Part shown: positions 1 to 64,000 of the stretch, piece by piece | How positions within the stretch are numbered: position 1 is the stretch's first letter | How the letters are laid out: every line of letters starts with the position of its first letter | From: an uncultured Alphaproteobacteria bacterium | Lineage (GTDB): Bacteria > Pseudomonadota > Alphaproteobacteria > HIMB59 > GCA-002718135 | DNA length: 64,000 nt | Direction of reading: 5' to 3' | NCBI GenBank assembly: GCA_902560675.1 | Contig: CACEMP010000001.1 | Location: 62,001 to 126,000, forward strand | Made by a program: the position numbers and the translations under genes | The notes under the pieces: generated by a model | Told to the model about the DNA's origin: nothing | What the model saw: the letters and a program-made list of their open reading frames with translations, nothing else | Database searches by the model: none

Positions 1-264
1 ATTTGTTTTATCTAAAATATGATGCGTCATGTGTTTTTGGTAATAAATTCCCTTTTTATCCTTAAGAATTGTTTTGATTACTTCACTTTCCTTAGTAGGA
101 TAAAAATCTATTATTTCATCTCTCATGGGATGATTAAGTCCAGTTTCTTTTAAATAATAGGAATAAAATGGTTCATCATATACAATTGTATCATCTCTAT
201 TACTAAATGAACGTAATAATGCTGTGGAAATATTACGAGGTCCTGACCACATGAATATTCTCAT
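1..264 (-). CDS. Sulfotransferase-like protein, N-terminal part
   Basis: The first 88 codons of a minus-strand gene that runs off the left edge. The N-terminus reads MRIFMWSGPRNISTALLRSF, a PAPS-binding-loop-like sequence of the sulfotransferase fold, followed by DEPFYSYYL. This form is typical of a proteobacterial sulfotransferase-like family often encoded beside a class IV aminotransferase. The ATG at 264 abuts the TAA of the aminotransferase gene upstream in transcription order, so the two are surely one operon. The sulfonate acceptor cannot be told from this fragment, and the family name rests on the N-terminal motif only. Confidence 0.75.
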   Translation of the reverse strand, partial: MRIFMWSGPRNISTALLRSFSNRDDTIVYDEPFYSYYLKETGLNHPMRDEIIDFYPTKESEVIKTILKDKKGIYYQKHMTHHILDKTN

Positions 265-1158
265 TTATTTTAATAATTTTTCATACCAATTTCTTAATTG
301 ATAAGTTAAATTTTTGTTATTTAATTTTAATTTTTTATTATTTATTGCGTTTACTGGAACGACACCACCAAAACTGCCAGTTACAAATGCTTCATCAGCT
401 TGCATAACATCTTTTAACTTAAAATCTTTTATAAAAATTTTTATTTTATTATTTTTACAAATATCTATAATTTTTTGTCTTGTAATTCCTGTTACTTGGT
501 ATTTTCCTTTTGAAGTATAAACACATTTATTTTTTATATAAAAAAAATGTGTACTGTTATTGGTTGCTATATTTCCATTAATATCAAACATTAGTGATTC
601 ATCGCCACCTTTTTTATGACCTTCAATACAAGCGATAATGCAATTTAGTTTCGAAAGACTATTAATTTGAGGATTTTGTGCATTTAAACTACCTCTAATT
701 GTATTTACAGTAACTAATTTTAACCCTTTATTATAAATATCAATATTAGGTTTTTTATATTCAGGTATAATTATTATTGAAGGATTGGAAATAACAACTT
801 TTTCAGATTGATATGGTGTACTCCTTAATCCACGAGATATAATAATTCTCATATGGACATCATTTTGCATTTTATTAATCATAATAGTCTTATTTATTAT
901 TTGAGTAAGCTCTTTTCTATTTAAGTGAAGTTTTATACTTATAAGTTTTAAGTCTTTATATAATCTATCTAAATGTTCTTTTAGAAAAATAAATCTACCG
1001 TTATAGATTCTACCACTTGTCCAAACTCCATCTCCCAATAATACTGATGAGTCAAAAACAGATATCTTAGCTTTATCTCTAGGATAATATTTTCCATTTA
1101 CATAAATTTTAATTTTTTTATTTCTTTTATCTTCTTGAAAATCGTGACTAGAAACCAT
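265..1158 (-). CDS. Class IV PLP aminotransferase (branched-chain aminotransferase-like)
   Basis: A 297-residue protein of the fold-type IV aminotransferase family (IlvE / D-amino-acid aminotransferase / aminodeoxychorismate lyase). The N-terminal segment YVNGKYYPRDKAKISVFDSS matches the family start. The likely PLP lysine is K170 in SLSKLN, followed by the usual GADE-like stretch (GGDESLMFD) and a TNNSTHFF cofactor-phosphate region. An open frame extends 25 codons upstream, but that extension is hydrophobic and unlike the family, so I start at the ATG at 1158. It is transcribed with the sulfotransferase-like gene with no gap. The amino donor and acceptor are not determinable; a branched-chain substrate is only the closest family assignment. 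Confidence 0.8.
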   Translation of the reverse strand: MVSSHDFQEDKRNKKIKIYVNGKYYPRDKAKISVFDSSVLLGDGVWTSGRIYNGRFIFLKEHLDRLYKDLKLISIKLHLNRKELTQIINKTIMINKMQNDVHMRIIISRGLRSTPYQSEKVVISNPSIIIIPEYKKPNIDIYNKGLKLVTVNTIRGSLNAQNPQINSLSKLNCIIACIEGHKKGGDESLMFDINGNIATNNSTHFFYIKNKCVYTSKGKYQVTGITRQKIIDICKNNKIKIFIKDFKLKDVMQADEAFVTGSFGGVVPVNAINNKKLKLNNKNLTYQLRNWYEKLLK

Positions 1159-1236
1159 AACAAATATTAATTTAATTATTATTATCGGTCTAGTAATAAA
1201 TACTATATACAAGGTATGTCTTACAGCAATCAATAA

Positions 1237-2406
1237 ATGTTTAGTAAAAATTTAATAATAATATTTTTAAGCTCTACAATCGCATCATTTGCCCCTGTAA
1301 TTACAGTATTATTGAGTGGTATTATTGGAAGTCAGTTAATTGATACCGGTTGGGCAAGTACATTACCAATGTCTTTAATGATATGCGGAACATTTATCTT
1401 TGCTCCAATTGCTTCTAAATTTTTTAGTTTAATTGGAAGAAAAAAAGGTTTTATGACTGCTTCAGTTATAAGTAGCTTTGCTGCTATGATTTGTGCATAT
1501 TCAATTACAGTTGCTAGTTTTTATATATTCTCAATAGGTTGCTTACTAATTGGAGCTGCACATTCTTTTGTTCATCAATATAGATTTGCAGTGCCAGAAA
1601 CTGTTAAAAAGGAATTCGTACCTAGATCTATGTCTTATATCTTACTACTAGGTATTGTGTCAGCTTTATTAGCATCTAATTTTGCAAATCTGTTTAAAGA
1701 TTTAACTGATAGTCAATTCACTGGTTCATTTCTTTTTTTGTCTATAACAGCTTTAGTGCCAATATTATTTCTTTTTTACTATGAAGATGAAAAAATGAAT
1801 ATAGAAAAAACTAAATTTGAATTTAGTAGAATTAATTCAATACTAAAAAATAGAAAAATTATTTTATCAATTATTACTGGTGGAGTAGGGTACTACGTTA
1901 TGGCAAGTATAATGACAGCTTCAAGTTTATTTCTTCATGTATTTAAAGAATTTACAATATTTGAAACTTCAATAGTAATTCAGCTACATATTATCGGGAT
2001 GTTCCTTCCGAGTTTGTTTACTGGAGATTTAATTAAAAGATTTGGACATAACAAAATTATAATTTCAGGTGTATTTTTATTATCCGCAAGTATTTTTACT
2101 AACATTTTTTTTCAAACGTATATAGGATATGCAGTTGGTTTAATACTATTAGGCGTAGGTTGGAATTTCCTATTTTTGTGCTCAAGTGCTATATTAGTAG
2201 TTTCTTATAAAATTGAAGATAAATATGTTGCTCAAGGTTCTGCTGATTTCATTATTTTTGCTACTCAAGCAACTGGTAGTTTGAGTGCAGGAATACTTCT
2301 TTATACTACAAGTTGGCAGTTTTTAAATATTATGTGTATACCACTTTTAGTTGTTGTGCTTTATGTTGTTTATGTGACTAATAAAAAAGAAAATCTAAAA
2401 ATGTAA
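1237..2406 (+). CDS. Major facilitator superfamily transporter
   Basis: A 389-residue polytopic membrane protein with about 12 hydrophobic segments. It has an MFS-like loop between helices 2 and 3 (KFFSLIGRKKGFM) and an equivalent in the second half (DLIKRFGHNK). It should be a proton-driven carrier of the inner membrane. The gene diverges from the aminotransferase, with 78 bp between the two starts. No Shine-Dalgarno sequence is visible. No substrate-specific motif is recognised; drug or metabolite efflux is as likely as uptake. Confidence 0.85.
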   Translation: MFSKNLIIIFLSSTIASFAPVITVLLSGIIGSQLIDTGWASTLPMSLMICGTFIFAPIASKFFSLIGRKKGFMTASVISSFAAMICAYSITVASFYIFSIGCLLIGAAHSFVHQYRFAVPETVKKEFVPRSMSYILLLGIVSALLASNFANLFKDLTDSQFTGSFLFLSITALVPILFLFYYEDEKMNIEKTKFEFSRINSILKNRKIILSIITGGVGYYVMASIMTASSLFLHVFKEFTIFETSIVIQLHIIGMFLPSLFTGDLIKRFGHNKIIISGVFLLSASIFTNIFFQTYIGYAVGLILLGVGWNFLFLCSSAILVVSYKIEDKYVAQGSADFIIFATQATGSLSAGILLYTTSWQFLNIMCIPLLVVVLYVVYVTNKKENLKM

Positions 2407-2442
2407 CTTAAAAAAATATTACTTTTAATTTATAATTAAATT

Positions 2443-3309
2443 ATGAATAAAAAAATATTATTTATAGGAGCCAATGGATACATGGGGCATGGCATGTCTC
2501 TAAATCTTTTAAAACATAATAAGCTTTATGTCCTTGCAAACAAACAAAGAAATAATATTGAAAATCTTATAAAAGATGGAGCAATAGAAATTAAATCTTA
2601 TGAAGAAATAACTAATCTTAATTTGGACTGTTTGATGTTATGTGTAACAAATACTCCAATAGCTTTAAATATTGCTGAGCAAGTAGGACCATTATTAAAT
2701 AGATCTACTCTTGTCATAGATTTAACAACTCATAATAAAAATGGTACTAAAGAAATGAAAGATATATTTGATAAATTTAAAATTTCTTTTGTTGTGTCTC
2801 CTGTAATGGGTTCAAAAAATGAAAGTTTAAAAGGAATATTAGGATCAATATGGGGTGGCAATCAAAATAAATTTGAAGAATCAAAAATATATTTAGATAC
2901 TTTTTGTAAAAATGTTTTTAATTTTGGCTCTGTTGAAAAGGCTTGCGCTGCTAAACTATTATCAAATTTTTTATCACTATTAACAACTACAACTGTCATT
3001 GAATATTTTAAATCAGCTGAAAAACTTGATGTTGATTGGAGAAAATTATTTGAAGTTGCTAAACTGGGATCAGGTAATTCTGGTGCTTTAGGTAGAATAG
3101 CTGAAAAAGCTATTTCAGGTGATTATAAAGGCTATACATTTTCCGTATCAAATACATTGAAAGATTTAACATATATAAATGATCTTTTAAAAGATTTTCC
3201 AAATGCAGAAAAGTTTTCATCTATAGCTAAAACATTTTATGAAGAATCAGTTGGGAAAGGTCATGGAGATTCATTGATTAGTGAATTAATTGATAAAGAA
3301 AAATATTAA
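2443..3309 (+). CDS. NAD(P)-dependent beta-hydroxyacid dehydrogenase
   Basis: A 288-residue member of the 3-hydroxyisobutyrate / 6-phosphogluconate dehydrogenase superfamily, which oxidises beta-hydroxyacids or reduces the semialdehydes. The N-terminal Rossmann motif is GANGYMGHGMS (residues 9-19), a variant of GxGxMGxxM. The substrate-binding segment SPVMGS lies at 119-124. The catalytic lysine is K171 with N175 one helical turn later (KLLSN). The C-terminal helical domain contains GSGNSGALG. It lies 36 bp after the MFS gene and overlaps the next small gene by one base, so co-transcription is likely. The exact substrate is unknown. Confidence 0.85.
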   Translation: MNKKILFIGANGYMGHGMSLNLLKHNKLYVLANKQRNNIENLIKDGAIEIKSYEEITNLNLDCLMLCVTNTPIALNIAEQVGPLLNRSTLVIDLTTHNKNGTKEMKDIFDKFKISFVVSPVMGSKNESLKGILGSIWGGNQNKFEESKIYLDTFCKNVFNFGSVEKACAAKLLSNFLSLLTTTTVIEYFKSAEKLDVDWRKLFEVAKLGSGNSGALGRIAEKAISGDYKGYTFSVSNTLKDLTYINDLLKDFPNAEKFSSIAKTFYEESVGKGHGDSLISELIDKEKY

Positions 3310-3485
3310 TGGATAAACTAGTACCAATTATTTACATGGCAGGTGTTTTTTTGTTAATCTTGCCTGCTTTTATCAACTCAAATAATAGTTTCAAAATATT
3401 CTTTACTAACTTATCTATATGGGTAGCAATTATTTTAGTAGTATTTTCTTTATATTACTTTTACAATCTATATTTAGATTTTTGA
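3309..3485 (+). CDS. Small two-helix membrane protein
   Basis: A 58-codon open frame whose ATG overlaps the preceding TAA (TAATG), the usual arrangement for translational coupling. The product begins MDKLVPIIYMAGVFLLILPA and has two hydrophobic helices (about residues 6-20 and 37-53) joined by a polar loop. It ends in an aromatic stretch, FYNLYLDF. I do not recognise a named family. The tight coupling and a composition unlike random AT-rich sequence support a real gene. Confidence 0.6.
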   Translation: MDKLVPIIYMAGVFLLILPAFINSNNSFKIFFTNLSIWVAIILVVFSLYYFYNLYLDF

Positions 3486-3526
3486 TAGATTTAATTCAAA
3501 TATTTTAATATAACCAATATGATGAT

Positions 3527-3555
3527 TTGACATGATATGTTCTAATATTTATAGC
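3527..3555 (+). promoter_or_regulatory. Candidate sigma-70 promoter for the DmdA-like gene
   Basis: TTGACA at 3527-3532 is followed after 17 bases by TATAGC at 3550-3555. Transcription would begin only a few bases before the ATG at 3567, giving a nearly leaderless message, which fits the absence of a Shine-Dalgarno sequence. A perfect -35 hexamer can occur by chance in such AT-rich DNA, so this is a candidate only. Confidence 0.4.
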
Positions 3556-3566
3556 GCATACTTCAA

Positions 3567-4688
3567 ATGAACGCTCCCACTGTAGCTAAATCAAGAAGAT
3601 TAAGAAGTACAATATATTCATCACGTATTGAGAAACAGGGTTTGAAATCTTATACTGTTTACAATCATATGCTTCTACCGGCAGGTTTTTCAGATTCATT
3701 AGAGGATTCTTATTATCATCTTAAAGAGCATGTTCAGATTTGGGATGTTGCTGCTGAACGCCAGATACAAATTACAGGCGAGGACGCAAGTGAATTAATT
3801 CAATTAATGACACCAAGAAATCTCTCTAAATCAATTGAAGGTAAATGTTACTATTGTCCAATAGTCGACGATAATGGATGCCTAATCAATGATCCAGTTA
3901 TATTAAAATTTAATGATAATAAATGGTGGGTATCAATTGCTGATTCAGATTTGTTATTATTTGCAAAAGGTTTAGCTATTGGCAAGAATTTTAATGTAAA
4001 TATTTCTGAACCTAATGTTAATATTATGGCTGTTCAGGGACCTAAATCTTTTTCATTAATGAGCAAGGTCTTTGGAAAAGAAATTCTAGATCTAAAATTT
4101 TATAATTTTAAATATTATAATTTCAATGGATCATCTTATTTAGTTGCAAGATCAGGCTGGTCAAAACAGGGTGGTTTTGAAATATATGTTGAAGATGATG
4201 ATGCTGGTTTGAAACTATATGATGAATTTTTTAAAATAGGAGAAGAATTTAATGTAAAACCTGGTTGCCCTCATCTTATTGAACGAATTGAAAGTGGTTT
4301 ACTATCCTATGGAAATGATATTGATCTAAATGATAATCCATTTGAATGTGGATTTGATAAATTTGTAGATCTTGATAATGAATTTAACTTTCTTGGTAAA
4401 GAAAAACTAAAAAAAATTAAAGAAAATGGAATATCAAAAAAATTAATGGGAGCAATTATAGATATTAAAGAAATTCAAATGACTGGATCTCTTAGTTTAT
4501 TTTTTGACAATAAAGTTATTGGAGAATTAAGATCAGCAGTCTATTCACCAACATTCGATAAGGTAATTGGAATAGCCATGATAGACAAACCATATTTTAA
4601 TATTGATCAAGAGTTTGAATTAAATCTAATAAATAAAAGTAACAAAAATATTCATAAAGGGAAAATTTGCGAATTACCTTTTCTTTAA
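3567..4688 (+). CDS. dmdA: DMSP demethylase-type GcvT-family methyltransferase (DmdA-like)
   Basis: A 373-residue tetrahydrofolate-dependent aminomethyltransferase-family protein whose signature runs match DmdA rather than glycine-cleavage GcvT. Among them are [68 protein letters not shown] and [13 protein letters not shown]. DmdA moves a methyl group from dimethylsulfoniopropionate to THF, giving methylmercaptopropionate and 5-methyl-THF in the cytoplasm. Length agrees with the family (about 370). The EamA gene follows after 9 bases. Because DmdA has close paralogues of other function, the substrate should be treated as probable. The gene symbol reflects family resemblance. Confidence 0.75.
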
Positions 4689-4697
4689 TAGTTTTCC

Positions 4698-5585
4698 ATG
4701 AGTAAAAATATTCAAGCAATACTTCTTGCCTTAATAGCATCATTTTGTGCAGTCTTAATGTCAGTTTTTCTTAAATTGGGTCAACAAGATGCAAATGTGT
4801 TCTCTGTAGGTTTTATGAGATTCTTCTTTGGATTATTAATTATTTTGCCATTTATAATAAAATCAAGATTTAAAATTTATAATACTGCTAATTTAAAACT
4901 TCATATTTCACGAAGTATAATAAATGTTCCTATGATGATTTTAGGATTTGCTGCATTGATGTATATTCCTTTAGAGCAGATAAAAGCAATTGGTTTTTTA
5001 AGTCCAATCTTAGTCGTAATTTTGAGTGTAATTTTTTTAAAAGAAAGAATTTATTTAATTCGAACTTTTTCGTTGATATTAGGTTTTATTGGAACGCTAA
5101 TTATCTTACGACCAGGTATAATTGAAATTAATATTGGTGTTTACATGGTCCTTCTTTCCGGACTGTTATGGTCAACTGTTATTATTATTACAAAATTTAT
5201 GTCAAAAACTGACTCTGCCATGACAATACTTACATATCAATATACATTTGTATCATTATTTACTTTACCATTAGCTATTATCTATTGGTCTAATCCAACT
5301 TTTACGTCAATTTTTTATAGTTTTTTGGCAGCAATTGTTGGTACTGTTTTGCATCTTTGTATTAATAACTCTTATAAGTTAGCAGATTTATCAATTATTC
5401 AACCAGTTTATTTTACCCAATTAATATTTGCTTCTTTGCTCGGTTTTATAATATTCGGTTCATTACCAGATTTATTTACATGGATTGGTGCTATTTTAGT
5501 ATTTTCATCTGTTCTTATTATTACTTATAGGGAAAATTACTTAAAAAAAGATATAGCAAAAAATTCTATACCACTCAAAAATTAA
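4698..5585 (+). CDS. EamA/DMT-family transporter
   Basis: A 295-residue protein with ten predicted membrane helices arranged as two five-helix EamA repeats. The first repeat ends with LKERI and a GFIGTLIILRPG segment, the usual signature; the second ends with TWIGAILVFSS. Such carriers of the drug/metabolite transporter superfamily usually export amino acids or other small metabolites across the inner membrane. It starts 9 bases after the DmdA-like gene, so it is probably in its operon and may move a substrate or product of that step. The cargo is not known. Confidence 0.85.
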   Translation: MSKNIQAILLALIASFCAVLMSVFLKLGQQDANVFSVGFMRFFFGLLIILPFIIKSRFKIYNTANLKLHISRSIINVPMMILGFAALMYIPLEQIKAIGFLSPILVVILSVIFLKERIYLIRTFSLILGFIGTLIILRPGIIEINIGVYMVLLSGLLWSTVIIITKFMSKTDSAMTILTYQYTFVSLFTLPLAIIYWSNPTFTSIFYSFLAAIVGTVLHLCINNSYKLADLSIIQPVYFTQLIFASLLGFIIFGSLPDLFTWIGAILVFSSVLIITYRENYLKKDIAKNSIPLKN

Positions 5586-5637
5586 ATTTTATTAAATTTA
5601 CCTTTAAAAGATAATATAAATTAAATAAAATAATATC

Positions 5638-6570
5638 ATGAACACTAATCTATCCAGTCAATTTAAATATTTTGGTATTTGGCCAGTTGCTCCAACACCA
5701 TTTCACGATGATGGCCAAGTTGATTATGAAGGAATGAAGAGAGTAATTGATTGTATAGTTGATCAAAAAGTTGATGGTGTTTGTATACTAGCAAATTTTT
5801 CAGAACAATTTTTACTTTCTGATGAAGAAAGATTTAAATTAACTAATTTATGTTTAGAGCGTATTAATGGAAGAATTAAATCTATAGTTACTATTTCTCA
5901 TTTTGCTACTGATATTGTTTATGAAAGAGCTAGGTTAGCTAAATCATTAGGGGCAAATATAGTCATGATGATGCCACCATATCATGGCGCTTTATTAAAA
6001 GGTAATCAAGATCAAATTTATAAACAGTTTTCTAAAGTAAGCGAAATAGATATACCTATTATGATACAAGATGCTCCTCTATCGGGCATAGAGTTACCTG
6101 TTCCTTTTCTTACGAAAATGATTAATGAGATTGAGAATCTTACTTGTTTTAAAATTGAAAGTGCTCAAGCAGCTTCTAAAATAAGACAATTAATATTAAA
6201 TTGTAAAAATAATTTAGAAGCACCATTTGATGGCGAAGAATCAATTACATTATTGGCTGATTTATATGCAGGCATTACTGGCTCAATGAGTTCTGCCTTA
6301 TTACCAGATAAAATTAGACCAGTAATTATTGATTTTCTAAATGATAAAAAAAAAGAAGCTGGAGAAAAATACAATAATATTTTACCATTAATAAATTTTG
6401 AAAATAGACAATGTGGATTTCAAGCAACAAAAATAATTATGAAAGAGGGAGGTGTAATTAATTCTGCATTTTGTAGACATCCAATAAAAATGTTAGACGA
6501 TCACACCAAAAATTTACTTTTATCTATCGCAAAAGACTATGATTTAGTCTCAATGAATTGGGGAAAATAA
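5638..6570 (+). CDS. Dihydrodipicolinate synthase-family aldolase/dehydratase
   Basis: A 310-residue class I TIM-barrel lyase of the DapA / N-acetylneuraminate lyase superfamily. The Schiff-base lysine is K172 in CFKIES, and the tyrosine that assists catalysis is Y115 in MMPPYHG. The DapA pyruvate-binding motif GSTGE is replaced by ANFSEQ (residues 52-57), as in sugar-acid subfamilies (ketodeoxy-pentonate or -hexonate lyases). A role in lysine synthesis is therefore less likely than sugar-acid or hydroxyacid breakdown. It follows the EamA gene by 52 bp on the same strand. Confidence 0.8.
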   Translation: MNTNLSSQFKYFGIWPVAPTPFHDDGQVDYEGMKRVIDCIVDQKVDGVCILANFSEQFLLSDEERFKLTNLCLERINGRIKSIVTISHFATDIVYERARLAKSLGANIVMMMPPYHGALLKGNQDQIYKQFSKVSEIDIPIMIQDAPLSGIELPVPFLTKMINEIENLTCFKIESAQAASKIRQLILNCKNNLEAPFDGEESITLLADLYAGITGSMSSALLPDKIRPVIIDFLNDKKKEAGEKYNNILPLINFENRQCGFQATKIIMKEGGVINSAFCRHPIKMLDDHTKNLLLSIAKDYDLVSMNWGK

Positions 6571-6613
6571 TTTAATTAATTGACAAATATAATTTAAAAA
6601 ATATTCAGGTAAA

Positions 6614-7132
6614 ATGTTAAAAAAATTAGAGGGTTTTCTAGAAAATTTTATTTTCAATTCTAGGTGGTTACTAACCCCTATCTATATTGTACTAGTCTTA
6701 ACTTTAATAATTATTGGCGTTAAAACAGTTCAAGAATTTTTATATGAAATTACACATATTTTTGAAATGACTGTTAATGATCTTTTAATATTTGTCTTAC
6801 ATATTGTTGATTTAGCATTAGTTGCTAATCTTGTATTAATATTAATTATGAGTTCTTACAGCTCATTTGTATCAAGAATTGAAGTTGCTGAAGACTCAGT
6901 AGATACTCCAAAATTTTTAGGCAAAGTTGGCTTTAAAGATCTTAAACTTAAAGTTATTGCTTCAATAATTGCTATAAGTTCAATAGGTTTACTAGAAGCT
7001 TTTGTTGATACATCAAAAAAAACACCTGAAGAAATTTATTTAATGATCTATATCCATGCTATTTTCATTATATCAGGTTTATTACTTGCTTTAATGGATT
7101 TCTTTAGTAGTAGATCAAATTTAGACGAATAA
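6614..7132 (+). CDS. YqhA family (UPF0114) membrane protein
   Basis: A 172-residue inner-membrane protein with four hydrophobic segments (about residues 18-38, 55-80, 108-125 and 142-160). It carries the family pattern SRWLLTPIY near the N-terminus, then IMSSYSSFVSRIE and the central LKLKVIASIIAISSI. UPF0114/YqhA proteins occur in many proteobacteria and their function is not established. It lies 43 bp downstream of the DapA-family gene on the same strand. Confidence 0.8.
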   Translation: MLKKLEGFLENFIFNSRWLLTPIYIVLVLTLIIIGVKTVQEFLYEITHIFEMTVNDLLIFVLHIVDLALVANLVLILIMSSYSSFVSRIEVAEDSVDTPKFLGKVGFKDLKLKVIASIIAISSIGLLEAFVDTSKKTPEEIYLMIYIHAIFIISGLLLALMDFFSSRSNLDE

Positions 7133-7233
7133 TTTTAATAGTTTCACTTAAATTATTTAAATCTGCATGCGTCAACTTTTAACACAGAATCTTCATATAA
7201 ATATATATACACTTACAAACGGAGGTTTTTATT

Positions 7234-7647
7234 ATGGTCGCGAATTTCGGTGGAAGTATTATTTACCTAATACTTTTTATTATTCAATTATTGGGTTTAA
7301 CATTTTATTGTTATTTAACTATTTTGAATCCAAAAAAAATTATTAATGATTATCAAGTTGGTGAAGGGGCAATTGCTCCAATAAGACTAATAGGATCTTT
7401 TATACTGCCATTAGTATTGGTTGGAATTTATTTGATGTTCACTTCAATTGAAAATATGTGGGTATATTTTGTTTTAGGCCTAATGACTACAGTGTATCAG
7501 TTGCTTTATGATCTTGGAAATAGAATGGGTATAATAGATAAAAACTATACTGTCGTTAATAAAACAGAAGATACAATTATTTCTATTGTTTTTGTTATTA
7601 TTAATGTTGTTCTAATAATAGGACTACAAGATAGAATAGGTTTATAA
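7234..7647 (+). CDS. Four-helix membrane protein, paralogue of the gene at 40233
   Basis: A 137-residue protein with four hydrophobic helices, no recognised domain and a good ribosome binding site (GGAGG 9 bases before the ATG). It aligns by eye over its whole length with the minus-strand protein at 40233-40649. Shared features are an IR-x-(L/Y)-G-x-F segment, LVG before helix 3, a central W-x-Y, LxYDL, IDK and a C-terminal D-(R/K)-I-x-L. No function is known. The gene ends at a hairpin shared with the converging peroxiredoxin-like gene. Confidence 0.7.
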   Translation: MVANFGGSIIYLILFIIQLLGLTFYCYLTILNPKKIINDYQVGEGAIAPIRLIGSFILPLVLVGIYLMFTSIENMWVYFVLGLMTTVYQLLYDLGNRMGIIDKNYTVVNKTEDTIISIVFVIINVVLIIGLQDRIGL

Positions 7648-7651
7648 AAAT

Positions 7652-7680
7652 TAGATTGCTGGATTAATTCCAGCAATCTA
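7652..7680 (-). terminator. Intrinsic terminator for the peroxiredoxin-like gene
   Basis: A perfect 12-bp inverted repeat, TAGATTGCTGGA and its complement, separated by a 5-base loop. On the minus strand the stem is followed by ATTTTTATAAA, so it should stop transcripts of the gene at 7678-8217, whose stop codon lies inside the stem. The plus-strand side lacks a T run, though the hairpin could still protect the 3' end of the 7234 transcript. Confidence 0.75.
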
Positions 7681-8217
7681 TCCTAAGCTAAATTCTTTAA
7701 TTTTATTAAAAGGGAAATGATCAGCAATATCCTTCTTTGCATAATATACTTCTTCTACTATGCCTTCTTCATTGATTAAAACATCTGTTACAGCAATATC
7801 AAAATACCCTTTTATTCTCGTTGGAATATAACCTCTAATTAAAGCAGGAAATACTTTATGAGCTTTAAATAGAAATGTAGCAAACATTTTAGAATAAGAT
7901 CTTTCTACCTCATATTTTTGAAAATATTTAAAATCATTATCAGCCAAAACAGTAAAGGGTAGAGGACCATGTTTACTCATAAAATGTTTTAGATTATCAA
8001 CTGGTGAATGGAATATGCCTACATGAGTAAAATTCTTTCCAAACTCTCCGAAACGTCTATTGAATTCGTGTAACCTTAAATTACAAAAACTGCATCCAGC
8101 TATTCTATAAAAAGTCAGCAAAACCTTTTTACCCTTTGTTTCAGATAAATTAAAAATTGAACCATCAGGTTTAGGAAGAGTAATTTCTTCTATTTTATCA
8201 CCTTGTTTTATTTTCAT
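7678..8217 (-). CDS. AhpC/TSA-family peroxiredoxin-like protein
   Basis: A 179-residue thioredoxin-fold protein with a CxxC pair, C42 and C45, in YRIAGCSFCNLRLHEF. The layout of an N-terminal strand, redox site after FYR and a later HGPLPFTVLAD segment is that of redoxin/AhpC-TSA relatives. It probably reduces peroxides or disulfides in the cytoplasm; no signal peptide is seen. The C-terminal third (about 115-179) is longer than in minimal thioredoxins. It converges on the four-helix membrane protein and diverges from the gene at 8264. Confidence 0.75.
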   Translation of the reverse strand: MKIKQGDKIEEITLPKPDGSIFNLSETKGKKVLLTFYRIAGCSFCNLRLHEFNRRFGEFGKNFTHVGIFHSPVDNLKHFMSKHGPLPFTVLADNDFKYFQKYEVERSYSKMFATFLFKAHKVFPALIRGYIPTRIKGYFDIAVTDVLINEEGIVEEVYYAKKDIADHFPFNKIKEFSLG

Positions 8218-8263
8218 AATTACATATTAATAGTATTAAAAAAAAAGAAAATATTAAATTATA

Positions 8264-8689
8264 ATGACAATTGTAATAATGCTTAAGTTTATACACTACC
8301 TTGCAATAGTTTTTTCTGGAGGCGTTTTAGTAGGTGGTGGTGTAATTCAATCTACTTATGCTAAAGCAAATCAAATTCCTGATTTAACTACAGCAAAGAT
8401 AATGAAATTACTTGGTTATATTGGTCTTATGTCTTTAATTGTTTTATGGATATCTGGAATTATATTATCAATTAATCTCTATGGTGGCTTTATTATTAAT
8501 AGTGCATTTACAATTAAAATAATTGCAGCAGGTTTTCTTTTAGGTCTATCTGCTTTTGTAAATTTTCATGTATTTAATTCTTCTAAAAATAATTTTCCAC
8601 CAAATAAAACTATAATGAAAATAGCTACAATGAGTGGAAGAGGGCTGTTAGTAATAGTTTTAATTGCAGCAGCAATTGCATTTTATTAA
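8264..8689 (+). CDS. Four-helix integral membrane protein of unknown function
   Basis: A 141-residue hydrophobic protein with four membrane segments (about 6-28, 47-70, 80-102 and 122-141). It contains the glycine-rich run FSGGVLVGGGVIQSTYAK in the first helix and a final SGRGLLVIVLIAAAIAF. The overall plan resembles small CopD-like or DUF2269-like proteins, but no diagnostic residue is present. Translation may instead start at the ATG at 8279 (MLKFIHY). It diverges from the peroxiredoxin-like gene with 46 bp between them, and its stop is one base from the stop of the converging integrase gene. Confidence 0.65.
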   Translation: MTIVIMLKFIHYLAIVFSGGVLVGGGVIQSTYAKANQIPDLTTAKIMKLLGYIGLMSLIVLWISGIILSINLYGGFIINSAFTIKIIAAGFLLGLSAFVNFHVFNSSKNNFPPNKTIMKIATMSGRGLLVIVLIAAAIAFY

Positions 8690-8690
8690 T

Positions 8691-9749
8691 TTATAATTTT
8701 TTTGCTGCACTAGTTTCTTTGATATTAGTTAGCTTTGTATATCTGTCTATCATTTGTGTTGTCTTATGACCACTTTGAGCCATAATTTCATGAGTAGGTA
8801 CACCATTCATTCTAGCCTGAGTAATTGAACCTATTCTTAGGCTATGACCAGAAATTTTATCACAATTTTCTATACCTGCTTCTGCAGCTCTTTTCTTTAA
8901 AATTAAAACAAAACTTGTGTCAGTCAAACTTACTTTTTGATTTTTACTATTAAGAATATATTTTTCTATATTGTTAGCTTTGTTAATTTTATAAAAGAGG
9001 GGGCCTGAGTCAATTAATGCCACCTCTAACCAATTTTTTAAAGCAATTACGGGACAATAAGGTGAGTTATTTTTAGGTAAATAAATCATTCTACCTTCAC
9101 CTTTTTGATCTGTTTTAGAAAAAGGTATTAAAACCTGAACTCCATCATCTTCAAAATTTAAATGCTCGTATTTCATTCCTAATAGTTCTGACCTTCTACA
9201 AAAACTATAAAAACCAATTAATATTAATGCTTTATCTCTTATGTTTCTAAAATCGTCATTATCCTCTGGAATTTTATTAATTATTTTTTCAATATCTGCT
9301 TTTAGAAGTTCCTTTGCTTGTCCAGATTTGTTATTTTTTTCATCTCTTACAATTGCACTTATCGTTTCTGATATGTTTGGATTTTTTCTATCAAACTGAA
9401 ACCCATTAACTCTATATTTATAAGTTATAGAGGCTAAAATTCTTTGTATAGTTGAAGCTTTATAGGAAGATGAAGAGTAGGGGTTATTATTTAACTTTTC
9501 TCTTCCTGGAATATTACTTGTTCCTTTTAATATTTTTGCTTCTGGATCTTCATGAAGCCAATCCATATAATTAGCAGTTAAAGCATATGCACTTTCTAAA
9601 TCATCAACATCTAATGGGCTACAATTGTATTTATTTTTGCAATAGTCGATGAATTTAAGCCAATCTCCATTGTATTTATCTTGTGTATTCTTTGCCTTAG
9701 ATTTTTCCTTTAATTTATTTACGTTATCATTTAATGATATTTTAACCAT
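8691..9749 (-). CDS. Tyrosine recombinase (phage/element-type integrase)
   Basis: A 352-residue site-specific recombinase with an N-terminal SAM-like DNA-binding domain (about 10-115) and a C-terminal catalytic domain. All catalytic residues are visible: R185 (CRRSEL), K212 (SKTDQ), H302 and R305 (HSLR), H328 (GHKTT) and nucleophile Y337. It would cut and rejoin DNA through a 3'-phosphotyrosine. The N-terminal spacing and the insertion around residues 75-95 are unlike chromosomal XerC/XerD. No excisionase, capsid or transfer gene lies nearby and no flanking tRNA is seen, so this is a solitary integrase, either an island remnant or a domesticated enzyme. Confidence 0.88.
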   Translation of the reverse strand: MVKISLNDNVNKLKEKSKAKNTQDKYNGDWLKFIDYCKNKYNCSPLDVDDLESAYALTANYMDWLHEDPEAKILKGTSNIPGREKLNNNPYSSSSYKASTIQRILASITYKYRVNGFQFDRKNPNISETISAIVRDEKNNKSGQAKELLKADIEKIINKIPEDNDDFRNIRDKALILIGFYSFCRRSELLGMKYEHLNFEDDGVQVLIPFSKTDQKGEGRMIYLPKNNSPYCPVIALKNWLEVALIDSGPLFYKINKANNIEKYILNSKNQKVSLTDTSFVLILKKRAAEAGIENCDKISGHSLRIGSITQARMNGVPTHEIMAQSGHKTTQMIDRYTKLTNIKETSAAKKL

Positions 9750-9757
9750 ATTATATA

Positions 9758-9781
9758 TTACGATAATTACAGTTATCGTAA
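9758..9781. repeat. Palindrome in the integrase promoter region
   Basis: A perfect 9-bp inverted repeat, TTACGATAA and TTATCGTAA, with a 6-base spacer. It lies 8 bases upstream of the integrase start codon. Spacing and symmetry suit either a dimeric repressor operator or paired recombinase core half-sites. A second inverted repeat of AAATCTAT lies at 9839-9846 / 9868-9875 in the same 160-bp gap. Confidence 0.5.
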
Positions 9782-9910
9782 ATAAAAGTCAAATGAAATA
9801 TATTATATTTATAAATCAATAATTTATATATATTATCTAAATCTATTTATAAAATTACAAACTAGATATAGATTTTCACGTGTAATAAAATACTGTATAT
9901 AGTGTATCAA

Positions 9911-10627
9911 ATGGAAAAATTACCCCAGATTTCCGCTGATTCCCAGATCTTTGTATTAACGGGTGCTGGTATAAGTAAAGAGTCTGGGATTAAAACATTT
10001 AGAGATTCTGATGGGCTTTGGAATAATCATAGGATTGAAGATGTCGCCAGTCCTGAAGGATTCTATAGAAACCCTACTCTTGTATATGATTTTTATAATA
10101 AGCGTAGAAAAGAATTAAATTCAGGAATAAAGCCAAATAGGGCCCATATTTTACTTCATGAATTAGAAAAAAATTATAAAATTCATATAGTTACTCAAAA
10201 TATAGATAATTTACATGAGATTGGAGGCTCATCATCAATAATTCACATGCATGGTGAGTTAAATAAAGCTAGATGTATAACGAATGATAATCATGTATTT
10301 GAGTGGCTAGAGGATCTTAATGAGACCCATAAATGCCCTAAATGTAACTCTCAATTAAGACCTCATATCGTTTGGTTTGGAGAAATGCCAATGCAAATGG
10401 AAGAAATCCATGATTTAGCTCAGCAATCTAGTATGTTTGTCTCTATTGGGACTTCTGGACAGGTCTACCCTGCTGCTGGATTTGTTTCGATGTTCAAAGA
10501 TATGCAAAAGCCAACTGTAGAACTAAATCTCGAACCATCAAACAATCAAGATCAATTTGATTTTGCTATTCATAAGCCTGCTACAGTTGCAGTTGAAGAA
10601 TTTAAAAACTTACTTTTAAGAAATTAA
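9911..10627 (+). CDS. cobB: NAD-dependent protein deacylase, Sir2 family (CobB-type)
   Basis: A 238-residue class III sirtuin. It has the NAD-binding GAGISKESGIKTFRD, the TQNIDNLHE stretch and catalytic H114 in HMHGEL. A zinc-site cysteine in ARC is followed by CPKC about 20 residues later. The characteristic LRPHIVWFGEMP is present. The pair Y62 and R65 (FYNKRR) matches the CobB/SIRT5 residues that favour succinyl and malonyl lysines. It removes acyl groups from lysines using NAD. A GTG nine bases upstream is an alternative start; I prefer the ATG at 9911. The AlkB-like gene follows after 29 bp. Confidence 0.9.
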   Translation: MEKLPQISADSQIFVLTGAGISKESGIKTFRDSDGLWNNHRIEDVASPEGFYRNPTLVYDFYNKRRKELNSGIKPNRAHILLHELEKNYKIHIVTQNIDNLHEIGGSSSIIHMHGELNKARCITNDNHVFEWLEDLNETHKCPKCNSQLRPHIVWFGEMPMQMEEIHDLAQQSSMFVSIGTSGQVYPAAGFVSMFKDMQKPTVELNLEPSNNQDQFDFAIHKPATVAVEEFKNLLLRN

Positions 10628-10656
10628 AGTAAGATATATATAATATTAACCTAAAA

Positions 10657-11676
10657 ATGATTTTTTATTTAGTAACCCCTTTAATATTAATATTCTCTAG
10701 TTCTTTAGGGTTATTAATTGATCCTGCTTGGTCTATCTCACCTTTTGTTTGGGTTTTTGTACTAGTTCCCATTATTGATCTAGTTTTACCCTATCTAAGT
10801 AAACAAGATGTTGATTTAAAAGAAAATTTATTTCATAATTTTTCAATCTTAATTGTTCTTCCTTGTATTTTATTTCTAATTTTATTTGGTTTAATTGTTG
10901 TATCTGATCCACGAATAACATTTTTCACTGCTGCCGCTTTAGGCGCAGCAGTTGGTATGTCTGGTGGTTCAATAGGCATTACAACAGCCCATGAGTTAAT
11001 TCATAGACAAAATAAATATATGAGAGGAATTGGAGTATTATTATTAATTGTGTGTTGCTATGGTCATTTTCGTATTGAGCATATCTATGGACATCACCGA
11101 AATGTTGCTACAAAAGAAGACCCTGCTACTGCTAGAAGAGGTGAAAATTTTTATTTTTATTTTGTTCGCTGTGTCATTAATAGTGTGATTTCTTCATGGA
11201 ATATTGAAAAGGATATTCTTGATAGAAAAAATATAAAAACTTTTAGCGTTCAAAACAGAATGCTACATTATTTTGTATTGGAATTTTTATTTTTAGTAAT
11301 TGCTTATTTAATTGCAGGAACTAATGGTTTAATATTTGTTATTTTCCACTCATTTGTTTCAATCATCTTACTTGAGTTAGTAAATTATATTCAGCATTAT
11401 GGTTTAGAGAGAAAAAAACAAAATGGGAGATATGAAAGATTTACTGATTTACATTCTTGGAATAGTCGTCACATCTCAGCTAATTGGTCGACTTTTAATT
11501 TAGGATTGCATGCCGAACATCACCAAAGTGCATCAAAGCACTACCCTCTTCTATCGCAAGAAGAAAAAGCCATAGAAATGCCAGCCAACTATTCCATTAT
11601 GTTGATAATGGCTTTAATTCCTCCGTTATGGTTTTTTGTAATGGATAAAAAAATAGATAATTTAAAAACAATTTAA
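10657..11676 (+). CDS. AlkB-type membrane non-haem diiron monooxygenase
   Basis: A 339-residue membrane protein with about six helices and the histidine clusters of alkane 1-monooxygenases. They are HELIH (112-116), EHIYGHHRNVAT (141-152, followed by KEDPAT), the NYIQHYGL 'HYG' motif (243-250) and LHAEHHQ (284-290). These bind two irons and hydroxylate terminal C-H bonds using O2. Length is shorter than typical AlkB (about 400). No rubredoxin or reductase gene is adjacent, so the electron donor must be elsewhere. Substrate could be medium-chain alkanes, fatty acids or another lipid; assignment beyond AlkB-like is not supported. Confidence 0.82.
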   Translation: MIFYLVTPLILIFSSSLGLLIDPAWSISPFVWVFVLVPIIDLVLPYLSKQDVDLKENLFHNFSILIVLPCILFLILFGLIVVSDPRITFFTAAALGAAVGMSGGSIGITTAHELIHRQNKYMRGIGVLLLIVCCYGHFRIEHIYGHHRNVATKEDPATARRGENFYFYFVRCVINSVISSWNIEKDILDRKNIKTFSVQNRMLHYFVLEFLFLVIAYLIAGTNGLIFVIFHSFVSIILLELVNYIQHYGLERKKQNGRYERFTDLHSWNSRHISANWSTFNLGLHAEHHQSASKHYPLLSQEEKAIEMPANYSIMLIMALIPPLWFFVMDKKIDNLKTI

Positions 11677-11720
11677 TCACTATTAATTTGCTCAATCTTA
11701 TTTAATTGATAAAATACTAC

Positions 11721-11758
11721 GGGGTATAAAGCCCTCTCCACTGAGGGAGTTTTGCCCC
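11721..11758. terminator. Structured 3' element between convergent genes
   Basis: An outer GGGG/CCCC stem (11721-11724 with 11755-11758) encloses CCCTC/GAGGG (11732-11736 with 11743-11747) with a 6-base loop and two asymmetric internal loops. It is the most GC-rich patch in a 171-bp gap between the convergent AlkB-like and transglutaminase genes. ATTTT follows on the plus side and GTAGTATTTT on the minus side, so a bidirectional terminator is the simplest reading. The internal loops are unusual for one, so a small structured RNA remains possible. Confidence 0.45.
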
Positions 11759-11847
11759 ATTTTGAATATGATATTACAAGAAGAAAAATTAGTTAGTTAT
11801 TTATTTATCTATCAACAAATGAAAATATTGATAAAGATTTTTAAAAA

Positions 11848-12684
11848 TTATTGCTGAGAGTTGTACTCAAGTGTTTGAACAGATATTTTCAATTTTTCAA
11901 TCGAACTATTAGAATTTGCTCTTCCATAAAAAACACCTTTTATGGGTGCAGCATAATTAGCATCTAGTCCACATGAAACTCTAATGTATCTTTCATCTGG
12001 ACTACAATTATTTGTTGGATCAAATCCAACCCAACCTAAATTTTCTATATAAAATTCAGCCCAAGCGTGTGTTGATTGATATTCTGAACTATGGGAATTA
12101 TTATGCATATATCCATTTACATATCGTGCTGGAATTCCTATTGAGCGGGCAGCACTAATCATAATGTGTGCTTGATCTTGACACACACCTTTTTTTTGTT
12201 TGTAAGCTACAATTGCTGTTGTTTCATTTGAAGTAGTCAGCGGTTTATATTCGACTCTTTCTGAAACTAGCTTTAATAATTCATGTGACACATCTAAATA
12301 ATTATTTGAAGTGCCATTTTTAGCATCATGTGCAAGTTCAATTATTGCATTATCAGATTGAGTTAATGATGTATATCTTAAATAAACTAAGGGATTAATT
12401 TTATCTAAAGGATTATTATATATTCCCTTTGTATCAAAAGTTTCTACTTTGCCATTAACAAAAAAATTTACACTTTTAAGTTTATTTTTATTTGAAAAAC
12501 TTTGTATAATATTTCCTTCTCCATCTATGTACATTTTTGATTTTTTAGATCCATCACGTGTTACATTCCAATTTATTATTTTTAATGCATTATTTTCTGA
12601 CGGATATAATTTTGTAGTTTGAATTAAGTTTTCAATTGGCAGATTATACTCATAAGTTGTAGTATGTTTAATAGAGAGTTCCAT
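11848..12684 (-). CDS. Transglutaminase-like cysteine peptidase family protein
   Basis: A 278-residue protein with an N-terminal beta domain (about 1-90, family start LSIKHTTTYEYNLP) and a transglutaminase-like papain-fold domain. The catalytic triad is visible: C168 in KKGVCQDQAH, H206 in STHAWAEF and D222 in GFDPTNN. Bacterial members act as peptidases or amide-forming or amide-exchanging enzymes. It is the last gene of an operon after the ATP-grasp and alpha-E genes, separated from alpha-E by 2 bases. This three-gene set recurs widely in proteobacteria and has been predicted to act on peptides or amide-linked metabolites; its product is not established. Confidence 0.88.
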   Translation of the reverse strand: MELSIKHTTTYEYNLPIENLIQTTKLYPSENNALKIINWNVTRDGSKKSKMYIDGEGNIIQSFSNKNKLKSVNFFVNGKVETFDTKGIYNNPLDKINPLVYLRYTSLTQSDNAIIELAHDAKNGTSNNYLDVSHELLKLVSERVEYKPLTTSNETTAIVAYKQKKGVCQDQAHIMISAARSIGIPARYVNGYMHNNSHSSEYQSTHAWAEFYIENLGWVGFDPTNNCSPDERYIRVSCGLDANYAAPIKGVFYGRANSNSSIEKLKISVQTLEYNSQQ

Positions 12685-12686
12685 AA

Positions 12687-13622
12687 TTAATTAAAAAATT
12701 CCTTATGTATATCTTTATCTACACTTGATATTTTATTAATAAATTTTGAAACAAATTCATGCAATCCGTAATCAATTATTGTTTGAATTTTTTCTTGTTG
12801 AATTGTTGTATTCAAATCTTTTAATGTATCATATATTTTATTTACTTTTGGTGGACTGCATTTAAGATCAATTAAGTGTTTAACAATATTTTGAATACAA
12901 AAACTTAATGACCTAGGACAACTATCATTAAGTATTAAAAAATCTGCAATTTTTGTTGCAGTAATTTCACCATCGTAAGCCCACCTAAATGCCCTAAATG
13001 AAGATAGTGATCTTAATAATATGCTCCATTGCATATTATCAATATTACTTCCAATATATTCTGGCTTAGGTAATAAAACAAAATATTTGACGTCAAGTAA
13101 TCTAGCAGAATTATCTGCTCTCTCAACAAATAAACCCAGTAATAAAAAGTTATATCCATCATTTCTAAGTAAGGAATTTATAGTTCCACGGAAAAGATTT
13201 ACTTGCTCTATTGCCCATTCGGTTAAATTTGGTAAGTCTGATGTTGAATATTTGTTTTGTTTAAAATTTAATATCTCTTGATATGCTTTGTTTATTGCAA
13301 GCCAAGACTCAGGTGTAAATGATGTTCTAACCACCAATGCATTATTTCTAGCATTTAAAATACAGTTATAAATTGATGATGGATTTTCTTCATCAAAAAA
13401 TAAGTAATCTTCAACATGCTTTTGAACAATATCATTATATTTTTTTTTATAACTTTCGATTGCACCAGATGCAGCTAATACTGACTCCCATTCATTATTA
13501 TAACCACGAGGATTAGGAAAAAGAGACATTCTATAACCAACATCAAGCAACCGTGATGTTGTTTCAGCACGCTCCATATATCTACTTATCCAGTATAAAT
13601 ATTCTGCTGTTCTGCTTAACAT
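12687..13622 (-). CDS. Alpha-E domain protein (DUF403)
   Basis: A 311-residue all-helical protein with the alpha-E family start LSRTAEYLYWISRYMERAET and the repeated ERADNSARLLDVKY (about residue 170). It has no catalytic residue I can name. The family is almost always linked to circularly permuted ATP-grasp and transglutaminase genes, as here, where it sits between them with 1- and 2-base gaps. It is thought to be a partner in the amide-ligation pathway. Expression should be tied to the glutamine-sensing leader upstream of the ATP-grasp gene. Confidence 0.87.
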   Translation of the reverse strand: MLSRTAEYLYWISRYMERAETTSRLLDVGYRMSLFPNPRGYNNEWESVLAASGAIESYKKKYNDIVQKHVEDYLFFDEENPSSIYNCILNARNNALVVRTSFTPESWLAINKAYQEILNFKQNKYSTSDLPNLTEWAIEQVNLFRGTINSLLRNDGYNFLLLGLFVERADNSARLLDVKYFVLLPKPEYIGSNIDNMQWSILLRSLSSFRAFRWAYDGEITATKIADFLILNDSCPRSLSFCIQNIVKHLIDLKCSPPKVNKIYDTLKDLNTTIQQEKIQTIIDYGLHEFVSKFINKISSVDKDIHKEFFN

Positions 13623-13623
13623 A

Positions 13624-15030
13624 TTACTCTGCTAACACCCATGTATCTTTAACACCTCCTCCTTGACTTGAATTTACTACAAAAGATCCTTCATTCATTG
13701 CAACACGAGTTAAACCACCAGAACTTAGTTGTGCTTCTTTACCTATTAGACAAAACGGTCTAAGATCAACACGCCTTCCTTCAACATGGTTTTTTATAAG
13801 TGTAGGAGTAAAAGATAAATCTAATAATGGTTGAGCAATATAGCCATTGGGATTTGTATATAATTTGTTTTTAAAAATATCTATTTCAGTTTTTGAAGAT
13901 TTTGGACCAATTAACATTCCATAACCTCCAGAACCATCGACTTCTTTGACCACAAGATTTGAAATATTTTCTAAAACATATTGAAGATGATCACTTTTTT
14001 CACAGTTCCAAGTTTCAACGTTATCTAATATTGGTTTTTCACCTAGATAAAATTTAATCATCTCAGGAACATATATGTATATAGCTTTGTCATCCGCTAT
14101 TCCAGCACCAGGTGCTGAGCAAATATTAACACCTCCTGTTTTATATACATCCATGATTCCTGGAACACCAATAACTGATTGTGAATTAAAACATAATGGA
14201 TCTAAAAAACCATCATCTATTCTTCTGTAAACCACATCAACTTTTTTAAGACCATCTACAGTTTTCATATAAAGATATTTTCCTTCAACAATTAAATCAT
14301 TAGATTCAACCATTTCTATGCCCATTTGATCTGACAAAAAACTATGTTCATAATAAGCACTATTTAAAGGTCCAGGAGTAAGTAATACTACAACGGGTTC
14401 AGAATTTTCACATTTTTGAGGTGCCAAACTCATAAGTGTTTGAAGTAATCTCGTAGGATAATTATCAATTGGTGTAACTCGATTTTTTAAAAATAAATCA
14501 GGAAACATTCTCATCATTATTTCTCTATTTTCTAACATATAAGAAACACCTGATGGTGTTCTACAATTATCCTCTAAAACGAAATAGCTATTGCTGTCAG
14601 TTCGCACTAAATCTATGCCCACAATAGGACTATAAATACCTCTTGGAGGTTTAAAACCAACCATCGCGGGTTCAAAAGAGATTTTTTTATAAATTAATTC
14701 TTTAGGAATTATATTTGCTTTTACAATTTCAGCATCGTTATAAATATCTAATAAAAATGCATTTATTGCTTTAGATCTTTGTATAACTCCTTTTTCTAAT
14801 TTAGACCATTCATTGTTTGTAAAAATTCTAGGAATTAAATCAAAAGGTATGATTCTTTCTCTTGCTGTTTCACTGTTTGTAGAAAATGTAATACCAATAT
14901 TTCGAAAATGAGTTTCTGCTTCTGCATTTTTTTCCAAAATAACTTTTGAACTCATATTCTCTAACCATGAACTTATATTATTATAATGATTTCTTATTTC
15001 AGAATCAGCTTGATACATTTCGTTAAACAT
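13624..15030 (-). CDS. Circularly permuted type 2 ATP-grasp protein
   Basis: A 468-residue predicted amidoligase of the DUF404/DUF407 circularly permuted ATP-grasp group. Recognisable landmarks are FDLIPRIFTNNEW (about 84-96), GIDLVRTDSNSYFVLEDNCR with PSGVSYMLENR following, VYRRIDDGFLDP, VKEVDGSGGYGM (phosphate loop) and RRVDLRPFCL. Such enzymes activate a carboxylate with ATP and join it to an amine. It is the first gene of the operon and its leader, about 250 nt, contains two glnA-type glutamine aptamers (15159-15275). This suggests that product formation follows cellular glutamine. The real substrate is unknown. Confidence 0.87.
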   Translation of the reverse strand: MFNEMYQADSEIRNHYNNISSWLENMSSKVILEKNAEAETHFRNIGITFSTNSETARERIIPFDLIPRIFTNNEWSKLEKGVIQRSKAINAFLLDIYNDAEIVKANIIPKELIYKKISFEPAMVGFKPPRGIYSPIVGIDLVRTDSNSYFVLEDNCRTPSGVSYMLENREIMMRMFPDLFLKNRVTPIDNYPTRLLQTLMSLAPQKCENSEPVVVLLTPGPLNSAYYEHSFLSDQMGIEMVESNDLIVEGKYLYMKTVDGLKKVDVVYRRIDDGFLDPLCFNSQSVIGVPGIMDVYKTGGVNICSAPGAGIADDKAIYIYVPEMIKFYLGEKPILDNVETWNCEKSDHLQYVLENISNLVVKEVDGSGGYGMLIGPKSSKTEIDIFKNKLYTNPNGYIAQPLLDLSFTPTLIKNHVEGRRVDLRPFCLIGKEAQLSSGGLTRVAMNEGSFVVNSSQGGGVKDTWVLAE

Positions 15031-15158
15031 ATTTAAAATGAACTAAGGAATGTGATTAATAATAATAAATTTTTTTTTAAAATCCATTCTATCATTATTA
15101 ATAACAAACCTTTCTTTCTGTTATTTCATGCTTAGCTATGGGAATTTAATAATGTCTG

Positions 15159-15206
15159 CGTTCCTTCGGTTTCCCCTACTTCCGATCTGTTAATACAGAT
15201 TGAACG
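15159..15206 (-). promoter_or_regulatory. glnA-type glutamine riboswitch aptamer, promoter-distal copy
   Basis: Read on the minus strand this 48-nt element is closed by CGTTC pairing with GAACG. It contains an ATCTGT/ACAGAT hairpin, the invariant core CGGAAGTAG, a short GG/CC hairpin and the 3' block CCGAAGGAACG. These are the conserved parts of the glnA RNA motif, the glutamine aptamer described in cyanobacteria. It ends 128 bases before the ATP-grasp start codon. That interval, containing AATAACA/TGTTATT able to pair, would be the expression platform; whether it acts on transcription or translation is not clear. Confidence 0.88.
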
Positions 15207-15224
15207 ATTTTATAACTTTGCACG

Positions 15225-15275
15225 CGTTCCTTCGACATAAGTCTACTTCCGTCTTGAAATTAATCAAAATGAACG
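15225..15275 (-). promoter_or_regulatory. glnA-type glutamine riboswitch aptamer, promoter-proximal copy
   Basis: A second 51-nt aptamer lies 18 nt upstream of the first on the minus strand. It has the same CGTTCA / GGAACG closing stem, a TTGA/TCAA hairpin, the core GACGGAAGTAG in its consensus form, a GAC/GTC hairpin and CGAAGGAACG. The two copies keep every conserved block but differ in the hairpin sequences, as expected for selected RNA structure. Tandem glutamine aptamers suggest a steeper response to glutamine. The remaining gap to the EamA gene, 15276-15454, is AT-rich DNA that must hold the promoter, but no confident -10/-35 pair stands out. Confidence 0.88.
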
Positions 15276-15454
15276 AATTTTCACACTATTTAAATTAATA
15301 CAAATAGTAAAATGTTTATGATAAAGTTTAAGTATGCAAAATTAACATAACTAAAAAAAATATTAAAATTTAATATTATTTTTTATTTAAAATAATAAAT
15401 TCAATTATTTTTTAATCATTTTTATAATATTAATGTTTATTTCAAGAAATAGAA

Positions 15455-16390
15455 TTATGATCGAAGAGTGGTTTTTGTTACTACAAGTATATTTTTTCTG
15501 TTCTCTCTAAATACTATATAAATTCCACTTACAATAATCATAAACATACCAATAAAGGAATAAAAATCTGGTAGTTCATCAAATATAAAAAAACCGAGTA
15601 TAACTGCAAAGATTAAATGAACATATTCTGCTGGGGCATTTATTAATGGAGATCCAATTCTATAAGCTCCTATTAAAGATATAATGCCTACACTTCCTAA
15701 AACTCCAATGAATAAAATAAAGAAAACAGTCTGAATGTCATTAAGGATCCAATGATTATTTAAATTATCAAGAATATTAAAATTTATATCTGAGTTATAT
15801 ATCAAAGCGCTAATTAATGTTCCTCCAATAAATGAACCCACATAAATATGAAAAGTCTGTTGAAATAATGAATCTTTATCAGCAGTCTTTTTAGCTAATG
15901 TCATGGATAAAGCATAACTACACGCCGTGATAATAGGAAATGTCATATAAATATTTATATTTGTAAAATCAGGTTTAATAATTAATAGTGTTCCAGAGAA
16001 ACCAACTATAATACTAAAAATTCTATTAATCCCTATTTCATTTTTTAAAATAAAATAAGAGAATATTGTAATAAAAAAAGGACTGACAAAAAATAAGCTT
16101 GTTGCTTCAGCAAGACCAATTTTACTTAATGAAATAAAAAATAATAGAAAACCTATAAAGAATGATAAACCTCTAAAGACTGCAACATAGGGATATGCAG
16201 AACTAAAGACAATATTCTGTTTTGTATAAAGTAAATAAAAAATTAATATCAAGGATCCTACTGTTGCTCTAAAAGCTAATATTTGAAGCAATGACAGATC
16301 ATTAACTGTTAACTTTATTAAAGTGTCGTGGACAATGAACAATAACATTCCAAATATAATCAGCAATAATCCTTTAATATTGTTATTCAT
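15455..16390 (-). CDS. EamA/DMT-family transporter
   Basis: A 311-residue inner-membrane carrier with about ten helices in two EamA repeats. The landmarks are LKNEIGINRIFSIIVGFSGT followed by LLIIKPD in the first repeat, and PLINAPAEYVHLIFAVILGF with a later FDELPDFYSFIG in the second. Probably a small-metabolite exporter. It lies upstream of, and in the same direction as, the riboswitch leader, but 424 bp separate it from the ATP-grasp gene, so it is a separate unit. Cargo unknown. Confidence 0.83.
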   Translation of the reverse strand: MNNNIKGLLLIIFGMLLFIVHDTLIKLTVNDLSLLQILAFRATVGSLILIFYLLYTKQNIVFSSAYPYVAVFRGLSFFIGFLLFFISLSKIGLAEATSLFFVSPFFITIFSYFILKNEIGINRIFSIIVGFSGTLLIIKPDFTNINIYMTFPIITACSYALSMTLAKKTADKDSLFQQTFHIYVGSFIGGTLISALIYNSDINFNILDNLNNHWILNDIQTVFFILFIGVLGSVGIISLIGAYRIGSPLINAPAEYVHLIFAVILGFFIFDELPDFYSFIGMFMIIVSGIYIVFRENRKNILVVTKTTLRS

Positions 16391-16447
16391 TAAATAAGGT
16401 ATTAATACTATTTTTGCTTTAGAATAAACAAAAAATGGATTGTAAAG

Positions 16448-17134
16448 GTGATAGATTTTTTTTCTAAATTACGAGATAATCGAATTTTCCAATTTACTGT
16501 TGTAATCATAATAATTCTCAATGCCGTATTAATTGGGGCAACTACATATGAGTTAGAACCTTTATTTTTAAACTTTATTCATCTTCTTGATTATGCAATC
16601 ACAATATTTTTTGTAATTGAAATCTTAATTCGATTTATTGGTGAAAAAGAGAAAAAAAACTTCTTTAAAGATGGTTGGAATATATTTGATACAATAATTG
16701 TTGCAATATCTCTTATTCCTATTCCCAATAATTCTAGCTACCTTGTTTTACGTTTACTTCGTATATTTAGAGTTTTAAGATTAATTTCAGTAATACCAGA
16801 ATTAAAAAAAATAATTGAAGCAATACTTGCATCAATAAAAAGAGTTTTTTACGTAAGTCTTCTTCTTTTTATTATACTCTATATTTACGCAACCATGGGC
16901 TCAATTTTATTTGGTGAAGATGATCCAGCACGATGGGCAGATCTTGGTATTTCACTTATTACGCTATTTCAAGTTTTGACATTATCTAGTTGGGAAAATG
17001 TTATGCTTCCAATGCAAGCAATTTACTGGTGGAGTTGGATATATTTTTTTAGTTTCATTACAATATGTTCAATTACTATCTTAAATCTAGTAATTGCTAT
17101 ACTGGTAGACGTTGTAAATCATCAAAAAGATTAA
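16448..17134 (+). CDS. Single-domain voltage-gated cation channel (BacNaV-like)
   Basis: A 228-residue six-helix channel subunit expected to form homotetramers. S4 carries arginines at every third position, R102, R105, R108 and R111 (LRLLRIFRVLRLI). The pore helix and filter are TLFQVLTLSSWENV. Canonical bacterial sodium channels have TLESW; here the filter glutamate is serine (S180) and a glutamate follows the tryptophan (E183). The protein ends 10-12 residues after S6, so it lacks the C-terminal coiled coil common in this family. The start is GTG, since the upstream ATG is out of frame. Ion selectivity is uncertain. Confidence 0.85.
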   Translation: MIDFFSKLRDNRIFQFTVVIIIILNAVLIGATTYELEPLFLNFIHLLDYAITIFFVIEILIRFIGEKEKKNFFKDGWNIFDTIIVAISLIPIPNNSSYLVLRLLRIFRVLRLISVIPELKKIIEAILASIKRVFYVSLLLFIILYIYATMGSILFGEDDPARWADLGISLITLFQVLTLSSWENVMLPMQAIYWWSWIYFFSFITICSITILNLVIAILVDVVNHQKD

Positions 17135-17179
17135 AATTAATATATTTTAATATAAATATATGCTAATTAGAGATTAATA

Positions 17180-17243
17180 TGCAGTTGTAGTAACCTGCTA
17201 TATCAAAAATCTTGCAGTCGTAGAATACCTGCATTATCAAAAC
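17180..17243 (+). repeat. Tandem hairpin repeat in the bactofilin leader
   Basis: Two imperfect copies of a ~30-base unit (17180-17208 and 17213-17243). Each is a small GCAG...CTGC hairpin with a loop around GTAG, followed by a single-stranded TATCAAAA tail. Copy 1 has TTGTAGTAAC in the loop and copy 2 TCGTAGAATAC. The block ends just before the GGAGG ribosome binding site of the bactofilin gene, which suits a protein- or ligand-binding control site. It matches no riboswitch class I know. Confidence 0.5.
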
Positions 17244-17263
17244 AAAATGGAGGGATAAATTAA

Positions 17264-17722
17264 ATGTTTGAAAAAAAAGAAGATAATACTACTTCAACAC
17301 CAGATGTATTTAGACCTGCAAAAGGTTCAGCAAAGGTTGTAATTGGTCACGGTGTTGTATTAACAGGTGAAATTAAAAAAGCTGATGAGGTGCAAATAGA
17401 TGGTGAAGCTGATGTCACCATGAAAACAGATAATCTAGTTGTTGGAGTAACAGGTGATTGTAAAGGTGACATTGAAACACATAATGCTGATGTTTGGGGA
17501 ACTTTTGATGGAGATATTAAAGCATCCGGAACATTAACTATACAAGAACAGGGTAAAGTTTCTGGTAAAATAGAATATCAAAACTTACAAATTAAACTTG
17601 GCGGTAAAATAAGTGGTGATATTAAATTATCTGATAAAATTCAGCCAATAAAAAAAGATGTAAAATCAATAGATGAAAGTAAAGTTTCAATGCAAGAAGC
17701 AATGAAAAAAGAAGAAAAATAA
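17264..17722 (+). CDS. Bactofilin (polymer-forming cytoskeletal protein)
   Basis: A 152-residue bactofilin (DUF583). Charged disordered ends flank a right-handed beta-helix core of about residues 22-122, seen as short repeats: VVIGHGVVLTGEIK, EVQIDGEAD, NLVVGVTGDCKGDIE, DVWGTFDGDIKAS, KVSGKIEYQNLQIKLGGKIS. Bactofilins polymerise without nucleotide at the membrane and position cell-wall or appendage machinery. GGAGG lies about 10 bases before the ATG, one of the best ribosome binding sites in the window, so high expression is likely. The usual M23 peptidase partner is not adjacent. Confidence 0.9.
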   Translation: MFEKKEDNTTSTPDVFRPAKGSAKVVIGHGVVLTGEIKKADEVQIDGEADVTMKTDNLVVGVTGDCKGDIETHNADVWGTFDGDIKASGTLTIQEQGKVSGKIEYQNLQIKLGGKISGDIKLSDKIQPIKKDVKSIDESKVSMQEAMKKEEK

Positions 17723-17761
17723 ATATAGTTGAAATTTTAAAATTAATAACTATATAATTCC

Positions 17762-17814
17762 TATCACTGTTCTGTCGATTGTTTGGCAGTTAGCTAAACC
17801 CGACGGACGTGATA
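17762..17814. other. Three-tier stem-loop between convergent bactofilin and ureG
   Basis: Three nested inverted repeats stack in 53 bases: TATCAC with GTGATA, TCTGTC with GACGGA (one G-U), and TTTGGC with GCTAAA (one G-U) around a 5-base loop. The tiers are separated by small internal loops. It occupies most of the 108-bp gap between the 3' ends of bactofilin and ureG. No T run follows on either strand, so it is not a textbook terminator. It may be an RNA-stabilising 3' structure or a small RNA. Confidence 0.45.
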
Positions 17815-17830
17815 ACGTTGTTAAAATAAT

Positions 17831-18445
17831 TTATTTCAACCCACCTTCTTTAAACAAAAAATTAGATACTTTTTCAATACCTTTATTATTTTTCATTTCA
17901 CCAAAAATATATGGCAACCCATTTCTTGCTTTTTTTACATCTTCTTTCATCTGCTCTAAATCAATATTCACATAAGGAGCAAGATCAATTTTATTTATTA
18001 AAAGTAAATCAGATTTCTTTATAGCAGGAGCTTTTTTTCTCGGTATGTCAGCTCCTTGTGCAACATCAATCATATAAATTGTTAAATCAACTAACTCTGG
18101 GCTAAAAGTTGCAGCTAAATTATCACCACCTGATTCAATAAGTATTAATTCTAAATCAGGAAATTTCTTTTTCATTTCATCTACTGCTAGTAAATTAATA
18201 CTACAATCCTCCCTAATAGCTGTATGTGGGCATCCACCAGTTTCTACACCTTTAATTCTTTCTATAGGCAGAACCTGTGCTTTCATCAAGTATTCAGCAT
18301 CTTCAGTTGTATAAATATCATTTGAAATAACTGCCATAGAAATTTTTTTACCTAAATGACGACATAATGCTTCTGTTAAGCTGGTTTTGCCAGTACCAAT
18401 TCCACCACCAATACCAACTTTTAAAGGACCATTTATATTATTCAC
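17831..18445 (-). CDS. ureG: Urease accessory GTPase UreG
   Basis: A 204-residue SIMIBI GTPase that powers nickel insertion into urease. It has the P-loop GGGIGTGKTS (13-22), the nickel-site motif ETGGCPHT with CPH (about 69-76), ESGGDNLAATFSPEL and the NKID guanine-recognition motif. Length is typical. It is the last gene of the urease operon and its ATG overlaps the ureF stop by 4 bases. It works with UreD, UreF and UreE on the apo-urease. Confidence 0.96.
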   Translation of the reverse strand: MNNINGPLKVGIGGGIGTGKTSLTEALCRHLGKKISMAVISNDIYTTEDAEYLMKAQVLPIERIKGVETGGCPHTAIREDCSINLLAVDEMKKKFPDLELILIESGGDNLAATFSPELVDLTIYMIDVAQGADIPRKKAPAIKKSDLLLINKIDLAPYVNIDLEQMKEDVKKARNGLPYIFGEMKNNKGIEKVSNFLFKEGGLK

Positions 18446-19077
18446 GTTAAATAAATCCTTGATTCTAAATTTTCATGCTTAATAGAAAAAATATCACTAA
18501 TAAAAAAAGATGAACCTATATCTTTTAGGGTTAGTTTATCTGAATAAACTAAAAAATCCTGAATTTGATTAATAAAAACAACATTAAGACTCTGACCATC
18601 TTTTTGAGACATAGGTATATGCTTTACACATACATTGATTGAATTAGAAATAAATGATTGTAGATAAAATTTAATTAAGTCATCAAACGAAATATTAAAA
18701 TGTAATCCGGCTTTTGCCAGACAATATATAAAAGATGTATTTTCGGGTAAAGATAACTCCCAACTATCTTTCATGATTTTACGAAATGAATTTCCCATAT
18801 CAATCATTTCAATCTGTCTTTCTTTAGTTGAAGCACTTGCTAAGATTAGTTCATTAATTTCTTCACTATTGTAAATTGACTTTATAAAAATATAATCATT
18901 TCTCAATGTTCCATAAAATAAAAGAGCATCTAAAAATTCTTTTACGTCAACTTTATTTTTAATTTTTTTATCGTCTATCAAAGCTTCTAAACCATGAGAA
19001 TATGCATAAGAACCTATGGGAAAAGAAGATGAAAACCATATTTGTAATATTTGATGAGGATCTTTGAATTTTTTCAT
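18442..19077 (-). CDS. ureF: Urease accessory protein UreF
   Basis: An all-helical 211-residue UreF, the scaffold that couples UreD-bound urease to the UreG GTPase. The family signature FSSSFPIGSYAYSHGLEAL is at the N-terminus. A longer open frame reaches back over ureE, but its first 29 codons are antisense-like leftovers of the ureE tail. The ATG at 19077, one base after the ureE stop, puts the signature at the usual distance. The C-terminus overlaps ureG by 4 bases. Confidence 0.92.
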   Translation of the reverse strand: MKKFKDPHQILQIWFSSSFPIGSYAYSHGLEALIDDKKIKNKVDVKEFLDALLFYGTLRNDYIFIKSIYNSEEINELILASASTKERQIEMIDMGNSFRKIMKDSWELSLPENTSFIYCLAKAGLHFNISFDDLIKFYLQSFISNSINVCVKHIPMSQKDGQSLNVVFINQIQDFLVYSDKLTLKDIGSSFFISDIFSIKHENLESRIYLT

Positions 19078-19078
19078 T

Positions 19079-19525
19079 TTAATGTTTATGACTGTGTGTT
19101 CTTCCCATCCCATATGCGCCACCTTCAGGATTAAATTTCTCAATAACTTTTTTAACATTTCCATGTAATTTTAAAATCATATCTAGAATTACAGCATCAT
19201 CTTGAATCAGAATTCTATTATCTTCAATTTGACAAGGTAAATGTCTATTTCCTATATGCCATATGATTTGTTTTAAATTATTACCTGTTATTTCAATTAA
19301 ATTTTCTTCTTTAGATAATACTTTTATTAAATTGCCATTTTCTAATTCAAAAAAATTATTTTCATCAACACTAACCGTTTCCTTAAGATTAACTAAAAAT
19401 TCAGTACCATTATTTGCAGTTAATTTTTTTCGACGAATAAACCTCTCTTCATAAGACAAAGAAATTTCATCTAATAATTTTTTATTATTTTTATTTTGAT
19501 CAATTATTTTGAAAGAATTTTTCAT
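19079..19525 (-). CDS. ureE: Urease nickel metallochaperone UreE
   Basis: A 148-residue UreE with the N-terminal peptide-binding-like domain and the metal-binding C-terminal domain, including WHIGNRHLPCQIE and the nickel-site histidine in LHGN. The tail is a short histidine cluster, THSHKH, rather than the long poly-His tail of some species. It delivers nickel to the UreDFG complex. It sits between ureC and ureF with 1-base gaps. Confidence 0.94.
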   Translation of the reverse strand: MKNSFKIIDQNKNNKKLLDEISLSYEERFIRRKKLTANNGTEFLVNLKETVSVDENNFFELENGNLIKVLSKEENLIEITGNNLKQIIWHIGNRHLPCQIEDNRILIQDDAVILDMILKLHGNVKKVIEKFNPEGGAYGMGRTHSHKH

Positions 19526-19526
19526 T

Positions 19527-21233
19527 TTAGTACATAAAATAGCGTTGAGCTAACGGTAATGTTATAGCTGGTTCACAAGTTATTAGCTCTCCATCAGCAA
19601 ATACCTCATAAGTTTCTGGATTAACCTCTATTTTCGGGCAATAATCATTCAATAGCATATTATTTTTAGAAATTTTTCTTATATTTTTTACTGGTAATAA
19701 AGATTTACTAACTCCAAAATTTTTAAATGTATCTTTATCCAAAGAAGCTTTACTTACAAAAGTGACAGTAGATTTTTCTAATGATTTTCCAAAAGAAGAA
19801 AACATTGGTCTTGAGTAAACTGGTTGAGGTGTTGGAATAGATGCATTGGGATCACCCATTTGTGCACACGCAATACTTCCACCTTGTAATACCATTTCAG
19901 GTTTAACACCGAAAAAAGCTCTATCCCATATAACAATATCAGCACGTTTATTTTTTTCAATGCTTCCAATATGATCAGAAATACCATGTGCTATTGCAGG
20001 ATTAATGGTATATTTAGCGATATACCTTTTAACACGAAGATTATCATTATCGCCCTTCTCTTCTTTTAATTGTCCACGTTGCACTTTCATTTTATGTGCT
20101 GTTTGCCATGTTCTAATAATAACTTCACCAACACGACCCATGGCTTGACTATCAGAAGCAATAATTGAAAAAGCACCCATGTCATGAAGTATATCTTCCG
20201 CAGCAATTGTTTCTTTACGAATACGACTTTCAGCAAAAGCAACATCCTCAGGTATTGATTTATCTAAGTGATGACAAACCATTAACATATCTAAATGTTC
20301 TTCGACTGTGTTAACTGTATAAGGTCTTGTTGGGTTAGTAGAAGAAGGAATTACATATTCTTCACCACAAACTTTGATTATGTCTGGTGCATGACCTCCA
20401 CCAGCTCCTTCAGTATGAAAAGCGTGAATTGTTCTTCCGTTAATTGCTTTAATTGTACTCTCGACAAATCCACTTTCATTTAATGTATCTGTGTGAATCA
20501 TGACTTGGATATCATGGGTATCTGCTACATTTAAACAATTATCAATTGCTGCTGGGGTTGTACCCCAATCCTCATGTAATTTAAGTGAACTTGCTCCACC
20601 GATTACTTGTTCTTCTAGAGCTTGAGGCAATGAACTATTTCCCTTACCAGCAAAAGCTAAGTTCATAGAAAATGCATCAGCAGATTGTATCATTTTCTCT
20701 ATATGCCATGGTCCAGGTGTAACTGTTGTCGCTAAAGTACCATGTGCAGGACCAGTTCCCCCACCTAACATAGTTGTTATTCCTGAATGCAGTGCATCAT
20801 CAATTTGCTGAGGACAAATAAAATGAATATGACTATCAAAACCTCCTGCTGTGATAATTTTTCCTTCACCTGCAATTATTTCTGTTCCAGGGCCAATAAT
20901 AATATTCACATTTGGCTGGGTGTCTGGATTACCAGCCTTTCCAATTTCATTAATCAAGCCATCTTTAAGACCAATATCTGCTTTGTAAATTCCTTTTACA
21001 TCAACTATTAGTGCGTTTGTTATAGCAGTATCGACTGCACCACCTTTACGAGACATTTGAGACTGCCCCATTCCATCTCGAATTACTTTACCTCCACCAA
21101 ATTTTACTTCCTCACCGTAAGTTGTTAAATCTTTTTCTACTTCAATAAAAAGTTCTGTGTCAGCAAGCCTAACTTTATCACCAGTAGTTGGTCCATACAT
21201 ATCAGCATAAGCATCTCTTTTTATTATTTTCAT
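19527..21233 (-). CDS. ureC: Urease alpha subunit UreC
   Basis: The 568-residue catalytic subunit that hydrolyses urea to ammonia and carbamate. The dinuclear nickel site is complete: H135 and H137 (DSHIHF), the lysine to be carbamylated K218 (LKLHEDWG), H247 (IHTDTLNE), H273 ([15 protein letters not shown]) and D361 (ASDSQ). The mobile flap has C320 and H321 (VCHHL). Full length, no frameshift. It overlaps ureB by 4 bases. Together with ureA and ureB it forms the three-subunit bacterial enzyme. Confidence 0.97.
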
Positions 21234-21541
21234 AATAATTTACCCATAACTTTTTTATTAAAACCGTATATTTTCATATTTCCTGACATTGGAATTAGTT
21301 CTATATCTTTTGATTGACCTGGTTCAAATCTAACTGCTGTACCTGACGGTATGTCTAAACGCATACCATTTGATTTTTCTCTATCAAATTTCAAATATTC
21401 GTTTGTTTCTGCAAAATGATAATGACTTCCAACTTGTATTGGTCGGTCTCCACTATTTGAAACTTTTAAAGTGATTGAATTCCTGTCATCATTCAATTTA
21501 ATATCACTATTTTGTTTTGTTATTATTTCTCCAGGTATCAT
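21230..21541 (-). CDS. ureB: Urease beta subunit UreB
   Basis: A 103-residue structural subunit with the family landmarks IPGEI at the N-terminus, [38 protein letters not shown] and the C-terminal VMGKL. The last base of ureA is the first of its ATG, and its stop overlaps ureC by 4 bases. This indicates strict translational coupling to keep subunit ratios equal. Confidence 0.96.
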
Positions 21542-21843
21542 TATCTAATCGGTTTATGAACTGTTACTAATTTTGTACCATCAGGAAAAGTAGCTTCAAC
21601 TTGCACCTCTGCTATCATATCTGGGATTCCATCCATACAATCTTCTTTTTTTACTACATGAGCTCCTGTTTCCATTAATTCTGATACCATTTTTCCATCT
21701 CTTGCACCTTCAATGACAAAGTCTGTTATTAAGGCTATAGCTTCTGGGTAATTAAGTTTAACTCCTCTTTCTAAACGTTTTCTAGCAACATTAGCAGCCA
21801 TACTAACCATTAATTTATCTTTTTCTCTTGGCGTTAATTTCAT
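21541..21843 (-). CDS. ureA: Urease gamma subunit UreA
   Basis: The 100-residue gamma subunit, with the classical start [20 protein letters not shown], the middle [20 protein letters not shown] and the end [14 protein letters not shown]. It is directly after ureD with no gap and overlaps ureB by one base. Length is exactly that of the family. Confidence 0.97.
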
Positions 21844-22638
21844 TTATAAATTCCAGCTTTTTGGAAGTTTATCATGAATTATGTTTTTCATAATAAAATT
21901 TACTGTTTTTTTTAAATCATAATTATCTTTTGCTAAACTCCTAATAATAATCTTATCATCAAAAGTTGTCATTTCACAATAATGATTGTCTATGTTTTTA
22001 ATTATTTTTTTTAGTTCGGGTTCAAGTTGATAAATGATTTTACCAAATATCATAATTGTTGATAAAGATGAATTATTAGCAAAAGTAAAATTATTCTTAT
22101 AATTATCATTAAAAGATCCAATCAAATTTATTGCCTCAAAATGTTTAAGAGAAGAGTTTATATAAACTTTCCAATTATCTGAAAAATTAATATTTTTAAT
22201 TTTTTCAGACATTGCTGTTCTTCCCAAAATAACACTTTCACAAAAAACTAAATTAGAATTTCCTAAAAGGTTTATATTTATTTTTCTATTTAATTTTGAA
22301 TTATCAAACAAAATTAACTCCTTTGGTAACCAAAAAAGATTAGAATTATTTAAATTTAAATTAATATCCATATTTGCAGGATCGCCAAAACCAGAATATA
22401 TTTTTTCTGCCGCTTGAGTACAGATACTTAAATTTGAATTTTCTATTGAAACTTTGATATTAATTTTATCATTGCATGTAATTCCACCAGCAGTATTTAT
22501 CAATACTAATTCAACATTATCGTTATAACTATTTGGATTTAAAATTTTACAGCAACCACTTTGATATAGCTTCTGTAAGTTGTTATTTATAATGTTTATA
22601 TCTAAAGAACCCTCTGATCGCTCTAAAACTTTATGCAT
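21844..22638 (-). CDS. ureD: Urease accessory protein UreD
   Basis: A 264-residue UreD, the chaperone that binds apo-urease first and channels nickel from UreG. Recognisable parts are VLINTAGGITCNDKI, ICTQAAEKIYSGFG, WLPKELILFDNSKLNRKI and FCESVILGRTAMSE. It starts the run ureDABCEFG. The aminopeptidase gene upstream ends 61 bases before its ATG, so the operon may have its own promoter there or be read through from the aminopeptidase. Confidence 0.93.
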   Translation of the reverse strand: MHKVLERSEGSLDINIINNNLQKLYQSGCCKILNPNSYNDNVELVLINTAGGITCNDKINIKVSIENSNLSICTQAAEKIYSGFGDPANMDINLNLNNSNLFWLPKELILFDNSKLNRKININLLGNSNLVFCESVILGRTAMSEKIKNINFSDNWKVYINSSLKHFEAINLIGSFNDNYKNNFTFANNSSLSTIMIFGKIIYQLEPELKKIIKNIDNHYCEMTTFDDKIIIRSLAKDNYDLKKTVNFIMKNIIHDKLPKSWNL

Positions 22639-22699
22639 CAGATTAATTTATTTGAAAAAAAATTAATTGAAATAAAAAATTTATAATTTTATCAAAATA

Positions 22700-23935
22700 T
22701 TAGTTACACCATTCACCTTGTTTAAAAATAGGTATCATATTCCCATTTTGATCTTTACCTAACACATCTATTTCTCCACTACCAATCATCCAGTCAACAT
22801 GTATCGCAGATGAATTTCCACCTTGACGTTTGATTTGGTCAGCATTGAGATTTTTGTCCTTGAAACATTTAGTATAACATTGACCAAGAGCTATATGACT
22901 TGCTGCGTTTTCATCATACAGAGTATTCATAAATGTTATTCCTAGTTGAGATATTGGAGAACTATTTGGAACAAGAGCAACTTCCCCAAGATATCTAGAA
23001 CCTGAGTCTGAATCTAACATTTTTAATAGCACATTTTCACCTTTTGATGCCTTAGCATTAATTATTTTACCATCTTTAAATTCAACTTGAATATTATCAA
23101 TAAGAGTACCTTGATAAGATAATGGTTTAGTTGAGCAAACTTTACCATTAACTTTTAATGCATGTGGAGTTGTAAAAACTTCTTCTGATGGAATGTTTGG
23201 ATTACAAACAATACCATTTTGTGCTTCTGATGCTCCTCCCATCCAAGCATGACCAATTGCAAGTCCAATTGTTAAGGATGTTCCTGGGCCATCGTAATGC
23301 AATGATTCAAAATTCATTGAGTTTAGCCAATCAGTTTTTTCACGTAAATTTTTATTATGTTCATCCCATTCTGCTACTGGATCATCTGACGTTACTCTAG
23401 AAGCATGAAATATTGCATCACCAAGCTTCTTAACTGCTTCTTTTTCTTCTAAATCAGGAAAAACTCTTTTAGCCCATGCTTTTCCAGGCCATGAGACAAT
23501 ATTCCAATTAATTTTAAACTCCGTAATTCTTTCTCTGGCTGGTTTGTAAGCTAAGGCATTCGCTTTATTTGCCCGTGCAACTTTCTCAGGATCAATTTCT
23601 GATAAAAGCATAGGATCGTCTCCAGCAATAGCCATTCTAGCAGTATTATTATCAAAAGCCTCTCCCATTCCATTGTAAAGCCAATCTGCAGCATTATCAA
23701 AAGAATCATCATGCGCATATTTAAAACGAGATAAAGTTATTTCTGAATCAGAGAATATTGGGGTAACTATATTAGCACCCTCTTTATATGCATGTTCACA
23801 AATCTTCCTCACTAAAGGAAGAGATTCTAATGGAGCAGTTATTAAAAGATTTTGACCTTTTTGTAATGCAACACCTCTTTTAATTGAAAGGTATGCTAAT
23901 TTGTCTAAATAATTATTATTCAATTCGTAACTCAT
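22700..23935 (-). CDS. M29-family metallo-aminopeptidase
   Basis: A 411-residue cytoplasmic aminopeptidase of the thermophilic aminopeptidase (AmpS/PepS) family, which removes N-terminal residues from peptides using two divalent metals. Landmarks include ITAPLESLPLVRKICEHAYK, TDWLNSMNFESLHYDGPGTS, NIPSEEVFTTPH, YLGEVALVPNSSPIS and the C-terminal HVDWMIGSGEIDVLG, which supply the His, Glu and Asp ligands. It precedes the urease operon on the same strand by 61 bp. Both serve organic nitrogen use, but a shared promoter is not shown. Confidence 0.9.
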   Translation of the reverse strand: MSYELNNNYLDKLAYLSIKRGVALQKGQNLLITAPLESLPLVRKICEHAYKEGANIVTPIFSDSEITLSRFKYAHDDSFDNAADWLYNGMGEAFDNNTARMAIAGDDPMLLSEIDPEKVARANKANALAYKPARERITEFKINWNIVSWPGKAWAKRVFPDLEEKEAVKKLGDAIFHASRVTSDDPVAEWDEHNKNLREKTDWLNSMNFESLHYDGPGTSLTIGLAIGHAWMGGASEAQNGIVCNPNIPSEEVFTTPHALKVNGKVCSTKPLSYQGTLIDNIQVEFKDGKIINAKASKGENVLLKMLDSDSGSRYLGEVALVPNSSPISQLGITFMNTLYDENAASHIALGQCYTKCFKDKNLNADQIKRQGGNSSAIHVDWMIGSGEIDVLGKDQNGNMIPIFKQGEWCN

Positions 23936-24073
23936 AAATTATAATTAGTTTTCATTAATGTAAAAGTCTATAATTTTTTTTTATTAAAATGATGTACTCA
24001 ACAAATTTCAGACCTTTTAGTTATACATTAGTAGAGAATTACCCTACTTAACTGAGTTATAAACTCACTCAAA

Positions 24074-24253
24074 TTAAAACCAAGAATAAATTAAACAAAG
24101 AAAAGAAATAATTAAAAAAAAATTCATTGTTCTTTTTCTAAATATAATTTGTTTTTCACTTATTGTATTGTTTCTAGATAAATAATAAAAAAAACACCCT
24201 ATTAAAAAAGTAATAAAACCACTAATATAAAAATAGAACTGAAAGTTAGACAC
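24074..24253 (-). CDS. Possible small two-helix membrane protein
   Basis: A 59-codon frame with a GTG start lies within the 341-bp space between the aminopeptidase and the YczE-like gene. It encodes two hydrophobic helices (about 3-24 and 43-59) around a basic polar loop, SRNNTISEKQIIFRKR, and ends LIYSWF. It is on the same strand as its neighbours, 23 bp after the YczE-like gene. No family is recognised and no ribosome binding site is visible. The rest of the gap (23936-24073) shows nothing I can name. Confidence 0.4.
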   Translation of the reverse strand: MSNFQFYFYISGFITFLIGCFFYYLSRNNTISEKQIIFRKRTMNFFLIISFLCLIYSWF

Positions 24254-24276
24254 GAAGTAATTATACCATTATTATA

Positions 24277-24903
24277 TTATTTAAATAGTCTTCCAACAAA
24301 ATATAAGCCAAAAGATACAGAAGGGCCAATCATAATTGCGTAAAGAACTGTTCCTAATCCAATAACTCCACCTAAAAAAAATCCAAATAAAACAGCACTT
24401 ATCTCAAGGATTGTTCTTATCAATGTAAAAGAATATTTTGTATTTTTTTGCAAACCAGTCATTAGCCCATCTCTAGGTCCAGGACCTAAATTTGCAATTA
24501 AATAAAAGCCACTACCAATTCCAATTATAAACATAGCAATTATGATCTGTATTATTTTAAAAAATAAACTTTCTGGATAAGGTAGAATAAATATTGTGGC
24601 ATCAACAACAACAGAGATTAAAATTGCGTTTAAAATTGTACCTAAACCAGGTTTTTGTTTAATTGGTATCCAAAAAAAAAGTATTATAATACTAACTATA
24701 AATGTAGTTATACCTATCGTATAACCACTAACAAATGATAATCCCTGATGTAAAACAAACCACGGACTTACCCCTATATTTGCAGTAATCAATAATGTCT
24801 CACCTATACCAAATAATATTAAACCTAAAATTAGATAAATAAGTGTAACTAATTTTGGTTTCAAATTGTATTCATGTGAAGAAGCCCAAGAGGTAATAGG
24901 CAT
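24277..24903 (-). CDS. YczE/YitT-type membrane protein
   Basis: A 208-residue inner-membrane protein with six or so helices and the family landmarks LILFGIGETLLITANIGVSP followed by WFVLHQGLS, then IGIGSGFYLIANLGPGPRDG and TLIRTILEISAVLFGFFLGG. It resembles Bacillus YczE and related YitT-like proteins, whose transport role is unproved. An ATG 17 codons upstream at 24954 would add a hydrophobic lysine-rich leader that is not typical of the family, so I start at 24903. Confidence 0.78.
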   Translation of the reverse strand: MPITSWASSHEYNLKPKLVTLIYLILGLILFGIGETLLITANIGVSPWFVLHQGLSFVSGYTIGITTFIVSIIILFFWIPIKQKPGLGTILNAILISVVVDATIFILPYPESLFFKIIQIIIAMFIIGIGSGFYLIANLGPGPRDGLMTGLQKNTKYSFTLIRTILEISAVLFGFFLGGVIGLGTVLYAIMIGPSVSFGLYFVGRLFK

Positions 24904-25026
24904 TTTTTTTAGAGTAAATATTAATATTATAATTTTAAGCATTCTACTTTTCACTTGTGATTAATAAAATAATTTTCAAGAATCAGAAATTGATATTAAA
25001 GTATTTTTTAAAAAATAGGAGATTTT

Positions 25027-25458
25027 ATGTCTGAATTAATTTTAGAAGCTGGAGGCACATCTGCCTTCATTTTTCATGTTTTGTTTATGCTTTTTAATTT
25101 ATTTATTATTATTCAATTTTATTTTAATAATAAATTTTTTAATGAACTTGGATTCTCAAATGAAGAACCTAAATTGGTTTTTAGAGGTCCTCTAGGAGCA
25201 GTTTTTTTAGCAATGTTGTTAATGTCTATTTTGTTAACATTTGATGTTACTGGAAATACTTATGAAGAAAATGTAGTACAATATAAGTTTTGGTATTCAT
25301 TTTTATTTATCCTTATGGCTATAGCTTTAATTAGCTCTGTAATTAGATATTTTAATCTTGTTAATAACTACGGAATAACTTTAAATATAAGAGGAGTTAT
25401 TTTTCCATTAGTTGGGATTATTTTAATTATTCTAAGAACAATATTTGAAAATTATTAA
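25027..25458 (+). CDS. Four-helix membrane protein of unknown function
   Basis: A 143-residue hydrophobic protein with four membrane segments (about 13-33, 52-70, 86-107 and 121-140). AGGAG lies 8 bases before the ATG and a strong terminator lies downstream, marks of a stand-alone, well-expressed gene. The plan (helix, short loop with a conserved ELGFSNEEPKLVFR, helix, polar loop, two helices) is similar to the proteins at 7234 and 40233, but the sequence match is too weak to call a homologue. Confidence 0.65.
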   Translation: MSELILEAGGTSAFIFHVLFMLFNLFIIIQFYFNNKFFNELGFSNEEPKLVFRGPLGAVFLAMLLMSILLTFDVTGNTYEENVVQYKFWYSFLFILMAIALISSVIRYFNLVNNYGITLNIRGVIFPLVGIILIILRTIFENY

Positions 25459-25469
25459 TAAAAATTACA

Positions 25470-25493
25470 AGCGGCTTAATAGCCGCTTTTTTT
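25470..25493 (+). terminator. Strong intrinsic terminator
   Basis: AGCGGCT and AGCCGCT pair around a TAAT loop and are followed by at least six T residues. It lies 11 bases after the stop of the four-helix membrane gene. Its T run reaches the stop codon of the converging gene at 25492, which may use the same hairpin. Confidence 0.9.
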
Positions 25494-25887
25494 AATTAAA
25501 GTAACTTCTAATTTTTTTTCTAGATGCAAAATGTAAAATTACTGAAACGATAAAGAAGAAAAATACAAAATAGTATTCTCTAAATTCAACATTCATTGAA
25601 TAAAAAACAAATAAACATGTAATTGTAAATGATTTTATATATATTTCTAAAAATTGAATTGGATAAAGTTTTTGGGATTGAAAAAATAAATATCGAATTG
25701 AAAAGTATATAAAAGTTACAAAAATGGATAGTCTTATTGAATTTAGTCTATGATATGGCATGAATTCTTGCCCTTCAACAATATTAAATGGAAAAAAAAT
25801 AGTTATTCCTAATATTTGAGTAACAATTGCAGAAGTGGCCCATAAAGCTAGCAATCCAACAATAATTTTAGATAAAATACGAGCCAC
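25492..25887 (-). CDS. Small membrane protein of unknown function
   Basis: A 131-residue protein with about four hydrophobic segments. It starts with GTG and is preceded by AAGGAG at a good distance, so the start is well supported. The N-terminus is ARILSKIIVGLLALWATSAI and the C-terminus is basic (SRKKIRSY). No family is recognised. The 147-bp region upstream of it (25888-26034) contains only AT-rich sequence with short imperfect repeats. Confidence 0.6.
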   Translation of the reverse strand: MARILSKIIVGLLALWATSAIVTQILGITIFFPFNIVEGQEFMPYHRLNSIRLSIFVTFIYFSIRYLFFQSQKLYPIQFLEIYIKSFTITCLFVFYSMNVEFREYYFVFFFFIVSVILHFASRKKIRSYFN

Positions 25888-26034
25888 TCGCTACTCCTTT
25901 TTTGGCCTTTTTTTACTAAACTAATGTTTTCAGGCTAGTGACCGACTGAACAATTTTATTATAGTAAAATATTACAATTTTGTAAAAGTTTTTTGAAAAA
26001 TCGTTGTAATGTAAGAATTTTATACAATTTTTTT

Positions 26035-26427
26035 TTAGAAATTATCTCTTATAGGAGAGAAATAAAGTAAAACTAAAATAGATCCTGTAACTATACCTCC
26101 TATTTGATCAAGTACACTTCCAAAAGCCGTATAAACAACAGAACCATTAAAAAAATTTAATAATAATCCAGCAATGATCAAAAAAAGATACAAATGCTTA
26201 CCATAAGAAATAAAACGATAAAGCAGATTTAAGGTTAAAAGATATAAAAAAAACAAAACTAATGATAAAATTTTTGAAAAATTTTCATAATTAGTAAGTA
26301 ATCCCTTTTCTAAATATTGATTTATTTCATTTTGATTATTTGATTGATAAATTGTTGATATAACAATTAAAACTAAAATTGCAAAGTCTACTAAAATTAA
26401 ATTTTTAAATATTTTTTCTATTTCCAT
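26035..26427 (-). CDS. Small membrane protein of unknown function
   Basis: A 130-residue protein with four hydrophobic segments (about 10-27, 50-70, 78-95 and 103-124) and a charged N-terminal cap, MEIEKIFKN. A polar stretch between the first two helices (YQSNNQNEINQYLEKG) probably faces outside. No domain is recognised. Neighbours on the same strand are also small membrane proteins and phosphatidylcholine synthase. Confidence 0.55.
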   Translation of the reverse strand: MEIEKIFKNLILVDFAILVLIVISTIYQSNNQNEINQYLEKGLLTNYENFSKILSLVLFFLYLLTLNLLYRFISYGKHLYLFLIIAGLLLNFFNGSVVYTAFGSVLDQIGGIVTGSILVLLYFSPIRDNF

Positions 26428-26507
26428 TTATTGATTAATATTTTAATTTAAACAATTATTATAAACTTTAATTATTATTTTCAATTAAATTAGATAAATT
26501 TGATATT

Positions 26508-27215
26508 TTAATTATTTTTTATAGATCTAATAAAACAAATCCAAGTAAAATAACATGTGCAAACTAACCATATAATCAAGACTATTGTGTCATTTATAAT
26601 CAAATTAAATTCTGATTTTGTTACTAATCTTAAAGTTGTAGCTGCCCAGATTACAGTAAAGAAAATTGTTAAATTTCGAAATGACTTTACTCTTAGAGGA
26701 TGAACAAATTTCCAAGGAACAAAAGTAAGAATAGATAAGATGATTATAACAATTAGATTAATCCATTCATTAGTATTAAGTATAAAAAAATACAAACAAA
26801 CTACGTTCCATACTGCTGGAAACCCTTGAAAATAGTAATCCTCAGTTTTCATATTTACATTTATAAATGTATAGAGTGACACACCAAAAATTAATGCTGG
26901 TAAAATTAATTCAAAACCTTCGGGAACCATTTGAAACCAATAAATCATTAAGGCAGGATTTATGACATAATTTAAGTAATCAATTATAGAGTCTAAAATT
27001 ATACCATCTAAGTTTGGTGCTTTTTCTTCAACGCCAACTTTCCTTGCAAGTGTGCCGTCAACTCCATCTACAAGTAAGGCTATTCCTAACCAAAGAAAAC
27101 TGCCAACTTGATCATTATTTAATATTGATACAAGAGCTAAAAAACCAAGTATCGCTCCAGAGCCTGTAAAGGCATGAACTCCCCAAGCTGAAATTTTATC
27201 TTTATTAACTTTCAT
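26508..27215 (-). CDS. pcs: Phosphatidylcholine synthase (CDP-alcohol phosphatidyltransferase)
   Basis: A 235-residue membrane enzyme of the Pcs type, which condenses CDP-diacylglycerol with choline to phosphatidylcholine. The CDP-alcohol motif is DGVDGTLARK, then LDGIILDSIID, giving the DG..AR...G...D...D metal site with the longer spacing of Pcs. The segment KTEDYYFQGFPAVWN is characteristic of this branch. Eight membrane helices are expected. The ATG at 27215 is preferred over one seven codons earlier, because the family starts close to the KISAWGVHAFT stretch. Confidence 0.85.
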   Translation of the reverse strand: MKVNKDKISAWGVHAFTGSGAILGFLALVSILNNDQVGSFLWLGIALLVDGVDGTLARKVGVEEKAPNLDGIILDSIIDYLNYVINPALMIYWFQMVPEGFELILPALIFGVSLYTFINVNMKTEDYYFQGFPAVWNVVCLYFFILNTNEWINLIVIIILSILTFVPWKFVHPLRVKSFRNLTIFFTVIWAATTLRLVTKSEFNLIINDTIVLIIWLVCTCYFTWICFIRSIKNN

Positions 27216-27296
27216 TTTAAAGACACCATTTATCATTAAATTATAATAATGTTTAGATAATTGAGATTATTCCTTATGAAATGGTAATTAATTTAT

Positions 27297-27674
27297 TTAC
27301 AAAAGTGATATAATATCTTTGTCACCTTCGGCAAATTCATAATTTTTAAATTCTTCTTTGGAAACCCATGCAGAATCATCATGTTCATTTAATTTTATTT
27401 CTCCTCCTTTTATTGTGCAAAAAAAATAGTGTAAATGGACATTAATTATATCATCTTTGTAATGTTCTTCTCCCAATTTTTTATTGACAACAATATCAAT
27501 ATTGAGCTCCTCTTTAATTTCCCTAACTACAGTTTGTTCCAATGTTTCATTATTATCTTGCTTCCCCCCTGGAAATTCAAAAAATCCTCCAAGATGTTTA
27601 TCTTTATTTCTTTTAGCAATAAAATATTTATTATCTTTTACAAGTATGGCTGCAGCAACATTAATTTTTTTCAT
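27297..27674 (-). CDS. Nudix hydrolase, MutT-like
   Basis: A 125-residue Nudix protein with an intact box, GGKQDNNETLEQTVVREI continuing KEELNI (residues 36-59), matching Gx5Ex7REUxEExGU. The N-terminal KINVAAAILVKDNKYFIAKR is that of MutT-type 8-oxo-dGTP diphosphatases, which clean the nucleotide pool of oxidised guanine. Its ATG overlaps the end of the photolyase-related gene by 4 bases. This pairs two defences against light and oxidative damage in one transcript. Confidence 0.87.
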   Translation of the reverse strand: MKKINVAAAILVKDNKYFIAKRNKDKHLGGFFEFPGGKQDNNETLEQTVVREIKEELNIDIVVNKKLGEEHYKDDIINVHLHYFFCTIKGGEIKLNEHDDSAWVSKEEFKNYEFAEGDKDIISLL

Positions 27675-29152
27675 ATAAGAGTATTATCTTTAATAAATTG
27701 ATTTGCCTTTTTAATTATATGATTTTTTCTTTCAGAATTCATTCTATCATAAACATTAACCATCATATTTAAACGAGGATTTGATTTAAAAAACTTTCTA
27801 TTTTTATTTATAAAACGCCAATACAGGCCATCCATAATTTCATTCCATGACCCTTTTTTAAAGTTCATCATTTTCATAAAATAACTTGAGCCACATATGT
27901 ATGGTTTTGTACTAAAAATTCCTCCATCACTAAACAAACCCATACCATAGACATTTGGAGCCATAACCCAATCAGAACTATCAGCAAACATTTCCATAAA
28001 CCAATTGTAAACTTCTTTTGGTTTTATTTCACATAAATTCATAATATTTGATAAGATCATTAGACGCTCAATATGATGAGTATATGCATATTTTTGTGCA
28101 TTTTTTATAGAATGATCTAATGGTTCTAATCCGGTTGTTCCATTATACCAGTTATTTGTCATTGAATTTTTATGATTAAAGAAATTATTATTTTCTAACT
28201 GCTTGTCAAAATTTTGATAAATACCTCTAATAAATTCCCTCCATCCTATAATTTGTCTTATGTATCCTTCATAAGAATTTAAATTGATTTTTTTTTCTAC
28301 TTTTTTTACTCTTTCAATAATAATTTCTGGTGTCAACAATCCAAGGTTAATCATTGGGCTTAGAGCACTATGAAACAAAATATTATTATTTGTATCAACT
28401 GCATCTTCGAAGTCACCAAATAAATGAAATTTTTTTAAAATAAAATAATCTAGCCATTTTATTGATTCTTCATAAGTTGTGGGTAGCCAAAAATTATCAA
28501 CTTCCCCTGGATGATTTTTAAATATTTTATTTATTTCATTTTTTAAAATTTTTGTATGTTTTGTTTCATTAGAAACAATCATTTTAGGAATTTTCAATTC
28601 TTTAGGTAATTTTTTTCTATTATCCTCATCAAAACTCCATTTTCCACCTCTTGGTTTTTTGTTGTCCATCAAAATATCTGTCTTAGTTCGAACAATTTTA
28701 TAAAAATTTGCCATAAATGGTTTTTTTGTTTTACTTAGATATTGTTTGAAATCATCTCGAGAATTTAAAAACATAGGTGATTGTATAAAAGTCAATTTAA
28801 TCTTATTTTTTTTACATAAGTTGATTATTTTTTTTTCAAAAAATTTATCTTCAATTTCAAAAGATATCAATTCTTTGTATTTGTTTTTTTTTATAAAATT
28901 CTCTAATTTAACTTCGTAGGATATTTTAAAATCCTTATTTAAATCAATATAATTTACTTTAAATTTATTTTTTTTTAGTTCATCAGCATAAGATCTCATT
29001 GAGGAAAGAAAAAGAATGAGTTTTAATTTATGATGTTTTTGAAAAGTACAAAGATCAAAGCTTTCACACATAAAAATAGTTGAGTCTTTATGTTTTTTTA
29101 GATGTTTTTGGGGAAATAATTGATTTCCTAAAATTAAAAATAAACTTTTCAT
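27671..29152 (-). CDS. Photolyase-related protein (CryPro / FeS-BCP group)
   Basis: A 493-residue flavoprotein with an N-terminal Rossmann domain (LFLILGNQLFP, about 1-140) and a helical FAD domain containing GYIRQIIGWREFIRGIYQ, HHIERLMILSNIMNL and DSSDWVMAPNVYGMGLFSDG. This is the bacterial (6-4) photolyase group typified by PhrB. PhrB holds a 4Fe-4S cluster through four cysteines. Here only C in NLCEI and in YICGSS are near the expected places, and the paired later cysteines are missing (KGSWNEIMDGLYWRF instead). It likely repairs UV lesions without a cluster. I start at the second Met (29152). Confidence 0.85.
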   Translation of the reverse strand: MKSLFLILGNQLFPQKHLKKHKDSTIFMCESFDLCTFQKHHKLKLILFLSSMRSYADELKKNKFKVNYIDLNKDFKISYEVKLENFIKKNKYKELISFEIEDKFFEKKIINLCKKNKIKLTFIQSPMFLNSRDDFKQYLSKTKKPFMANFYKIVRTKTDILMDNKKPRGGKWSFDEDNRKKLPKELKIPKMIVSNETKHTKILKNEINKIFKNHPGEVDNFWLPTTYEESIKWLDYFILKKFHLFGDFEDAVDTNNNILFHSALSPMINLGLLTPEIIIERVKKVEKKINLNSYEGYIRQIIGWREFIRGIYQNFDKQLENNNFFNHKNSMTNNWYNGTTGLEPLDHSIKNAQKYAYTHHIERLMILSNIMNLCEIKPKEVYNWFMEMFADSSDWVMAPNVYGMGLFSDGGIFSTKPYICGSSYFMKMMNFKKGSWNEIMDGLYWRFINKNRKFFKSNPRLNMMVNVYDRMNSERKNHIIKKANQFIKDNTLI

Positions 29153-29247
29153 TAACACCTAAATAGTAAGTTATTAGAAAATTTATATGATTTATTAAAT
29201 TTAATTGCTTATTTTAGACAATTTTTATTTATAATAACTGAAATTTA

Positions 29248-29757
29248 ATGTTCAAATTGATAAAATTATTAATAATTCCTTCTTTAATAAGCTTTATGCT
29301 AATTTCTTGTAATACCACATCGCCATATAAGGTAAAAAAATCTGATGCACAAAAAGTAACAAATATAGAATATGGAACAATAAAAACCTCTCTACCTATA
29401 AAAATAGAAGGCGAAAGCGACTGGATTGGTGCAACTGCTGGAGCAATGATAGGTGGTCTTTTAGCATCTCAAATATGTGGAGAAAAAGAAATATTAGGAA
29501 CTAAATGCCAAGATATTGCTGTAGTATATGGAACTATTGGTGGTGCAGCTATGGGTTCAGTAATACAAGCTAAAATTGGGAATCATGATGGCTTCCAATA
29601 TATAGTAAATATTGATGAATGCGGTGATGACATTTCTAATTGCCAAAATGAACAAGAAAAAGCTTTTGTTCAAGGAGATGAAAATGCCCTTCAAAATGGT
29701 CAGAGAGTTGTAATTATCTACGGTGATTTAATAAGAATTATGCCTTATGAAGAATAA
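29248..29757 (+). CDS. SlyB/17-kDa antigen-type outer-membrane lipoprotein
   Basis: A 169-residue lipoprotein precursor. The signal peptide ends in the lipobox LISC, with lipidated C21. A glycine-zipper region, ATAGAMIGGLLASQICG and YGTIGGAAMGSVI, is typical of SlyB, Pcp and rickettsial 17-kDa antigen proteins of the outer membrane. The C-terminal segment ends in NGQRVVIIYGDLIRIMP, also typical. It diverges from the photolyase-related gene with a 95-bp gap, and its last codons overlap the next gene by 11 bases. Confidence 0.82.
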   Translation: MFKLIKLLIIPSLISFMLISCNTTSPYKVKKSDAQKVTNIEYGTIKTSLPIKIEGESDWIGATAGAMIGGLLASQICGEKEILGTKCQDIAVVYGTIGGAAMGSVIQAKIGNHDGFQYIVNIDECGDDISNCQNEQEKAFVQGDENALQNGQRVVIIYGDLIRIMPYEE

Positions 29758-30604
29758 TTTAGTAAAATTTATTTTTAGTATTTTTTTTTTATTTTCATTT
29801 AATCTTAGTGCGGAATTAATATTTGAAGATAATTTTCCAAAAGATATGAAAGGTATTTGGAGTAAAGATTGTGATGCAGAATATCAAGTGTTCATAATAT
29901 CAAATAACACAAGTATGTGGATTGACGAGACATATGTTGGATTTAATGTATCAAAAACATCAAAGGTAGAAGATTGGTCAGCCTATAAATGGGGTGAACT
30001 TGATGGAAGCTATTATTATTTTTTAAAAAAAGATAATAATAATTTGCTTGAACTTACTGCTCCCGATAATTGGGATGGCATAGATTATTCCTTTTTAAAT
30101 TCAACAGAATATTCTGTTTATGAAAAATGTGATTCAATACCCAGTGTCTTCCAAATTATTTATGGTGAAATTATTAATTTAATGAATTCTAAATTAATTG
30201 AAACATGTAATAATGATAGAAATCCAGCAAATTGTATTAATGAAACATTTGCATTTTTAGATGTATCTCAAGATAATGAATTATCTATAGCAGAATTAAC
30301 TCGTGCAGCAAGAATAGCAATATATTTTACTTTTATTGACAAAAGACAAGACGAAGACAGAGAGATAGGATTTGCAACTTACACAACTACATCGCTGATA
30401 TTTCCTGCATTATCAAAAATTTTAATTGGGAATTATGATTATGATAATTCAAATACAATTTCTTTAAAAGAAATTTACACTGATCGTATTGATACATTAG
30501 ACTATCAAAACTTATTTAAAGAAAATTTAAAAGGACTAGATCCAGAAGAATTAAGACGATTAATTGAAAACTTAGATTTCTTAAAATCTTTAATGCTAAA
30601 TTAA
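29747..30604 (+). CDS. Secreted protein with paired EF-hand calcium-binding loops
   Basis: A 285-residue exported protein with a signal peptide ending near NLSAE (about residue 22). The N-terminal half (25-130) is a beta-rich domain with two cysteines and no known family. The C-terminal half holds two EF-hand loops, DVSQDNELSIAE and DYDNSNTISLKE, each with D/S at positions 1, 3 and 5 and E at 12. The 11-base overlap with the SlyB-like gene suggests coupled expression and a periplasmic or outer-membrane role. The ligand role of calcium is inferred from the loops only. Confidence 0.72.
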   Translation: MKNNLVKFIFSIFFLFSFNLSAELIFEDNFPKDMKGIWSKDCDAEYQVFIISNNTSMWIDETYVGFNVSKTSKVEDWSAYKWGELDGSYYYFLKKDNNNLLELTAPDNWDGIDYSFLNSTEYSVYEKCDSIPSVFQIIYGEIINLMNSKLIETCNNDRNPANCINETFAFLDVSQDNELSIAELTRAARIAIYFTFIDKRQDEDREIGFATYTTTSLIFPALSKILIGNYDYDNSNTISLKEIYTDRIDTLDYQNLFKENLKGLDPEELRRLIENLDFLKSLMLN

Positions 30605-30626
30605 TAAATAATTAATATTATTCACA

Positions 30627-31862
30627 ATGAAGATTTCATTTTTTGAAACTGAATTAAAAGTACTTGAAATTGAAAAGATTGTAAATTTTAATAAAAACTA
30701 TAATCCTACAAAATCAATAGCCTCTAAAATAAATGTTTTATTTTTATACACACTGAATAATAAAAAGAATATTATTATCTGCGTTGATATAATATGGATT
30801 AGTTCTTCAATTGCAAGAGATCTAAGGTTATATTTTTCTAAAGCTTATAATACAAGCTTTGAAAGAGTTTCAATTTGTGCAAGTCATACTCATGGTTCTT
30901 TGAATACAGATAAAAATTTTAAACACTCTAAAGTATCATCAAAATTCAATGAATATTTAATTAATCGAATAAAATATACAGTAAAAAAAGCATACGAAAA
31001 TAAAAAAATTGAAACATATTCGGAATTAATTACAAAAAATATAGTGGGTATATCAGTAAATAGAAGAAAACTTTCACCAAATTATTTAACAGAATTTTTT
31101 TTAGGAAAAATAGGTTTTTGGGCTCAAAACTTTCCAAATAAATTTAAACATAAAGATAATAAATTGATATCAATAAATTTTAGAAATAAAAAAAATAATA
31201 AATTATTAGCAGTAATAATTAAGTTTACTTGTCATCCAGTTGCAGATCCATTGAATTGTGAAGGCTCTGATTTTCCTGGATATTTAAAAAGAGAGCTTTC
31301 AAATTACTTAAATGATAAACCAATTGTTTTTTTCTTACAAGGATTTGCAGGTGATGTAAGACCAAATTTACTATTCAAACCTAAAAGTTTCAAAGATTAT
31401 ATTTTAAAGTTTATAATAGGAAATAAATTTAGAAAATCAGAAAAAGATGATTCAAAAAAGATTGCATATGATATTATTAAACAAATAAAAAAATCTTATC
31501 ATAAAAATCTAGAAAAATTATTTATTGATAAAATTGAATGTGAGTCTCAAGATTTAGAAATTCTTTTAAACAACAATAAAAACTCAGATAGAAAATTAAA
31601 CTTTACAATATGGGATTGTGGTTATTTTAAAATATGTTTTTTATCTGGTGAAGTCTTATCTAGTTATAAATTAAATTGGAATGCAGATAAAAAAATTATT
31701 GGTGTTGCGTATTCAAATGGAATGACTTGCTATATCCCATCAGTGTCAGATATGAAATTTGGGGGATATGAAGTAGATAAAAGTAGATTAAAATTTAATT
31801 TATCTGAAAGAATAAGTAAAAAATTCCTTTATAAATTTAAAACACTAATAAATGAGATATAA
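30627..31862 (+). CDS. Neutral/alkaline ceramidase-like hydrolase
   Basis: A 411-residue protein resembling the N-terminal catalytic domain of neutral ceramidases (PF04734), zinc amidohydrolases that split N-acyl bonds. Matching segments are ICASHTHGS (family SASHTHSGP), KFTCHPV and FFLQGFAGDVRPN (family QGNAGDVSPN), which supply zinc and oxyanion residues. No signal peptide is evident and the C-terminal Ig-like domain of true ceramidases is absent, so the substrate may not be ceramide. The next gene starts right after its stop, making a two-gene unit. Confidence 0.68.
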   Translation: MKISFFETELKVLEIEKIVNFNKNYNPTKSIASKINVLFLYTLNNKKNIIICVDIIWISSSIARDLRLYFSKAYNTSFERVSICASHTHGSLNTDKNFKHSKVSSKFNEYLINRIKYTVKKAYENKKIETYSELITKNIVGISVNRRKLSPNYLTEFFLGKIGFWAQNFPNKFKHKDNKLISINFRNKKNNKLLAVIIKFTCHPVADPLNCEGSDFPGYLKRELSNYLNDKPIVFFLQGFAGDVRPNLLFKPKSFKDYILKFIIGNKFRKSEKDDSKKIAYDIIKQIKKSYHKNLEKLFIDKIECESQDLEILLNNNKNSDRKLNFTIWDCGYFKICFLSGEVLSSYKLNWNADKKIIGVAYSNGMTCYIPSVSDMKFGGYEVDKSRLKFNLSERISKKFLYKFKTLINEI

Positions 31863-32939
31863 ATGAAATCAAATTATGAAATTGTTATAAATAAACACGA
31901 GTTTTCCAAAAGTCTGAATTTAAAATTATTAATTTTTTTAAAAAAATTTGTTCCTGACATAGACTATAATAAGTGGAATTGGGAATATTTTACTTCAAAG
32001 AGAAAATCAAATATTATTTTAGCAAATTTAAATGGAGAAATTGTAGGACATTATGCTTGCTTAAATTATAAATTTATATTTTTCTCAAAAATAGTTGATG
32101 GAGCGAAAGCCGAAGGTTCTTATGTAGATTATAAGATAATTTTAAAAAAATATAAAAAAAATGACCATAAAATATTTGATAAGTTGATAAGAAAATTACT
32201 TAAAAATAATAATAACAATATAATTTTTGGATTTCCAAATAAAATAGCTTCAGATAAGCAAATTCATAATGGATACAAAAGTCTAAATATTAATATTACA
32301 AAATATTATTTTTTAAATAAAATAAACAGAAAAAAAATTTATAAAATTAACAACATTATTTTAAATATATACACAATTTATTCTAAATTATTTTTATATT
32401 TTAGACTAATTAATTATAAATTCAAAAAAGAAAATATTATTGAATTAAATGTTAATCATAGAAATAAACTTAATACATTTCTTGAAAACTATATTAAAAA
32501 AAATAATGATGTGATTACGATTTACAGAGACTGGGATTTTTTAAATTGGAGATTTTTAGAAAACCCCTACTCTAAAAATAAGATTTTTATTATTAATAAT
32601 AATATAAATGAAATATCTGGTCTTATAGTATTAGGTGAAACTAATGATAATAAAAAAAATTTATTAATTAAGGATATTATTTGTTTAGATTATAAATCTT
32701 CAAATAAACTTATTAAATTTTCATTATATTATATGAAAAAAAATAACTACGATAGAATAGAAGTTTGGAGTGGAAAAAATAAAAACTTCAAAATTTTGAA
32801 TACATGCTTATTTATAAATAATTTTTTAGCAAAATCAAATTTTATAAAAAAAATGATAATATGGAGTAAATCAAATGATTACAAAAAAATTAATCAACAA
32901 GATAAATGGTACATAACTATGGCCTTTTTAAGAATTTAA
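31863..32939 (+). CDS. GNAT-like acyltransferase of unknown substrate
   Basis: A 358-residue protein of very high Lys/Asn/Ile content. An N-terminal part with NIILANLNGEIVGHYACLN recalls GNAT strands beta2-beta4, and a second part carries IYRDWDFLNWRFLENPYSKN and a later IVLGETN, as in FemAB/GNAT-type proteins linked to envelope polysaccharide synthesis. It begins at the base after the ceramidase-like stop codon, so both are made together; amide hydrolysis and N-acyl transfer could be successive steps. The acceptor is unknown and the family call is weak. Confidence 0.5.
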   Translation: MKSNYEIVINKHEFSKSLNLKLLIFLKKFVPDIDYNKWNWEYFTSKRKSNIILANLNGEIVGHYACLNYKFIFFSKIVDGAKAEGSYVDYKIILKKYKKNDHKIFDKLIRKLLKNNNNNIIFGFPNKIASDKQIHNGYKSLNINITKYYFLNKINRKKIYKINNIILNIYTIYSKLFLYFRLINYKFKKENIIELNVNHRNKLNTFLENYIKKNNDVITIYRDWDFLNWRFLENPYSKNKIFIINNNINEISGLIVLGETNDNKKNLLIKDIICLDYKSSNKLIKFSLYYMKKNNYDRIEVWSGKNKNFKILNTCLFINNFLAKSNFIKKMIIWSKSNDYKKINQQDKWYITMAFLRI

Positions 32940-32981
32940 AATATAATTACTTTAAATAAAACATATTTATTTTGTAAATTT

Positions 32982-33065
32982 ATGAACAAAAAAAATCTAT
33001 ATGCAGCAATAGCCATTTTATTTATTTTTATTATGTTAAACTTGACAATATTTTTTTTCTATTAG
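32982..33065 (+). CDS. Possible 27-residue single-helix peptide
   Basis: A short frame, MNKKNLYAAIAILFIFIMLN and seven more residues, gives one basic-capped membrane helix ending in FFFY. It stops one base before the ATG of the next small gene. Such micropeptides are often real in compact operons, but AT-rich DNA produces hydrophobic frames by chance, so support is modest. Confidence 0.3.
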   Translation: MNKKNLYAAIAILFIFIMLNLTIFFFY

Positions 33066-33066
33066 A

Positions 33067-33270
33067 ATGCCTATAAGAAGAAAATCAAGTCTGTATAAAA
33101 AATTGTATGAAGTAAATGGTCAACAAATGATGTTTGGTCATGACAATTTAAATTTTAAAACTATTAACTTACCATCAAAACAAAGATACAAAAATCTATG
33201 CAGTAAATTTGGTTTAAAAAAAATTAAATCTTCAGGTAAAAAAAATTTTCAAATAATTAATATTAATTAA
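33067..33270 (+). CDS. Small basic protein of unknown function
   Basis: A 67-residue, lysine-rich, soluble protein (MPIRRKSSLYKKLYEVNGQQ at the start) with a QMMFGHDNLNF middle and an NFQIININ end. No family is recognised. It lies directly before the FAD-dependent gene: its TAA is followed at once by that gene's GTG, so the two are translationally coupled. Confidence 0.5.
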   Translation: MPIRRKSSLYKKLYEVNGQQMMFGHDNLNFKTINLPSKQRYKNLCSKFGLKKIKSSGKKNFQIININ

Positions 33271-34248
33271 GTGAAAAATATTGCAATAATTGGAGCTGGG
33301 ATGACTGGCTTATCTCTTGCTTATAATCTTCAAGAACATAATATTACAATTTTTGATAAATCATGGAGACCAGGAGGAAGAGTTTCTACTAGAAAGTATG
33401 ATAATTATCTTTTTGATCATGGTGCACATTATCTATCGACAAATCATTCTGTAGTTCAATTAAATGAAGTAATAAGTAAATATAATTTGGGGCAAGTGAT
33501 AGAAATAGATTTTGCAACAGATTATTTAAAAAATAAAAAGACTAGAAAAAAAATTATTATTGGTCAAAATGGAATTAATTCTATTCCAAAGTCTATTTTT
33601 GATAATATTAAAGTAAAAAGTTATTTTAATTCAAAAATAATTAAAATTTCAAAAAATAGTAATGGTCTCTTCTCACTATTTTCTGAAAAGAAAGTATTTA
33701 AAGATTTTGATTATGTATTAATTTGTATACCTTATTATCAATCAAAAGAACTTTCAAAAGATTTGATTGATTTTACTCAAATTGTTAGCGAGCCATCTTA
33801 TGATCCAATACATACTATAATGTTATGCTATAAAAATAATAATAACATTAATATTAAAGCTGGATTAAATCTTCATAAAGATATTGGTTTCTTTATTAAT
33901 CAAAATATAAAATTTAATGAATTATCCCATGATTGTTGGGTATTAAATATGAGTTCTGAATATACAAAAAATAATATTGATATAGACAAGAGTGCGCTAG
34001 AAAAATATGCTCAATCAATATTTGAAGATACATTTGATATAAAAAATGAAATAATTTTTATTAAATCACACAGATGGTTATATGCGCAAACAAAATTGAA
34101 TTATAACACTGTCTCAAAAAAAAATTGGATTAATTCTAAGGATAATAAAATATTTTTAAGTGGAGACTGGGTTCTAGGAAAAAGTCTAAGCGATGCATGG
34201 GATGCAGGTGAAAAATTATCACATTATATTAAGATTTTATCAGTTTAA
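33271..34248 (+). CDS. Renalase-like FAD-dependent oxidoreductase
   Basis: A 325-residue flavin amine-oxidase/renalase-type protein. The N-terminal dinucleotide-binding fold is IAIIGAGMTGLSLAYNLQ, the following motif is KSWRPGGRVSTRK, and the C-terminal FAD site is FLSGDWVLGKSLSDAWDAGE. The GTG start is fixed by coupling to the previous stop. Bacterial renalases oxidise isomeric NAD(P)H forms, so a metabolite-repair role is plausible, but general amine oxidation cannot be excluded. Its end is 2 bp from the end of the converging aminotransferase gene. Confidence 0.82.
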   Translation: MKNIAIIGAGMTGLSLAYNLQEHNITIFDKSWRPGGRVSTRKYDNYLFDHGAHYLSTNHSVVQLNEVISKYNLGQVIEIDFATDYLKNKKTRKKIIIGQNGINSIPKSIFDNIKVKSYFNSKIIKISKNSNGLFSLFSEKKVFKDFDYVLICIPYYQSKELSKDLIDFTQIVSEPSYDPIHTIMLCYKNNNNINIKAGLNLHKDIGFFINQNIKFNELSHDCWVLNMSSEYTKNNIDIDKSALEKYAQSIFEDTFDIKNEIIFIKSHRWLYAQTKLNYNTVSKKNWINSKDNKIFLSGDWVLGKSLSDAWDAGEKLSHYIKILSV

Positions 34249-34250
34249 TA

Positions 34251-35441
34251 TTAAGTATTAAAATATCTTTTAATATTTTTAGCTGCCTGTCTTATTCTTT
34301 GAGTATTTTCTACTAAACCAATACGAACAAAACCTTCCCCTCCTTTTCCAAAAGCCAAACCAGGAGCTACTGCAACGTCGGCATTTATCATTAAATTTTT
34401 GGCAAATTTCATAGAACCTATTTTTTTAAATTTTTTTGGTAAAGGAGCCCATACAAACATTGATGCCTCAGGCTCTGGAATTTTATCCCAACCAGCCCTT
34501 TCAAAAGATTCTATTAAAACATCTCTTCTTTTTTTATAAGTCTCCCTTATTTCTTCTACACATTTCTGAGATCCATTTAGAGCAGCAGTAGCTGCCACTT
34601 GAACTGGTGTAAAAGCACCATAGTCTACGTATGATTTAATTTTTGTTAATGCTTCAATTAAAGTTTTGTTTCCAACTGCAAAACCTATTCTCCAACCAGC
34701 CATTGCGTAAGTTTTGGATAAGGTCGTAAATTCAACTGCTATGTTCTTTGCTCCATTAACTTCTAATATTGATGGAGGTGGATTATTACCAAAGTAAATT
34801 TCAGAATAAGCTAAATCGGATAAAATATAAACTTGATATTTTTTTGCAATTTTTACTAATTCTTTATAAAAATCTAAATCAACTATCTGAGCTGTTGGAT
34901 TTGAGGGAAAAGAAACAATAATAACTTTTATTGAAGAATATTTTTTTAAATTATTAATTATATTTAATAAAAATTTATTTTTATCGAACTGTCCATTAAA
35001 AAATGTTTGCAGAGGTGTTAGTTTAGCTCCGGCAATCATAAAGCCATATGGATGAACAGGATATGATGGATCAGGACATAATATTCTATCTCCTCTTGAA
35101 GTTATAGCTTGTGCTAAATTTGCTAAACCTTCCTTTGAACCGATTGTTACTATAATTTCATTTGATGGATTTAAATCAACATTAAATCGTTTTTTATAAT
35201 ATTTAGCTTGAGCTTTTCTTAGTCCATTAATGCCTTTAGAAACTGAATAACGTCCAACACCTGGCTTATCTATAACTTCTTTCAATTTCTGTCTTATATG
35301 AAGAGGTGTTGGCATATCAGGATTGCCCATGCCAAAATCAATAATATCCCTGCTCTCTGATCTCAGTTTCATTTTTAATGAATTTATCTCCCCAAATATA
35401 TATGGGGGAAGTCTGTTAATTCTTTCAAATTTAGATTTCAC
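34251..35441 (-). CDS. Class I PLP aminotransferase (AlaC-like)
   Basis: A 396-residue fold-type I aminotransferase. The start NRLPPYIFGEINSLKMKLR and the later DIIDFGMGNPDMPTP are those of the AlaC / alanine-synthesising group. The PLP lysine is in LSKTYAMAGWRIGF. Asn and Asp ligands are in FPSNPTAQ and LSDLAYSEIYF, and the substrate-carboxylate arginine is near the C-terminus in GFVRIGLVEN. It probably makes alanine from pyruvate and glutamate, but methionine or aspartate substrates are possible. It diverges from the zinc peptidase gene. Confidence 0.88.
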   Translation of the reverse strand: MKSKFERINRLPPYIFGEINSLKMKLRSESRDIIDFGMGNPDMPTPLHIRQKLKEVIDKPGVGRYSVSKGINGLRKAQAKYYKKRFNVDLNPSNEIIVTIGSKEGLANLAQAITSRGDRILCPDPSYPVHPYGFMIAGAKLTPLQTFFNGQFDKNKFLLNIINNLKKYSSIKVIIVSFPSNPTAQIVDLDFYKELVKIAKKYQVYILSDLAYSEIYFGNNPPPSILEVNGAKNIAVEFTTLSKTYAMAGWRIGFAVGNKTLIEALTKIKSYVDYGAFTPVQVAATAALNGSQKCVEEIRETYKKRRDVLIESFERAGWDKIPEPEASMFVWAPLPKKFKKIGSMKFAKNLMINADVAVAPGLAFGKGGEGFVRIGLVENTQRIRQAAKNIKRYFNT

Positions 35442-35524
35442 ATTTTAAGCAATAATTAATTATTGATAATAATGCTAGTTTAAATAAAATTGATTTTTAA
35501 TAATATTATTACTATTTTTATATT

Positions 35525-36229
35525 GTGATTAAATTATTTTACTATTTTTTACCATTTATTGTTCTCTTTCTACCAAGTTTATGGGTAAATTATATTTTAA
35601 AAAAATATAATAAAATCTTACCTGATATGCCTTTTACAGGTAGAGAACTTGGAAAAAAAATACTTGAAGAAGAAAAAATCACTAATGTATCAATTAATCC
35701 TATTAAGCAATTAGATCATTACAATCCTAAAGAAAAAAAAATACATATCGCTACAGATAAACTTGATAAGAAAAGTATAACAAGCATTGCCGTTGTTGCT
35801 CATGAAATTGGTCATGCAATTCAAGATAAAGAAAAATATAAGCCACTTATCCTTAGACAATCATTAATTGAAAAAACAATGATCTTTCAAAGAATTGGTT
35901 CATTTTTATTAATTATAGGACTACCATCAATATTTGCACTCACTAAAAGTCCATTTATCACCCTTATTGCTGCGATAATAATAATGGGATGTTTATCTAC
36001 AAATGTATTGATTCATTTAATTACTCTTCCTGTGGAATTTGATGCAAGTTTTAAGAGAGCTTTACCAATATTAAGTAAATATGTTCCTAAAGAAAATATG
36101 TATCAATGTAAATCTGTTTTAAGAGCAGCTGCATTTACTTATTTAGCCCAATCAATAATTAGTATATTCAGGTTAAAAATTATATTGTTATCTTTTATTA
36201 ATATTTTTAAATCATTATTAAGAAGATAA
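35525..36229 (+). CDS. Membrane zinc metallopeptidase (YugP-like, Zn_peptidase_2)
   Basis: A 234-residue integral membrane protease. The HEIGH zinc motif is at 93-97 (VVAHEIGHAIQDKE), flanked by an N-terminal helix (3-24) and two or three later helices (about 123-170). The upstream strand KKIHIATDKLDKKS and the later LPVEFDASFKRALPIL (with a third zinc ligand candidate, E in VEFDAS) match the YugP family. The start is GTG. Its physiological substrate is unknown; membrane-protein quality control is a reasonable guess. Confidence 0.85.
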   Translation: MIKLFYYFLPFIVLFLPSLWVNYILKKYNKILPDMPFTGRELGKKILEEEKITNVSINPIKQLDHYNPKEKKIHIATDKLDKKSITSIAVVAHEIGHAIQDKEKYKPLILRQSLIEKTMIFQRIGSFLLIIGLPSIFALTKSPFITLIAAIIIMGCLSTNVLIHLITLPVEFDASFKRALPILSKYVPKENMYQCKSVLRAAAFTYLAQSIISIFRLKIILLSFINIFKSLLRR

Positions 36230-36271
36230 TTTTTCTTTAATTTATTTTATATTTATTTAAATTGTTTGATA

Positions 36272-38884
36272 ATGAATATTTCTGAAAAAATTTCCCTTAT
36301 GTTAATTGAAATGGGCTTTTCATTTTCCCCTAGTTTTAAAGTAGAGAAAATAATTAATGAAGCATCAATATTTAAAAAAACGTCTGAAGAAAAATTAATT
36401 GCAGAACAGCATGGAAAGGCAACAAAACTATTTATATTAATTTCGGGAGAAGCTGAATTAACAAAAAATCATAATAACCAACTTTTCAAACTAGCTTCAT
36501 TAAAAGGAACTGGGGTGCCATTGGGTGTATCAGGGCTAAATCCACCAAGTAGATATATGGCAGATATCTACGTGAAAGCAAATAGTGAATATATAGAATT
36601 AGATATAAATAAAATAAGAGAAATTGAAAATATTGACCCCTCTTATGCAAGTTTTTTTTATTCATACTTAGTTTTTCAATCAATGAATTTAGTGTGGTCT
36701 TCAAGAAATCTTGATGATTGTTATGAAGATAAAAATATAAGAATTTCAAATGGAATTAAAACAGGTGGTGAAATTGTAAATACTAAAAGAATAAAAGATA
36801 CTGCATTTCTTGCTTTTTTAAATGATCAAGATTTAAAAAAATTAATCAATTACAGTAACATAAAACTTTTTTCGGCAAATGAATACATAACTTCTGAAGG
36901 AGATAATCCAGATGGAATTAATATTTTATTAAAAGGTAAAGTAGATGCAACTTTTTCAACCAGTAAAGAGAACAAAATACAAAAAAATACACGAACTATA
37001 GCTAGATCAGGTGTAGCATTATCAATATCATCTGGTATAAATAAAATAAAATCCCCATACACAATTAAAGCAACAAGAGATACTACCATATTAAAATTTT
37101 CAGATGAGTTTATAGAAAATTTAATTAATAAAGATCCTGAATTAGCAATAAAATTTTTAAAACGCCAATTATGGCAAATTGGAAAATATATACAAACTTC
37201 TTCCGGACTTACTACTTATCCTGCTAAAGATGAAGTAGAATTTTTTAATTTTTTATTAAAGGATAATTCTTCTAGAATACCAGTTAATTCAAAATTGTAC
37301 AACATACCACATTTACTTAAAAACCATTTAACACATTCACTAGCCTTTAATATTATTTATGAAGTAGTAATTTCTGGAAATGATAATGAAAAATCTATAG
37401 CGAGTCTTATGATAGATGCAATGTCCGGCTTAGAAAGAAAAAATAGATTTTTCAATCAACTTACAAAAATTTATAATAGAGTAGCGACCTCACAAGATGA
37501 AATTAATAAAAAGACCCTTCAAAAACTTACAAATTCAGATTTTGTAAAAGCTTTCGACCAAGTACCCTATGTTATAAAAGGAATTGAAAACTTGCCCAAT
37601 GATCCTAAAAGTATATTTATTTATAATCACTTAACAAGTATTGAAGAAAATACATTAGCCAATGGTCATGCATTTAGTATTGATAGTCATTTTATAAGTG
37701 CTAAAATTTTATTTCCAAAATATGGAGATGGGGGTCAAAGAATAGCAAGATATAGTAGAAATACAGAATTTTGGAGATATAATTACTATGAAAATTTAGA
37801 CTACATATTTGTTCACACACCAGAGTCTGATACACTTGATGAAAACGAAAAGGAAAAAAAGAAAAGAAAAGAAAAACTATTTGTAGATACTCAAAATATA
37901 TTTGATCAAAATAGACCTTTAGTAATAGCACCAGAAGGTACTAGTGAAACAGATGATAATATTACGAACAATTCACCTGGACCATTGAAACCAGGTGCAT
38001 TTTTATTAGCTAATCAGCTAGAACCTGAACCATTACTAGTTCCAATAGCATTGGCTAATTTTGATCAGTCGATTTCTAATACAATATATGCAGCTGTAAT
38101 AAAAAAACCTATTAGAATTAAAGATTATGTAAAAGATATTAAAAACAAAAAAGAACTAAATAGTTTTTTAATTAATTATAGAAAAAAATTTAGACTTTAT
38201 GTTCAGGAAGCTATAGAACTTTCTAAAAATGTCTATAATGAAAGTAAAAATTTAAAAAATATAGAAACAAATATTAATTTAGTTAGTCCGGTAGAAGAAG
38301 AATATGAAGCAGATATAAGAGAATTAGAAATTAATATTCATAATAAAGAGTTAAAAAATAAAAAAACAGTATTGTATGGAAGCTCAACTTTTAAAGATTG
38401 GAATAATGCAGATCAAGATTTGTCTATTAAAAATCTTATAAATTTAGGTTTTGGTGGTTCGACATTGGTAGCTTGTAGAACATACTTTAGCAGGATTGTT
38501 GCTCCTTACTCTCCAGATACATTGATATTTTATGCTGGTGATAATGATATTGGAAGTGGAACAAATGCAGAGGAGCTATTTAATGAATTTATGTTATTTA
38601 CTTCAGAAGTATCTGAGAGATTAGCACATACAAGATGTTTTTTCATTTCCATAAAACCAAGTATATTTAGAAAGAATCACATGGATATAATTCTTGAGGC
38701 AAATAAAAAAATTAAGGATGCAATACATTATTTACCTCAGTGGTCATATATAGATTTATGCACGCCAATGATAGAAACAGGATATGAAAAGTTTTATAGT
38801 GATGATCCACTTCATCTTAATATTTTAGGATATAGTTTATTAAGTAAACTAATTAGAGATAAATTATCAACATTTAACATTTAA
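36272..38884 (+). CDS. Fusion: two cNMP-binding-like domains, PlsC-type acyltransferase, SGNH hydrolase
   Basis: An 870-residue multidomain protein. Residues about 15-145 and 170-305 are two cyclic-nucleotide-binding-like beta-barrels (LFILISGEAELTKN; INILLKGKVDATF) without a helix-turn-helix. About 430-645 is a PlsC-like acyltransferase with NHLTSIE (H453, E458 in the HX4D position) and APEGT (E555). About 698-868 is an SGNH esterase: GSS (704-706, replacing GDS), FGGST, GDN (756-758) and DPLH (845-848). An ATG at 36272 is preferred to the TTG two codons before. The order suggests ligand-controlled acyl transfer and deacylation; the substrate and ligand are unknown. Confidence 0.75.
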   Translation: MNISEKISLMLIEMGFSFSPSFKVEKIINEASIFKKTSEEKLIAEQHGKATKLFILISGEAELTKNHNNQLFKLASLKGTGVPLGVSGLNPPSRYMADIYVKANSEYIELDINKIREIENIDPSYASFFYSYLVFQSMNLVWSSRNLDDCYEDKNIRISNGIKTGGEIVNTKRIKDTAFLAFLNDQDLKKLINYSNIKLFSANEYITSEGDNPDGINILLKGKVDATFSTSKENKIQKNTRTIARSGVALSISSGINKIKSPYTIKATRDTTILKFSDEFIENLINKDPELAIKFLKRQLWQIGKYIQTSSGLTTYPAKDEVEFFNFLLKDNSSRIPVNSKLYNIPHLLKNHLTHSLAFNIIYEVVISGNDNEKSIASLMIDAMSGLERKNRFFNQLTKIYNRVATSQDEINKKTLQKLTNSDFVKAFDQVPYVIKGIENLPNDPKSIFIYNHLTSIEENTLANGHAFSIDSHFISAKILFPKYGDGGQRIARYSRNTEFWRYNYYENLDYIFVHTPESDTLDENEKEKKKRKEKLFVDTQNIFDQNRPLVIAPEGTSETDDNITNNSPGPLKPGAFLLANQLEPEPLLVPIALANFDQSISNTIYAAVIKKPIRIKDYVKDIKNKKELNSFLINYRKKFRLYVQEAIELSKNVYNESKNLKNIETNINLVSPVEEEYEADIRELEINIHNKELKNKKTVLYGSSTFKDWNNADQDLSIKNLINLGFGGSTLVACRTYFSRIVAPYSPDTLIFYAGDNDIGSGTNAEELFNEFMLFTSEVSERLAHTRCFFISIKPSIFRKNHMDIILEANKKIKDAIHYLPQWSYIDLCTPMIETGYEKFYSDDPLHLNILGYSLLSKLIRDKLSTFNI

Positions 38885-38966
38885 TTATATTATATAATAA
38901 AATTTATATCACAATTATTCCTTATTTTTATCTTTATTGTAACAATATTAATATGTATCATTTTAA

Positions 38967-39044
38967 TTGTGGCACTAATTTTAAGAATAGTTCTTTTTTT
39001 TATTTCATTATTTTTTATAATAATTCTCCTTATTGGTGCCACAA
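38967..39044. repeat. Long-loop inverted repeat, 13-bp arms
   Basis: TTGTGGCACTAAT at 38967-38979 pairs with ATTGGTGCCACAA at 39032-39044 (one T-G), enclosing a 52-base AT-rich loop. It fills the space between the fusion gene and yjbQ. A similar but shorter element lies at 42587-42655. Neither is a terminator, as the loop is too long and no T run follows. Confidence 0.5.
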
Positions 39045-39080
39045 CATAATTTGGATTAATAAATTAAATTAATATTTTAA

Positions 39081-39500
39081 ATGAAAAATATAATTGAAAA
39101 TTTAAGCCTTTCTACATCAGGTAAAGGTATGTACGAAATAACTAATAAAGTATATTCATGGATAAAAAAAAATAATTTTGAACAAGGACAATTAAATTTA
39201 TTTATTCAACATACATCTGCATCAATTACTATAATGGAAAATGCTAGTTCTGATGTATTAGATGATATTAATAATTTTTTTCTTAAATTAGTCCCCGAAG
39301 ATTCATCTTTGTATTCTCATGGATATGAAGGCGATGATGATATGCCAGCTCATATAAAAAATATGTTGACCCAGACTTCTTTAACAATTCCTATTAAAAA
39401 TAAACAACTTATTCTTGGAACATGGCAGGGTATATACCTTTTTGAACATAGATATAATCCTCATAAAAGAAAAATATGTTTAAGTTTTATAGGAAATTAA
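39081..39500 (+). CDS. yjbQ: YjbQ family protein (UPF0047)
   Basis: A 139-residue YjbQ-fold protein with the near-invariant HTSASITIMENAS, LVPEDSSLYSHGYEGDDDMP, AHIKNMLTQTSLTIPI and LGTWQGIYLFEHRYNPHKRK. The histidines suggest a metal or phosphate site. E. coli YjbQ has weak thiamine-phosphate synthase activity, but the true role is not settled. A lone gene 37 bases before the two small genes that follow. Confidence 0.9.
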   Translation: MKNIIENLSLSTSGKGMYEITNKVYSWIKKNNFEQGQLNLFIQHTSASITIMENASSDVLDDINNFFLKLVPEDSSLYSHGYEGDDDMPAHIKNMLTQTSLTIPIKNKQLILGTWQGIYLFEHRYNPHKRKICLSFIGN

Positions 39501-39536
39501 TATTATAATCATATTATAATTTAAAATGGAGGAAAA

Positions 39537-39821
39537 ATGTCTGTAGCAAGAATAACAACAATTAATTTCAAAAATAAAGAAGATGCTGATAAATCAATTG
39601 AAGATTATGCAGAAAATGCACCTAGTGAATTCCCAGAAGCTGAACAATTATTGCAAATACGTGCTAGTGACACAACTGTAATGGCGGTTTCGCTATATGC
39701 TGATAATGAGGCAATGGAAAGAGCATCAGCTGCAAGATCTAAAAGAATGAGTAATAACGAAAATACTTTTGATGTTGTTGATACAAAAACTGGTGATGTC
39801 ACTTTAAATCATAAAAATTAA
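39537..39821 (+). CDS. Small ABM-like dimeric alpha-beta barrel protein
   Basis: A 94-residue protein preceded by GGAGG at a good distance. The pattern VARITTINFKNKEDADKSIE, then LLQIRASDTTVMAVSLYAD and AMERASAARSKR, resembles the ferredoxin-like fold of antibiotic-biosynthesis-monooxygenase proteins. No catalytic residue can be named. It is followed after 15 bases by the cupin gene and then a strong terminator, so the two form a short operon. Confidence 0.65.
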   Translation: MSVARITTINFKNKEDADKSIEDYAENAPSEFPEAEQLLQIRASDTTVMAVSLYADNEAMERASAARSKRMSNNENTFDVVDTKTGDVTLNHKN

Positions 39822-39836
39822 ATATTAGGAAATAAA

Positions 39837-40202
39837 ATGTCAAATGTAATGAAAGTTTCTTTTGAAAAAGGAGAGATAAAAACACCAGAAAAAGCACATT
39901 CATCAACTGTTAAGCTTGGTAATGTTACAATGAGCAAAACTACATTACAACCTGGTTGGAGCTGGAGCTCCTGTATTAAACCTATTGTTGGTACTGAAAG
40001 TTGTCAAGCAGGACATGTTGGTGTAGTTATTAAGGGTGAAATGAAAGTAAAGCATGACGATGGGACAGAAGATAATTTTAAAGCAGGTGATGCATACTAT
40101 TTAGCACCAGGACATGATGGGTGGATTGTAAGTGATGATGAATTTATTTCATATGAATTTACAAGTGACCAAAAAGATTTTGGGCCTTGGAAGAAATCTT
40201 AA
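39837..40202 (+). CDS. Cupin-domain protein
   Basis: A 121-residue single cupin. The first motif region is GWSWSSCIKPIVGTESCQAG, followed by HVGVVIKGEMKVKHDDG, and the second FKAGDAYYLAPGHDGWIV carries the PGHD histidine. Only part of the usual metal-ligand set is obvious. It may be a small-molecule-binding or enzymic cupin of unknown substrate. AGGA precedes the ATG, and the gene ends just before an intrinsic terminator. Confidence 0.8.
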   Translation: MSNVMKVSFEKGEIKTPEKAHSSTVKLGNVTMSKTTLQPGWSWSSCIKPIVGTESCQAGHVGVVIKGEMKVKHDDGTEDNFKAGDAYYLAPGHDGWIVSDDEFISYEFTSDQKDFGPWKKS

Positions 40203-40209
40203 ATATTTA

Positions 40210-40234
40210 ACGGGTCTTCTTGACCCGTTTTTTT
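40210..40234 (+). terminator. Strong intrinsic terminator after the cupin gene
   Basis: ACGGGTC and GACCCGT form a 7-bp GC-rich stem with a TTCTT loop, followed by seven T residues. It ends the ABM-like/cupin operon and its T run touches the stop codon of the converging membrane protein gene at 40233. Confidence 0.92.
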
Positions 40235-40649
40235 ATAAATATATTTTATCAGACAAGTTTAAGATCAAAATTACAGAACCTACAGTTAAAAAAGTTGAAA
40301 CAACCAAATCTAAACGAGAATTCTTTGCGCCAATATCTTTATCAATTAATTTTAAATAATAAGATAAATCATAAATTAAATTAAACATCGCAGTTAGAAA
40401 TATAAAATTATAATATGACCATGTTCCAGTTGGACCCATAGGACGAAATAAAATCCATAACCCTACTAATAAAGCACTGAGTGAGAAACATCCTAAATAT
40501 CTAATAATAAAAATACCACTTTTATCTACATTAAATTCTTTAGCAATACCTGCAGGTGCAAATAAAATTCTAAAAGTATAGACAGCAAAAAGAAGTAAAA
40601 TTAAAATATTTAAAATTAAATTAAAAATACCATTAAAGTTCTCTATCAT
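40233..40649 (-). CDS. Four-helix membrane protein, paralogue of the gene at 7234
   Basis: A 138-residue protein with four hydrophobic helices, preceded by AGGAGGGTGAT before the ATG, one of the strongest ribosome binding sites here. It aligns end to end by eye with the 7234-7647 product: shared IR-x-(L/Y)-G-x-F, LLVG, LIYDL, LIDKD and C-terminal SDKIYL. The last helix is followed by only three or four residues. Function unknown. Confidence 0.7.
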   Translation of the reverse strand: MIENFNGIFNLILNILILLLFAVYTFRILFAPAGIAKEFNVDKSGIFIIRYLGCFSLSALLVGLWILFRPMGPTGTWSYYNFIFLTAMFNLIYDLSYYLKLIDKDIGAKNSRLDLVVSTFLTVGSVILILNLSDKIYL

Positions 40650-40698
40650 ATCACCCTCCTAAAAACTGAATAATAAATATTTTTTTATTATCATATAT

Positions 40699-41679
40699 TT
40701 ACCAATTATTATGAATATCTTTTTTAAAATATTTGTTATAAATTTCCTTTATACTATCTTTTATAGAATTTATTTCATTTAGTTCTGATGCTTTAACATT
40801 TAATTCAGCTTGAATTTTATTTTTAGCACCTGGTATAACTACAGTTACTTCAGGATGAGATAGTATCCATTTTAAAGATAAATCGGTTAATGAAAAATTT
40901 TTAGGTTTTATGTTTTTTAATTCTTCAACTGCTTCTAATCCTTTTGCAAAATTTATGCCTGAAAATGTTTCCCCAACATCAAAAGCATCGCCATTTATAT
41001 TATAATTTCTATGATCATTTTCTGGAAATGAAGATTGACTATTCATTTTCCCTGTTAATAATCCACTAGCTAATGGAACTCGAGCAATTATAGCTACATT
41101 ATTTTTTTTTGCCTCTTTAAAAAATATTTCACTTGGTTTTTGACGAAAAACATTAAATATAATCTGTATACTTTTAACATTTGGATACTTAATAGCATCT
41201 AAAGCTTCAGAAACTTTCTCAACACTTACTCCATAATAGTTTATCTTTCCTTTTTTAACTATTTCATCCATCATTTCGTATGTTTCTTTTTTTCCACATA
41301 TCTCTGATGGAGGACAATGCAGTTGAACAAGATCAATTACTTCAACTCCTAAATTAATTAGAGATCTATCAATAAAACTTTCAATATTTTTTAAATTATA
41401 TCCATCTGCATTGTGTGGATTTAATCTTCGACCGGCTTTTGTTGCAACATATATTTTTTCTTTAGTATTTTTTAATACTTTACTAATTATTTTTTCACTT
41501 CTTCCATCACCATATACATCGGCAGTATCAAAGAAATTAATGCCATTATCTAATGATGTATAAAGAGCATCTTTAGCATCAATTTCTGAAACATCTCCCC
41601 ATTCAGAACCAATAGCCCAACACCCTATCCCTATTTCTGATACATGCCATCCTAAATCACTAAATTCTCTATATTTCAT
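40699..41679 (-). CDS. Aldo/keto reductase
   Basis: A 326-residue TIM-barrel NAD(P)H oxidoreductase. The catalytic tetrad is visible as D and Y in FFDTADVYGDGRSE, K in YVATKAG and H in DLVQLHCPPSE. The C-terminal coenzyme site is VTVVIPGAKNKIQAELN. It resembles the sugar/aldehyde-oxidising group (GIGCWAIG start). It lies 9 bases downstream of the phytanoyl-CoA dioxygenase gene, so the two probably act in one catabolic route. Substrate unknown. Confidence 0.88.
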   Translation of the reverse strand: MKYREFSDLGWHVSEIGIGCWAIGSEWGDVSEIDAKDALYTSLDNGINFFDTADVYGDGRSEKIISKVLKNTKEKIYVATKAGRRLNPHNADGYNLKNIESFIDRSLINLGVEVIDLVQLHCPPSEICGKKETYEMMDEIVKKGKINYYGVSVEKVSEALDAIKYPNVKSIQIIFNVFRQKPSEIFFKEAKKNNVAIIARVPLASGLLTGKMNSQSSFPENDHRNYNINGDAFDVGETFSGINFAKGLEAVEELKNIKPKNFSLTDLSLKWILSHPEVTVVIPGAKNKIQAELNVKASELNEINSIKDSIKEIYNKYFKKDIHNNW

Positions 41680-41688
41680 TTATCTAAA

Positions 41689-42468
41689 TTATTTTTCTCG
41701 GATTGTTTTATTATAATGTTCATTCCTTTCAAGAAGTCTATCATATCCATCATCATCAAAATCACTTTTTGCCACTATATCTTTTTTAAAATTATTGTAA
41801 TCATCTATTCCACGAACAAGTATTGCACTATCATTATCACTTTTTAACTGCTTCATATCGGTTGAAATAAATTGCAAATTTAGTCCAATTCTTCTGTTGT
41901 TACTATTATTTGGTTGAGATGCATGAAGTGTTAATCCATGGTGAAAAGATGCTTCACCAGGTAATAATGGACAAGACACTGCCTTTTCTGTATCAACTTC
42001 AAGAACAGTCTGGCCTCTTGATAAAACATTGTTTTCATCATTTGTAGATTTATGATCAAAAAAGCCTTGTTTATGTGAGCCAGGAATCATTTGCATACAT
42101 CCACTAATATCATTGACATTTGATAAAGCGATCCAAGCGCTTACTTGTTTTTCATTATTATTAAAACCCCAATATGTTAAGTCTTGATGCCAACTCACAT
42201 GTGTCTTTGATTTTGGTTCTTTAATTATAAAAGTTGCATTGTAGAGTAAGATATTTTTTCCAATTAAATCTTCAACAAAATCTAACATAGTTTTATTTGT
42301 TGCAACATCGTAAACCCATTTCATCATTGTGTAAGTTTTTGCAAAATAATGCAAAGGTCCTATTTTAAATTCTGCTAATTCTAATTTTTCTCGATATTTA
42401 TTTGATTGATCAATACTAAAGAGTCTTAAAGGAAAATAAAATCCATTACTATTATAAAAATCTTTCAT
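41689..42468 (-). CDS. Phytanoyl-CoA dioxygenase-family (PhyH) oxygenase
   Basis: A 259-residue Fe(II)/2-oxoglutarate oxygenase. The 2-His-1-carboxylate site is H and D of SWHQDLTYW and H of LHASQPNNSNNRR, with the arginine that binds 2-oxoglutarate just after. The segment MIPGSHKQGFFDH is typical of PhyH. Members hydroxylate diverse small molecules or lipids. It is first in a two-gene unit with the aldo/keto reductase, which could oxidise the alcohol it makes. The gene at 59209 is a second, diverged family member. Confidence 0.87.
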   Translation of the reverse strand: MKDFYNSNGFYFPLRLFSIDQSNKYREKLELAEFKIGPLHYFAKTYTMMKWVYDVATNKTMLDFVEDLIGKNILLYNATFIIKEPKSKTHVSWHQDLTYWGFNNNEKQVSAWIALSNVNDISGCMQMIPGSHKQGFFDHKSTNDENNVLSRGQTVLEVDTEKAVSCPLLPGEASFHHGLTLHASQPNNSNNRRIGLNLQFISTDMKQLKSDNDSAILVRGIDDYNNFKKDIVAKSDFDDDGYDRLLERNEHYNKTIREK

Positions 42469-42586
42469 TTAAATAATATATTTTAGTTAAAGTCTATAAA
42501 TAAATCAATAATAATAGATTAAAATCAAACCTAATAAATAGATAATAAATAAATAAAATAAAATTATTTTTTCCAACTTTATGAAT

Positions 42587-42655
42587 TGTGGTGCAGATTT
42601 TTATTGATAGAATATATTTAGTAAATAATAAATATTTTGGTTGATCGGCACCACA
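42587..42655. repeat. Long-loop inverted repeat, 8-bp arms
   Basis: TGTGGTGC at 42587-42594 and GCACCACA at 42648-42655 enclose a 53-base AT-rich loop, in the 241-bp divergent gap between the PhyH and HDAC-like genes. Arm sequence and loop length resemble the element at 38967-39044. An open frame across the region on the minus strand has no family features and looks spurious. Confidence 0.45.
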
Positions 42656-42709
42656 TTTATTGAATATTTTAAAAATAAGACTAAATTTAAGTTTTAATAA
42701 GGAAATATT

Positions 42710-43618
42710 GTGAAAAAAATAAGTTGGATTACACATCCTCAATATGACATCCCTCTTCCTAAAAACCATAAATTTACTGCTAGTAAGTTTTCAGATTTAT
42801 ATAATGAACTAAGAGTTTCAAATTTTTTTCATCGTGCAAATATACTAAATCCTCAAAAAGCCAGTGTTGATGATGTTTCTATATGCCATGATTTAGAATA
42901 CGTATTAAAAATTAAGAATGGAAATTTATCTGATAAAGAAATGAAAAGATTGGGTTTTACATGGTCATACACTCTTTCTAACCGTTCTTTTTTAGCAGTT
43001 AATGGAACTCTATTAACGTGCAAAGAAGCAATAAAGAGTGGAATAGCTAATCATTTAGCAGGTGGCACTCATCATAGCCATAGGGATTTTGGATCTGGGT
43101 ATTGTGTTTTTAACGATATGGCTTATGCATCATTGCACTTGATAAAAGCAAAGCTAGTAAATAAAATATTAATTTTTGACACTGATGTACATCAAGGAGA
43201 TGGTACAGCTTCAATCCTTAAGAATAATGATAAAATTTTTACTTGTTCTATTCATTGTAAAAATAACTTTCCCTTTAGAAAATCAATAAGTGACATGGAT
43301 GTTGAATTAGATGATAATTTGGAAGATGATAAGTATTTAGAAATATTATATAAAACTCTTAATAATTGTTTAAAAAATTTTAATCCTGACTTAGTAATTT
43401 TTGATACTGGAGTTGATATTCATAAGAATGATAAATTAGGAAATTTAAAAATAACAACAGAAGGACTATTAAAAAGAGATATTACTGTATTAGAATTTTT
43501 TAAAAATAAATCAATTCCTATTGCTACAGTAATAGGTGGTGGATATTCGAATGATAAATTAGAGTTAGCTAAAAGACATAGTTTAATATTTAAAGCTACA
43601 TCAATGGTTTTTAATTAA
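42710..43618 (+). CDS. Histone-deacetylase-family amidohydrolase
   Basis: A 302-residue zinc amidohydrolase of the HDAC/AcuC/acetylpolyamine amidohydrolase superfamily. The tandem histidines lie in AGGTHHSHRDFGSGYCVFND, zinc ligands D and H in DTDVHQGDG, and the third zinc aspartate in FDTGVDIHKND. The start is GTG. Bacterial members deacetylate small molecules or acetyl-lysine. The gene is monocistronic, and its 3' end overlaps the converging secreted-protein gene by 4 bases. Confidence 0.9.
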   Translation: MKKISWITHPQYDIPLPKNHKFTASKFSDLYNELRVSNFFHRANILNPQKASVDDVSICHDLEYVLKIKNGNLSDKEMKRLGFTWSYTLSNRSFLAVNGTLLTCKEAIKSGIANHLAGGTHHSHRDFGSGYCVFNDMAYASLHLIKAKLVNKILIFDTDVHQGDGTASILKNNDKIFTCSIHCKNNFPFRKSISDMDVELDDNLEDDKYLEILYKTLNNCLKNFNPDLVIFDTGVDIHKNDKLGNLKITTEGLLKRDITVLEFFKNKSIPIATVIGGGYSNDKLELAKRHSLIFKATSMVFN

Positions 43619-44019
43619 TTACATTTTGAAATATCTACTTGTATAGACTTTTCATTTTGGAAATATTCAAAGCAAAAATTTTTAAATGAATTAAAATGAT
43701 CATTTATAGTTCTTAAATTACTTTTGTTATAATCAAAAAAATATTCAAATTTAACTTTTTCAACAATGTTATTAGAAAATATTGGCATTGTGATTATTTG
43801 ACCATCATTAAATATTGTTTTTAAATAATATGTATCTGAGTCATTATCTACTGTGGAAAATGAATTCTTTTTTATTAGAAAAAGAACATTTTCATTCCAA
43901 TCATTTTTTTTAAAGTCAAAAAGAATATTTAAATCATTAAGACTTATTAATTTATTAGAATCTATGGCATTAGTATTTAACGACATAAAAATTAAACATA
44001 AAAAAAGTATTTTTTTCAT
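43615..44019 (-). CDS. Small exported protein of unknown function
   Basis: A 134-residue protein with a signal peptide (MKKILFLCLIFMSLNTNA, cleavage expected after residue 18). The mature part is polar and ends with two cysteines, FCFEYF and SKCN, that could form a disulfide in the periplasm. No family is recognised. It converges on the HDAC-like gene and diverges from an EamA gene. Confidence 0.6.
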   Translation of the reverse strand: MKKILFLCLIFMSLNTNAIDSNKLISLNDLNILFDFKKNDWNENVLFLIKKNSFSTVDNDSDTYYLKTIFNDGQIITMPIFSNNIVEKVKFEYFFDYNKSNLRTINDHFNSFKNFCFEYFQNEKSIQVDISKCN

Positions 44020-44086
44020 AAAATGAGTATTATTTAAAGTATGATACTGATAAATATATTAACTATCTATTTATTTTCAAATATTT

Positions 44087-44935
44087 ATGAAAACAAGAAA
44101 TAAAGGTCTTATATTATCATTAATTGGAGTTTTAATACTTAGCCCTGACAGTTTATTAATTAGATTAGTCGATTTAGATGATTTTAGTTTAATATTTTAT
44201 AGAAGTGCTTTACCAATTATTACAATATTAATTTTTCTCATTTATATTTATAAAAAATCTTTTCTTAAATCATTTTATCTAATTGGTTTACCAGGTATAA
44301 TATATGCTATACTTTATGCTATTACTCATATTTGTTTTGTATACTCAATTCAGAACACTGCTGTAGCAAATACATTAGTACTAATTGCATCCGCACCAAT
44401 TTTTGCAGCCTTATTTTCTGTTTTTATACTAAAAGAAATTCCTAGTCTTTTTACGTGGATAGTAATTTTAATAGCAATGTTTGCGATGATAATAATTGGT
44501 GTAGGAAGTTTTACAACCACAGGTTTATATGGAGATCTAATGGCTCTTATTGTGGCAATAGGTATGGGTTTTAGTATGGTTCTAGTAAGGTTATTTAAAA
44601 ATAAAGATTTGGTACCGGCGTGCTTATTGGGATGTTTAATTTCAGCACTATATGCCCTTCCGTTTGGTATCAATTTTAATTTAAATAATGTTCAATTTAT
44701 TTTGATTTTTATTATGTGCTTAATAATATTACCAATACCATTTATGATTATGACGATTTCTCCTAAATTTGCTCCAGCACATGAAGTAGCTTTAATTTTT
44801 TTACTAGAAAGTGTTTTAGGAACTACTTGGGTGTGGTTTGTTATTAAAGAAGTTCCTCCATTGAATACAATAATTGGTGGTGTTTTGCTACTAGGATCAG
44901 TTACTATATTTATTTATCAAACAACTAAAAAATAA
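44087..44935 (+). CDS. EamA/DMT-family transporter
   Basis: A 282-residue carrier with ten helices in two EamA repeats. Diagnostic parts are SIQNTAVANTLVLIASAPIF with a following FILKEIPSLFTWIVI, and in repeat two PAHEVALIFLLESVLGTTWV. This branch resembles the group that begins with a lone SPDSLLIRL segment in alphaproteobacteria. It faces the next EamA gene with converging 3' ends 7 bp apart. Cargo unknown. Confidence 0.84.
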   Translation: MKTRNKGLILSLIGVLILSPDSLLIRLVDLDDFSLIFYRSALPIITILIFLIYIYKKSFLKSFYLIGLPGIIYAILYAITHICFVYSIQNTAVANTLVLIASAPIFAALFSVFILKEIPSLFTWIVILIAMFAMIIIGVGSFTTTGLYGDLMALIVAIGMGFSMVLVRLFKNKDLVPACLLGCLISALYALPFGINFNLNNVQFILIFIMCLIILPIPFMIMTISPKFAPAHEVALIFLLESVLGTTWVWFVIKEVPPLNTIIGGVLLLGSVTIFIYQTTKK

Positions 44936-44942
44936 AATTAAT

Positions 44943-45785
44943 TTATTTTTTTTTATTCTCTCTAATGAAAATATAAATTCCACTAAATACTATTAAAGAT
45001 AAGCCCAAATAAATCCAAATATCTGGTAGATCACCGAAAAATATATAACCAACTAGTATATTTGTAGATATTTCAAAATAACCCAAAGGTGCTAATTTAG
45101 AAGCTTCACCAAGCCTTAAAGATAAAATAATTAAAAAATGTGCCAGAGCTCCAATAGATGCTAATAAAATTAATAATAGTAATTGTCTCAAATCTATATT
45201 TATCCAATAAAAAGGTAAAATTAATGAAATTAATATACAGCCTACTACACCTGTAAAAAGCAATGTGACTATAGGACTATCAATGAATGATAATTTACGT
45301 GTGTATATAATATAGAATGCATAAGCTGTTCCCGCACCTATAGCTGATATAGAAGCAAAATTGATTTCCAAAAATCCTGGTCTTATGATTATTAAAACAC
45401 CAATAAAACCAAAAATAACTGCAGACCATCGATGAATACCAACTTTTTCTTTTAAATAAAATATTGATAATATTGTCACTATTATTGGAGAGACAAAAGC
45501 AAGAGTTAAAGCTTGAGCCAAAGATATAATTGAAATTGCATAAAAGAAAAATACTGTAGAAAGGAATAAAAAAAATCCTCTAAATAATTGTACTGAAATA
45601 TTTTTAGGAAATTTAATTTCTTTTTTAAAAAAAATAAGAGCTAAAGGAAAACTTACTAAAATCATAAAAAAATATCTACCCCAAATAATTTGTATAAAAT
45701 GCATTTCAGATGAAAGGTATTTAGCGATACCATCCATAAAGGGTAATAAAAGCCAACCAGATATATTTAAAACATAAGCTAACAT
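44943..45785 (-). CDS. EamA/DMT-family transporter
   Basis: A 280-residue ten-helix protein with FYAISIISLAQALTLAFVSP, YLKEKVGIHRWSAVIFGFIG and the second-repeat EASKLAPLGYFEISTNILVG and FGDLPDIWIYLG. It is close in layout to the gene at 15455 (same region order and spacing). It shares a transcript with the downstream-coded zinc-ribbon protein only if read from that gene, which lies 8 bp upstream. Confidence 0.84.
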   Translation of the reverse strand: MLAYVLNISGWLLLPFMDGIAKYLSSEMHFIQIIWGRYFFMILVSFPLALIFFKKEIKFPKNISVQLFRGFFLFLSTVFFFYAISIISLAQALTLAFVSPIIVTILSIFYLKEKVGIHRWSAVIFGFIGVLIIIRPGFLEINFASISAIGAGTAYAFYIIYTRKLSFIDSPIVTLLFTGVVGCILISLILPFYWINIDLRQLLLLILLASIGALAHFLIILSLRLGEASKLAPLGYFEISTNILVGYIFFGDLPDIWIYLGLSLIVFSGIYIFIRENKKK

Positions 45786-45793
45786 TAATTTAA

Positions 45794-46189
45794 TTAAAAG
45801 GCATCAGGATCACAAATTTTGCAAACTAAATTACCTACTCCTTTTTGAGGATTATAGGTTTGATAAAAAATATCTTTAGATTGAATATTTTTTTTATGTA
45901 AATATTTTTCAATTTCCCAATAAAAACGATAGCATCTTGAACATTTTGGAGCATCTAACTTATGAGCTGGTTTATAAATATTAATCCATAATTCGTGAAA
46001 TTTATCTAAATTTTTTATGTTAATATTTTCAGATAAATTTGATGGAATATCCATAAAACAAGCAGCACACTGAATTTCTGAAAAAACATCTTTATATGGT
46101 CCTTCATTATATTTTTTCCCAATTGTTGTTTTTGATTTATATTTATCTGATTTACAGTTTGGGCAATTAAAATTTATATCTTTTTGCAT
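45794..46189 (-). CDS. Small protein with four CxxC zinc-ribbon knuckles
   Basis: A 131-residue protein with four cysteine pairs: CPNC (residues 9-12), CAAC, CSRC and CKIC. They are evenly spread, enough for two zinc ribbons, with a helical spacer FHELWINIYKPAHKLDAP between pairs two and three. No named family is recognised. DNA, RNA or protein contact is possible. It lies 8 bp upstream of an EamA gene on the same strand. Confidence 0.6.
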   Translation of the reverse strand: MQKDINFNCPNCKSDKYKSKTTIGKKYNEGPYKDVFSEIQCAACFMDIPSNLSENINIKNLDKFHELWINIYKPAHKLDAPKCSRCYRFYWEIEKYLHKKNIQSKDIFYQTYNPQKGVGNLVCKICDPDAF

Positions 46190-46247
46190 AAAAAACTATA
46201 GAGAAATTTCCTTATCACTTATAGATGTATAATAATATACTTTTGTT

Positions 46248-47096
46248 ATGAATTTATATTTTCCTTACCTTTTTGTTTTTTTTTGGAGTTCAGCATTTAT
46301 AAGTGGTCAATTTATCGTTCAATCAGCAAGTCCATTTGCTGCATTATCATTTAGATTTTTAATTGTTTCTATTTTTTTTTTATTATTTTCTTTTTTCTTT
46401 AGAGAAAAAATTTTAGTTAATTATAAATTAATTTTACAGGCATCAATAACAGGGGTTCTTTTTCATGGTTTTTATCTCGGCGGTGTTTTTTTTTCATATT
46501 CAATTGGTTTATCAGCTACATTATCTGCTCTAATAGTTGGTTTACAACCTATTCTAACAAATATTTTTAGTGGTCCAATATTAAAAGAAAGAGTAACACT
46601 AGTTCAGTGGATAGGAATAGTGCTTGGATTTATTGGGACAGTATTAGTCATTGGTTATGATATTGGTAAAACTATTCCAGTTTTAGGTGTAATTGCTTCA
46701 ATAGTAGCTTTACTTGGCGCAACTACTGCAACAATTTGGCAAAAGAAATTTACAAGTGAAATTACATTATCAGTAAATAATTTTTATCAAGCAATTGCTG
46801 CAGCACTGTTCTTAATCATTGTATCTTTTATATTTGAAGCTTCATTTATAAATTTTGATAAAAGATTTATTTTATCAATGGGGTGGCAAATAATTATGGT
46901 GTCTTTTGGGGCATATGCAATTCTAATGTATTTAATTAAAACTGGAACAGCAAGCAAAACATCAAACCTATTTTTCTTGATACCACCAACTACAGGTGTC
47001 ATGGCATATTTCGTACTAGGAGAAGATTTATATTTAATTGATCTTATAGGTTTAACTATATGTACTTTTGGTGTTTATATTGCTACAAGGAAATAA
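46248..47096 (+). CDS. EamA/DMT-family transporter
   Basis: A 282-residue carrier with the N-terminal YLFVFFWSSAFISGQFIVQS, LKERVTLVQWIGIVLGFIGT and a second repeat ending LGEDLYLIDLIGLTICTFGV. The WSSAFI start places it with RhtA/YdcZ-like amino-acid or metabolite exporters of the EamA group. It diverges from the zinc-ribbon gene. It is the fifth EamA protein in the window. Confidence 0.84.
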   Translation: MNLYFPYLFVFFWSSAFISGQFIVQSASPFAALSFRFLIVSIFFLLFSFFFREKILVNYKLILQASITGVLFHGFYLGGVFFSYSIGLSATLSALIVGLQPILTNIFSGPILKERVTLVQWIGIVLGFIGTVLVIGYDIGKTIPVLGVIASIVALLGATTATIWQKKFTSEITLSVNNFYQAIAAALFLIIVSFIFEASFINFDKRFILSMGWQIIMVSFGAYAILMYLIKTGTASKTSNLFFLIPPTTGVMAYFVLGEDLYLIDLIGLTICTFGVYIATRK

Positions 47097-47101
47097 ATGA
47101 A

Positions 47102-47332
47102 TCAATTAATTTTTTTTGTTATTTTATCTGCAATTTTCTGAATAAAAGGACTTAATAATAAAGAGACAGGTATGGCTATAGAACATGCAATCAACCAAGC
47201 TATAAGCCATTTATAAAAAAAAATATTTGAAAAACCAATATTACTTAGTGTAACTGCAAAAGTCATAATCATAGTCATTGCAATTGAAAGCAAAAAAACA
47301 AATATTAATCGATTGATTAATTTTTTATCCAT
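47102..47332 (-). CDS. DUF2798 two-helix membrane protein
   Basis: A 76-residue protein with two membrane helices and the DUF2798 pattern (LIFVFLLSIAMTMIMTFAVT, then FFYKWLIAWLIACSIAIPVS and a basic tail). Function unknown. The start at 47332 is chosen over one five codons earlier because DUF2798 proteins begin close to the first helix. It overlaps the end of the PHP-type gene by 16 bases. Confidence 0.7.
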   Translation of the reverse strand: MDKKLINRLIFVFLLSIAMTMIMTFAVTLSNIGFSNIFFYKWLIAWLIACSIAIPVSLLLSPFIQKIADKITKKIN

Positions 47333-48801
47333 ATAGGAGATGACCAAGCTCTATGATTATTTTTTTGAATAATTTCCACTCTATATCTGTCATTATTTTT
47401 CATTTCTATTTTATCTTTTTTATATTTTAAAAAATTTAAATGATCATAGCTAAAAGGGCCAACTTTAAATAATTGACTTAACCATTTATCAGTGAATATT
47501 GTTTTACTTCCTTCATTAATTATATCCTCTAAAAATATTTTATATGATTTTTTATTTATCTTAAGAATAATGTATGAATTTTTTTGAAACTTAATTCTTA
47601 ATTTTACAGCCTGTGTATTGTCATCTTTTAATGTGGAATTTCCAATAGTTTTAGATTTTATAACTAATTTATTTCTAAATTTTATTAAATTGTTTGGTAA
47701 GGCAATATTATTAATCTTCAGAATTTTAGAATCATTTGGTGAAAGTTTAGGAATACCTTTAAAACAAGTTTGATATTCTTGAATAGCTACCTTTATAAAT
47801 TTAATTTCAATATTCCAATCAAATACTTTGTTTTTATCTCCCCACCCCCATTCAAAATTTAAGCTACCTGAATTTTTAATTTTTTTGTTATCTGGAGTAA
47901 ATAAATCAAATTTTCTATCATTTTTAAATAAAATACCATGTGATATTTCATTTAATGATTTTGCATAAATAGAAATATTATTCAGTTTTCGTTTTTTTAC
48001 TTCACTTCCCATAATTTTATTATTGATAGTAAAAAATAATTCTATCTTATCTCCAGACACAGCGTAAACATTTTTATTTTTTAATGATGACCACAAAGTT
48101 GATTTTTTTTTATTTTTTGCGATTACACCTATTAAACCTGATCCATAAGAACCTGGGTAACCTGCGTGATGGTCAGTACTGCCTATTATTCCAAACTTAT
48201 AACCTTTAGACCATCCATAAGTAGCAGTTCCATCACCAGATAATGTACCCATGTCATGTAACATTTTAAATGAATTTTCTTCTTCTAAAGAAAGACCATG
48301 CATTGAAAATATTTCAACAAATGGCGATTTACTTTCATTAAAATACTCCCAATTTATACCTCTTTTATTTTTTCCATAACCAATATGATGCGGGATAACA
48401 AAACTATCTTTTGAAATACTTTTCTTTAAAGTATCTATACTATCAGCTGAGATTAATTTTAAATTAAAATTTTTGTTTATTACATTATGATCGCCATATT
48501 TTAAACTATGCCACTCGTAACTAGGAAAAATATTTATTATATACTTTTTTTCAAGTTTTTTTAAATCTGCTAATATTTTGTTCCATTTTTTTTTTAATTT
48601 TTGAAATCCTCTTAAATGATAGTTTTTAATTGATTTTAAATGATTAATTTCTGATATATCTGGCCAAAATGCATGACCTGTTATTGTACAAAAATCTAAT
48701 TGTTTAGAAGCTCTATAAACAGCATTATGTAGTTTTCCATCACCATAACTAATATTACAATGTGAATGCAAATCACCCCAAAAAACTCTATTGTTTCTCA
48801 C
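47317..48801 (-). CDS. PHP/DUF3604-type metal hydrolase
   Basis: A 494-residue protein whose N-terminus carries the PHP metal motif WGDLHSHCNISYGDG, and later SYEWHS, VIPHHIGYG and GSTDHHAGYPGSYGSGLIG, the histidine and aspartate set expected for a trinuclear metal centre. The arrangement matches DUF3604 proteins, which have a beta-rich C-terminal part (here about 260-494). It is 8 bases after a sulfatase gene on the same strand, so both probably act on one substrate. Phosphoester or other ester cleavage is inferred. Confidence 0.72.
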   Translation of the reverse strand: MRNNRVFWGDLHSHCNISYGDGKLHNAVYRASKQLDFCTITGHAFWPDISEINHLKSIKNYHLRGFQKLKKKWNKILADLKKLEKKYIINIFPSYEWHSLKYGDHNVINKNFNLKLISADSIDTLKKSISKDSFVIPHHIGYGKNKRGINWEYFNESKSPFVEIFSMHGLSLEEENSFKMLHDMGTLSGDGTATYGWSKGYKFGIIGSTDHHAGYPGSYGSGLIGVIAKNKKKSTLWSSLKNKNVYAVSGDKIELFFTINNKIMGSEVKKRKLNNISIYAKSLNEISHGILFKNDRKFDLFTPDNKKIKNSGSLNFEWGWGDKNKVFDWNIEIKFIKVAIQEYQTCFKGIPKLSPNDSKILKINNIALPNNLIKFRNKLVIKSKTIGNSTLKDDNTQAVKLRIKFQKNSYIILKINKKSYKIFLEDIINEGSKTIFTDKWLSQLFKVGPFSYDHLNFLKYKKDKIEMKNNDRYRVEIIQKNNHRAWSSPIWIKN

Positions 48802-48809
48802 TGATTTAT

Positions 48810-50333
48810 TTATTTTTTAAAAAAACGATTAACCACCTCTTTAGGAGCATCATTTTCAATCATTTTGTCATATATTAAATCATTCATTTTAGAGATAATA
48901 TTTTCATCATCTAATTTATTCAATTGACCAGGGTCATTTATCATATCGTATAAAGCTGACTCTGTATCAACAAATCCCATATTATCCCCTCCATTACTAT
49001 TTCCAATAGATGGTCCTTTATCATCATTTTTAATCTTCATAACTGGGACGCCCTTTGTGAAACTGAAAGGTTTTTCCATTTGTGCTGTTTTTAATTCGTC
49101 AAGAGTAAAAAATTGCCTTAAATGTGTAGGCATTAGAGTGTATTGAAATGGATCTTTTCTACTCATATTGTCAGGATATTTAAAATAAGTGTACTTACCA
49201 TCGGTAATATTAACTCCGCCACCCCAATAACCAAATAAAGCTGAGTGATTAGTTAATTTTTCTTTATCTAAAAAACTTAAAAGTGACTTACCTTGAACTT
49301 CTTTTGGAATGTTAATATTATGATTTTCTAAAAATGTTGGCATCAAATCAATATTTTGAGTCACAACACTTCTTCTTTGACCATTATTATGTTTATAATC
49401 AGGATGATAAATAAAAAGAGGTATATGAGATATTTCATTGTATAGAGGCATTCTATTTTTTGCCCACCAATCATGTTCTCCTAGCATAAAACCATGATCT
49501 GTTGTTAAAATTAAAGTTGTATCTTCCCATAAATTATTTTCATCAAAGAAATCTAAAACTGAACCCAATAAAAAATCACATAAACTTATTAAAGCAAAGT
49601 AATTAGCTTTTAATTCCGCTACCTCATCCGGTGTTTCTTTTACTCTATCATATTGAGGCCAATCTAAACGTGGTCCAGAATAATTAGTTTTAAATTTTTT
49701 CCTAAATCTTTCAGGAGCAAAAAATGGTTCATGAGGATCAAATGTTTCAATTTGAAGAAACCAATCCTTTGCAGATTTATTTGTTTTTAAAAATTCAAGA
49801 CCAGATGAAAAACATTGCACTGAAGGAAAATCTTTTTCTTCTTTTATATACTCACTGTTTATAGGATAAAAATAAAATCTTGATTCTCTATCTGTAAAGT
49901 CAGACTGACTCTTATGATACATTTCTTTAAATCTTTCAATTGGTGGCTCTACCATTGCTTTCCAAGGATCCCTCTCTTGTCCTCGAATAAAATCAAAAGA
50001 ATTATATCTGTTATGATAAGTTGATCCACCATCTTCAAAATAATGATTATGATCTGTAACAAGATGAGTATAAGTATTTTTTAATCTTAGTATTTCAGGA
50101 AAAGAATTATCAAATGGTTCTAATGGCCCCCAACTTCTATGTAAAAAACTTAATCTACCACTTTGCATATCTCGTCTAGCTGGCATGCAAGGCATACTTC
50201 CAATAAAATGATTATCAAAGGTTATTGAATTTTTTGCCAATCTGTTAAAATTTGGGGTGTCTACAAAAGTTCCGCCATACGGATTAAGCATTCTTCTGTT
50301 AAGTGAATCAAAAAGTAGAAAAACTGTTTTCAT
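48810..50333 (-). CDS. Type I sulfatase
   Basis: A 507-residue alkaline-phosphatase-fold sulfatase that hydrolyses sulfate esters. The formylglycine motif CxPxR is C49 in PCMPARRDMQSGR, which must be modified by a maturase. Further metal ligands are D9 (LLFDSLN) and TTDHGFMLGEHDWW. No signal peptide is present, so it is cytoplasmic and would act on imported sulfated compounds. It diverges from the sugar ABC importer across a 207-bp gap. It is only distantly like the second sulfatase at 53605. No FGE or anSME maturase is seen in the window. Confidence 0.88.
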   Translation of the reverse strand: MKTVFLLFDSLNRRMLNPYGGTFVDTPNFNRLAKNSITFDNHFIGSMPCMPARRDMQSGRLSFLHRSWGPLEPFDNSFPEILRLKNTYTHLVTDHNHYFEDGGSTYHNRYNSFDFIRGQERDPWKAMVEPPIERFKEMYHKSQSDFTDRESRFYFYPINSEYIKEEKDFPSVQCFSSGLEFLKTNKSAKDWFLQIETFDPHEPFFAPERFRKKFKTNYSGPRLDWPQYDRVKETPDEVAELKANYFALISLCDFLLGSVLDFFDENNLWEDTTLILTTDHGFMLGEHDWWAKNRMPLYNEISHIPLFIYHPDYKHNNGQRRSVVTQNIDLMPTFLENHNINIPKEVQGKSLLSFLDKEKLTNHSALFGYWGGGVNITDGKYTYFKYPDNMSRKDPFQYTLMPTHLRQFFTLDELKTAQMEKPFSFTKGVPVMKIKNDDKGPSIGNSNGGDNMGFVDTESALYDMINDPGQLNKLDDENIISKMNDLIYDKMIENDAPKEVVNRFFKK

Positions 50334-50486
50334 ATAATTTTAATATTTAATAAAACTTATTAAAACCTAAATAATTTTTTAATATTTATCAAAATAAAAA
50401 TTATTTTTATTTTTAATTTCTAATTTTAGTGCTTATGAATATATCTGAACATTAAAAAACTAAGAGAATTACTTGTTTTTTTGAAT

Positions 50487-50516
50487 TTGACATAATTTTT
50501 AATGGATGGTTAGATA
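50487..50516 (+). promoter_or_regulatory. Candidate promoter of the ABC importer operon
   Basis: TTGACA (50487-50492) is followed after 18 bases by TAGATA (50511-50516), and AGGAGG (50531-50536) sits 4 bases before the ATG at 50541. The rest of the 207-bp divergent gap is very AT-rich and shows no clear operator. Confidence 0.5.
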
Positions 50517-50540
50517 TATCTATAATTAATAGGAGGAATT

Positions 50541-51848
50541 ATGAAAAAAATTATTTCTACAATTTCTATTTTTCTATTTAGCATAACTTTTGTTGGAGAG
50601 GTTTTTGCCGGTCCAAAATTAACTATGTTAATAAATCAATCTCCTTGGTTTGATGGTTTTAGAAAAACATTAGAGATGTATGAAGAAGAAACAGGAGCGA
50701 GTATTGAGTTAGATGTTAACCCATATCCCGCTATGTCTGAAAAAATAAGAAATTCTATAAGAGCACCTGAAGGTATTTACGATATTGTTATTACTTCTAC
50801 TGAATTTATGTCGACTTACTCTGATAGTGGTGAATTTAGAAACATTAATGACATTGATCCTAATTATAAATTAGATCCGGGAATTTGTAGTTATCAAAAT
50901 ACTAGTTATTGGAACTATGATACTCAATCTTATGATCCTGTAAATGGAGAATTTATTGGTATTCCTGTTAATGGAAATGTTCAAGTTCTTTACTACAGAA
51001 GAGATCTTTATGAAGAAAAAGGATTAACTCCGCCTAAAACATGGGATGATTTAATTGCAAATGCTGCAGTGTTTCACAATCCTCCTCAAATGTATGGTAT
51101 GATTCAAAGAGCTGAAAGATCATCAGTTACTTATAACTTCGGACCGTATATGTTTAGTCATGGTGGTGCTGTATATAAAGATCCAGCTAATGGAGATTTT
51201 TCTATAGTATTTAATAGTCCTGAAGTGAAAGCTGCAATGGAAGCTTATCTTAAAGTTAGAGATACAGTTGGGCATCCAAATGCACACGCTATTGGACAAG
51301 GGGAAATGATACAGTATCTAAGAACTGGAAAAGCTGCTCATGCAATTGCTGTTATTGCTGCATGGGGCGGTATGGATGATCCAAATAAATCAGCTGTTAT
51401 TGGTAAAATGGGAGCTGCTTTAAATCCTGCCGGACCGATGGGTAGTGCTAGTAGTCTTGGACACTGGGAAGCACACATTCCTAAAAATATACCTGATGAA
51501 AATGCAGTTGAAGCATTAGATTTTCTAAAATGGTTAGTTACTAAAGAAAATCAAATTAAATACATTGAAAATGGTGCTGTGCCAGTGAGATGTGACTTAA
51601 TTGATTCTCCAATGGCTAAACAAGATGAATTTAGATTTTTAGAAGCATTAGGGCAGAACTCAGATGTAGCGCAATTTATTGCACCTAACGTAGAGGCTGT
51701 TGAATCAACTTCTATTACAAACCTGTACTTAAATAAAATTGTTGCAGGTGAAGTTTCTATTGAAGAAGGATTAAATGCTGCTGCAGAAGAACTTTATCAA
51801 CTTTTAACTAAAGCTGGTAAAAAGACAGGAAAATTACCTGATCTGTAA
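50541..51848 (+). CDS. ABC sugar transporter solute-binding protein
   Basis: A 435-residue periplasmic binding protein of the MalE/UgpB-like cluster. The signal peptide ends at VGEVFAG (about residue 23). The body has the family patterns GIPVNGNVQVLYYRRDLYEE, LTPPKTWDDLIANAA and the ligand-pocket AAWGGMDDPNKS. It should capture a sugar or sugar derivative and pass it to the two permeases that follow. A strong ribosome binding site and a terminator directly after the gene imply higher expression than the permeases. Confidence 0.9.
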   Translation: MKKIISTISIFLFSITFVGEVFAGPKLTMLINQSPWFDGFRKTLEMYEEETGASIELDVNPYPAMSEKIRNSIRAPEGIYDIVITSTEFMSTYSDSGEFRNINDIDPNYKLDPGICSYQNTSYWNYDTQSYDPVNGEFIGIPVNGNVQVLYYRRDLYEEKGLTPPKTWDDLIANAAVFHNPPQMYGMIQRAERSSVTYNFGPYMFSHGGAVYKDPANGDFSIVFNSPEVKAAMEAYLKVRDTVGHPNAHAIGQGEMIQYLRTGKAAHAIAVIAAWGGMDDPNKSAVIGKMGAALNPAGPMGSASSLGHWEAHIPKNIPDENAVEALDFLKWLVTKENQIKYIENGAVPVRCDLIDSPMAKQDEFRFLEALGQNSDVAQFIAPNVEAVESTSITNLYLNKIVAGEVSIEEGLNAAAEELYQLLTKAGKKTGKLPDL

Positions 51849-51859
51849 AATATATTTGA

Positions 51860-51895
51860 GTAGCACCTTTATTTATAAAGGTGCTACCTTTTTTT
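51860..51895 (+). terminator. Intercistronic terminator/attenuator in the ABC operon
   Basis: GTAGCACCTTTA and TAAAGGTGCTAC form a perfect 12-bp stem with a TTTA loop, followed by C and seven T residues. It lies between the binding-protein gene and the first permease gene. Partial read-through would set the usual excess of binding protein over permease. Confidence 0.9.
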
Positions 51896-51903
51896 AAAAA
51901 ATT

Positions 51904-52785
51904 ATGAATACAAAAGATAAAAGTTGGAAAATATTATCATTAATACCAATAATTGCTGTTTTAGTAATTCTAACTTTAATTCCACTTGTAAATATTTTTT
52001 ATAATTCTTTTTTTGATATTCGTTGGGATGATGGAAAATATAATTATACATACATCGGTTTGGAAAACTATATCGAACTTCCAAATAATAAATTTTATCT
52101 TCCAGGGCTTATAAATACTATAAAATTATCTATATTTGCTGTATTTTTTCAAATGCTATTTGGTTTTTTAATTGCATTAGGCATAAGTAAAATAAAACGT
52201 GGTAAGGGTCTTTTTATATCTTTATTTTTATTACCAATATTACTGCCTCCAATTGTAATTGGTTCAATTTGGAGATTAATGTATGGATTTGATTTTGGTA
52301 TTTTTAATTACCTACTCTCTTTTTTTGGTGTATTTCCATTAGATTGGTTAGGTAGTTCAAGTTTAGCTTTTACATCGATAGTAATTGTTGACATCTGGCA
52401 TTGGACTCCATTTGTTGTTTTACTTTTACTTGCAGGTTTGGAGTCTTTGCCAACTGATGTATATGAAGCAGCAAGAGTTGATGGTACATCTGGTTGGAAT
52501 GAAATAATCTACATTACTATCCCATTAATGATACCAACAATTATAGTAACAATGGTTTTTAGATTTATATTGTCTTTTAAAGTATTTGATGAAATCTACT
52601 TATTAACTCAAGGTGGGCCAGGTACATCAACCGAAGTAATAAGTTTTTCAATTTATGAAACGTTCTTTGAGTCTGATAATATGGGATTAGGATCAGTAAT
52701 GTCTGTCGTTTCACTATTTGTAGTTTCATTGTTAATAATAATAGTTTTAAATGTAATAAGAAGAGTAAATAAATATGCGAACTAG
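51904..52785 (+). CDS. ABC sugar transporter permease, MalF type
   Basis: A 293-residue inner-membrane permease with six helices. The EAA loop is EAARVDGTSGWNEIIYITIP (about residues 190-209), followed by LMIPTIIVTM, where the ATPase docks. The pattern WHWTPFVVLLLLAGLESLP is usual for sugar MalF/UgpA partners. Translation overlaps the next permease gene by 11 bases. It follows the attenuator at 51860. Confidence 0.92.
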   Translation: MNTKDKSWKILSLIPIIAVLVILTLIPLVNIFYNSFFDIRWDDGKYNYTYIGLENYIELPNNKFYLPGLINTIKLSIFAVFFQMLFGFLIALGISKIKRGKGLFISLFLLPILLPPIVIGSIWRLMYGFDFGIFNYLLSFFGVFPLDWLGSSSLAFTSIVIVDIWHWTPFVVLLLLAGLESLPTDVYEAARVDGTSGWNEIIYITIPLMIPTIIVTMVFRFILSFKVFDEIYLLTQGGPGTSTEVISFSIYETFFESDNMGLGSVMSVVSLFVVSLLIIIVLNVIRRVNKYAN

Positions 52786-53599
52786 TACTGAAAAATTAAT
52801 CAATTATTTTATGCTTTCTTTTTTTGCAATATTAGTTCTAGCTCCTTTTTTATGGATAGCCACAATAGCTTTTAAAACTCAAATAGATATAATGATGATG
52901 AAAATTATATTTAAACCTACTTTATTTAATTTTGATAAATTATTTTTTTCTAAAGAAGCAACTTTTTTTAGAGATATTTTTAATTCCTTATTTGTAGGAA
53001 TTATATCGACATTAATAATATTAGTAATCTGCAGTATGGCATCTTTTACTATGATCAGAACTAAAATATCTAATTGGATTACAGCAGTTCTTTTTCTTTG
53101 GGTGATAGTTTTTCATATGTTGCCTCCGATAACCTTTGTAGGTTCATGGTTTCAAATGGCTAATTCAGTTGGATTATTTAATTCTAGGATTGCTTTAATT
53201 CTTGCTCATGTAACTGTAAATCTTCCTCTAGGTTTATTAATTATTTCTTCGTTTATGAGAGATGTTCCAACAGAAATACAAGAGGCTGCATATATAGATG
53301 GATGTTCTAATAGACAAGTATACTTAAAAGTAATGCTTCCATTATTAGGACCTGGATTGTTTGCTACTGCAGTAATTGTATTTTTATTTAGTTGGAATGA
53401 TTTTATGGTTGCGATGAATTTAACAGCAAAGGCAACTCAAACGGTACCAGTTTCTATAGCAACTTTTTCTCAACAATATGAAGTTAGATACGGAGAAATG
53501 GCTGCAGGTTCTTTAGTATCACTTGTTCCTGCTTTAATCCTTACCTTTTTTGCACAAAAATATATTGTAAAAGGATTAACTGCTGGGGCGGTAAAATAA
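52775..53599 (+). CDS. ABC sugar transporter permease, MalG type
   Basis: A 274-residue permease with six helices and the EAA loop EAAYIDGCSNRQVYLKVMLP, followed by LLGPGLFATAVI and SWNDFMVAM. It forms a heterodimer with the preceding permease. No MalK/UgpC-like ATPase gene follows; a sulfatase comes next instead. The importer must therefore borrow a shared ATPase encoded elsewhere. Confidence 0.92.
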   Translation: MRTSTEKLINYFMLSFFAILVLAPFLWIATIAFKTQIDIMMMKIIFKPTLFNFDKLFFSKEATFFRDIFNSLFVGIISTLIILVICSMASFTMIRTKISNWITAVLFLWVIVFHMLPPITFVGSWFQMANSVGLFNSRIALILAHVTVNLPLGLLIISSFMRDVPTEIQEAAYIDGCSNRQVYLKVMLPLLGPGLFATAVIVFLFSWNDFMVAMNLTAKATQTVPVSIATFSQQYEVRYGEMAAGSLVSLVPALILTFFAQKYIVKGLTAGAVK

Positions 53600-53604
53600 A
53601 TATT

Positions 53605-54954
53605 TTGAAAAATAAACCTAACATAATTGTTTTTTTTACTGACCAACAAAGATGGGATACCTCTGGTTTACATGGAAATCCATTATCTTTGATGGAAAAT
53701 TTTGATCATTATGCGCAAGAAGGAACTCATTTATTTAATTCATTTACATGTCAACCAGTATGCGGACCAGCTAGAGCATCTCTGCAAACTGGTAAATATG
53801 CGACTAAAACAGGAGTGTTTAGAAATCATATCACTTTAAAAAAAAATCAAAAAACTCTCGCTCAATATCTAAATAAGCATGGATATGAAACAGCATATAT
53901 TGGAAAGTGGCACTTAGGATCTTCAGATCCAGTAAAAAAGAATGAGCGAGGTGGATACAGTTATTGGCTTGCATCAAATCTACTAGAGTTCACTTCTGAC
54001 TCATACGATACAATGATATACGATAATAATGATAAAGCAGTTAAACTGCCTGGGTATAGAATTGATGCTATAGTAGATGCAGCAATAAGATATATAAATA
54101 CAAAAAGAAAAAAACCATTTTATCTATTTATTTCACTTATTGAACCACATCATCAAAATCATACAGATGACTATCCTCCTCCTGTTGGATATAGAGAAAA
54201 ATATGCAGGAAGATGGGTTCCACCAGATTTACAAACATTAAAAGGTTCTGCTCATCAACATTTAGCTGGTTACTTCGGTATGACTAAAAGAATTGATGAG
54301 GCATATGGTAGGTTAATAGATAGTTTGTTGAGTTTAAAATTAATGGATAATAGTGTTTTATTCTTTACTTCAGATCATGGAAATAATTTTAAAACTCGTA
54401 ATGATGAATATAAAAGATCTTGTCATGAAAGCTCTATAAGAGTTCCAAGCTCAATCATTGGTAATATTTTTGATCAAGGTGGTAGAATTAAAAATTTAAT
54501 AAGTATTTTAGATATTCATGCAACAATTCTTGATATTGCTGGAGTTAAAAATTTTGATAGTGATGGAAAATCAATAGTACCTCTTGTTATGAAAAAAAAT
54601 ATAAATTGGAAAGATGAAATTTTTATTCAAATTAGTGAAAGTCAAGTTGGAAGATCATTAAGAACAAAAAAATGGAAATATTGTGTGGATAGTCCTAATT
54701 CAGATCCATGGAATGATCAGGGTTCTAAAAATTATGTAGAACAATTTTTATATAATTTAGATGCAGATCCATATGAATTAAATAATTTAATTGGAATAAA
54801 AGAATTTGATACAATTTTAAAAGTTCTTAGAAAAAAATTAATTAATTACATTACAATTCATGAAAAATTTAAACCCTTTATAAAAGAGGCTAAAAAAATT
54901 AACAATCCTGGTCAGCTAGGATTGAAACCTGGATCATTTATGGATGGATACTAA
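53605..54954 (+). CDS. Type I sulfatase
   Basis: A 449-residue sulfatase with the formylglycine motif C53 in VCGPARASLQTGK, metal-site start VFFTDQQRWD (D13, Q14) and FTSDHGNNFKT. The start is TTG, 5 bases after the permease stop, so it belongs to the importer operon and likely desulfates the imported substrate. No signal peptide, so the reaction is cytoplasmic. The last base of its gene overlaps the DUF3147 start by one. Sequence pattern is closer to iduronate/choline-sulfatase-like groups than to the sulfatase at 48810, but I cannot name the substrate. Confidence 0.88.
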   Translation: MKNKPNIIVFFTDQQRWDTSGLHGNPLSLMENFDHYAQEGTHLFNSFTCQPVCGPARASLQTGKYATKTGVFRNHITLKKNQKTLAQYLNKHGYETAYIGKWHLGSSDPVKKNERGGYSYWLASNLLEFTSDSYDTMIYDNNDKAVKLPGYRIDAIVDAAIRYINTKRKKPFYLFISLIEPHHQNHTDDYPPPVGYREKYAGRWVPPDLQTLKGSAHQHLAGYFGMTKRIDEAYGRLIDSLLSLKLMDNSVLFFTSDHGNNFKTRNDEYKRSCHESSIRVPSSIIGNIFDQGGRIKNLISILDIHATILDIAGVKNFDSDGKSIVPLVMKKNINWKDEIFIQISESQVGRSLRTKKWKYCVDSPNSDPWNDQGSKNYVEQFLYNLDADPYELNNLIGIKEFDTILKVLRKKLINYITIHEKFKPFIKEAKKINNPGQLGLKPGSFMDGY

Positions 54955-55301
54955 TGTATATTTTTTTAAAAACATTAATTTCTGCTTTAATAATTGTAAT
55001 TGTATCAGAGGTAGCCAAAAAAAATACATTGAGTGCAGCTTTAATTGTTTCATTACCTTTAACATCATTATTAGCATTTACATGGTTGTACTATGATACT
55101 AAAAATATTCAAAAAGTAATAGATTTATCATTAAGCACTATAGTAATGACAATACCATCAATTACTTTTTTTATTGTTTTACCAATAATGTTAAAATTAA
55201 AACAAAACTTTACTTTTTCATTAATCGTTTCAATGTTAACTACGAGTGCTACTTATTATATTTTTATTATAATTATTAAAAAATATAATTTTAATTTCTA
55301 A
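54954..55301 (+). CDS. DUF3147 family membrane protein
   Basis: A 115-residue protein with four hydrophobic helices. The DUF3147 signature is SEVAKKNTLSAALIVSLPLT, followed by SLLAFTWLYYDT and a later IPSITFFIVLPIML. Function unknown. Its ATG overlaps the sulfatase stop by one base, so it is coupled to it and may be part of the same locus by transcription only. Confidence 0.78.
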   Translation: MYIFLKTLISALIIVIVSEVAKKNTLSAALIVSLPLTSLLAFTWLYYDTKNIQKVIDLSLSTIVMTIPSITFFIVLPIMLKLKQNFTFSLIVSMLTTSATYYIFIIIIKKYNFNF

Positions 55302-55476
55302 TTACATTTTCTTCATTCATTAAAATCGGTCTTCCATCATGAGCAGTATTCAAGGGATAATACTCGCCATTATATTTAACACATAATGTCAAACCTGTTC
55401 TTTTTTCTTTACCAAGGTTAACTTCTAAATCTACGATAACAAATTCAGTATTTTCTAATACTTTTAAAATTTTCAT
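55291..55476 (-). CDS. Small soluble protein of unknown function
   Basis: A 61-residue protein, mostly beta by eye: MKILKVLENTEFVIVDLEVN, then LTLCVKYNGEYYPLNTAHDG and an acidic end. AAGGAT lies at ribosome-binding distance. It overlaps the 3' end of the converging DUF3147 gene by 11 bases. The balanced composition in AT-rich DNA favours a real gene. Confidence 0.55.
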   Translation of the reverse strand: MKILKVLENTEFVIVDLEVNLGKEKRTGLTLCVKYNGEYYPLNTAHDGRPILMNEENVIRN

Positions 55477-55570
55477 AATAATCCTTTCTTAATTAATAAT
55501 AATTAATTATATTTTATAAAATTTAAATCTTATTAATTGAAAAATTAAAAATTAAATATATCTCTTTATT

Positions 55571-55945
55571 ATGAAGTCAAAAGTGTACTTTAATAATTCT
55601 TGCAGTATCTGCAGATTTGAAATTAATCATTATAAAAAAATTACCAGTAATATTGATTGGGTTGACATATCTAGTAATAAAAATACAAAAAAAGATACAA
55701 ATTTAGATGAAAGATTCTTACTAAGAAGATTACATTTATTTAAAAATAATACTTTGTATTCAGGTATTGATGCTTTTATTGAGTTGTGGATTGAAATACC
55801 AAGGTATAAAATTTTAGGAAATTTATTAAAAAAACCAGTTATTTATCAAATATCATGGATTTTTTATGAAATTATAGCAATAATTTTATTTTTTAAGAAC
55901 AAGAATCAATTAAATAAACTAGAAAGATTATATAATGAATCGTAA
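55571..55945 (+). CDS. DCC-family thiol-disulfide oxidoreductase-like protein (DUF393)
   Basis: A 124-residue protein of the DUF393 'DCC' family. The redox-like motif is NNSCSICRFEI (family form DGxCxxCxxE), and the downstream pattern YSGIDAFIELWIEIPRYKIL and a hydrophobic end match. A thioredoxin-like redox role is predicted for the family but not proved. Its 3' end overlaps psiE by 11 bases. Confidence 0.82.
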   Translation: MKSKVYFNNSCSICRFEINHYKKITSNIDWVDISSNKNTKKDTNLDERFLLRRLHLFKNNTLYSGIDAFIELWIEIPRYKILGNLLKKPVIYQISWIFYEIIAIILFFKNKNQLNKLERLYNES

Positions 55946-56321
55946 CTTTGAAATATTAGAAAAGATTGTTCTTTCAATACTTATAGTTTGTACTGTGATT
56001 GCAATAGGTATGGAAATACAAGGAATGATAACAAATCTTGAAGTTACACTCGCAGATATACTTTTACTCTTCATCTACATTGAGGTTATTGGCATGATAA
56101 AAGAGTATTGGGTTTCTAAAGTAATAAGAATGAGTTATCCTATATTCATAGCTATAACAGCCCTTGCTCGTTACATTATCATGGGTCGTCAAAATGTTGA
56201 ACCATCAGCCTACTTATATGAATCAGCTGCAATTCTAATTTTAGCTATTGCGATAGTTGTTCTTAGAGTAAGGCACATGGAAATCATAAATAGAAAATCT
56301 AAAAACAAAATAGACGATTAA
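55935..56321 (+). CDS. psiE: PsiE-family membrane protein
   Basis: A 128-residue four-helix membrane protein of the phosphate-starvation-inducible PsiE family: LEVTLADILLLFIYIEVIGM, then PIFIAITALARYIIMG and LAIAIVVLRVRHME. The E. coli homologue is induced by phosphate limitation, but its action is unknown. Coupled to the DCC gene. No Pho box was recognised upstream of that gene. Confidence 0.83.
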   Translation: MNRNFEILEKIVLSILIVCTVIAIGMEIQGMITNLEVTLADILLLFIYIEVIGMIKEYWVSKVIRMSYPIFIAITALARYIIMGRQNVEPSAYLYESAAILILAIAIVVLRVRHMEIINRKSKNKIDD

Positions 56322-56332
56322 TCTTCAACACA

Positions 56333-57514
56333 ATGTTAACTTCAAGTATCAGCGAGGCTGAAAACAATCTTATTTCGTATTTACCTAAAGCAGGAAGTTA
56401 CTACGAAAAAATGAGAAACTATTCTGTTGATTTTGAATCAAATAAAAATACAACATCTCTTCTATCTCCATATATTAGGTATAGAGCAATTTCAGAAAAA
56501 AATATTCTTAAAAAAGTTTTAGAAATTCATGGATTAAATAAGGCAGAAAAATTTATTCAAGAAATTTTTTGGAGAACCTATTGGAAAGGTTGGTTAGAAT
56601 ACAGGCCAGAAGTATATTTTGATTATATAAATGATAAAAATAGACTTTATAGGGATTTTGAAAACAAAAAATACTATTTAAATGCTGTAAATGGAAATAC
56701 TAACCTGTCATTTTTTAATAAATGGGTAAATGATTTAAAAAATAATGGTTATCTTCACAATCATATAAGAATGTGGTTTGCTTCAATTTGGATATTTACA
56801 TTAAAATTACCTTGGCAATTAGGTGCAGATTTTTTTATGCAAAATCTTCTTGATGGAGATCCTGCATCTAATACTTTAAGTTGGCGATGGTCAGCAGGTA
56901 TACAAACAAAAGGCAAAAACTACATTGCAAGAAAAGCAAACATAGAGAAATACAGTAATATAAAATTTAAACCAAATGAATATTTACAAGAAAATGCAGA
57001 GTCACTTATTGAGAATAAAGATTATCCAATAAGTAATTTAAGAATTAATAATATCTCTAATATTTCAGATATTTCAAATATAATTATACCAACTGATGAA
57101 ATAAATATTTTAAAAGATCTTAATATAAAGAAATGTAATGCATTTAGTGGCTTACCAAAAGAAGATTATGACGACCATGATTTTAATTATAATATTCTAT
57201 TTCATATTAAAAACTTAGTATTATCTTGTTATAAAGATGATAATTTTTACAAAGATATTGAAATTGAAACTAGTTTTGAAAACTATTATAGAGATTTAGA
57301 TAAGTGGATAATTAAAAATAAGATTAAAGTTATTCATCTTCCATATGTAACTCAAGGTAATTGGAAAAAAATTTATAAAAAAATAATTAAAAAATACCCT
57401 AATATAAATTTTATTAAATTTAATAGGGATTATGACATTAATAGTTGGATTTATTCAAAAAAAGGTTATTTCAAGTTTAAGCAAAATATTCCTGAAATCT
57501 TAAAAAATTTGTAA
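56333..57514 (+). CDS. Photolyase/cryptochrome-like flavoprotein without N-terminal antenna domain
   Basis: A 393-residue protein that begins directly in the FAD-binding helical domain. Evidence is SPYIRYRAISEKNILKKVLE, EIFWRTYWKGWLEYRP, NGYLHNHIRMWFASIW and GDPASNTLSWRWSAG (about residues 170-190). The FAD domain ends near 230; about 160 further residues form an extra C-terminal region with HLPYVTQGNWKKI. The usual N-terminal Rossmann antenna domain is missing. A related alphaproteobacterial family of about 400 residues exists, called FAD-binding domain protein. DNA repair or blue-light sensing are both possible. Confidence 0.8.
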   Translation: MLTSSISEAENNLISYLPKAGSYYEKMRNYSVDFESNKNTTSLLSPYIRYRAISEKNILKKVLEIHGLNKAEKFIQEIFWRTYWKGWLEYRPEVYFDYINDKNRLYRDFENKKYYLNAVNGNTNLSFFNKWVNDLKNNGYLHNHIRMWFASIWIFTLKLPWQLGADFFMQNLLDGDPASNTLSWRWSAGIQTKGKNYIARKANIEKYSNIKFKPNEYLQENAESLIENKDYPISNLRINNISNISDISNIIIPTDEINILKDLNIKKCNAFSGLPKEDYDDHDFNYNILFHIKNLVLSCYKDDNFYKDIEIETSFENYYRDLDKWIIKNKIKVIHLPYVTQGNWKKIYKKIIKKYPNINFIKFNRDYDINSWIYSKKGYFKFKQNIPEILKNL

Positions 57515-57520
57515 TTAAAA

Positions 57521-58450
57521 ATGAAAAATATTTTAGAAATAAATAATGTTAATAAAATTTATAGAAATTCCTTAAAAGCGTTAGATAATATTAAATTGAA
57601 TATTAGGGAAGGAGAAATTTTTTCATTACTAGGTCCAAATGGAGCAGGTAAATCAACTTTAATAAATTCAATCTGTGGAATTGTAAATTTTAACTCAGGA
57701 ACAATTAAAATAAATGGATATGATAATATTAAAGAGTACAGAAAAGCGAGGCAAATGACTGGGATTGTTCCTCAAGAATTATATTTGGAGTCATTTGAGA
57801 CAGTGTGGAAAAATGTTAATTACTCAAGAGGTCTTTTTGGAAAACCACAAAACCATAAGTATGTTGAAAGTCTATTAAAATTATTATCTTTATGGGATAA
57901 GAAAGATAGTAAAATTAAAGAACTCTCCGGTGGTATGAAAAGAAGAGTTCTTATTGCAAAAGCATTATCACATCAACCAAAATTACTTTTTTTAGATGAA
58001 CCAACAGCAAGTATAGATGTTGAACTCAGAAAGGAGACATGGGACATTGTAAGAAAATTAAATAAAAATGGAACTACCATAGTTTTAACGACTCATTATA
58101 TTGAGGAGGCTGAAGAATTAAGTACGAGAGTAGCAATTATTAATGATGGTAAAATAATTCTTGTTGATGAAACAGATAAATTAATTAAAAAATTAGGTGA
58201 AAAATCAATTAAAATTCAATTAAAAAATGAAATAATTAATTTAAATGAAAATATTAAGAATAAATACAATCTCAAAATAAATAAAAATATTTTAACATTT
58301 AAATATAATATTAAAGAAGATAGCATTAATTTAACTGAAATGTTAAACGATATAGAAAATGATGGATATCAAATCAAAGATTTTATTACTGAACAAAGTT
58401 CTTTAGAGGAAATTTTTATAAAATTAATTAAAGAAAATAAAAAATCATGA
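57521..58450 (+). CDS. ABC-2 type exporter ATPase
   Basis: A 309-residue ATPase with Walker A GPNGAGKST, the signature LSGGMKRR, Walker B LLFLDEPTAS and the switch histidine in LTTHYIEEAEEL. The sequence resembles YadG/CcmA-type exporters and has a C-terminal extension (220-309). It pairs with the permease gene overlapping its stop by 4 bases. The substrate is unknown. Confidence 0.92.
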   Translation: MKNILEINNVNKIYRNSLKALDNIKLNIREGEIFSLLGPNGAGKSTLINSICGIVNFNSGTIKINGYDNIKEYRKARQMTGIVPQELYLESFETVWKNVNYSRGLFGKPQNHKYVESLLKLLSLWDKKDSKIKELSGGMKRRVLIAKALSHQPKLLFLDEPTASIDVELRKETWDIVRKLNKNGTTIVLTTHYIEEAEELSTRVAIINDGKIILVDETDKLIKKLGEKSIKIQLKNEIINLNENIKNKYNLKINKNILTFKYNIKEDSINLTEMLNDIENDGYQIKDFITEQSSLEEIFIKLIKENKKS

Positions 58451-59208
58451 ACTATTTTGGTGTTAAAGCAATACTAATTCATGAATTAGATCGTTTTAAA
58501 AGAACTCTTTTACAAAGTTTAGCATCGCCAATAATTACAACATCTTTGTATTTTATAGTATTTGGAACAGCAATAGGTTCTAGAATTAAAGAAATTGATG
58601 GCATTAACTATGGATCATATATTGTCCCAGGTATGATAATGTTAACAATTTTGACTCAGGCATTATCTAATGCATCTTTTGCAATTTACTTTCAAAAATT
58701 TACCTCAACAATTTATGAAATTCATGCCGCCCCACTATCCTCATTTGAAATTATATTAGGTTTTGTAGGTGCGGCTGCTATAAAATCCGTAATTATTGGT
58801 TTAATAATTATAATTACTGCAGGTTTTTTTGTTGATATTGAAATTCAACATCCAATTTTAATGATTTTCTTTTTAATTTTAACATCAATTACATTTTCTC
58901 TTTTTGGTTTTATTGTTGGTCTCTATGCTGATGGTTTTGAAGGTCTACAAATAATTCCAATCTTGGTAATCACTCCACTTACTTTCCTTGGCGGATCCTT
59001 CTATTCAATAACAATGCTTCCAGAATTCTGGCAAAATATTTCTCTGCTTAATCCGGTTTTGTATTTGATTAGCGGATTTAGATATAGTTTTTATGAAGTA
59101 TCTGACGTTTCTCTTCTTACAAGCATTATAACAATTTTTACAATCTTAATAAGCTGTATACTTTTTATTTCATATACATTTATTAAAGGTTACAAAATTA
59201 AAAATTAG
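58447..59208 (+). CDS. ABC-2 type exporter permease
   Basis: A 253-residue six-helix ABC-2 permease. Family parts are the start ILIHELDRFKRTLLQSLASP, YIVPGMIMLTILTQALSNAS, the extracellular LTFLGGSFYSITMLPEFWQN and LNPVLYLISGFRYSFYE. It is coupled to the ATPase and its TAG abuts the ATG of the PhyH gene. A YadH-like export role is expected; cargo unknown. Confidence 0.9.
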   Translation: MNYFGVKAILIHELDRFKRTLLQSLASPIITTSLYFIVFGTAIGSRIKEIDGINYGSYIVPGMIMLTILTQALSNASFAIYFQKFTSTIYEIHAAPLSSFEIILGFVGAAAIKSVIIGLIIIITAGFFVDIEIQHPILMIFFLILTSITFSLFGFIVGLYADGFEGLQIIPILVITPLTFLGGSFYSITMLPEFWQNISLLNPVLYLISGFRYSFYEVSDVSLLTSIITIFTILISCILFISYTFIKGYKIKN

Positions 59209-60003
59209 ATGATTGATAACAAGATAAGTAATGAATTTCTTGAAAACGGAGTTGTTCTGTTAAAACAAATCATTGAGTCAAGTTGGATTTTAGAACTTGA
59301 AAAAGGATTAGAATATAATTTTAAAAAACCAAGTAAATATAAGTGTGTTTATGAAGAGCATAATGGTAAGGAAGTATTTTATGATGATTATTGTAATTGG
59401 AATAGAATAAATGAATATAAAACTTTTATTTTTAATTCAAATATATCTAAAATTGCAGCTTCGCTGATGAAATCTAAAAAAGTTAATTTATTTCACGAAC
59501 ATGTTTTAGTAAAAGAAAAAGGATCAAAAAAGAGAACACCTTGGCATCAAGATCAGGGATATTATTGTGTTAATGGGAAAGATAATGTCAGTATTTGGAT
59601 ACCATTAGATAAAGTAGATAAAAATTCATCTATGGAGTTTATAAAGGGATCTCATAAATGGAATAAAATATTTCTTCCAACAAAATTTAAAGGTTATGAT
59701 TATGAACATAAGGATAAAGAGTTTGAAAAAATTCCCGATATTGAGAATAATAGAGATAAATACGAAATTATTTCTTATGAATGTGATATCGGTGATGCTA
59801 TTGCTTTTAATTTTGGCACAATCCACTCAGCTTATGGAAATAATTCTGAAAATAGAAGAAGAGCATTTTCATTAAGATTAACCGGTGATGATGCTAGATA
59901 TATAAAAAGGCAAGGAGAGATGTCCCCACCATTCCCTGAAGTTAGATTAAAAAATAACGAAGTTCTTGATTGTGATACTTTTCCAGTATTAATTTCTTCT
60001 TAA
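59209..60003 (+). CDS. Phytanoyl-CoA dioxygenase-family (PhyH) oxygenase
   Basis: A 264-residue Fe(II)/2-oxoglutarate oxygenase. H and D of PWHQDQGYY and the later HSAYGNNSENRRRAFSLRL supply the two histidines, the aspartate and the 2-oxoglutarate arginine. EFIKGSHKW is the usual substrate-side segment. The ATG directly follows the exporter stop, so it may modify the exported compound. It differs clearly from the PhyH protein at 41689. The 3' end overlaps the converging carrier gene by 15 bases. Confidence 0.87.
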   Translation: MIDNKISNEFLENGVVLLKQIIESSWILELEKGLEYNFKKPSKYKCVYEEHNGKEVFYDDYCNWNRINEYKTFIFNSNISKIAASLMKSKKVNLFHEHVLVKEKGSKKRTPWHQDQGYYCVNGKDNVSIWIPLDKVDKNSSMEFIKGSHKWNKIFLPTKFKGYDYEHKDKEFEKIPDIENNRDKYEIISYECDIGDAIAFNFGTIHSAYGNNSENRRRAFSLRLTGDDARYIKRQGEMSPPFPEVRLKNNEVLDCDTFPVLISS

Positions 60004-60825
60004 GAAATAAATAAGTGGTAGAGCTGTTGCATACATAATTAAACTATAAATTGCTGCGGGTATTAAATAGACTGTACTTGCAAAAAAAGTGTTTGCTACA
60101 ACAATAGCTAATGTTCCATTTTGAAGACCAACTTCCATTAACCAACATCTGAAAGTTTCCTTTTTTGCTCTAAAATATTTAGATAAAAAGTATACAACTA
60201 TCATCATTACAATATTAAGAACAAGCATTACTAAACCAGCTTGAGCAAAATAACTAATAACATTTTCTCTCTGAGATAAAATTGCACCAAGTAATACTAA
60301 TACAAATAAAATAATTGAGATATTTTTAGCTATTTTTTCAAAAGACGATAACAAACTACTTAAAAGAACACCTAAAATAACTGGAACTGTTACAATTAAA
60401 AACATTTGAATTGCTACGCTAAACAAAGATTGACCTTCGCTTAAGCTTCCATAGCCTAATATCGACAATGAAATTATTAAAATTAATGGTACTGTTATTA
60501 CACAAAGGATACTATTAATAGCCGTTAGTGAAATAGAAAGTGCTATATTACCTTTAGCATATGAAGTTAGAACATTGCTAGTCACACCTCCAGGTGCTGC
60601 CGCTAATATCATACAACCTACTGCCAATTCAGGAGTAAGGGGCCAAAATAAAACAATAATAATTGCAACAATAGGTAAAACTATTATTTGAAAAAATAGA
60701 CCTATTAAAAAGTCTCTGGGTTTAAAAAAAACTCTTGTAAAATCATTTATAGAAAGTCCTAAACCAAGAGAAAACATTATAAAAGCTAATGACAGTGGTA
60801 AGATTACATCAGTTACAATACCCAT
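59989..60825 (-). CDS. Bile acid:sodium symporter family (BASS) transporter
   Basis: A 278-residue carrier with nine or ten helices of the SBF/BASS family. Landmarks are IMFSLGLGLSINDFTRVF, CMILAAAPGGVTSNVLTSYA, LSISLTAINSILCVITVP and the second-half CWLMEVGLQNGTLAIVVAN. The GGVTSN and ExGxQN sites are the sodium-binding motifs of the fold. In marine bacteria such carriers take up organic acids; the substrate here is unknown. Confidence 0.88.
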   Translation of the reverse strand: MGIVTDVILPLSLAFIMFSLGLGLSINDFTRVFFKPRDFLIGLFFQIIVLPIVAIIIVLFWPLTPELAVGCMILAAAPGGVTSNVLTSYAKGNIALSISLTAINSILCVITVPLILIISLSILGYGSLSEGQSLFSVAIQMFLIVTVPVILGVLLSSLLSSFEKIAKNISIILFVLVLLGAILSQRENVISYFAQAGLVMLVLNIVMMIVVYFLSKYFRAKKETFRCWLMEVGLQNGTLAIVVANTFFASTVYLIPAAIYSLIMYATALPLIYFLRRN

Positions 60826-60857
60826 TCCGATATTTTATCATTTTTATAAAAAAAAAA

Positions 60858-61265
60858 TCAATTAGTTTCTTGAATTAATATATGATTTAAAATTTCAAGC
60901 ATTTCATTAGGCATTTTGAATATTTTTCCATATTTATCTACTGAAACTATTGTAACTTTCGAATCTAATAAAAGAATATTTTCTCTAAAAATAGTTTGAC
61001 TAAATTCAATTTTGGCTTTTGAAATATATAAAATTTTAGTTTTAACTTCTAATGTATCTTCAAAGTATGCAGGTTTTAAGTATTCAATATTGCAAGATTT
61101 AACAACAAAATAAAAATTATATTTGTTAAACAAATTTTTGTGATTAAAACCAAGTTTATATAAAAAATCACTTCTCCCTCTTTCTAAGTATTTCAAATAA
61201 TTTGCATAATAAACTCTAGTAGAGGCATCAGTATCTTCATAATATACTTTAATTTTAGTATTCAT
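60858..61265 (-). CDS. YbgC-like acyl-CoA thioesterase
   Basis: A 135-residue hot-dog-fold thioesterase. The catalytic-site motif is YYEDTDASTRVYYANYLKYL, followed by ERGRSDFL, where the Asp of DTDA is catalytic in YbgC/FadM-type enzymes. The usual 4-hydroxybenzoyl-CoA pattern gives DTDASGVVYY; here the Gly-Val is Thr-Arg. It hydrolyses acyl-CoA; the chain is not known. The tol-pal genes that often accompany ybgC are not here. Confidence 0.85.
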   Translation of the reverse strand: MNTKIKVYYEDTDASTRVYYANYLKYLERGRSDFLYKLGFNHKNLFNKYNFYFVVKSCNIEYLKPAYFEDTLEVKTKILYISKAKIEFSQTIFRENILLLDSKVTIVSVDKYGKIFKMPNEMLEILNHILIQETN

Positions 61266-61350
61266 TTTTTGAGATAATAAAGAGTATTTAAAGATATTTG
61301 AATAAAATAACCAGATTGAATTATTACTTATAATACCTAAATATTAAATA

Positions 61351-61926
61351 ATGTCTGAGTATTTAGAATCTATTATAAAAAGAGATCCTGCTGCAAGGAG
61401 TAAATTAAGCATTGTACTAACATATCCTGGTGTAAAATCAGTGTTTTTTCACAGAATAGCTTATCAATTGTGGAATTTAAATTTATACACTCTAGCAAGA
61501 ATTATTTCCCAATTTAGTCGTTTTTTAACAGGTATAGAAATTCATCCATCTGCAAAAATAGGTAAAAATTTATTTATTGATCATGGAATGGGTACAGTTA
61601 TTGGAGAGACAAGCGAAATTGGTGATAATGTAACTCTTTATCATGGTGTAACACTTGGAGGAATCAGTCCTGCTGAAAACTCTAATAATCAAAGAGATAC
61701 TAAAAGACATCCAACAATTGAAGATAATGTCATTATCGGTTGTGGTGCAAGTATTCTTGGTCCAATTATAATTGGAAATTGTGCAAGAGTCGGAGCCAAT
61801 ACTGTTGTTTTAAAAAATGTGCCCCCTTATGCAACAATGGTTGGTAATCCAGTCAAAAACATTAATATTAATAAAGATACATCATTTAATCCATATGGTG
61901 TAAGAGATATTGATGATAACAAATAA
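61351..61926 (+). CDS. cysE: Serine O-acetyltransferase
   Basis: A 191-residue left-handed beta-helix acetyltransferase of the short (EpsC/SrpH) CysE type. It has an N-terminal helical cap ([20 protein letters not shown]) and hexapeptide repeats: [40 protein letters not shown] and [20 protein letters not shown]. The catalytic histidine pair and LGG acyl-CoA contact are present. It converts serine and acetyl-CoA to O-acetylserine. Its gene overlaps the cysteine synthase gene by 14 bases, so product can pass directly to the partner enzyme. Confidence 0.93.
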
Positions 61927-62911
61927 TGTTACTCAATTAATTGGTAACACTCCCCTAATAAAATTAAAATACCCTTCAGAGATTTCAGGTTGTGAAATAT
62001 ACGGTAAAGCTGAATTTATGAATCCAGCTGGTTCAGTGAAAGATAGAACAGCTCTTGGTATTATCGAGGATGCAGAAGAAAAAAAATTATTGGAACCAGG
62101 TGGAACTGTCGTTGAAGGTACTTTTGGGAACACAGGAATAGGCTTAGCGTTAGTTTGTAATGCAAAAAATTATAATCTAGAAATTGTAATGCCTAACATA
62201 ACCGTTCAATCTAAAAGAGATATACTCAAAAATATGGGAGCAAAACTTCATTTAGTTGATGCAAAACCATATTCCGATCCTGGTAACTATCAAAAAGTCT
62301 CGCAGCAATTAGCTAAAGATATTGAAAAACAAACAGGTAAAAAAACTTTTTGGGCTGGTCAATTTGAAAATTTAGCAAACTACAAATTTCATGAAAAAAC
62401 AACATCTGCAGAAATTTTTAAACAAACAGAAGGTAAAATAGATGGTTTCACATGTGCAATTGGAACTGGAGGAACTTTAACTGGTGTTAGTGTTGGGCTA
62501 AAATCAAAAAATAAAGAAATTATTATCGCTTGTACAGACTCACAAGGATCATCAATGTTTAATTATTTTAATAATGGCAAACCAGAAAAGAAAGGAGAGG
62601 AATCAATTACAGAAGGTATTGGACAAGCCAGAGTAACAAAAAATTTAGAAAATTGTCTTGTAGACCAATCATTTTTTATTTCTGATAAAGAATGTATGGA
62701 AATGCTATTTAAAATTATGAAAACAGATGGATTATTTCTAGGATTAAGTTCTGGGGTAAATATATGTGGTGCAGTAAAACTAGCTAAATCAATGGGTAAA
62801 GGGAAAAAAATTGTGACAATACTTTGTGATGATGCAAATAAATATTATGATAAAATGTTTAATAAAGAATATTTGATTTCCAAAAAATTACCTTATGCCG
62901 ATTGGATGTAA
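61913..62911 (+). CDS. cysK: Cysteine synthase (O-acetylserine sulfhydrylase-like)
   Basis: A 332-residue PLP fold-type II enzyme. The lysine is in [11 protein letters not shown] and the PLP-phosphate loop in [10 protein letters not shown]; the substrate loop is [12 protein letters not shown] (family SxTSGNTG, here with EGTFGNTG) and the C-terminal LGLSSGVN is typical. It replaces O-acetylserine acetate with sulfide. The F-G in place of S-G in the substrate loop resembles the CBS-like/plant-type side group, so cystathionine beta-synthase-type activity is a possible alternative. An in-frame TTG one codon earlier is not needed; I start at the ATG. Confidence 0.88.
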
Positions 62912-62913
62912 TA

Positions 62914-64000
62914 ATGAAAAATAAAGATAAAAAATTTAATTCTAAAGTAATTCATTCAGGTCATGGCGCTGATGAAACTACGGGTGCTGTTATGCCCCCT
63001 ATTCATCTTTCATCAACTTTCAAACAAAATTCTCCTGGTGACTTTACTTATGAATATGCAAGAACAGGAAACCCAACAAGAGATATATTAGAGAAATTAT
63101 TAGTTGAATTGGAAGATGGTAAATTTGCTTATGCTTTTAGCTCAGGTATGGCTGCAATTTCTGCATTATCAGATGCTTTAGGTAAAAATTATTCAATTAT
63201 TTGTAGCGATGATGTTTATGGTGGAACAAGAAGAATATTTGATAAAATTAAAACAGTAAATCAAGATGTGGAAGTAACATATACCGATCTTAGTAAAGAA
63301 AATAATTGGCAAGGTCATCTAAAAGAAAATACAAAAATGATTTGGGTTGAGACACCCTCTAATCCATTACTAAAGATTATAGATATAAAGAAAATTAGAG
63401 AAAGCTTAAAAGATGATAATATCATTATAGTCTGTGATAATACTTTTGCATCACCCTATAATCAACAACCATTAAATACTGGAGCTGATGTTGTTATACA
63501 TTCCTCAACCAAGTATCTTGGAGGTCATTCAGATATAATCGGAGGTGCACTAATTATAAATGATAATAAAATTTTAGCTGATAAAATTAAATATATTCAA
63601 AATGCAGTTGGTGCAGTTCCCAGCCCCTTTGATTGTTATTTACTTATTCGATCAATTAAGACACTTGCTGTAAGAATGGAGAGGCACAATAATAATGCCT
63701 TAGAAATTGCTAATTATTTATTAAAACATCCTAAAATTAATAAGGTTTTTTATCCTGGATTAGAAAATAACCCAAGTTATGAAATTGCAAAAAAACAAAT
63801 GACTGGGTTTGGAGGAATATTATCAATTGAATTAATGGGTGATATTAATTCAGCAAAAAAATTTCTTGAAACAATTCAACTATTTACACTAGCAGAAAGT
63901 TTGGGTGGAGTTGAAAGTTTAATTGAGCATCCAGCTATAATGACACATGCATCCATTGATAAAAAAATTAGAGATGAATTAGGAATTTCTGATACACTAA
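62914..64000 (+). CDS. Cys/Met metabolism PLP enzyme (cystathionine gamma-lyase/synthase-like), 3' truncated
   Basis: 362 codons of a trans-sulfuration-family enzyme that continues past the right edge. Landmarks are MPPIHLSSTFKQ, YARTGNPTRDILEKLL, SSGMAAISAL, WVETPSNPL, VCDNTFASPYNQQPL and the PLP lysine in HSSTKYLGGHSDIIGGAL. It starts 2 bases after the cysteine synthase stop. Together with cysE and cysK it makes a cysteine, cystathionine or homocysteine interconversion operon. Lyase and synthase activities are not told apart by these motifs; in this gene order a gamma-lyase role in reverse trans-sulfuration is the best guess. Confidence 0.87.
   Translation, partial: MKNKDKKFNSKVIHSGHGADETTGAVMPPIHLSSTFKQNSPGDFTYEYARTGNPTRDILEKLLVELEDGKFAYAFSSGMAAISALSDALGKNYSIICSDDVYGGTRRIFDKIKTVNQDVEVTYTDLSKENNWQGHLKENTKMIWVETPSNPLLKIIDIKKIRESLKDDNIIIVCDNTFASPYNQQPLNTGADVVIHSSTKYLGGHSDIIGGALIINDNKILADKIKYIQNAVGAVPSPFDCYLLIRSIKTLAVRMERHNNNALEIANYLLKHPKINKVFYPGLENNPSYEIAKKQMTGFGGILSIELMGDINSAKKFLETIQLFTLAESLGGVESLIEHPAIMTHASIDKKIRDELGISDTL

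Follow-up and report, generated by a model that had tools for sequence, protein, structure and literature searches.

Glutamine riboswitches were described in a 2018 review as restricted to cyanobacteria, where they lie mainly before DUF4278 genes such as gifB, and the associations with glnA, PII and ammonium-transporter genes were given there only for environmental sequences and uncultured strains (PMC6316151); the original prediction, which took glutamine aptamers to be best known upstream of glnA in cyanobacteria, is therefore to be corrected on this point, since the glnA link comes from the environmental sequences. The cyanobacterial members of type 1 and type 2 that have been tested are reported to activate expression (PMC6316151). 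Four described systems are close to the locus presented here, which was found in a window (the whole stretch of DNA analysed, 64,000 nucleotides) from an uncultured alphaproteobacterium. With the glnA motif (RF01739) it shares the sequence and structure of each aptamer and the nitrogen-gene targets, and tandem copies of that motif have already been reported (PMC2864571, PMC9481103); what differs is the location on alphaproteobacterial chromosomes, the Anbu-type operon as a target, the probable OFF logic, and a proposed stem (P0) and coupled mini-ORF, neither of which is covered by the 53 positions of the Rfam model. The Downstream-peptide motif or type 2 glutamine riboswitch (RF01704) likewise combines a glutamine aptamer with a short ORF downstream of it (PMC2864571), whereas here the aptamers belong to RF01739, and the mini-ORF abuts the gene start with no sign of peptide conservation. 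In the tandem glycine riboswitch, paired like aptamers act together (PMC5666159), while its ligand and fold are different, and cooperativity would be hypothetical for our case. The Anbu operon has the same three enzyme genes in the same order, and its expression is also tied to nitrogen status, but in the present locus no Anbu gene adjoins them, PF00227 has no match in the window's genome (82% complete), and the control is by RNA. Roles proposed for Anbu-type operons were still described as unconfirmed in 2017 (PMC6376114).

The tandem aptamers and the operon

Two glutamine aptamers lie head to tail on the minus strand of the window, aptamer 1 at 15221–15277 and aptamer 2 at 15155–15208. When cmscan was run over the whole window, they scored 59.1 bits (E = 1.7e-10) and 58.3 bits (E = 2.8e-10), respectively, both over the full length of the RF01739 model (positions 1–53 of 53) and against a gathering score of 35. 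Thus, the covariance-model check proposed together with the original prediction of two complete copies places both of them well above the threshold, and a chance origin is ruled out by E-values of about 1e-10 each. CGTTCA, GGAAGTAG and GAAGGAACG are kept in both copies, and in the cmscan alignments the RF01739 core CGUUCA / GGAAGUAG / GAAGGAACG is kept and P1, P2 and P3 are paired in both, with P2 and P3 differing in sequence between aptamers 1 and 2 and maintaining their pairing, just as predicted. The P1 helices are 18 nt apart (15224–15207) and aptamer 1 starts 245 nt upstream of the ATP-grasp ATG at 15030, in agreement with the 18-nt spacing and the leader of about 250 nt claimed before. 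No intrinsic terminator was found in the leader (14950–15480). By sequence and conservation, which establish the identity and position of the aptamers, the feature is a real tandem type 1 glutamine riboswitch upstream of an Anbu-type operon, from which we infer glutamine binding by the tandem aptamers, repression and translational control.

The operon, on the same strand, encodes a circularly permuted ATP-grasp protein (CP_ATPgrasp_2, 468 aa, 13624–15030, Pfam 505 bits), an Alpha-E protein (311 aa, 12687–13622, Pfam 281 bits) and a transglutaminase-like protein (278 aa, 11848–12684, Bact_transglu_N and Transglut_core with Pfam 40 and 84.5 bits). In the last of these, a series of Cys, His and Asp was seen by eye, which we take to be the typical transglutaminase motif. 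The order ATP-grasp, Alpha-E, transglutaminase is that of the enzymes in the Anbu operon, the flanks are ORFs for a fatty-acid desaturase and an EamA transporter, and in all eight genomes of the window's genus that have both PF00227 and the ATP-grasp gene the two are on different contigs. The earlier description as an operon of unknown product stands in so far as no product can be assigned, and is to be refined in that the three enzyme genes are the Anbu operon set without Anbu.

In addition, a urease cluster (urease alpha, UreE, UreF and UreG/CobW, by Pfam) is located at 17831–21233 on the same, minus, strand upstream of the operon, and the genes between the two include those for an EamA transporter and an ion channel. 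A 2013 marine metagenome study reports that these operon domains correlate with urea metabolism (PMC3597751). A conserved urease neighbourhood was considered and rejected as not general, as ureC/ureG occur within 10 kb upstream only in the window and in L106–L108, and downstream in L114, among loci that are often truncated by the end of a contig. An Rfam match to 5_ureB_sRNA (20795–21080, plus strand, 98.9 bits) lies antisense inside the urease alpha-subunit gene and probably merely reflects conserved urease coding sequence. Furthermore, a gene for a tyrosine recombinase of the phage-integrase family (8691–9749, minus strand, Pfam 63.3 bits) is present about 2 kb past the end of the operon.

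Regulon and distribution in two families

The window's genome carries eight RF01739 aptamers in four tandem pairs, which precede glnA, two ammonium-transporter genes (amt) and the ATP-grasp operon (ORFs by Pfam), and a P-II gene is situated immediately upstream of the glnA leader. The tandem riboswitch is thus a member of a glutamine-riboswitch regulon made up of these four targets. Within the window's family, RF01739 was found in 106 of 110 genomes and the ATP-grasp gene in 57, all of them within the window's genus and three of them without the gene start. All 54 readable leaders of this gene carry aptamers, two in 52 cases and one in the other two, in which the end of the contig leaves just 192 or 210 nt of upstream sequence; the aptamers were counted here by a looser regular expression, and a stricter one recovers only 4 of the 54. 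In another locus, L012 (G009), a single glutamine aptamer (1501–1558) without the P0 linker or tail stands before a divergent ammonium-transporter-like gene.

The same association is present in a second family, f10, where the aptamer occurs in 23 of 32 genomes and the full-length ATP-grasp gene in the same 23 (a 24th match is weak and covers residues 166–251 only). The aptamer is directly upstream of the gene in all 23 (in L205 by its Rfam position), the protein is 59–62% identical to that of the window, and all three operon genes are present in the loci viewed at length (L209–L211). No further aptamer was found in 21 of the 23 assemblies; G501 has one extra, before an amt-like gene, and G498 has three. 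The latter (L206, L207 and L208) are short and alike, with near-identical downstream sequence, and lie on three contigs before a small ORF, which makes them resemble a repeated unit that is perhaps mobile. A promoter-like pair, TTGATT and TATAA(T/C), was seen by eye just 5' of the aptamer in L095–L098 and L187–L204 except L196, which suggests that the transcript of those leaders starts a few bases before P1. Because the genomes are related and share their inheritance, the counts in f10 and in the window's family do not represent independent events.

The comparison of leaders that the original prediction called for accordingly finds aptamers in 54 of 54 leaders of the genus and in 23 of 23 f10 genomes with the gene; the alphaproteobacterial host that it assumed is supported, and its tie of the operon to glutamine status gains strength from the like pairs that precede glnA and the two amt genes, and from f10, where the operon is the sole target found in 21 of 23 genomes. 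Beyond these families, RF01739 was detected, in samples screened with stricter filters, in six genomes out of 385 from the class, namely that of the window, one from the same genus and four from f10, and in one of 398 genomes of the phylum, which is again the window's own. The operon is also present in SAR11, with ATP-grasp proteins 73–76% identical to that of the window (27 loci). By the core motifs, no aptamer was seen in the 27 named Pelagibacteraceae/Pelagibacterales loci (28 kept, L178 left out), which were sampled from the best 80 of 575 relatives and viewed over 420 nt upstream (63 nt only in L161); L172 has one isolated GGAAGTA, and an Rfam scan of four whole SAR11 loci gave no RF01739. 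A phage origin was also considered and rejected, as the exact tandem-linker pattern matches 0 viral contigs and blastn against phage yielded nothing beyond short matches at chance level, in 12 records, although divergent phage copies, which have been published for the glutamine riboswitch (PMC9004378), may exist.

The proposed stem P0 and the mini-ORF

The linker between the two aptamers (CGUGC AA AGUUAU, 15212–15224, minus strand) is complementary to a tail beyond aptamer 2 (AUAGCU AA GCAUG, 15127–15139, minus strand), and the proposed stem P0 would enclose aptamer 2. In the window the duplex has -11.2 kcal/mol, a value reached by 5 of 2000 shuffles. All of the 56 distinct tandem leaders compared (36 ATP-grasp, 12 glnA and 8 amt) have both the pattern C[A/G]UGCA..GUU in the linker and AUA[A/G]CU..GCAUG in the tail; these leaders are a subset of the family's pairs from which identical sequences and repeats of genomes already included (L106–L153, L181 and L185) were left out. 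Among them are 37 distinct linker-tail pairs with -10.4 to -11.9 kcal/mol, compared with shuffled means of -3.4 to -4.6; for each pair, between 2 and 28 of 2000 mononucleotide shuffles do as well. RNAalifold recovers the CAUGC/GCAUG part of P0 but misses its inner helix and also P1 of aptamer 2; the inner helix of P0 was judged from the patterns and duplex energies, because MAFFT places the glnA linkers one base off in alignment A1. Two-sided changes occur in P2 and P3 of both aptamers, and P1 is uninformative for covariation because it is invariant. For P0, only one-sided changes were seen among these leaders (A-U to G-U in four sequences, and U-G versus U-A between genes), and L016 loses two inner pairs. 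Taken together, a P0 stem formed from linker and downstream tail probably carries aptamer 2 in the window's family, a structure that is plausible on these sequence patterns and energies though short of proof.

The lack of two-sided covariation in P0, and its mean probability of 0.41 in unconstrained full-leader folds (52 leaders of the window's family), where it is only partly formed, would also fit a pseudo-cooperative arrangement in which the two successive aptamers are switches independent of each other, with separate platforms and no shared P0, whichever the direction of control. Tandem glutamine riboswitches have indeed been called pseudo-cooperative, in a survey with 157 doublets and 4 triplets (PMC9481103). 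However, just 16–18 nt separate the P1 helices, the linker is conserved and complementary to the segment past aptamer 2, and no platform-like feature was seen by eye between the aptamers. We therefore consider independent switches rather unlikely, and the window's group may share one platform.

A candidate for this expression platform is a hairpin at 15100–15125 (minus strand, AAUAAC...GUUAUU), read from the sequence, whose loop contains the Shine-Dalgarno (SD)-like GAAAGG (15114–15109). Similar hairpins were seen by eye in the ATP-grasp leaders (11 of the 54 were viewed). It is followed by a leader mini-ORF of 20 codons (MIEWILKKNLLLLITFLSSF, 15033–15095, minus strand), which ends 2 nt before the ATP-grasp ATG. 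In all 54 leaders the stop of such a mini-ORF falls between positions -6 and +8 relative to the ATP-grasp ATG, compared with 3.8 expected from shuffles, its own ATG coincides with the end of the SD hairpin or comes just past it, and the frame has 16–25 codons; the leaders are related and hence not independent cases, and in 48 of them there is a single candidate ATG, the one with the nearest stop being taken in the six with several. The mini-ORF overlaps the ATP-grasp ATG in 35 of the 54. A selected leader peptide was rejected, as the polymorphic columns show no codon-position bias (17, 18 and 19 in 34 distinct 63-nt frames). In the window, the SD of the mini-ORF has -3.8 kcal/mol and the ATP-grasp start 0.0 with no SD match, so translational coupling from the mini-ORF to the ATP-grasp gene is likely there, as far as the sequence goes. 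The SD of the mini-ORF is the stronger one in only 24 of the 54 leaders, and outside the window coupling is perhaps optional.

Direction of control and its meaning

We consider it most likely, with a probability of roughly two in three, that this tandem type 1 switch in the leader of the three-gene operon, as a member of the regulon, turns expression OFF, with P0 and coupling as probable parts. Linker and tail would form P0 around aptamer 2. When glutamine is plentiful, both aptamers would fold, translation from the leader would be blocked and the operon would be silent; when nitrogen is short, the aptamers would open and the operon would be made, the ribosome first reading the mini-ORF, whose stop at the ATP-grasp start would pass translation on to the operon by coupling.

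One indication of the direction comes from f10. In G516 and G517 the ATP-grasp ATG is three bases past P1 (GAAGGAACGcatATG), therefore the SD can only be GAAGGA of the aptamer itself, and since it is inside the aptamer core, the folded aptamer should block the ribosome and glutamine should repress. In several other f10 leaders, a UCUUUC segment was seen by eye to have two possible partners, GAAGGA in the aptamer core and the SD that precedes the ATG. In folding of 20 f10 leaders (17 distinct spacers), forcing the aptamer lowered the mean SD accessibility from 0.52 to 0.42, and the difference of 0.108 was reached by none of 40 spacer shuffles (shuffle mean 0.033). Four of the 20 go the opposite way. 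So does L203, one of the two compact leaders, in a separate run whose model leaves the GAAG core unpaired and hence cannot show occlusion; L205, which has no match to the regular expression, was left out of both runs and the two compact leaders out of the 20-leader run. In the window's own family the folds give no sign of a switch, with an SD accessibility of 0.77 with the aptamers forced and 0.79 without, lower in 32 of 52 leaders. For this family, OFF control is deduced from f10, from the leaders shared with glnA and amt, and from the induction of the operon in Pseudomonas putida. There, the Anbu and ATP-grasp genes are reported to exceed their level on ammonium by 4.4 and 4.0 log2 when grown on nitrate (PMC8050072) and PP2685–PP2687 to rise under nitrogen limitation (PMC3325844), the homology to the window operon being taken from the gene names. 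Moreover, induction by nitrogen starvation is cited in two Anbu papers (PMC6376114, PMC5666114), and the NtrC/sigma54 regulon of Burkholderia cenocepacia is reported to include a transglutaminase-like cluster (PMC5491218), which may be homologous to this operon.

The own-family folds are also compatible with an ON switch as in cyanobacterial gifB, in which glutamine binding would expose the start and the operon would be expressed when nitrogen is plentiful, for example for a nitrogen store. Against it stand the SD held by the aptamer itself in G516 and G517 and the same type of leader before glnA and amt, genes that are normally required at low glutamine. Despite the precedent of the tested cyanobacterial members of both types, which activate (PMC6316151), this makes an ON switch improbable, and the reported induction of the P. 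putida operon by nitrogen limitation (PMC8050072, PMC3325844) also speaks against it. That the aptamers are decayed or passive copies from leader duplication with no present control of the operon is very improbable: the four leaders of the genome are similar enough for duplicates, but the aptamer cores do not vary at all among the 56 distinct tandem leaders, whereas base pairs of P2 and P3 are exchanged with both partners altered, and the association recurs in f10 with ATP-grasp proteins about 60% identical. The earlier suggestion of a Gln/Glu-containing peptide or amide store, made or turned over by the operon, is not supported. No product was identified, and the SD inside the aptamer in G516 and G517 and the reported P. 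putida induction point to expression at low glutamine, which fits scavenging, turnover or protein modification better than the synthesis of a store.

As to the glutamine sensor, PF08335 (the GlnD domain) is missing from all 25 genus genomes searched, the window's included, whereas all 16 genomes searched from the sister family f2 have it; genome incompleteness hardly explains 25 misses. A sigma54-activator domain is present in 22 of these 25 genomes, and in 19 it lies within a frame of 444–462 residues, in a search that was positive in all 14 control genomes and is non-specific for NtrC. RF01739 was absent from three f2 genomes searched whole and from nine f2 ATP-grasp loci, and f2 has a different ATP-grasp gene (49% identical), which in 9 of 12 genomes adjoins a second proteasome-like gene in divergent orientation. 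Loss of GlnD as a rule for riboswitch carriers was rejected, as PF08335 is found in 22 of 32 f10 genomes. We only tentatively suggest that RNA replaced GlnD, with a P0-locked tandem acting through one platform to repress cooperatively the regulon of glnA, amt and the operon, and with the operon tied to glutamine in two families.

In the titles, beginnings of abstracts and passages of the papers searched, no report was found of a glutamine riboswitch before an ATP-grasp/Alpha-E/transglutaminase operon, nor any paper joining 'riboswitch', 'transglutaminase', 'ATP-grasp' and 'glutamine'; what is new is probably the taxonomic setting and the extended architecture of a probable OFF tandem switch. 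Associations of the glnA and amt type are now placed in the genomes of two alphaproteobacterial families and, if the OFF reading is true, the logic is opposite to that of the cyanobacterial members that have been tested. In f10, where the Anbu-type operon is the main or only target of the glutamine riboswitch, this gives a ligand-defined handle on the operon, whose product should matter at low glutamine. Furthermore, the window's genus, being without the GlnD domain, offers a test case for RNA replacing a protein nitrogen sensor.
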